A stretch of DNA of 20,161 bases from a virus. Position numbers and translations under genes: made by a program. The notes below the pieces were generated by a model. That model saw nothing but the letters and a program-made list of their open reading frames with translations, had not been told where the DNA came from and made no database searches. Where the stretch lies: positions 1-20,161 of IMG/VR virus record IMGVR_UViG_3300044846_000449, one strand, 5' to 3'. Below, in pieces: positions 1 to 20,161 of the stretch (position 1 is its first letter; every line of letters begins with the position of its first letter).

Positions 1-151
1 TCTTGTAGTCCCTTCGCCACTTCCAAAGAGTGTACGCAAGTGAGGTTACAAGAACCGCTAAACCCAACGCTTGATGGGCATAGCTCACAAGGAGACCTGC
101 TCCCGTTAAAGACCAAGACGTGATAACACTATCAGCCGACTCCTTTGTCAT
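1..151 (-). CDS. Holin-like small membrane protein (C-terminus cut by window edge)
   Basis: I read this by hand from an ATG at 151; 50 codons are visible before the window ends. The N-terminus is short and polar (MTKESADSVITSW). A long hydrophobic stretch follows from about residue 15 to 43 (LTGAGLLVSYAHQALGLAV, then LVTSLAYTLW) and ends in a basic cluster, KWRRDYK. One or two membrane passes and a positive cytoplasmic tail fit small phage holins, which perforate the inner membrane at lysis. It lies downstream of the tail fiber region, a usual place for lysis genes. It overlaps the preceding gene by 20 nt. No endolysin is visible, but one could lie beyond the edge. Another small membrane protein is possible. 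The gene is incomplete. Confidence 0.6.
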   Translation of the reverse strand, partial: MTKESADSVITSWSLTGAGLLVSYAHQALGLAVLVTSLAYTLWKWRRDYK

Positions 152-266
152 CTTTGTTAAGGGTATTCTCGTAGGCCTGAATCAGTACACGGACTTCATC
201 AAGTTGCATTAAGAGGTTAGCCTCTTGCTGCTTCAATGCCTCCAAGCGTTGTGTCAAATGTTCCAT
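132..266 (-). CDS. Small coiled-coil hypothetical protein (44 aa)
   Basis: An ATG at 266 opens a 44-codon frame ending in TGA at 134-132. The product starts MEHLTQRLEALKQQEANLLM, is rich in Leu, Glu and Gln, and reads as one amphipathic helix or coiled coil with a charged tail (NKDDKGVG). Its 3' end overlaps the start of the holin-like gene by 20 nt, so the two are probably translated together. Short coiled-coil ORFs next to holins are common in phages and some act as holin partners or spanin-like factors, but nothing here proves a role. The leader carries the palindrome GGTAATTACC five nt before the ATG. Confidence 0.6.
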   Translation of the reverse strand: MEHLTQRLEALKQQEANLLMQLDEVRVLIQAYENTLNKDDKGVG

Positions 267-288
267 TAGAGGTAATTACCTGCTAATT

Positions 289-564
289 TTACTCTTGTTC
301 GCCTGATGCGGGTAATTCAGACGCAGGTTCTTCAACCACAACAGGCGCAGGCACCATCGCCCAAGCATCAGCAGCAAGTTGGCGGTAGTAGCCTTCTGCT
401 CCCAATACCTCATCGGCTGCGGGGTCGTTTACCTGAAGCACCGTGCGCCAATAAGATGAGGCGATAACTGCGCCATCTTTGGTTACATCGGTGGTCTTGC
501 GTACTTCAATCGTTCCGTCAAGTTTGACGTTGAAGCCCGAAATGTAGATTACTTCTTCAATCAT
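289..564 (-). CDS. Small phage protein downstream of the tail fiber (91 aa)
   Basis: The 91-residue protein begins MIEEVIYISGFNVKLDGTIE. It has a beta-rich first half (VRKTTDVTKDGAVIASSYWR), a central acidic segment and a Pro/Val/Glu-rich tail. I associate proteins of this layout with positions after phage tail fiber genes; some may be fiber chaperones or accessory proteins, but I cannot assign a function. The start follows an A-rich leader (AAAACTAAACAAA before the ATG) with no Shine-Dalgarno sequence, as is usual in Bacteroidota. Only 18 nt separate it from the fiber gene, which points to one operon. Confidence 0.75.
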   Translation of the reverse strand: MIEEVIYISGFNVKLDGTIEVRKTTDVTKDGAVIASSYWRTVLQVNDPAADEVLGAEGYYRQLAADAWAMVPAPVVVEEPASELPASGEQE

Positions 565-582
565 TTTGTTTAGTTTTATTTT

Positions 583-1770
583 TTATACGAAGTAGGTGAT
601 TGTTCCACGCAACAAACCTAAACTTGAAGTCGGTAGGTCAGTTACATCCAAAGGACTTAACGCAGCAGCAGAATTAACATTGATAATGTCAACACGAGTT
701 GTGTTGCTTCCAATAGTTCCCGTTAAGTATTTTCCATCAATAGTATTATTGTAGGAATCAATAATAGTTCGTTCACCATCGGGGGTAGTTGTGGTTCTGC
801 GAGTAAACGGCATTCCCGAAATTTGTACTTCGCCCGAGCCTCCCGACAAGGCAGTCCAACGAACCTCAAAACTTACCGTTACTTTATTTCCTACTTTGGT
901 GTAGATACCTCCCGTGTTTCCCGTTGCGTAGGTTACAGTTGGATTACCACCCGAAGCCGTAAGAGTCGGAGTAAAAGTCCCCTCCTCGTAGTCATCAAGG
1001 GCGTTGGCTGCTGCGGTGTCCCCGTTGAAGGTTACTCCGTTGTTAGTGATACGGAAACGCTCGGTATACGATGCGGGAATTCCACTATTTGTATTAAAAT
1101 CACCCGCACCGCTTTCAAAAACCAAAGCCCCCGAAGATGCTGCGTTGACATAGCTTCTGAAAAAAGTTGTTGCAGCAGTAGCTGATGAATTGTAAGCAGC
1201 TTGCGTTATATAACCGCTATTATTTCCGTTAGATGCTATTCTAAATTGTCTTGGAGTAGCATCATAATTTGCGCTTGCCCAATCTAAACCTAAAAACGAA
1301 TCTCCACCATAAACGTGTAGTTTAGAAGCAGGCGAACTCGTGCCGATGCCTACGTTGCCTGCGGAGGTGATGCGTACCTTCTCTGAACCCGAAGTATTAA
1401 ACCGCATATAATCACCACTATGGTCGTATTCTATTGAACCGATAGATGTGTTAGCGGCATCGCCAAATCTTAAAGTGGCAGCAGCAGTTGAAATAATAGT
1501 TATCCCCGATTCAGAAGCACCTTTATCAATGACCAAATCATCCGCATTGGCAGATGGGGTACCCGTAGTTGCCGTTCCTAATTTTACGTCTCCGCCTACG
1601 CCAAGAGTTCCCGACAAAGAAGCAGCAGTCGTTGACAAAGACAAAGAAGAATCATTGCCAAGTCCGTCAGTCAGTTTCTTAAGCGACCCGCTTAACGGCC
1701 CGTTATCCGTAACCTTAATAAGGCTATCGTAAGTGTCTTGGGGAGTAGTCCCCGTTAAAGTTGTTCCCAT
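583..1770 (-). CDS. Tail fiber / receptor-binding-like protein (395 aa)
   Basis: The low-complexity protein is rich in Gly, Ser, Thr and Ala, as expected of a beta-structured, probably trimeric fiber. Residues 1-60 (MGTTLTGTTPQDTYDSLIKV and following) look like a virion-attachment segment. A middle part carries KVRITSAGNVGIGTSSPASK, a signature I know from many fiber-like phage proteins of aquatic metagenomes. A DDYEEGTFTPTL motif near residue 260 starts a C-terminal jelly-roll-like domain of about 130 residues, probably the receptor-binding end. The ATG overlaps the stop of the preceding W-rich gene by 1 nt (TAATG). A role in host recognition is inferred from composition and position after the neck genes. 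No endosialidase or peptidase motif was recognised. Confidence 0.8.
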   Translation of the reverse strand: MGTTLTGTTPQDTYDSLIKVTDNGPLSGSLKKLTDGLGNDSSLSLSTTAASLSGTLGVGGDVKLGTATTGTPSANADDLVIDKGASESGITIISTAAATLRFGDAANTSIGSIEYDHSGDYMRFNTSGSEKVRITSAGNVGIGTSSPASKLHVYGGDSFLGLDWASANYDATPRQFRIASNGNNSGYITQAAYNSSATAATTFFRSYVNAASSGALVFESGAGDFNTNSGIPASYTERFRITNNGVTFNGDTAAANALDDYEEGTFTPTLTASGGNPTVTYATGNTGGIYTKVGNKVTVSFEVRWTALSGGSGEVQISGMPFTRRTTTTPDGERTIIDSYNNTIDGKYLTGTIGSNTTRVDIINVNSAAALSPLDVTDLPTSSLGLLRGTITYFV

Positions 1771-1979
1771 TAGTTATTCCAAGTTGTATTCCAAGTGTTC
1801 CAAATCTCCTCAATTAACTGCCAAGCAGAATCACTTGAGGAACCAAACAAATTCGTTGTAGGGTGACCATACGACAAAGGCTGAATAACACCCCAAGAGA
1901 TGCTATTCGTTGCAGCAGCCTGACCCCAATAGATGTCATTGTTTGCTGCTCCTTGTCCCCAATCGCCTTGTATTCCCAT
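1770..1979 (-). CDS. Small W-rich structural protein with 11-residue repeats (69 aa)
   Basis: Residues 6-30 contain imperfect 11-residue repeats (DWGQGAANNDI, YWGQAAATNSI, then SWG). The C-terminus ends in a tryptophan heptad pattern with Trp at 53, 60, 63 and 67 (WQLIEEIWNTWNTTWNN). I associate small WGQ-repeat proteins with Bacteroidota phages, just before fibers, but their function is unknown to me. A minor structural or fiber-attachment role is an inference from position. The start is preceded by AGTTATTTAGGAGAGA, which includes a plausible AGGAGA Shine-Dalgarno and the TTATTTAG leader seen at other starts. A longer ORF in a second frame (1814-2092) was judged a shadow because this frame has the repeats and the leader. 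Confidence 0.7.
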   Translation of the reverse strand: MGIQGDWGQGAANNDIYWGQAAATNSISWGVIQPLSYGHPTTNLFGSSSDSAWQLIEEIWNTWNTTWNN

Positions 1980-2049
1980 TCTCTCCTAAATAACTTTTTA
2001 GCTTGACAATGTTGCTCGGCTTCGGTTTGTAGGTTTGCTTCTTGCTCAT
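1936..2049 (-). CDS. Possible 37-aa basic protein between neck and W-rich genes
   Basis: An ATG at 2049 overlaps the TGA of the neck gene in an ATGA arrangement, as at many real junctions in this operon. The frame runs 37 codons (MSKKQTYKPKPSNIVKLKSY, then LGENGNTRRLGTRSSKQ) and is strongly basic. Its last 44 nt overlap the start of the W-rich gene in another frame. The coupled start and protein-like first 25 residues support it; the short length and overlap count against it. It may be only a coupling leader that brings ribosomes to the W-rich gene. Confidence 0.4.
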   Translation of the reverse strand: MSKKQTYKPKPSNIVKLKSYLGENGNTRRLGTRSSKQ

Positions 2050-2546
2050 AATACCCAACTGCTGAAGTTTGCGTCCGTGTCAGGGAACACATCAGCGTTG
2101 TTGTTCAAGTAGTATTCAGGGAATGTTGCCTGATTGTAGCTCATATAAGTGATGAAGCGGTCAGTATAGTACTGCGCAATGTTGCGCTCCTTCTCAACCA
2201 AAAAGTCAACCTCCGTCTTGTCTACGCTCGTTGAGTTCTCACTCGTATGCTTGTATACACCGCCATTGGCAATCGTGTACGCAGCAAAAGGCAAGTACTC
2301 CACCATCGCATAGTGAATCAGCATCGGCTGAAGATAGTCGTTGACCAACGCCAAGTAGGGATTTGCAAGCGTTCCGGCAATGATGTCATCGCTGATCTTG
2401 TCGTACAACTTCGTCCCCGTGTAGTTTTGGATGTGGATCTCCTGCGCAATCTTAATGAACTGAATGAACTTGTCCGTGTCCACGTTGCCTCCCAACGCAG
2501 TTTGACGAACTAAATCCTCTCGCTTGATCCAAAGTGCCGTAGCCAT
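2046..2546 (-). CDS. Head-tail connector (neck adaptor) protein, DUF6712-like
   Basis: The 166-residue protein is mainly helical and begins MATALWIKREDLVRQTALGG. Its pattern (NVDTDKFIQFIKIAQEIHIQ, then LVNDYLQPMLIHYAMVEYLP, then GGVYKHTSENSTSVDKTEVD) matches what I remember of a family in Bacteroidota phages annotated as DUF6712 or head-tail connector. Such proteins bind under the portal and complete the neck. It starts right after the portal stop (TAAAAAATAATGG), which agrees with that role. No catalytic motif is visible. The family name is from memory and needs a profile search; the connector role is fairly secure from size, fold pattern and position. Confidence 0.75.
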   Translation of the reverse strand: MATALWIKREDLVRQTALGGNVDTDKFIQFIKIAQEIHIQNYTGTKLYDKISDDIIAGTLANPYLALVNDYLQPMLIHYAMVEYLPFAAYTIANGGVYKHTSENSTSVDKTEVDFLVEKERNIAQYYTDRFITYMSYNQATFPEYYLNNNADVFPDTDANFSSWVL

Positions 2547-2552
2547 TATTTT

Positions 2553-4619
2553 TTATCCGTATTTAAGTGATCCCCGTGAGGGTGTGTCGATTGGTCGGGT
2601 TTGAGCCTCATCCCAAGCATTTGGAGTGAGCTTGCTCGTAGGTACGCCCGCTTTGATAGCCGACTCCGTAGAGACGAGCTTGTCGTTGTCAAGGCCTTCG
2701 TTGGGAAGGAACTTGCCTCCCTCTCTTTTGCGGAAGTAAACCAAACGCCTCCAAGCGTGGTGACAAAAGGCTCCGCCCTTCCACTTCCAAATAGAGTAGA
2801 CGCTTTGTCCCTCCGGAGCGAACTGACCGTTGACACCGCTGAAGCTCATCATATCGATGTCCTCCTTGCGGAACACGACTCCTCCGTTTGCTGCTCCTAC
2901 CATCTCACGGCAGAAGTCACGGCTATTTGCCGACAGGTTACGGGTGTAGGCGTAGCGTATCTTGTACAGGCCACTATCAAAGTTGCTGCGGTCATCAGCA
3001 TTGCTGAAGTCCTCAACTGCAAAGTTGTACTGCTTGGCGAGGTGGGCATCCTCATTGTCGGGGTCGCTGACTACCTCGTCAGAGACGAGTTCCCATTCAT
3101 TTAAGTCAACGACCTCGCCCTTTCCCCGCAGAGCCTCAATCCACTTGTGTTCTTCTTCGTGAGTGAATTCAGGTACTTCTTGCTTGAATTTGTGCGACTT
3201 CATCTGCGTGATGACGTTTGCCGAGTTGCCCGCAAAGAGAGCCTTCGCTACCTGCGGGTCGAACTGAAGCATCTGCACAAGGAACGTGATGGCTTGGTCG
3301 GTAGTAAGTACCCCATCCTTCACGCTCTGCATAATCTGAAGCGAGCTTGCAATCTGCGCACCATTGTACGAGGCCTCCTTCTGAATCAGCTCCTCTTGAG
3401 CTTCAGCAGGAACACCACCGACAGGCGTTGCTTCGGTGACCTTGATGCCCGTCTCCTCCTCAACGACTTCAGCATCCTCCACAACAAGGTTCGTGAACTC
3501 AAGGGGCTGCAAGGTCTTGAAGTAGATGTTCAGGCGGAGGTCGTTGTAGGATAGTATCTTGTTCAGTCCATCAAGGATCGTCTCCTGCATCGGCTTGATG
3601 ACGATGTTCTCAAACAGGATAGAGGCCGTTTTCAGCTCCTCTGCGTTGTTTCCAAGACCTGTATTGTCCTTGATGCCCATCAGCATCGGAGAGGTGATGC
3701 GGTGAGCCACCATCAGCTTCTGCATCGCCTCGCTCGACAGGAACTGATATTGGTTGTGCGCATCGCTCAACATCACGGGATCGATGGTAGCAGCAAGCTC
3801 TTTGTTGTCGTTGAACGCCAAGATAAACTTGCCTGCGTTGGATGAGCCGCTGAACTTCTGCGCAATCTGCATCTCGATCTGCCTGCGCTCCTCCTCACTC
3901 GGTACTCCGTTATTGAAGTTGATGAGCATCGAAGGCGCAAGACCATTCTGAATGTTGTTGATGTGGAAGTTGGCTACCTCCTCCTCAAGCTCTGCGTAAG
4001 GCAATCCGCCTTGGTAGTCCACGGGCGAGTACGCATAAAAGCCTGCACGATAGGGCTTGATGTAAAGGATCTCAATTGCCTCTTGGCTGAATCCGAAGGC
4101 GGGGATGCGCTGCGGGGTCTCCCTGCGTTGAGCAACATCCGACCAATCTTTGGCGTAGTAGTAGGCTTCAATCTCCCCTTCTTCGCTTGGCTTTTCAGCA
4201 CGAAGGCTCTCGATGGGGATATGCTCTACCTCGACAATGGTGTTGTGATCACGACTGTAAATAACCTGAAGGGCGCATTGACCCATCATCTTGTAGTCGG
4301 CTACGATCTTCCGGATGCAGTCCTTATGAAGGAGTCCCTTCATCGCTGCGTACTCCGCAGGCTTCTTTGCTGAATCCGTAGCGTCCAATCCCTCACCATA
4401 GATGAAGTCTACCACGCCATTGATCAGGGCGTTGTTGGTTGGTGATCCGTTGTATCGGTCAATTAAGTACTGAAAGTAGTCATTGTCATCACCGTATTCA
4501 ACCCATTCCTTGCCCTGCACCTCCTTGATAGTAGGGGTGGTGTAGGAACTTAAGTTGACAACGTGGACTTTAGATGATGATGTAGTCGTTGTCGTAGCTT
4601 GTTTCTTCGGTGTAGACAT
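2553..4619 (-). CDS. Portal protein with C-terminal extension (688 aa)
   Basis: Residues about 40-370 look like a portal core: an N-terminal segment with WVEYGDDNDYFQYLIDRYNG, a beta/alpha wing region, and a long helical part with SDAHNQYQFLSSEAMQKLMV followed by HRITSPMLMG at 307-316. The portal is the dodecameric ring through which DNA enters the head. Residues 380-530 are an acidic linker. Residues 550-632 form a separate domain with SRDFC (Cys570), a Trp-rich stretch and FCHHAW (Cys619, His620, His621). At 688 residues it is longer than typical portals of roughly 400-550. The extension may be a fused MuF/gp7-like minor head domain, an inference from the Cys/His pattern. The first 50 nt overlap the upstream gene. 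Confidence 0.85.
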   Translation of the reverse strand: MSTPKKQATTTTTSSSKVHVVNLSSYTTPTIKEVQGKEWVEYGDDNDYFQYLIDRYNGSPTNNALINGVVDFIYGEGLDATDSAKKPAEYAAMKGLLHKDCIRKIVADYKMMGQCALQVIYSRDHNTIVEVEHIPIESLRAEKPSEEGEIEAYYYAKDWSDVAQRRETPQRIPAFGFSQEAIEILYIKPYRAGFYAYSPVDYQGGLPYAELEEEVANFHINNIQNGLAPSMLINFNNGVPSEEERRQIEMQIAQKFSGSSNAGKFILAFNDNKELAATIDPVMLSDAHNQYQFLSSEAMQKLMVAHRITSPMLMGIKDNTGLGNNAEELKTASILFENIVIKPMQETILDGLNKILSYNDLRLNIYFKTLQPLEFTNLVVEDAEVVEEETGIKVTEATPVGGVPAEAQEELIQKEASYNGAQIASSLQIMQSVKDGVLTTDQAITFLVQMLQFDPQVAKALFAGNSANVITQMKSHKFKQEVPEFTHEEEHKWIEALRGKGEVVDLNEWELVSDEVVSDPDNEDAHLAKQYNFAVEDFSNADDRSNFDSGLYKIRYAYTRNLSANSRDFCREMVGAANGGVVFRKEDIDMMSFSGVNGQFAPEGQSVYSIWKWKGGAFCHHAWRRLVYFRKREGGKFLPNEGLDNDKLVSTESAIKAGVPTSKLTPNAWDEAQTRPIDTPSRGSLKYG

Positions 4620-4905
4620 TTTGATTGACCGTGAATTTGTCGAATTCGGTTTGTGAAGTTACGAAAACCCTATCTCGATAGATGAGGTTTCCTGCGTTAA
4701 AAACCTTCAAACCATAGAAGCGGTTGTTCACCAACGAGAACGTGCCTGTAAGGGTCATAAAACCATTCGCAGAGGCAGCAGTCACCGCAGGTGTTGCCGT
4801 TGTGTTTGTTGATTCGTCAATCAGTTGAATCGTGACGCTCGCAGGGTAGGAGCGTGGGATGATTGTAATTGATTGAGGCGAAGCTGATACTTGTAGAATA
4901 TGCAT
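4570..4905 (-). CDS. Small beta-rich phage protein upstream of portal (111 aa)
   Basis: The product starts MHILQVSASPQSITIIPRSY and ends in YTEETSYDNDYIII. It is rich in Thr, Val and Ile, with alternating hydrophobic residues that suggest a beta-sandwich, and has an NNRFYGLKVFNAGNLIYRDR segment that I associate with small proteins next to portals in Bacteroidota phages. I take the ATG at 4905 as the start. The frame stays open to 5058, but the longer version would read through an intrinsic terminator at 4940-4966. The chosen ATG follows GGTTATTTAG by 5 nt. The 3' end overlaps the portal start by 50 nt. Function unknown; a structural or neck role is a guess. Confidence 0.7.
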   Translation of the reverse strand: MHILQVSASPQSITIIPRSYPASVTIQLIDESTNTTATPAVTAASANGFMTLTGTFSLVNNRFYGLKVFNAGNLIYRDRVFVTSQTEFDKFTVNQNVYTEETSYDNDYIII

Positions 4906-4939
4906 CTCAACTAAATAACCTCGCCTTAAGTTTTTGTAT

Positions 4940-4966
4940 AAAAAAAGAGGGGCTTTCGCCCCCCTT
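4940..4966 (-). terminator. Intrinsic terminator after the tail-tube-like gene
   Basis: On the minus strand a stem of nine pairs (one G-T wobble) closes on a GAAA tetraloop (GGGGGGC, GAAA, GCCCCTC) and is followed directly by seven Ts. It lies 50 nt after the stop of the tail-tube-like gene and before the ATG at 4905. It should end or thin out transcription between the abundant tail protein and the portal. The stable GNRA loop and uninterrupted T tract make this a strong call. Confidence 0.88.
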
Positions 4967-5005
4967 CTCCATCCAATATGCCCCACTCCGTTCAGTAGTG
5001 CAGCA

Positions 5006-5013
5006 CAAATATA
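5006..5013 (-). promoter_or_regulatory. Possible Bacteroidota -7 promoter box (TATATTTG)
   Basis: TATATTTG on the minus strand matches the Bacteroidota -7 consensus TAnnTTTG exactly and lies in an intergenic gap, just after a stop codon. No clear TTG-type -33 element is seen 19-23 nt upstream, so it may be chance. If used, transcription would start near 5000 and meet the terminator at 4940-4966 after about 60 nt. Confidence 0.3.
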
Positions 5014-5015
5014 CG

Positions 5016-5582
5016 TTAGGAATTCGTACCTGTGGTAATGTTTACCGTAGCAGTACAACCCGCAAAAGGATTGTTCTGAACTGCACCTTCGATGAAGTAG
5101 GCAGGAGCCTTCTCCTGACCTTCCAAAGTCAAAGTGTAGCCTGACAGGTCACCCATAGCACCACCCGTTACAACGGTTCCACCCGTTACTTCAGCACCAT
5201 ACTGCATACCCATCAGGAAGCAGTTGCCATTGTAGTCCTCCACAAATACCTGTGGGCGACCGTAGGCCATCACCTTCAACTGCTTGTTGTCCTGCTTCGT
5301 GAGCTTGGTCAAGGTCAGGTTGAGGGTTTGGGTAAAGAAGGTAGTACCATTCTCACGGCTAACATTGAAAGCCTGCTCGAAAGATGAGTTGCCTTTCAAG
5401 TCATATTTGTAAACGGTGAAGGTTCCGCTGATGTCGGTGATTTCATCGAATGTTGCAGTCGCATCAGCGAAAGTAATTGCGCTGAAAGGAACGTCACCGA
5501 AGTCGGCAAAATATACCGCCCGCAGGCCACCCACCACGTTTTTACACGGAATCGCACGTCCAAGTTGTAAATCGCAAGCCAT
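5016..5582 (-). CDS. Major tail tube-like structural protein (188 aa)
   Basis: The protein is beta-rich and starts MACDLQLGRAIPCKNVVGGL. A middle part, LNLTLTKLTKQDNKQLKVMA, leads into YGRPQVFVEDYNGNCFLMG and a C-terminal part with EVTGGTVVTGGAMGDLSGYT and LTLEGQEKAPAYF. The TGG-TxTG-GD-GYTLTL pattern resembles tail tube subunits (gpV/gp19-type fold), which stack as rings around the tape measure. An intrinsic terminator lies on each side, as expected of a gene expressed at its own high level. The start has an A-rich leader (AAAATAAACAAAAGACAA). A head decoration protein is the main alternative, since it follows the major capsid gene. Confidence 0.6.
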   Translation of the reverse strand: MACDLQLGRAIPCKNVVGGLRAVYFADFGDVPFSAITFADATATFDEITDISGTFTVYKYDLKGNSSFEQAFNVSRENGTTFFTQTLNLTLTKLTKQDNKQLKVMAYGRPQVFVEDYNGNCFLMGMQYGAEVTGGTVVTGGAMGDLSGYTLTLEGQEKAPAYFIEGAVQNNPFAGCTATVNITTGTNS

Positions 5583-5605
5583 TTGTCTTTTGTTTATTTT
5601 GAATT

Positions 5606-5637
5606 AAAAAAGGGGGCGGGGCAGAACCCACACCCCC
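5606..5637 (-). terminator. Intrinsic terminator after the major capsid gene
   Basis: The minus-strand sequence AGGGGGTGTGGG, TTCT, GCCCCGCCCCCT forms a GC-rich hairpin: five G-C pairs at the base, then two weaker pairs, a T/C mismatch and two G-C pairs. It is followed by TTTTTT. It lies 24 nt after the capsid stop codon and before the A-rich leader of the tail-tube-like gene. Some read-through must occur if the next gene has no promoter of its own, so it probably tunes expression. Confidence 0.82.
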
Positions 5638-5661
5638 TCGTGGTTTAAACTATGACTCGGA

Positions 5662-6588
5662 TTAAGAGTAGAGAACTACGTCAGAACCGATACCGTACTG
5701 AACACCTGCGAAGAAACGCAAGATCACACGAATGTTGTCTGATCCATCGAGGTCAGCCATATCAAGTACACGAACCTCGTTGCGCTCGTTGAGCAGTCCG
5801 GTACCGAAGTACAGGTTGCTTGATTGAGCAGCGACCATTTTGTTCGAAGGAAGTCCGTTGACCATAGCAACACGGATGCCATCGAAGTACAAAGGTTGGT
5901 CACCGTACCACATCGTGCCTTTGTTGTCAAGACCGTTAGCACCAAGACCTGAAGCACCGAAGCCACCCAAAGCACGAACGTAGGCTTTAGCCACATTCTG
6001 CGGAACGTAGATGGTCAGATCTTCCTTGCCGTAAAGGGCAGCAGGGATAGCGTCTACAACCTTGCCAAGCTCGGTGATTACGTTGCTTGCAGAAACCGTG
6101 GTGGCAGTCACGTCAACAACGTCAGAGTCAGCAGTCATCAAAGAAAGGAATCCGCTGAATTCTCCGGCAGAGGCAGCGTTACCATTCCAAATGTTTTGCT
6201 CGATCTTTTGAGCAGTCTTGGCAGCTACGTGAGCAATCAAGAAGTCAGCAAAAGAAGCAGGGATGCTATCGTAAGCAGAGAAGCCCATTTGACCACCGAT
6301 CCAAGAATCGTAGTAGTCCTTCTTGCAAAGCTGAAGGTTTACTTGGAAAGGCTCAACCTCAAGAACACGGTCAGTCAAAGTCAGGGTAGACGTAGCGGTG
6401 AAGTCGCAAGTTGCGTCTTTTACGATGTCGTCAGTACCTACCTTCTGAAGGGTGGTCTTGAAGTTTACGTTCGGGAGGATTTCGACAAGTCCTTTGTCAA
6501 GGGTGTCGGCAGACAACAAAGCGGCAGAGATGTACTTGCTCGCAAATTGGCCTGCATAGTTGGTAGTGATAGAAGTGGTCGTTGCCAT
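5662..6588 (-). CDS. Major capsid protein, HK97-fold type (308 aa)
   Basis: Size, position right after a scaffold-like gene and sequence character point to the major capsid protein. It starts MATTTSITTNYAGQFASKYI. A middle part, FLIAHVAAKTAQKIEQNIWN, resembles the long spine helix region. A later part, GKEDLTIYVPQNVAKAYVRA, looks like an A-domain strand-helix unit, and the C-terminus is IRVILRFFAGVQYGIGSDVV. No long N-terminal delta domain is seen, in keeping with a separate scaffold gene. It would form the icosahedral shell in hundreds of copies. The leader is A-rich (AACAAATAATCAAATCAGAAA). A strong terminator follows. HK97 fold is inferred rather than shown. Confidence 0.85.
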   Translation of the reverse strand: MATTTSITTNYAGQFASKYISAALLSADTLDKGLVEILPNVNFKTTLQKVGTDDIVKDATCDFTATSTLTLTDRVLEVEPFQVNLQLCKKDYYDSWIGGQMGFSAYDSIPASFADFLIAHVAAKTAQKIEQNIWNGNAASAGEFSGFLSLMTADSDVVDVTATTVSASNVITELGKVVDAIPAALYGKEDLTIYVPQNVAKAYVRALGGFGASGLGANGLDNKGTMWYGDQPLYFDGIRVAMVNGLPSNKMVAAQSSNLYFGTGLLNERNEVRVLDMADLDGSDNIRVILRFFAGVQYGIGSDVVLYS

Positions 6589-6600
6589 TTTCTGATTTGA

Positions 6601-7200
6601 TTATTTGTTAAGACGTGCAAGGACTCGGTCAATCGACTTTGCAGGACGATTAAATTCAACCTTGTTGGCTTGCTTTGTTGCGGGCGTGTGCTTGATGGGT
6701 TTAGCGGCAGCTTGAGATGAGAACTCTTGCTTTGCAGCAGCCATCTCTTGCTTGTAGGCTTCCATCGCCTCTTTCATTTTTTTCATTTCGCTCTGAATCT
6801 CCTCAACGAGGGGAGCTACTGCTTCAGCGACTGCTACCTCGATAACGGCAACAACCTCTTGAGCAACTTCAGCAACGGCCTCTGAAGCAACCTCCTCGGC
6901 TACTGCAACGGCTTCTTCTGACTGCATCTCGATCTCAACTTCAACCGGAGCTTCGGCTTCTTTGATCTCGGCAATCATTCCTTCTTCCAAGATAACGAGG
7001 ATGCGACCATCTTCGAGCTTGTGTTCGCCAACAGGAGCTGCAACACGATCTTCACCGCTAACGATGAATACCTCATTGCCTGCTTCAAAGGCTTCAGCCT
7101 CAAGAACGGCTCCGTTCTCAAGTGTCATAGTTGCAAACTTTACTTCACGTACGGAAGCGAGTTCAGCAAGGATTCGGTTCAGAATAGAATTTGCTTTCAT
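6601..7200 (-). CDS. Head scaffolding protein (199 aa)
   Basis: Residues about 15-80 form a short beta-rich segment (FATMTLENGAVLEAEAFEAG, then VGEHKLEDGRILVILEEG). Residues 85-165 are an acidic Ala/Glu/Val-rich helix and coiled coil (EEVASEAVAEVAQEVVAVIE, then EIQSEMKKMKEAMEAYKQEM). The C-terminus is basic (FNRPAKSIDRVLARLNK) and could bind the capsid inner face. This acidic coiled coil plus basic tail, placed directly before the major capsid gene and near a prohead protease, is what a scaffold or prohead core protein looks like. It would be degraded or released during maturation. The ATG follows ATTTATTTAGTTAGAT. Confidence 0.78.
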   Translation of the reverse strand: MKANSILNRILAELASVREVKFATMTLENGAVLEAEAFEAGNEVFIVSGEDRVAAPVGEHKLEDGRILVILEEGMIAEIKEAEAPVEVEIEMQSEEAVAVAEEVASEAVAEVAQEVVAVIEVAVAEAVAPLVEEIQSEMKKMKEAMEAYKQEMAAAKQEFSSQAAAKPIKHTPATKQANKVEFNRPAKSIDRVLARLNK

Positions 7201-7240
7201 ATCTAACTAAATAAATTGGGTTGGGTTAATTGTTACATTT

Positions 7241-7465
7241 TTAAAGATCCTGCCATAGCGTGTTCGTGGCCTCCCATCGGGTGTTGATGGTCTGCCATTC
7301 TTCGCCACGGATGCGGACGCTTGTGCCTTGACCTACGAGAGATCCGATACCTTGAGCAGCAAGAGACCCATCGCAGCATTTGCGTGAGTAGGTGTTGTCT
7401 TTGCAAAGGCATCCCCTGTTGCCGCCTCTTGGTGAGGCTACGGGAAGGCGTTGTGGTCTCATCAT
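7241..7465 (-). CDS. Small Cys-rich phage protein with tryptophan heptad tail (74 aa)
   Basis: The product begins MMRPQRLPVASPRGGNRG and contains CLCKDNTYSRKCCDGSL (Cys19, 21, 30, 31), then QGIGSLVGQG. It ends in a Trp heptad (WQTINTRWEATNTLWQDL; Trp57, 64, 71). I recognise the CLCKD-TYSRKCCDGSL pattern from small ORFs in Bacteroidota phages near the capsid gene; no function is known to me. The four Cys could bind a metal or form disulfides. The start is ATG 7465 or ATG 7462; the second forms an ATGA-type overlap with the upstream stop. Longer ORFs in this region (to 7540 and, in another frame, to 7571) were rejected because only this segment looks like a conserved protein. Confidence 0.65.
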   Translation of the reverse strand: MMRPQRLPVASPRGGNRGCLCKDNTYSRKCCDGSLAAQGIGSLVGQGTSVRIRGEEWQTINTRWEATNTLWQDL

Positions 7466-8091
7466 CGTGATTGAGTTCTTTGGATGAATAGAATAATGTC
7501 CCAAACGAGGATAGCACCACCGACTGCCGTGATCTGCCAATAGTTTCCGTTGGTGAGAAAGTCCTCGTCAACGTAGTATTGGAATACGTTGTGAAAGGGA
7601 TGCTCTACGTTGTTGCCTCGTGGGAACGTAAATGTTGTAGCCAATCGCTCGTATGGGGTTCCGTTACCTCCTTCAAGGCGCAACTCTCCGTAGGTTTGTT
7701 GAGCGTTTGCTGCGCTTGCTTTGAACACCACCGTTGCGATATAGGTGTCGTTCTCTTTGATGCCGTACACACGACCTGTGGTGGGGTTGTATAAATCAGC
7801 AGGCGTGTTCAGGTATGAGGTGATTGTTGCTCCGTTGTTCGGAAGCAAGGCAGGCACTCCGTTAGCAAAAGAAAGTTTGTTGCTTGAGGTATATTGACCA
7901 TCGTCCCAACGTGCCCAACCAAGTCCCTGCGCATCGCTCGTGTTGAGGTTGACCCACGCACCGCTACGCACAATCCAATATCCCGTCTCGGTCTGAACGA
8001 TTGAGCCTTCTTCGATGGCGTACGTCAGACGCTCCGCATCGCTGATGACATCGGTCTGAACTTTGATGGCGGTGTTCTTGCGTGTACTCAT
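7462..8091 (-). CDS. Putative virion structural protein (209 aa)
   Basis: The protein begins MSTRKNTAIKVQTDVISDAE. A stretch with QTETGYWIVRSGAWVNLNTS and ARWDDGQYTSS has Trp/Tyr-rich strands, and a second half (NDTYIATVVFKASAANAQQT, then LRLEGGNGTPYERLATTF) has a carbohydrate-binding or jelly-roll feel. A hydrophobic C-terminal stretch, ITAVGGAILVWDIILFIQ, could be a membrane-like or buried helix. It overlaps the protease stop by 4 nt (ATGA) and lies in the head module, so a head decoration or fiber-like role is possible. I do not recognise the family with confidence. Confidence 0.7.
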   Translation of the reverse strand: MSTRKNTAIKVQTDVISDAERLTYAIEEGSIVQTETGYWIVRSGAWVNLNTSDAQGLGWARWDDGQYTSSNKLSFANGVPALLPNNGATITSYLNTPADLYNPTTGRVYGIKENDTYIATVVFKASAANAQQTYGELRLEGGNGTPYERLATTFTFPRGNNVEHPFHNVFQYYVDEDFLTNGNYWQITAVGGAILVWDIILFIQRTQSR

Positions 8092-9005
8092 AGCTTGCCG
8101 AGTTCTTTCAGTTTAGATTCTGCCCATTGCTTGCCTGCAAGTCCGCCCCACAAAAGGTAGCTGATAGTGCCACAGGCTTGCGTGTCGTTCTCATCGTAGT
8201 ACGTCTCGGCTCGTGATAGGTACGAGTGCATCCGAGTAATCGTTTCCAAGCTGATGGGTTTTTTCTGTGACAATTGCTGCGCTCTTATCTTGCCCACATC
8301 GGTGGCGCACTTGTTGCCGTTCTTCTCGTTCAGCTCGATGCCACGCTTGGCGTTGTTGCTGACCGATTCGGGGTAGTCGGAGTACGACTCAAGGGCGATA
8401 GCACGACCATCCTTCTTGATGATGTTTGCGATTTGTGATAGGATGAGAGCCGCCTCTTGCTCCTCGATCTTGGCAAGCTCTTGCTTGCTGAAGTTCATCT
8501 TGTCAACGAAGTAGCCCTCGATGCTGAAGCCCTTGAACTCGCCATCTTTGACACGCTTCCAAATGCTCTCGTTGTCAATCTTCATCGAGACCATCCACGT
8601 GCCAACAGGCAGGTCAAGGCCGTAGGCACGGCTCTTGTCAAGGGTATCGTCCTCGATGATCCACGATTCTACGATTGTAGTTCCGTCAACCTCGTAGTCG
8701 TGTTCGATTGTAGCGTTTCTTTGGTAGCCGTTCTTAAAGAACAGTTCCATCGCTTTGCGGATGGTGTCCTTTGAGAAGTACACATAGTACTCATTCTCGC
8801 CATCGGTTCGGTAGATGGGCTTGTCAGGGATCAAGGCAGCACCCATCAAAAGACGCTTCTCTTGGTTCTGCATTGCAAAGGTCTCTTTCTTTTGCGTGTT
8901 GAGCGCAATGAAGTCCTCCTCAATAGCGGGGTATTCGACAAGGCTGATAGCATCGATGCCCGTCAGGGCCATCGTCTCATCAAGGATTAGTTCGATTAGT
9001 TTCAT
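8088..9005 (-). CDS. XkdF-like prohead protease with extra C-terminal domain (305 aa)
   Basis: Residues about 1-175 resemble the XkdF-type phage serine protease. They include LMGAALIPDKPIYR, a histidine in NATIEHDYEV (His102), the segment KSRAYGLDLPVGTWMVSMKI, and the serine in FKGFSIEGYF (Ser161). His and Ser are placed as in herpesvirus-type assemblin proteases that cleave scaffold and capsid. Residues 211-305 are a separate helical domain (YPESVSNNAKRGIELNEKNG, then CGTISYLLWGGLAGKQWAES) that I associate with other phage head proteins but cannot name. It overlaps both neighbours by 4 nt (ATGA) and lies upstream of scaffold and capsid, which are its likely substrates. Confidence 0.78.
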   Translation of the reverse strand: MKLIELILDETMALTGIDAISLVEYPAIEEDFIALNTQKKETFAMQNQEKRLLMGAALIPDKPIYRTDGENEYYVYFSKDTIRKAMELFFKNGYQRNATIEHDYEVDGTTIVESWIIEDDTLDKSRAYGLDLPVGTWMVSMKIDNESIWKRVKDGEFKGFSIEGYFVDKMNFSKQELAKIEEQEAALILSQIANIIKKDGRAIALESYSDYPESVSNNAKRGIELNEKNGNKCATDVGKIRAQQLSQKKPISLETITRMHSYLSRAETYYDENDTQACGTISYLLWGGLAGKQWAESKLKELGKL

Positions 9006-10606
9006 CCGAATGTTGCGGTTCTTACTCGTTGACGTTCCAATTGTTGTGCGGTCGTTACCTCACCACCTACGACATACGCACGGATGGGTTGGTTGAACTG
9101 ACTGCCGATGCTTTGTGCAAGCTGATTCGTGCCACTTTGTCCAACGATGTTGAACTGCGGTGCAGGCACGGAGCCATCACCTCCGGCAGCGGAGGAGTTG
9201 ATTGATGGGTTTGAAGGTTGTGAGTCACTCCAAGTGAACTTCTGCGCTCCAATAGCAGCTACACGGGCAAGGCCACCTGCTACGGCTACGGCAGCAGCGA
9301 TCTGCGCACGTACAACGGACGTGGGGTCACCGATGATGAGCTGCGAGGTGTACGCCTTTTGTGCGGCTGCATAGGTCGACACGATGGTCTCTGCGATGCT
9401 TAACGCCTTATTGCGGTTGAACGCTCGCTCTGATGCCTCCTTGTTATTGGCATCGTAGATGGAATTCAGCTCCTTGAGCGCACCGATAGTGCCAAGCGCA
9501 GAATCAACGGCAAGATCTTGCAGCGACTGACGGTAGGCTCTCTCTTTGTCTATCTCGTCTTTGCGTGCCTTGTCTGCTGCATCTGATTCAGCCTTTCTCG
9601 CCCGGGCTTGGCGGATCTTGCGCTCCTCCTCTGCCCAAATCTCTTGATCTTCTATCTCTTGAAGTTGGTCTTGATAGAACTCAAGAAGATCAACACTAAA
9701 CTTCGCCCGTGAACGGACGGCCTCATTTCCCTTCTCAACTGCCTTTGCAAGCTCGTCTGCCCAATAGTTGTTGCTGACGATGATTGCATTCAGTCGGTTG
9801 AACTCCTCCTGACGCTCACGCTCACGGTCTGCCTTTGCTTGCTTTGCGGCTGCTTCTTTTGCATCACGCACACGCTTGTCCTCTGACAGGTCGAGCGCAC
9901 GGAGTGCTGACTGCTTGTCGAGGATGTCTTGAGAGATTTGCTTTTGAGCCTCTGCGTCATCGTACAGGAACGCCTGCTTTGCAATCAGGTCTTGCAGCTC
10001 TTGGTTGAGCAGTTCCTTGCGCTTGCTATATACGGTCTCGGCTGCTGCTCCGGAAGCCTCCAATTCTGCGATCTCCCGCTTGATCTCGTTCGATGCGCCA
10101 TCACGTGCCTTGCGCTCCTTGTCAAGAGCGTCAGCGGCCTGTCGTGTGGTATCAATGTATTGCTTCTTGGCTTCGTCAGCCTTCTTGAGAGCCTCTGCCT
10201 CCTCCTCTGCTGATGTAGTCAGTTCATCGTATAACTGAACGAGGCTCTGAATGACGAGGATAGCAATACCAAAGGCAGCAGTTTTCAGAGCAAGGTCAAG
10301 ACCTTTTACTCCTGCGGTTGCTGCTTTGACGGATTCATACGCCTGAAAGAACGCATCTGACATCCCTCCGGTCAGATCGTTGATGAGTCCCTTGATTGGG
10401 GACACCGTTTTCTTTAGCGTCTCAAGGTCTCTTGTACCTTCTTTGATTTTGGTGTCGCCTTGGGCAGGTTGGTCAAACGCTTCCGCAAGCTCATCCTTGA
10501 CCTCTTTGGCCTTTCTCTTTACGCCATCAAGCTCCTTCGTGATTTTGTCAGCGGCAGGAGCAGCATTGGTCGTGATGCTTATGTTGATATTTACTTCTTC
10601 AGCCAT
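9002..10606 (-). CDS. Tail tape measure protein (534 aa)
   Basis: The N-terminal 130 residues include a hydrophobic helix (ALKTAAFGIAILVIQSLVQL, about 106-125). A long charged coiled coil covers about 130-370 (EEEAEALKKADEAKKQYIDT, later DKARKDEIDKERAYRQSLQD). A helical segment follows with NRNKALSIAETIVSTYAAAQ, then an Ala-rich helix, and the C-terminus ends QPIRAYVVGGEVTTAQQLER. That tail pattern is typical of tape measure ends in Bacteroidota phages as I know them. The tape measure sets tail length and is ejected with DNA. At 534 residues it is short, which suggests a short siphovirus-like tail. AGGAGG ends two nt before the ATG. Its start overlaps the 52-residue ORF by 16 nt. Confidence 0.75.
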   Translation of the reverse strand: MAEEVNINISITTNAAPAADKITKELDGVKRKAKEVKDELAEAFDQPAQGDTKIKEGTRDLETLKKTVSPIKGLINDLTGGMSDAFFQAYESVKAATAGVKGLDLALKTAAFGIAILVIQSLVQLYDELTTSAEEEAEALKKADEAKKQYIDTTRQAADALDKERKARDGASNEIKREIAELEASGAAAETVYSKRKELLNQELQDLIAKQAFLYDDAEAQKQISQDILDKQSALRALDLSEDKRVRDAKEAAAKQAKADRERERQEEFNRLNAIIVSNNYWADELAKAVEKGNEAVRSRAKFSVDLLEFYQDQLQEIEDQEIWAEEERKIRQARARKAESDAADKARKDEIDKERAYRQSLQDLAVDSALGTIGALKELNSIYDANNKEASERAFNRNKALSIAETIVSTYAAAQKAYTSQLIIGDPTSVVRAQIAAAVAVAGGLARVAAIGAQKFTWSDSQPSNPSINSSAAGGDGSVPAPQFNIVGQSGTNQLAQSIGSQFNQPIRAYVVGGEVTTAQQLERQRVRTATFG

Positions 10607-10749
10607 TGCCTCCTAATGATCTTTTTTGTGTCTTGCCAATTGCTCGGTAGATGGTATTTGCCTTTTGCGATTTCAACATTCTCACTCACGCCTACCCAAT
10701 CGTCCGACTGAAGTACGTCTACCAAATAACCTATAAATCCTTTTTTCAT
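10591..10749 (-). CDS. Short hypothetical protein between tail genes (52 aa)
   Basis: An ATG at 10749 follows the stop of the large tail protein by 2 nt. The 52-codon frame reads MKKGFIGYLVDVLQSDDWVG, then VSENVEIAKGKYHLPSNWQD and TKKIIRRQWLKK. It has a balanced composition and a basic C-terminus, and fills the only sizeable gap in this part of the operon. It ends 16 nt inside the tape measure start. Tight spacing on both sides supports it as a real gene. Function unknown; small tail-tip or tape-associated proteins are one option. Confidence 0.62.
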   Translation of the reverse strand: MKKGFIGYLVDVLQSDDWVGVSENVEIAKGKYHLPSNWQDTKKIIRRQWLKK

Positions 10750-10751
10750 AC

Positions 10752-12953
10752 TTACGATGGTGATGATGGTTCTAATGGCTCCGAAGGAGTAGCATAGATT
10801 CCCGTGGTCGTGGATTGGTCATCGTTGAGCAACTCGAAGCGACACTTGCCTGTGGTCATATTTACTGACACCGAATTCACCGTGAATCGGCTATTGTTCC
10901 AAATGACCTTGTTTTGCAGGTTCAGCGTTAGGATCTTGCCGAGTGGCAACACCGCATCCACCTGTACGAGCCTGCGGCTCTTGTTGTAGAGCGTGGTGAT
11001 GTACTCCGCCCAATAGTTGTAGTACAGTCCGTTCTTGACCACCTGCAAGAAGTAGGGGTCGATGTTTGCACCAAAACACATACTATTCGCCTGAAAGAGC
11101 GTTTGGTCGTAGCGGTTTGATACGTTGGCATACCAACAATTGGTAATGGTTCGAGTGGTCGTTCCATCAGAATCTACCCACATAATCGGCTCATCAAAGA
11201 ACGAGAAGTCGGCATCAAAATATCCGTAGAATAAAACAGGCGCACCAACATACGGATTCAGGGTTCCGTCATCGTTTGCCTCCGTGGTGATGCTCTTGTA
11301 CACGAGTACCGTTGTGAGGGTGCCTTCTCTTTGGTCAGTCAGACGCTCAAACAAAGGACACTCAAACGGAATGTCAATTGTGAAGTTCTCTGCGTCAAAG
11401 GTGAATGTTGCTCGAAGGTCTCCGAAGCCTACCGAGTTGGTCTGCTGATATTGGAATCCGAGTATCTGATCCGTTGGTTGGTACTTGAACTCAATGTCAC
11501 GATAGATGGGCGGACGGTTCACCGAGTACTCCGTGATGTCGAAGTAGGTTTGATAGTCCTGATTTGTGCCATCTGCATACCATTCGCTCAAGGGCTGAAG
11601 CAAGAAGCTGCCATCGCTCTGCGGAACCAATACAAGATTGTGCATCTTCATAATTCCGGACAGGAAGTCCGTCACTCGCATTTCAGGCATCAGGTCAGAG
11701 ACAATCAATCTGAAGCTGACGGTCTGCGAAGTGGTGCGGTCAACGGAGAATTCGTTTGCGATGGGTAGTCCCGTTTCTCGGTCGAGGGTGTCGCAGCTAT
11801 AATCGGTAGGAAGGAACGTGATTGTATTGGTCGCCTGTGGTCGGATAGCAAGCTGCACATCAGAGCCAAAAGGAACATACAAATCAAAGCTGCGCTGCAC
11901 ACTTGTTCCGTGAGCATCTACAAGTGCTGCTGCCTGCAATTGCCCATTGAAGAAAATACCAAGCTCGTATGCCTCCGTGCAACTCGCCATTGTTACCACG
12001 AATTGGTAGTCGTTATCCGCAGGGCTTGTCCACGTTTCGGTAGCAAGGTTGAAGTCGCTTCCGATGCCCGTGTTGCGGGTGAAGTCAATCAGCGTCCAAG
12101 CGATGTCGTTTCCGCTTGAGAATAGATAGCCTTCTGCTCGGTGTAGCCATAGCGAGAGGTCAACAAACGGAACTGATGTCAGGAAGTCACCCGTGAAGTT
12201 GATGCCGTATTTTGTTTCAATAGCATCCAAAACCGCCTTGACCTTGATTGCAGGCTTTAGCTCGTACCAATGGATCCCGTGTACGCCTCTTGCGTTGTCA
12301 GCAATGTTGCTATCTCCTACGTCACCCGCATCTGAATCGTAGTACCAATTCTTCACGGGACTCATCAGCGGATAGAAGAAGTTTTCGTCAGTATCTGCGA
12401 TGAAGCGAATACGCACCTCGTCATCGGTGTATTCGTGGTCGTATGCGCTGAAGTTTAGGTCGTACAGGTAGTCGTCACCGAATAGGTCGGTGAGGTTTAC
12501 CAACTCCCCATAGAACGTGAGTGTGTAGGCGTATGGCTCCGTGCCTTTGAGTTGTACGTTCTCAATCTCAATTACCCCTGTACGGAATGGCAATGAGTTG
12601 ATCTCGATTCTTGCGGGCTGACGCAAGCGTCCGTCAAAGGTGTTGGTCACACTTGTGCTTGACGCACCTGCGTTCCAAGCGGTAGCCCAACTATTCCACG
12701 TGATGCCGATGCTATTCCATACCGGACTACCTGCGGTCTCGGTGGTTACCTTCGAGCCTGTGATGTTCCAATTGTAGTAGTGCTGAAGGATCTCGTTGTT
12801 GCGGGGCGTAGCAGGAACCGTGAAGCCTTGCGTGAAGTCCGTGAACACCTTGCTGATGTCCTGCACATTCTGCACCGACAGGTTGATGCTGATCTCCTCG
12901 TCATCAAACAGGTCAAGTCGAAAGTCGTTGACGTATAGGTCTACCTTGTTCAT
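10752..12953 (-). CDS. Large tail structural protein (733 aa)
   Basis: The protein starts MNKVDLYVNDFRLDLFDDEE and carries DISKVFTDFTQGFTVPATPR (residues 32-51), which I recognise from large virion proteins of Bacteroidota phages. Residues 75-100 hold a Trp heptad insertion (WNSIGITWNSWATAWNAG). The rest is beta-rich with many Asp, Tyr and Phe, including HWYELKPAIKVKAVLDAIET and MRVTDFLSGIMKMHNLVLVP. Position next to the tape measure suggests a baseplate, hub or tail-tip component. It overlaps the upstream gene by 4 nt (ATGA). I do not see enzyme motifs. The structural assignment is fairly sure, the exact part of the tail is not. Confidence 0.75.
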   Translation of the reverse strand: MNKVDLYVNDFRLDLFDDEEISINLSVQNVQDISKVFTDFTQGFTVPATPRNNEILQHYYNWNITGSKVTTETAGSPVWNSIGITWNSWATAWNAGASSTSVTNTFDGRLRQPARIEINSLPFRTGVIEIENVQLKGTEPYAYTLTFYGELVNLTDLFGDDYLYDLNFSAYDHEYTDDEVRIRFIADTDENFFYPLMSPVKNWYYDSDAGDVGDSNIADNARGVHGIHWYELKPAIKVKAVLDAIETKYGINFTGDFLTSVPFVDLSLWLHRAEGYLFSSGNDIAWTLIDFTRNTGIGSDFNLATETWTSPADNDYQFVVTMASCTEAYELGIFFNGQLQAAALVDAHGTSVQRSFDLYVPFGSDVQLAIRPQATNTITFLPTDYSCDTLDRETGLPIANEFSVDRTTSQTVSFRLIVSDLMPEMRVTDFLSGIMKMHNLVLVPQSDGSFLLQPLSEWYADGTNQDYQTYFDITEYSVNRPPIYRDIEFKYQPTDQILGFQYQQTNSVGFGDLRATFTFDAENFTIDIPFECPLFERLTDQREGTLTTVLVYKSITTEANDDGTLNPYVGAPVLFYGYFDADFSFFDEPIMWVDSDGTTTRTITNCWYANVSNRYDQTLFQANSMCFGANIDPYFLQVVKNGLYYNYWAEYITTLYNKSRRLVQVDAVLPLGKILTLNLQNKVIWNNSRFTVNSVSVNMTTGKCRFELLNDDQSTTTGIYATPSEPLEPSSPS

Positions 12954-14173
12954 CGTACCAAGCTGCGTTCGTCAAAGGCATAGGTGAACGTCATCGTGTA
13001 GTTGATGAGCTTTTGGTTGACGCTTTTTTGGTATTCGATGCTGCCACGATCAGGCACAACGCTGACCCAATTGCTGCCGTCCAACACCGCAACGTACTCA
13101 CTCATCAAAATGTCCTTGATGGTCTCATCGTAGTTCTGATCCACGAAGCCCGTGTTCAGGCGTAGTGAGTTGCGTGAGTTTACATTGAACGAGTTGTACT
13201 TGCCCACCTCAAGTGATGGCGTAGTGAAGCCGTCATTGTAGATGCTCTTTTGGTACGAGTCCTGCGTGAACGTACCCGTCTCATCGCTGCGCTTGAAGAA
13301 CGTGATGAAGTCAGCAACACCGAATCGGTTGATGAATGCGATTTGATAGGGGGTGTACTTCGGCTCGCAGATGAGGTAGTATCGTACCGTTGCGATAGGA
13401 TCGCCTCCCGTGTCTTTTAAGATAACATCGTACCAACTTCCAACACCACCGTTCGGTTGATTGCTTGGACGCAGATCTGAAGGCAGGTATGAATTAGCCT
13501 GAAGGTTGGCGGGGCCTACGCCTGCATAGATTACGAGATCTTGCGTGTTGGTGCTTGTAGGGTCGGGAGGAGAGGTGCTAACTGAAGAAACGTAGAAGTC
13601 ATCCGAATCACCGCTTTCCCAAGTGATGGTAATGAAGCCCAAGTCGTTTGCCACACTATTGTTGATGGCAAGCACCTCTGAATTCGTTACCAAGCATTGG
13701 CGGTCACGGCTTGTCGCAAGTACAGGCTGACTCACCGAAGTCGGTGTGATGTTCGTCATCGTTGCCCATCCATCAGTAGTGATGTAAGCGTAGGTCGTGC
13801 CGGAACTCCACGTGGCAGTAGTTGCTGCTGCTCCGTTGTTGGAGAATGTCCACGTGCCTTGTGGACGCACCCATAGGCATTCACCCTGTGGACTCTGCGT
13901 GTAGCCGATGTCATTCCAAATGCTGAAGTCGTGATAGAACTCCGAGCGTACCAAGTCACTCACCTCAAAGTTGATGACCTCGTTGATTGAGTAGCCCTTT
14001 GATAGGTTGTAGTTGTTGGTGGCGGATGCTGCTTTGGTTCCCGTGTAGATAGCAAGATTCAAAGTCATCTCGTTCAATGTATCATTGGCGAGGGCGTTGT
14101 TCTTTGCCGTGATGAACTGCGGGCTTCTCGCCATTGCGAGGCTGCTTGGGGTGGCTATGACAGGTGTACTCAT
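12950..14173 (-). CDS. Tail structural protein (407 aa)
   Basis: Residues 1-100 are beta-rich (LNLAIYTGTKAASATNNYNL, later VSDLVRSEFYHDFSIWND). A Ser/Thr/Gly-rich middle follows. The last third has YYLICEPKYTPYQIAFINRF, then GVADFITFFKRS, NSRNSLRLNTGFVDQNYDET and KLINYTMTFTYAFDERSLVR. The C-terminal pattern (cys-lys-tyr-thr-pro, then a Phe/Trp-rich strand, then LINYT-FTYAFD) is one I associate with conserved Bacteroidota phage tail proteins that pair with the 733-residue protein beside it. It overlaps both neighbours by 4 nt (ATGA). Likely role: tail tip or baseplate component, inferred from position and pairing. Confidence 0.7.
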   Translation of the reverse strand: MSTPVIATPSSLAMARSPQFITAKNNALANDTLNEMTLNLAIYTGTKAASATNNYNLSKGYSINEVINFEVSDLVRSEFYHDFSIWNDIGYTQSPQGECLWVRPQGTWTFSNNGAAATTATWSSGTTYAYITTDGWATMTNITPTSVSQPVLATSRDRQCLVTNSEVLAINNSVANDLGFITITWESGDSDDFYVSSVSTSPPDPTSTNTQDLVIYAGVGPANLQANSYLPSDLRPSNQPNGGVGSWYDVILKDTGGDPIATVRYYLICEPKYTPYQIAFINRFGVADFITFFKRSDETGTFTQDSYQKSIYNDGFTTPSLEVGKYNSFNVNSRNSLRLNTGFVDQNYDETIKDILMSEYVAVLDGSNWVSVVPDRGSIEYQKSVNQKLINYTMTFTYAFDERSLVR

Positions 14174-14733
14174 TGTCTTGGTTGTTGCAACGTGAATCGT
14201 AGGAAGTCAGCCACCTCAAGCGCATAGGCTTGCGCAATTTCGTTGGGAAGCTGCTCGAATTGTAATTGGAACGGCTTGGTGAAGAAGCTCGTTGTTTTGA
14301 TGCCCTTGTTGTAGATGCTTCGGGTGATCAGGAATGCGGTCGCATCGTAGCTCAAGAACTGACCCTTCTTGCCCTCCTCACGGCTTTGGAATTGGAATCT
14401 CCGTGTACGCACCCATTGGTTGATAGCACGGGTCAAGCCGCCACGCATACCGCTGCTCCCTGTTCCGAATCGGAATGGACTGTTGGGGGCTTTGTTGGAT
14501 GACGTCTTGCCCTTGACACCGTAGTCCTGAAACTTCCAATAGGGAGCAAGCTCGTCCATCTTCCATTGCAGGGCGATTGAGTTGGGGTTCACCTCAATGT
14601 AGTACTGAAGTGAATTGGCAAGGTTGCCTGTGACGTTCTTGTTCTCACGGGCAAGGTTAGCCTTCGCCTGCTCGACTACGCCATTGGCAAACTTCTCAAG
14701 GCTTGCTCGGACAAGATCCTGCCGGAGTTGCAT
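14170..14733 (-). CDS. HK97 gp10-like tail completion / neck protein (187 aa)
   Basis: A helical N-terminus (MQLRQDLVRASLEKFANGVV) is followed by VTGNLANSLQYYIEVNPNSI, then PYWKFQDYGVKGKTS, APNSPFRFGTGSSG and FLITRSIYNKGIKTTSFFTK. The order helix, xTGxLxxSL, aromatic FxDYGV, PFRFG and an RxIYxKGIKxT segment fits HK97 gp10-like head-tail joining or tail-completion proteins. It overlaps the upstream gene by 1 nt (TAATG) and lies beside the tail-terminator candidate, where such proteins usually sit. The family call is from motif order only. Confidence 0.6.
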   Translation of the reverse strand: MQLRQDLVRASLEKFANGVVEQAKANLARENKNVTGNLANSLQYYIEVNPNSIALQWKMDELAPYWKFQDYGVKGKTSSNKAPNSPFRFGTGSSGMRGGLTRAINQWVRTRRFQFQSREEGKKGQFLSYDATAFLITRSIYNKGIKTTSFFTKPFQLQFEQLPNEIAQAYALEVADFLRFTLQQPRQ

Positions 14734-15200
14734 TAGCAGATAGAGATTTCGGTGTTAGAGAGCAGCACATCGAAGGTGGCAGTCCACCCCGCAAGCAGGT
14801 TCTCGAAACGCTCCGTGAACGGAAGGCACGTAGGGTTGCCGTCCAACTGATACAGGTCGGAGTACAACTGCCCTCTGCGAAGCTCCTCTACCACATCGTT
14901 GATGACTGCAAGCTGCGTGTTGAGGATGTCTTGCACGTTGCTCGTTCCGTAGAACGGCTCCGCCTGCGCACGTGGGTTCTCTTTTGTCTCATCCACCACG
15001 TCCATACAAATGAGGCTGATGCTCATACGCACCACCTGACCTTCGAACGTAGCTTGGTTCACCATAATGTGCGACAATGGGAAGATTGTCTGCTTGTTGA
15101 GGTCAACGTCATAAACGTCACCCGTAGTCACTACGTTGACTTGGCTATTGGCTTCAAGGGTGTCCTTGAGCTTGGTGGTGATGTCGTAGAATTGTCTCAT
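14733..15200 (-). CDS. Tail terminator-like protein (155 aa)
   Basis: A helical N-terminus (MRQFYDITTKLKDTLEANSQ) is followed by VNVVTTGDVYDVDLNKQTIF, a strand-rich middle (VVRMSISLICMDVVDETKEN), a long helix (VQDILNTQLAVINDVVEELR) and a C-terminal strand pair ending TATFDVLLSNTEISIC. Helix, strands, long helix, final strand is the layout of small tail terminator and tail-completion proteins, which cap the tail tube at the head end. It starts 4 nt inside the end of the frameshift ORF (ATGA). No specific family motif is certain, so a general tail or neck protein is the alternative. Confidence 0.5.
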   Translation of the reverse strand: MRQFYDITTKLKDTLEANSQVNVVTTGDVYDVDLNKQTIFPLSHIMVNQATFEGQVVRMSISLICMDVVDETKENPRAQAEPFYGTSNVQDILNTQLAVINDVVEELRRGQLYSDLYQLDGNPTCLPFTERFENLLAGWTATFDVLLSNTEISIC

Positions 15201-15927
15201 TTTTTCAGTTGTTTTTGGAGGATCTTGTTCTCCGTTTCTATGCGCTCTTTTTCAAAGGTGAGGTAGGTGAATGCGAATGATGCTGACATCTCTGCTACTT
15301 GACCGAACTTGAGGGGGTCTCCATTAGAGAGCTGATAGTAGATGGTGACCCAAGACCATTTTTGAGAAAATTGTGCAGCGGGACTAAATTCATCTCCTGC
15401 TCCATTCCCAAAGATTTCAGGGAAGCGATCGATAAATCGTTTCCTAAAGTCCAAAAAAAAAGCATCGCACCAATCGCAATGTCAAGGGGTACGTCTTTCA
15501 TCTTGTCTGCGTACTTCTCTGACCCCTCGTATTTTTCTATCTCGTATCGGCTACCGAATGTTGCGGTCACAGGACGGAACATCACCGCCATTGCACGGTG
15601 CATCTGCGACCAATCCGAGATGTAGGTGTCGATGTCATTGAGTTCACCAACGGTGATCTCCTCAAGCGATGGGATGAACCCGAACTCTTGCTTGTCGATG
15701 AAGAAGCGTTGCTTCAGAGGTGGGCGTTCCGAAAACGCCTTCATCAGCACCGCATTGATCTTGTTGAGCGAGGATGCCTTCATCTGAAGGATGACGTCCA
15801 TCGACAGGTTGCAGAAGATCTCAAGGGCTTTGCGTGATAGAAACTCCTCGTCACCTTCCAAGCGCACAAAGCGTTGGTAGTCCGACAGGCGGATCTCGTT
15901 CATCTGATTTGGAACAATGAGCTTCAT
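15197..15927 (-). CDS. Tail assembly chaperone, -1 frameshift fusion (about 243 aa)
   Basis: This product joins residues 1-158 of the zero-frame protein to 85 residues in the -1 frame (LDFRKRFIDRFPEIFGNGAG, then FSQKWSWVTIYYQLSNGDPL and LTFEKERIETENKILQKQLK). The -1 ORF has no ATG before residue 56 of that part and begins at the T9 slippery run itself, so it is probably reached by frameshifting. The arrangement mirrors the G/GT chaperone pair of lambda-like phages, where a minor fusion product helps assemble the tail around the tape measure. The next gene starts by ATGA overlap at the end of this ORF, which suggests the -1 frame is translated to its stop. The fusion itself is inferred. Confidence 0.65.
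15295..15927 (-). CDS. Tail assembly chaperone, zero-frame product (210 aa)
   Basis: The ATG at 15927 is chosen over a TTG one codon upstream; it follows GGTTATTTTATTG. The product begins MKLIVPNQMNEIRLSDYQRF and has LSRKALEIFCNLSMDVILQM, then KQRFFIDKQEFGFIPSLEEI, DIDTYISDWSQMHRAMAVMF and PLDIAIGAMLFFWTLGNDLS. This helical pattern fits a gpG-like tail chaperone that precedes tape measure genes. It continues 52 codons past the slippery run, more than lambda G does, so the 160-nt region is read in two frames. Chaperone function is inferred from family likeness, frameshift and position between terminase and tail genes. Confidence 0.68.
   Translation of the reverse strand: MKLIVPNQMNEIRLSDYQRFVRLEGDEEFLSRKALEIFCNLSMDVILQMKASSLNKINAVLMKAFSERPPLKQRFFIDKQEFGFIPSLEEITVGELNDIDTYISDWSQMHRAMAVMFRPVTATFGSRYEIEKYEGSEKYADKMKDVPLDIAIGAMLFFWTLGNDLSIASLKSLGMEQEMNLVPLHNFLKNGLGSPSTISSLMETPSSSVK
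15421..15461 (-). promoter_or_regulatory. Programmed -1 ribosomal frameshift signal
   Basis: On the minus strand nine Ts (15461-15453) cover the zero-frame codons CTT TTT TTT, giving the slippery heptamer T TTT TTT. Nine nt after the heptamer a stem begins (15444-15421): GGAA/TTCC and CGAT/ATCG arms with one A-C mismatch between them, and a loop of about six nt. Slippery heptamer, 5-9 nt spacer and downstream stem is the standard layout for -1 frameshifting. The -1 frame leads into the 85-residue ORF that ends at 15197. Confidence 0.72.
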
Positions 15928-15948
15928 CAATAAAATAACCTTTTGAAT

Positions 15949-17109
15949 TTAACGTATGGCATAGCGTCCGTAGTTGGGCTTCGAGAGCTTGTTGTAGGTG
16001 GCGTACCTCACCGCATCGATGGCGTGGTTGAATGCGTCAATGGGTTTGTTGAGCAGGTTGGAGTTCTTGTCCTCCACCCATTTGTAGTTCTGAAGCTCCT
16101 TGATTAGGTTGGTGCTTCGTGGTGTTGCAAATATCTTGTGACGCTTCAGCACATCAATACCCACTATGACGCTATCTGCGCCCTTCTGCGTGGGTTTTAT
16201 GTTCCATCCCATACGATGTAGCTCCTCGATGGATTTGGGTTCAGCAGAGTCAGCGAAAATCTCTGACCTGCGGTCGAGGTTCAGGCTCTTGAGGTGGTTG
16301 CTGATGTCGGGGTTGGTGAGTCCGGTGCGGTAGATCAGCTCGTCAAGGTAGAGGTTGTCTCCTGATTTGTACACCGCCACAAGTGCCGTTGGGTCGTTCG
16401 TGTACCCGAAGTCCATTCCATAGGCGAGCAAGGTTGCATCAGCAGGTATGTCGTTGGTGCCGAACTGAAAGATGGTAGCTCGGCTCATACCACGCTCACC
16501 CAAGCCGTAGATGCGCCAATAGTCCTCATCGGTTGTTGCGAGGCGTTCAATCTCCGCCACGATGGAGGCATCAAGAAAAGGGTTGTCCTTGTATGTACTT
16601 TGTATATACGTTACATCGTCACGGGTCAGCAAACGGTCATAGATCCAATGGAACGCATCAGATGGGTTGTAGTCAATCCATATCTTGCCTGTGGTACGAA
16701 CCAAGAGCTGAAAGAAGTCCTCCCAAGAAAGTTCGTTGGCCTCGTTGCAGAATAGGTAGTCACGTCTTGCTCCTCGTTTCTTCTGCGGTTGGTCAAGGCT
16801 GATGAACTCAAAGAGGTTGCCGTTGAGGGTGTAGGTGTAGTCGCTCTTGTTATGGCGTGACTCATCGTACAACTCAAGTTTGTTGAGGATCTCAAAGAAG
16901 TCACGGTAGGCGGTCATCTTGAGTGATGGGAGCGACTTACGCACAATAGAAAAAACCTTCCCCTTCTCTTGCATTGCGATCACGATCAGCATCTGCAAGA
17001 TGGAGTAGGTCTTTCCGGAACGTGAGCCTCCTTGATTGACTACTATCCGTGTGGGTGCGGTGTAGTTCTTCTCAAAGAGTTCACTCGTCTTTACTTGCAG
17101 AACGGACAA
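15949..17109 (-). CDS. terL: Terminase large subunit, PBSX-type (386 aa)
   Basis: The ATPase has Walker A GGSRSGKTYS at 27-36 and a Walker B-like YLFCNEAN at 118-125. DYNPSDAFHW at 146-155 follows. The C-terminal nuclease shows GMDFGYTNDP (Asp233), IFADSAEPKS (Asp287) and a final helix with DAFNHAIDAVRYA (Asp366), the metal-binding acidic set of RNase-H-fold terminases. The layout is that of the PBSX/Terminase_3 group. It cuts concatemeric DNA and pumps it into the prohead through the portal. The frame opens with TTG at 17109; no ATG or GTG occurs before Walker A and an in-frame stop lies two codons upstream. It overlaps the small terminase gene by 29 nt. Confidence 0.93.
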   Translation of the reverse strand: MSVLQVKTSELFEKNYTAPTRIVVNQGGSRSGKTYSILQMLIVIAMQEKGKVFSIVRKSLPSLKMTAYRDFFEILNKLELYDESRHNKSDYTYTLNGNLFEFISLDQPQKKRGARRDYLFCNEANELSWEDFFQLLVRTTGKIWIDYNPSDAFHWIYDRLLTRDDVTYIQSTYKDNPFLDASIVAEIERLATTDEDYWRIYGLGERGMSRATIFQFGTNDIPADATLLAYGMDFGYTNDPTALVAVYKSGDNLYLDELIYRTGLTNPDISNHLKSLNLDRRSEIFADSAEPKSIEELHRMGWNIKPTQKGADSVIVGIDVLKRHKIFATPRSTNLIKELQNYKWVEDKNSNLLNKPIDAFNHAIDAVRYATYNKLSKPNYGRYAIR

Positions 17110-17383
17110 TCTCTACTTTGATTTGGGTGAGTTCATCTGCTGCTTCGTGGGAGTTCTCCACCCGTGCGAGCTTGGGTGTCGTGTACTCCGCCATCTTGTT
17201 CAGCAGGTCAAGTGCGCCCTTCGGGTCATCAGCAGCTACCTGCGTGAGCCATAGGGTCATATTGTCAAGGTTGGCTTCAATGAGGTTTTGGAATGCCTCA
17301 CGTATTTTGTTGGTCGTTTTGTTGGGTGTTCCCGCAGGGCGGCCTGTGTTGCCTGCGGTGAATCTTCCTTTATCGTCTTTCAT
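17081..17383 (-). CDS. Terminase small subunit candidate (100 aa)
   Basis: The start MKDDKGRFTAGNTGRPAGTP runs into NKTTNKIREAFQNLIEANLD. A GRFxxGNxGRPxGxPNK motif followed by a helical domain is common in proteins encoded directly before large terminases. The rest (MTLWLTQVAADDPKGALDLL, then NKMAEYTTPKLARVE) is helical and could form the DNA-recognition and oligomer part. Position and pattern support a small terminase that marks DNA for packaging. Its 3' end overlaps the TTG start of terL by 29 nt. No classical helix-turn-helix is obvious, so I keep some doubt. Confidence 0.68.
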   Translation of the reverse strand: MKDDKGRFTAGNTGRPAGTPNKTTNKIREAFQNLIEANLDNMTLWLTQVAADDPKGALDLLNKMAEYTTPKLARVENSHEAADELTQIKVEIVRSASKDE

Positions 17384-17415
17384 ATCCGTTTTTGTCCGTA
17401 CTTATCGGGACTCAT
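17380..17415 (-). CDS. Possible 11-codon leader ORF before small terminase
   Basis: ATG at 17415 gives MSPDKYGQKRI and a TGA that overlaps the small terminase ATG in an ATGA arrangement. It is preceded by GGTTATTTAG, the leader seen before other starts here, and fills the whole gap after the HNH gene. It may be a coupling leader peptide rather than a functional protein, or chance. Confidence 0.3.
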   Translation of the reverse strand: MSPDKYGQKRI

Positions 17416-17416
17416 T

Positions 17417-17677
17417 CTAAATAACCCGCTTTGACAAGTGGTGGTTGTGAACTGCCTTCAGCATCTCCTTGTGTTTGGTCTTGTCCCCGAATGCGTTGTG
17501 GCATTTGCGGCATAGCCCCATCAGGTTGTCGATGGTGTCCGCCTCTTTGCTGCCTCCCATACCACGAGCCTCAATGTGGTGGATGTCTACGGCCTGTGCT
17601 TGGCATACCTCGCAAGGGATCCAATCGGTTGTATCGTAGCCCATCCCTTTCAGGTAGACCTTTGTGTGGTTCTTCAC
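17417..17677 (-). CDS. HNH endonuclease (86 aa)
   Basis: Cysteine pairs CEVC and CRKCH flank the HNH core: DIHHIEARGMGG, then DNLMGLCRKCHNAFGD. The His-His, Asn and final His with four zinc-binding Cys are all present, so the enzyme looks intact. I chose the GTG at 17677, which forms a GTGA overlap with the methyltransferase stop, as at other junctions here; a TTG at 17692 would give 91 residues. HNH proteins beside terminases (HK97 gp74 type) assist DNA cutting during packaging, often in cos phages. That role is inferred from the position; a homing endonuclease is the alternative. Confidence 0.88.
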   Translation of the reverse strand: MKNHTKVYLKGMGYDTTDWIPCEVCQAQAVDIHHIEARGMGGSKEADTIDNLMGLCRKCHNAFGDKTKHKEMLKAVHNHHLSKRVI

Positions 17678-18201
17678 TTTTGGTAGATCCAACAGTCGTC
17701 AATGAACGTGGCGTGCGGGAGTAGCTCGTCTACTGCTTGAATTACGCCTTGCCAATTTTCGTGATAGTCGTCTCCTGCTATGTAGCCTCCCTTCTTTACT
17801 TTGGGAAGCCATAGCTGAATATCCTCTTTGACTGCCTCGTAGGTATGGGTTAGGTCGATGAACACCACGTCAAGTGATTCGGCTTTGAACTTCCGTGCTG
17901 CTGCTTTGGATGTTGCTCTGATGGCCTTGTACTTGCGGTCTCCCATATTCTCAACGAACAGGTCGTAGATGTCTACTTCCGTTGCGAGCTTGTGGGTGGT
18001 GGTGAGTTCGTTTGGTGATCCCTTCCAAGTGTCCACGATTGTGACATCTATTCCGTGAGCGTTATCACATAAATAGGCAGATGACTTTCCGAGCCACGCA
18101 CCGAGTTCTACGAATGACCCTCCCTCCGGTACTTTGGAGATTAAGAAGTCGTATGCTGCTTGGTGGTTGAACCACCCGTCAATTTGTTTGTGTGTTTTCA
18201 T
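17674..18201 (-). CDS. Class I SAM-dependent methyltransferase (175 aa)
   Basis: Motif I is GSFVELGAWLGKSSAYL at 28-44 (Glu32, Gly34). An acidic loop follows strand two (VTIVDTWKGSP, Asp57). Then comes DVVFIDLTHTYEAVKEDIQL at 111-130 and WLPKVKKGGYIAGDDYHENW. The FID-x-x-H-x-YExV-x-D and GGYIAGDDY pattern is that of the Methyltransf_24 group, which includes sugar and small-molecule O-methyltransferases. It has no DNA methyltransferase motif such as DPPY. It overlaps the upstream glycosyltransferase by 4 nt (ATGA), so I infer it methylates a sugar or glycan made by that cassette. Substrate unknown. Confidence 0.85.
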   Translation of the reverse strand: MKTHKQIDGWFNHQAAYDFLISKVPEGGSFVELGAWLGKSSAYLCDNAHGIDVTIVDTWKGSPNELTTTHKLATEVDIYDLFVENMGDRKYKAIRATSKAAARKFKAESLDVVFIDLTHTYEAVKEDIQLWLPKVKKGGYIAGDDYHENWQGVIQAVDELLPHATFIDDCWIYQK

Positions 18202-18725
18202 CGCAGGGCGTTATAGTAGCAAAGATAGGCATCCACGCAGATCAGCGTTCCTTGAGCTGCTAATGCAGCAGCAAACTGTCCATCGGCTTCGTAGATGTTA
18301 GCGAATCGGAGCTTGGGCACGTGGTAAGGTTTGAACATAAAGGATGCGGTGTCTATGTTCCCGACTTTTGGTTGGTCGGTAGGGCGTAGCCTTCCCTCCT
18401 GTCCCCACGTTACGATTGTAGAATCGAGGTTGTGTAGGTTGCTCCACTCCTCGTTGAACTTGGGATGGATGATATTGTCATCGTCCAAGAAGTACACCCA
18501 ATCCTCTTGAGTGAATTGGTCTTGGTACAGGTCAAGGAACTCGTTGCGTAGGGGGTTGCCCCAATGTCCCGTCTTGGTAGAGTAGTGGGTGACGTTTGCG
18601 CCTGTTGCTTCCTTGAAGTCGCAATTTGCGTCCATCATCACGACCCACGTTGCCCAATCGGGGATGTACTGTTTCATCCGCTTTAGGTTGCGGGGGCGTG
18701 AGCAGGGGGTCACAATGTAAAGCAT
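18198..18725 (-). CDS. GT-A fold glycosyltransferase (175 aa)
   Basis: The product begins MLYIVTPCSRPRNLKRMKQY, a nucleotide-sugar binding start (VTPxxRP). It then has HYSTKTGHWGNPLRNEFLDL and DWVYFLDDDNIIHPKFNEEW, whose Asp81-Asp82-Asp83 is the metal-binding DxD motif. The arrangement resembles GT43-like or other GT-A enzymes. I chose the ATG at 18725; an upstream ATG at 18923 would read 66 residues in an out-of-frame part of the previous gene that do not look like protein. It overlaps the GT-B gene by 16 nt. Possible targets are phage virion, phage DNA base or host surface sugars; the sequence does not decide. Confidence 0.82.
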   Translation of the reverse strand: MLYIVTPCSRPRNLKRMKQYIPDWATWVVMMDANCDFKEATGANVTHYSTKTGHWGNPLRNEFLDLYQDQFTQEDWVYFLDDDNIIHPKFNEEWSNLHNLDSTIVTWGQEGRLRPTDQPKVGNIDTASFMFKPYHVPKLRFANIYEADGQFAAALAAQGTLICVDAYLCYYNALR

Positions 18726-19651
18726 CGCAGTTGGTTTATTTTGTCCATCGTGAATTCTTGCACGTAGTCGTGTAACGAATCCGCTATATCTTGGACTTGG
18801 TTGGGGTTTTCGTTTAGCCTCTTGATTGCTCCTGCCCATTCGCTTGGGTGGTTGATGGCAATGCAGTTGTCTTTGGTGATGTATGGGGTGTAGGGGTGCG
18901 TGTTGCTCACGATCAGAGCGCACTTGCTAAATCCTGCCTCAAGCATCTTCAGATGCGATTTGCACTTTGCGAATTCGCTTGTTGATAGTGGCACAAGGCT
19001 CACGTCAAAGAAGTCGTACAAACGATGGTATGAGTTTGGTGGGAAGGTGTTGAGTGTGTGGTTCGCCTTCATCATCGTTGGGTAGTTGTCTACGTTTGCA
19101 ACGAATGATTCATATCCGGTCAGGTCGATTGTTGATTCACGGATGTCCGCTTGGTGGTGGTTGCCTCCGATGTAGCCAAATCGAACCTTCTCTGATGGCT
19201 CTCGGTTTATCTGCCAAGTGGGTACGCTGATGGCGTTGGGGATGACTCGGATGTTGGTGTTGTACTTTCTGACCTTTGAAGCAAGGTGCTTGTTGGTGAC
19301 CCATACCTCGTCAGCTACTTTGATTGACTTGACGATGCGCTCCTTCACCTTGTCGACATAAAGTCCACGAAGGGGATGGGCGGGAGGTAGCACCCACCAA
19401 TCGTCTTGATCCAAGATTAGCTTGATTCCTTCTCTTTTGCAGAGGGTGATGAAGTCATCAAACGGATCAACGGGAAAGGTACGGCTTGCAAATATGTGCG
19501 TTACGTTAGGCCATACCTCCGGATCGAGGTCGGTAATCTTCTCGATGAAGTAGATGTCAGCCTCCTGATGGCAGATCAGAGGGGCAAATACACGGTGATA
19601 GCTTACCCCCGAATTCTTCTTGTGGAAGGCTAATACAAAAGGTCTACTCAT
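18710..19651 (-). CDS. GT-B fold glycosyltransferase (313 aa)
   Basis: The first half has ILDQDDWWVLPP at 79-90 and VADEVWVTNKHLASKVRKY at 112-130, followed by IRVIPNAISVP, the linker into the second Rossmann domain. That domain begins VRFGYIGGNHHQADI at 156-170 and contains FDVSLVPLSTSEFAKCKSHL with KMLEAGFSKCALIVSNTHPY, where Glu238 of the LEAG motif would hold the sugar nucleotide. This matches GT4-type glycosyltransferases. The N-terminus (MSRPFVLAFHKKNSGVSYHR) is the donor/acceptor face. It overlaps the upstream ORF by 8 nt. Part of a two-glycosyltransferase plus methyltransferase cassette. Confidence 0.85.
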   Translation of the reverse strand: MSRPFVLAFHKKNSGVSYHRVFAPLICHQEADIYFIEKITDLDPEVWPNVTHIFASRTFPVDPFDDFITLCKREGIKLILDQDDWWVLPPAHPLRGLYVDKVKERIVKSIKVADEVWVTNKHLASKVRKYNTNIRVIPNAISVPTWQINREPSEKVRFGYIGGNHHQADIRESTIDLTGYESFVANVDNYPTMMKANHTLNTFPPNSYHRLYDFFDVSLVPLSTSEFAKCKSHLKMLEAGFSKCALIVSNTHPYTPYITKDNCIAINHPSEWAGAIKRLNENPNQVQDIADSLHDYVQEFTMDKINQLRCFTL

Positions 19652-19850
19652 AGTGTTCTCCTGTGTTGCCGTTCTGCCCGATGATGTCCATACGTTTGTT
19701 CATTTCTTCCTCGTTACGCTCCCACTCACGTTTAGCGTAGCGTTCAAGATACTGCACCCACATACGAGCTGCGACTGCTTGGCGTTGGGGTTTGAATGGA
19801 TAGATGCTGCGTAGGCGAGCCATTGCTATCCGAACAAATTGCTCTCTCAT
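19644..19850 (-). CDS. Small basic hypothetical protein (68 aa)
   Basis: The protein MREQFVRIAMARLRSIYPFK continues PQRQAVAARMWVQYLERYAK and REWERNEEEMNKRMDIIG. It is helical, with an Arg-rich first part and a Glu-rich middle. It starts by 1-nt overlap with the upstream stop (TAATG) and overlaps the GT-B start by 8 nt, which supports translation. I do not recognise a family. Confidence 0.65.
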   Translation of the reverse strand: MREQFVRIAMARLRSIYPFKPQRQAVAARMWVQYLERYAKREWERNEEEMNKRMDIIGQNGNTGEHYE

Positions 19851-20056
19851 TACTCGTTGGTGTTAGAAGGTTTTTTGAGGTGTTGCTCATACATATTTAC
19901 TGTATCTGCCTGCCCCGTAGCATACCAATCAATCATCTGCTCCTTCTCCATCTCTTTGGCTTTAATTAGAATATCATTTGCGTCTGTAAATTCTGATTTT
20001 CCATAAAGAAATTTTGATAACTCAATGTGTTGCCACTCTACTGCGGTCTGTTTCAT
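19850..20056 (-). CDS. Small helical hypothetical protein (68 aa)
   Basis: MKQTAVEWQHIELSKFLYGK, then TDANDILIKAKEMEKEQMID and WYATGQADTVNMYEQHLKK. I associate the MKQTAVEW start and the KEMEKEQMIDWY segment with short ORFs scattered through Bacteroidota phage genomes; the function is unknown to me. The ATG overlaps the stop of the partial gene upstream by 4 nt (ATGA). Confidence 0.72.
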   Translation of the reverse strand: MKQTAVEWQHIELSKFLYGKSEFTDANDILIKAKEMEKEQMIDWYATGQADTVNMYEQHLKKPSNTNE

Positions 20057-20161
20057 TTCTCTTCTGTTTTATCTGTTGGTACTTCAATAATTTCTACTCC
20101 GCATCTATCTGCATTATCCCATATCATAGAATCATCGCAGTTAAGGATATCAAGAAGGTGT
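20053..20161 (-). CDS. C-terminal end of an unknown gene (partial)
   Basis: A frame open to the right window edge ends in TGA at 20055-20053. The last 35 residues read HLLDILNCDDSMIWDNADRC, then GVEIIEVPTDKTEEK. The gene start lies outside the window. The ATGA overlap with the next gene and the protein-like composition support it as coding. Nothing can be said of its function. Confidence 0.55.
   Translation of the reverse strand, partial: HLLDILNCDDSMIWDNADRCGVEIIEVPTDKTEEK

Follow-up and report, generated by a model that had tools for sequence, protein, structure and literature searches.

A -1 frame change conserved at a T9-T10 run in a gene of marine Bacteroidota phages, with a likely lambda G/GT-like role

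We analysed a window of 20,161 nucleotides of viral DNA (IMG/VR record IMGVR_UViG_3300044846_000449), the minus strand of which carries a gene read in two frames. Comparison with relatives indicates that the -1 frame change at its run of nine Ts is programmed, and that the gene occurs in a large and previously undescribed group of phages that infect marine Bacteroidota (flavobacteria). We favour, with a probability of about 0.7, the reading that its two products are tail-assembly factors similar to the lambda G/GT pair, made by a -1 change at T9-T10 through which one N-terminal domain would be joined to either of two C-terminal tails. The comparisons identify this as a real programmed frame change of a known kind; its unusual aspects are the length-locked T9-T10 run and a long overlap in which both frames are kept in most of the family. 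In the literature searched, we found no description of this flavobacterial-phage frameshift gene family. The gene is an unannotated recoding gene, which current records list as one hypothetical protein or two, and whose slip site, dual-coding overlap and products are all visible in the evolutionary record. A T9-T10 run followed a few bases later by TTTA could serve as an annotation marker for the fusion in this phage group, and the question of ribosome versus polymerase is open to test in cultured phage (P12024S/L).

The locus and its relatives

The zero-frame gene runs on the minus strand from an ATG at 15927 to a stop at 15295 and, as read and translated, encodes 210 aa. The nine Ts occupy codons 156-158 (CTT TTT TTT) and run into TGG, so that the zero-frame reading GCG ATG CTT TTT TTT TGG holds a T_TTT_TTT heptamer in phase. 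A -1 slip would join the first 158 codons to an 85-codon ORF, open to 15197 and without an ATG near its beginning, to give a 243-aa fusion; the next gene starts by an ATGA overlap at 15200, at the end of this ORF. Past the slip, the zero frame continues for 52 codons. The initial annotation had described the in-phase heptamer within the nine-T run, the 85-residue ORF lacking its own ATG, the ATGA start of the next gene and a zero frame extending 52 codons beyond the slip, with about 160 nt read in two frames. Our reading, translation and coordinates agree on each of these points, the measured overlap being about 159 nt (Table 1).

Table 1. Features of the frameshift gene and of neighbouring genes in the window
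Feature	Coordinates	Strand	Evidence or remark
Shared N-terminal domain, 158 codons (ATG to second TTT of the slip site)	15454..15927	-	dN/dS, AlphaFold2, phrog_32199
Slip site T9, zero frame CTT TTT TTT Tgg	15453..15461	-	T9/T10 in all relatives
Dual-coded hexamer TTTAGG (Phe-Arg in -1 frame, Leu-Gly in zero frame)	15443..15448	-	82/86 relatives
Hairpin, unconserved	15421..15444	-	Present in window; relatives compared
Zero-frame tail, 52 codons, overlapping the -1 domain; WTLGNDLS, the first ~8 codons, conserved	15295..15453	-	
-1 frame domain, 85 codons, without own ATG, motifs FRxR ... WxW	15197..15454	-	
Next gene, 155 aa, ATGA overlap	14733..15200	-	phrog_30964, unknown function
HK97 gp10-like gene (tail completion/neck type), 187 aa	14170..14733	-	PF04883 E=0.029, weak, below cutoff
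Probable tape measure protein	9002..10606	-	phrog_1506 tail length tape measure E=1.1e-6
Terminase large subunit, directly upstream of the frameshift gene	15949..17109	-	PF04466 E=4.1e-28, phrog_2 E=4e-44

Using tblastn and pattern searches, we found 42 close loci with identities of 71-99%; distant relatives, at 27-30% identity, include the cultured Inhavirus phages P12024S and P12024L of Nonlabens. Larger searches, whose patterns were placed outside the T run and hence did not select for it, yielded families with more than 550 members. We compared two sets, one of 86 non-redundant members and one of 67 additional loci at greater distance; the second contains a few contigs already present in the first. 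Four loci lie in host assemblies: two in Winogradskyella MAGs, one in the cultured Flagellimonas onchidii and one (L333) on a contig binned as Epsilonproteobacteria. The last is probably misbinned phage DNA, because the other host-assembly matches are flavobacterial. The Nonlabens phages, the F. onchidii scaffold and the Winogradskyella MAGs bear out the Bacteroidota host range proposed earlier. On one contig (L039:4001) the copy is intact except for a premature stop at codon 16, probably the result of an assembly indel.

Conservation of the slip site and coding in both frames

A run of nine Ts is not rare in 20 kb: 0.33 are expected by chance anywhere in the window, counting both strands, and 24 of 100 shuffles have one. 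The case for a programmed frame change therefore rests on conservation in the relatives. At the slip codon, the 86 non-redundant relatives have T9 in 57 cases and T10 in 29, and the 67 more distant loci have T9 in 52 and T10 in 15; runs of 7, 8 or 11 and more were found at this codon in neither set. The homologue comparison suggested by the initial annotation thus finds the T run kept in 86/86 and 67/67 relatives. In every one of the roughly 150 comparable loci that we inspected, the most distant at 27% identity, T9/T10 is kept at the slip codon and the -1 ORF is open, as it is in all complete relatives. The run occupies five registers in the first set, every one of which contains the in-phase T_TTT_TTT. 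Elsewhere in the relatives' loci, T runs of at least nine occur at 0.06 per kb. Immediately before the boundary, Phe is encoded by TTT in all 86 relatives, while TTT and TTC are equally frequent elsewhere in the N-terminal domain (157:157). The first codon of the -1 frame varies among relatives (TTA, TTG, GTG, TCT or CTA), and the FRxR motif directly after it is conserved.

The hexamer TTTAGG follows the T run in 82 of the 86 members. It is the only hexamer that codes for Phe-Arg in the -1 frame and Leu-Gly in the zero frame, and both the zero-frame LGx[DE]LS and the -1 FRx[RG] motifs are conserved among these members; more distant ones keep TTTA, with different second residues. We also considered TTTAGG as an RNA signal, which is not needed, since two-frame coding alone explains it.

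Substitution patterns in the window clade differ between the frames. The dN/dS ratio is 0.11 for the shared N-terminal part and, in the -1 frame, 0.21-0.33 within the overlap and 0.14 downstream of it; the zero frame in the overlap gives 0.78 for the first 30 nt and 1.04 for the rest. From these values it follows that the -1 product is real and under purifying selection, and that in this clade the zero-frame tail is important only at its start. Beyond about eight codons the tail is probably relaxed here, because the chance of meeting no zero-frame stop is 0.12 in the window and up to 0.5 in the clade, and tail lengths vary (47, 52 and 82 codons). The 82-codon tails, in L040 and L076, span the -1 domain almost entirely.

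In most of the family, by contrast, the comparisons indicate that the zero-frame tail is under selection and kept open alongside the -1 domain. In 67 of the 86 members this tail measures 55-56 codons, and its end is conserved (..sLxeiLxdLkISlN*). From each member's -1 protein and codon usage we would expect 3.6 zero-frame stops in the main-family tail, but none is seen; the median chance of finding no stop is 0.003, a probability that cannot be multiplied across members, which are related. Beyond the tail's stop, zero-frame stops appear at the chance rate (286 seen vs 257 expected). We considered and rejected a zero-frame tail that is neutral throughout, which is true of the window clade only. 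The 160 nt described at the outset as read in two frames thus constitute a real overlap and not a mere spacer, more strongly in the relatives than in the window itself. In one main-family member (L238, just after 1618), a zero-frame stop lies six codons past the slip, reflecting either a truncated tail or a sequence error. The AlphaFold2 model of the full zero-frame product of a relative (L191) has its last helix crossing the slip to about residue 174, with the remainder disordered, and this helix fits the conservation of the first residues after the slip.

Ribosome or RNA polymerase slippage

The slip is most likely ribosomal: tRNA-Phe in the P and A sites would re-pair on U_UUU_UUU with no help from a conserved RNA structure. 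The main alternative, or a possible contributor, is that RNA polymerase slips on the T run, a mechanism that the length-conserved T9-T10 suits nearly as well. We place ribosomal slippage somewhat ahead, mainly because the characterised frameshifts of tailed phages (lambda-type) are ribosomal; sequence alone does not decide. An in-phase heptamer of the X_XXY_YYZ form is present in the window and in every relative. Conservation of a downstream structure, which is usual but not obligatory for ribosomal frameshifting, was not found.

The window does have a stem of 9 bp with one A-C mismatch, beginning 8 nt downstream of the T run and 9 nt downstream of the heptamer, present as the initial annotation had described it. 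Over 58 nt, folding of the stem region of the window does not surpass that of shuffles (z-score 0.24); over the first 45 nt the z-score is -3.3. Across relatives, 59% of cells at the stem are paired, no more than in shuffles; fold z-scores scatter around 0, and RNAalifold found no consensus fold of the relatives. With neither covariation nor a consensus fold, we ruled out the stem-loop as a stimulator. An alternative helix pairing UUUAGG with CCUGAA was no better than shuffles. What stands of the proposed frameshift signal is therefore the programmed -1 change with a genuine fusion partner, as seen in the relatives, while the stem drops out of it. Tailed-phage frameshifts can work without stimulators (PMC5009743).

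If the polymerase were instead to stutter on T9/T10, some mRNAs would carry U10 and be translated normally into the 243-aa product, whereas U8 and U11 mRNAs would end at once in the +1 frame. The feature expected of transcriptional slippage, an A/T homopolymer of about nine or more that is length-conserved irrespective of register, is found in 86/86 and 67/67 relatives. A ribosomal slip needs just seven in-phase Ts, yet the run has 9 or 10 in every relative, never 7 or 8, and its length is held in all five registers. Any 9-T run, however, holds an in-phase heptamer, so robustness also explains a length of nine, and the extra Ts are partly due to hydrophobic codons. In relatives with a C directly after it, the run gains a base on its upstream side, which favours the polymerase but could reflect one event in evolution. 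In 86/86 relatives the +1 frame meets a stop within two codons, although mostly within TTTAGG, which dual coding already explains. The failure to find a conserved stimulatory RNA would also suit the polymerase, and bacterial polymerases do slip on runs of 9 A or T, for example in Thermus dnaX (PMC5009743). Weighing these points together with the ribosomal nature of the known lambda-type cases, we regard transcriptional slippage as possible but rather unlikely. The fuller proposal that this flavobacterial phage family makes a tail-chaperone pair by polymerase slippage on a length-locked T9-T10 run, with about 165 nt after the slip encoding two functional tails, seems doubtful to us.

Function and comparison with known systems

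A lambda G/GT-like function is likely. Most products would end with the zero-frame tail and be G-like, while a minority would carry the 85-residue -1 domain and be GT-like. The lambda analogy would assign coating of the tape measure to the shared domain and recruitment of the tail tube protein to the -1 domain. Such a role is supported by a late structural operon that holds terminase, gp10-like, tape measure, protease and portal genes. The order is terminase, frameshift gene, phrog_30964 gene, HK97 gp10-like gene, two large genes, tape measure candidate, protease, head genes and portal. The gene shares with the G/GT type overlapping ORFs joined by a conserved programmed frameshift. It does not share the position directly upstream of the tape measure, lying directly after the terminase and separated from the probable tape measure by genes of 155, 187, 407 and 733 aa. 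Because of this lack of adjacency, we describe the gene as likely to work like G/GT without classing it in that type. The 155-aa phrog_30964 gene stays beside the frameshift gene in relatives, and the P12024 homologue of the gp10-like gene matches phrog_5 'tail completion or Neck1' (E=4e-4). The gene order (2553-10606) is unusual in that an XkdF-type protease (PF14550, 8088-9005) and the portal (2553-4619) lie downstream of the tape measure candidate, with the terminase, chaperone-like and tail genes first. Upstream of the terminase (17674-19651) are methyltransferase (PF13578) and glycosyltransferase-like (phrog_7162) genes.

The N-terminal domain matches phrog_32199 (E=3.5e-20), and its AlphaFold2 model has a mean pLDDT of 89.6. 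Fold matches to this model in BFVD include many uncharacterised Caudovirales proteins and a single named one, the Tail assembly chaperone of ctCpR1, which is weak (E 0.07, probability 0.87). Sequence and fold searches of the PDB with the domain gave no match, and Pfam, PHROGs and PDB hold no functionally named homologue of the gene. This lack of a recognised chaperone homologue, together with a position right after the terminase and four genes short of the tape measure, would also fit a conserved frameshift gene that is no tail chaperone, for instance a head-tail connector or another structural protein made in two forms. The genes next downstream are tail-type, however, and two-form genes made by a -1 shift in tailed phages are mostly of the G/GT type, so we judge such a protein improbable.

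We find it very hard to credit that the -1 ORF is an independent gene with an internal start, whether a TTG or GTG near the slip or a later ATG. The ORF in the window does begin with TTG, and GenBank gives P12024S_39 its own start at the zero-frame stop; but the first codon varies among relatives as listed above, FRxR is conserved from the slip itself onwards, before any ATG occurs, and an internal start leaves the conserved T run without a reason. Two independently started genes, which the initial annotation had named as a possible refutation, were looked for in the relatives and are not the case. A homopolymer sequencing or assembly error, or a pseudogene, can be dismissed, since the run, error-prone as nine Ts are, and the frames are identical in the isolates P12024S/L, the cultured F. 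onchidii genome and over 100 contigs from many independent metagenomes, and both frames are under selection.

Returning to the G/GT-like reading, the gene resembles lambda G/GT (and the HK97 gp13/14 type) in being a short late-operon gene with a -1 shift near the end of its first ORF, in fusing a second ORF that has no start, in being followed by tail genes and in needing no conserved stimulatory structure. It differs in slipping on a T9-T10 homopolymer rather than on a heptamer such as lambda's GGGAAAG, in having no detectable sequence homology to lambda G/GT and in lying after the terminase instead of directly before the tape measure. Moreover, lambda G ends shortly after the slip, whereas the zero-frame product here has a tail of ~50 residues dual-coded with the -1 domain.

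Another close counterpart is the homologous gene of Inhavirus P12024S (phrog_32199; P12024S_38 and P12024S_39), which has T9 at the same codon at 27-30% identity. Unlike the fusion described here, it stands in GenBank as two unrelated hypothetical proteins, and its zero-frame tail is only 25 codons long. In that genome (L043, JQ823122.1, 12001-12695), the -1 frame from T9 joins P12024S_38 and P12024S_39, and the annotated start of P12024S_39 is probably wrong. Thermus dnaX and Shigella mxiE/spa13, which use transcriptional slippage, resemble the gene in slipping on a homopolymer (9 Ts in Thermus dnaX), in making long and short products of one gene and in having a stop nearby in the remaining frame (PMC5009743). 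They are cellular or plasmid genes, however, whereas the run in the phage gene always holds an in-phase ribosomal heptamer.
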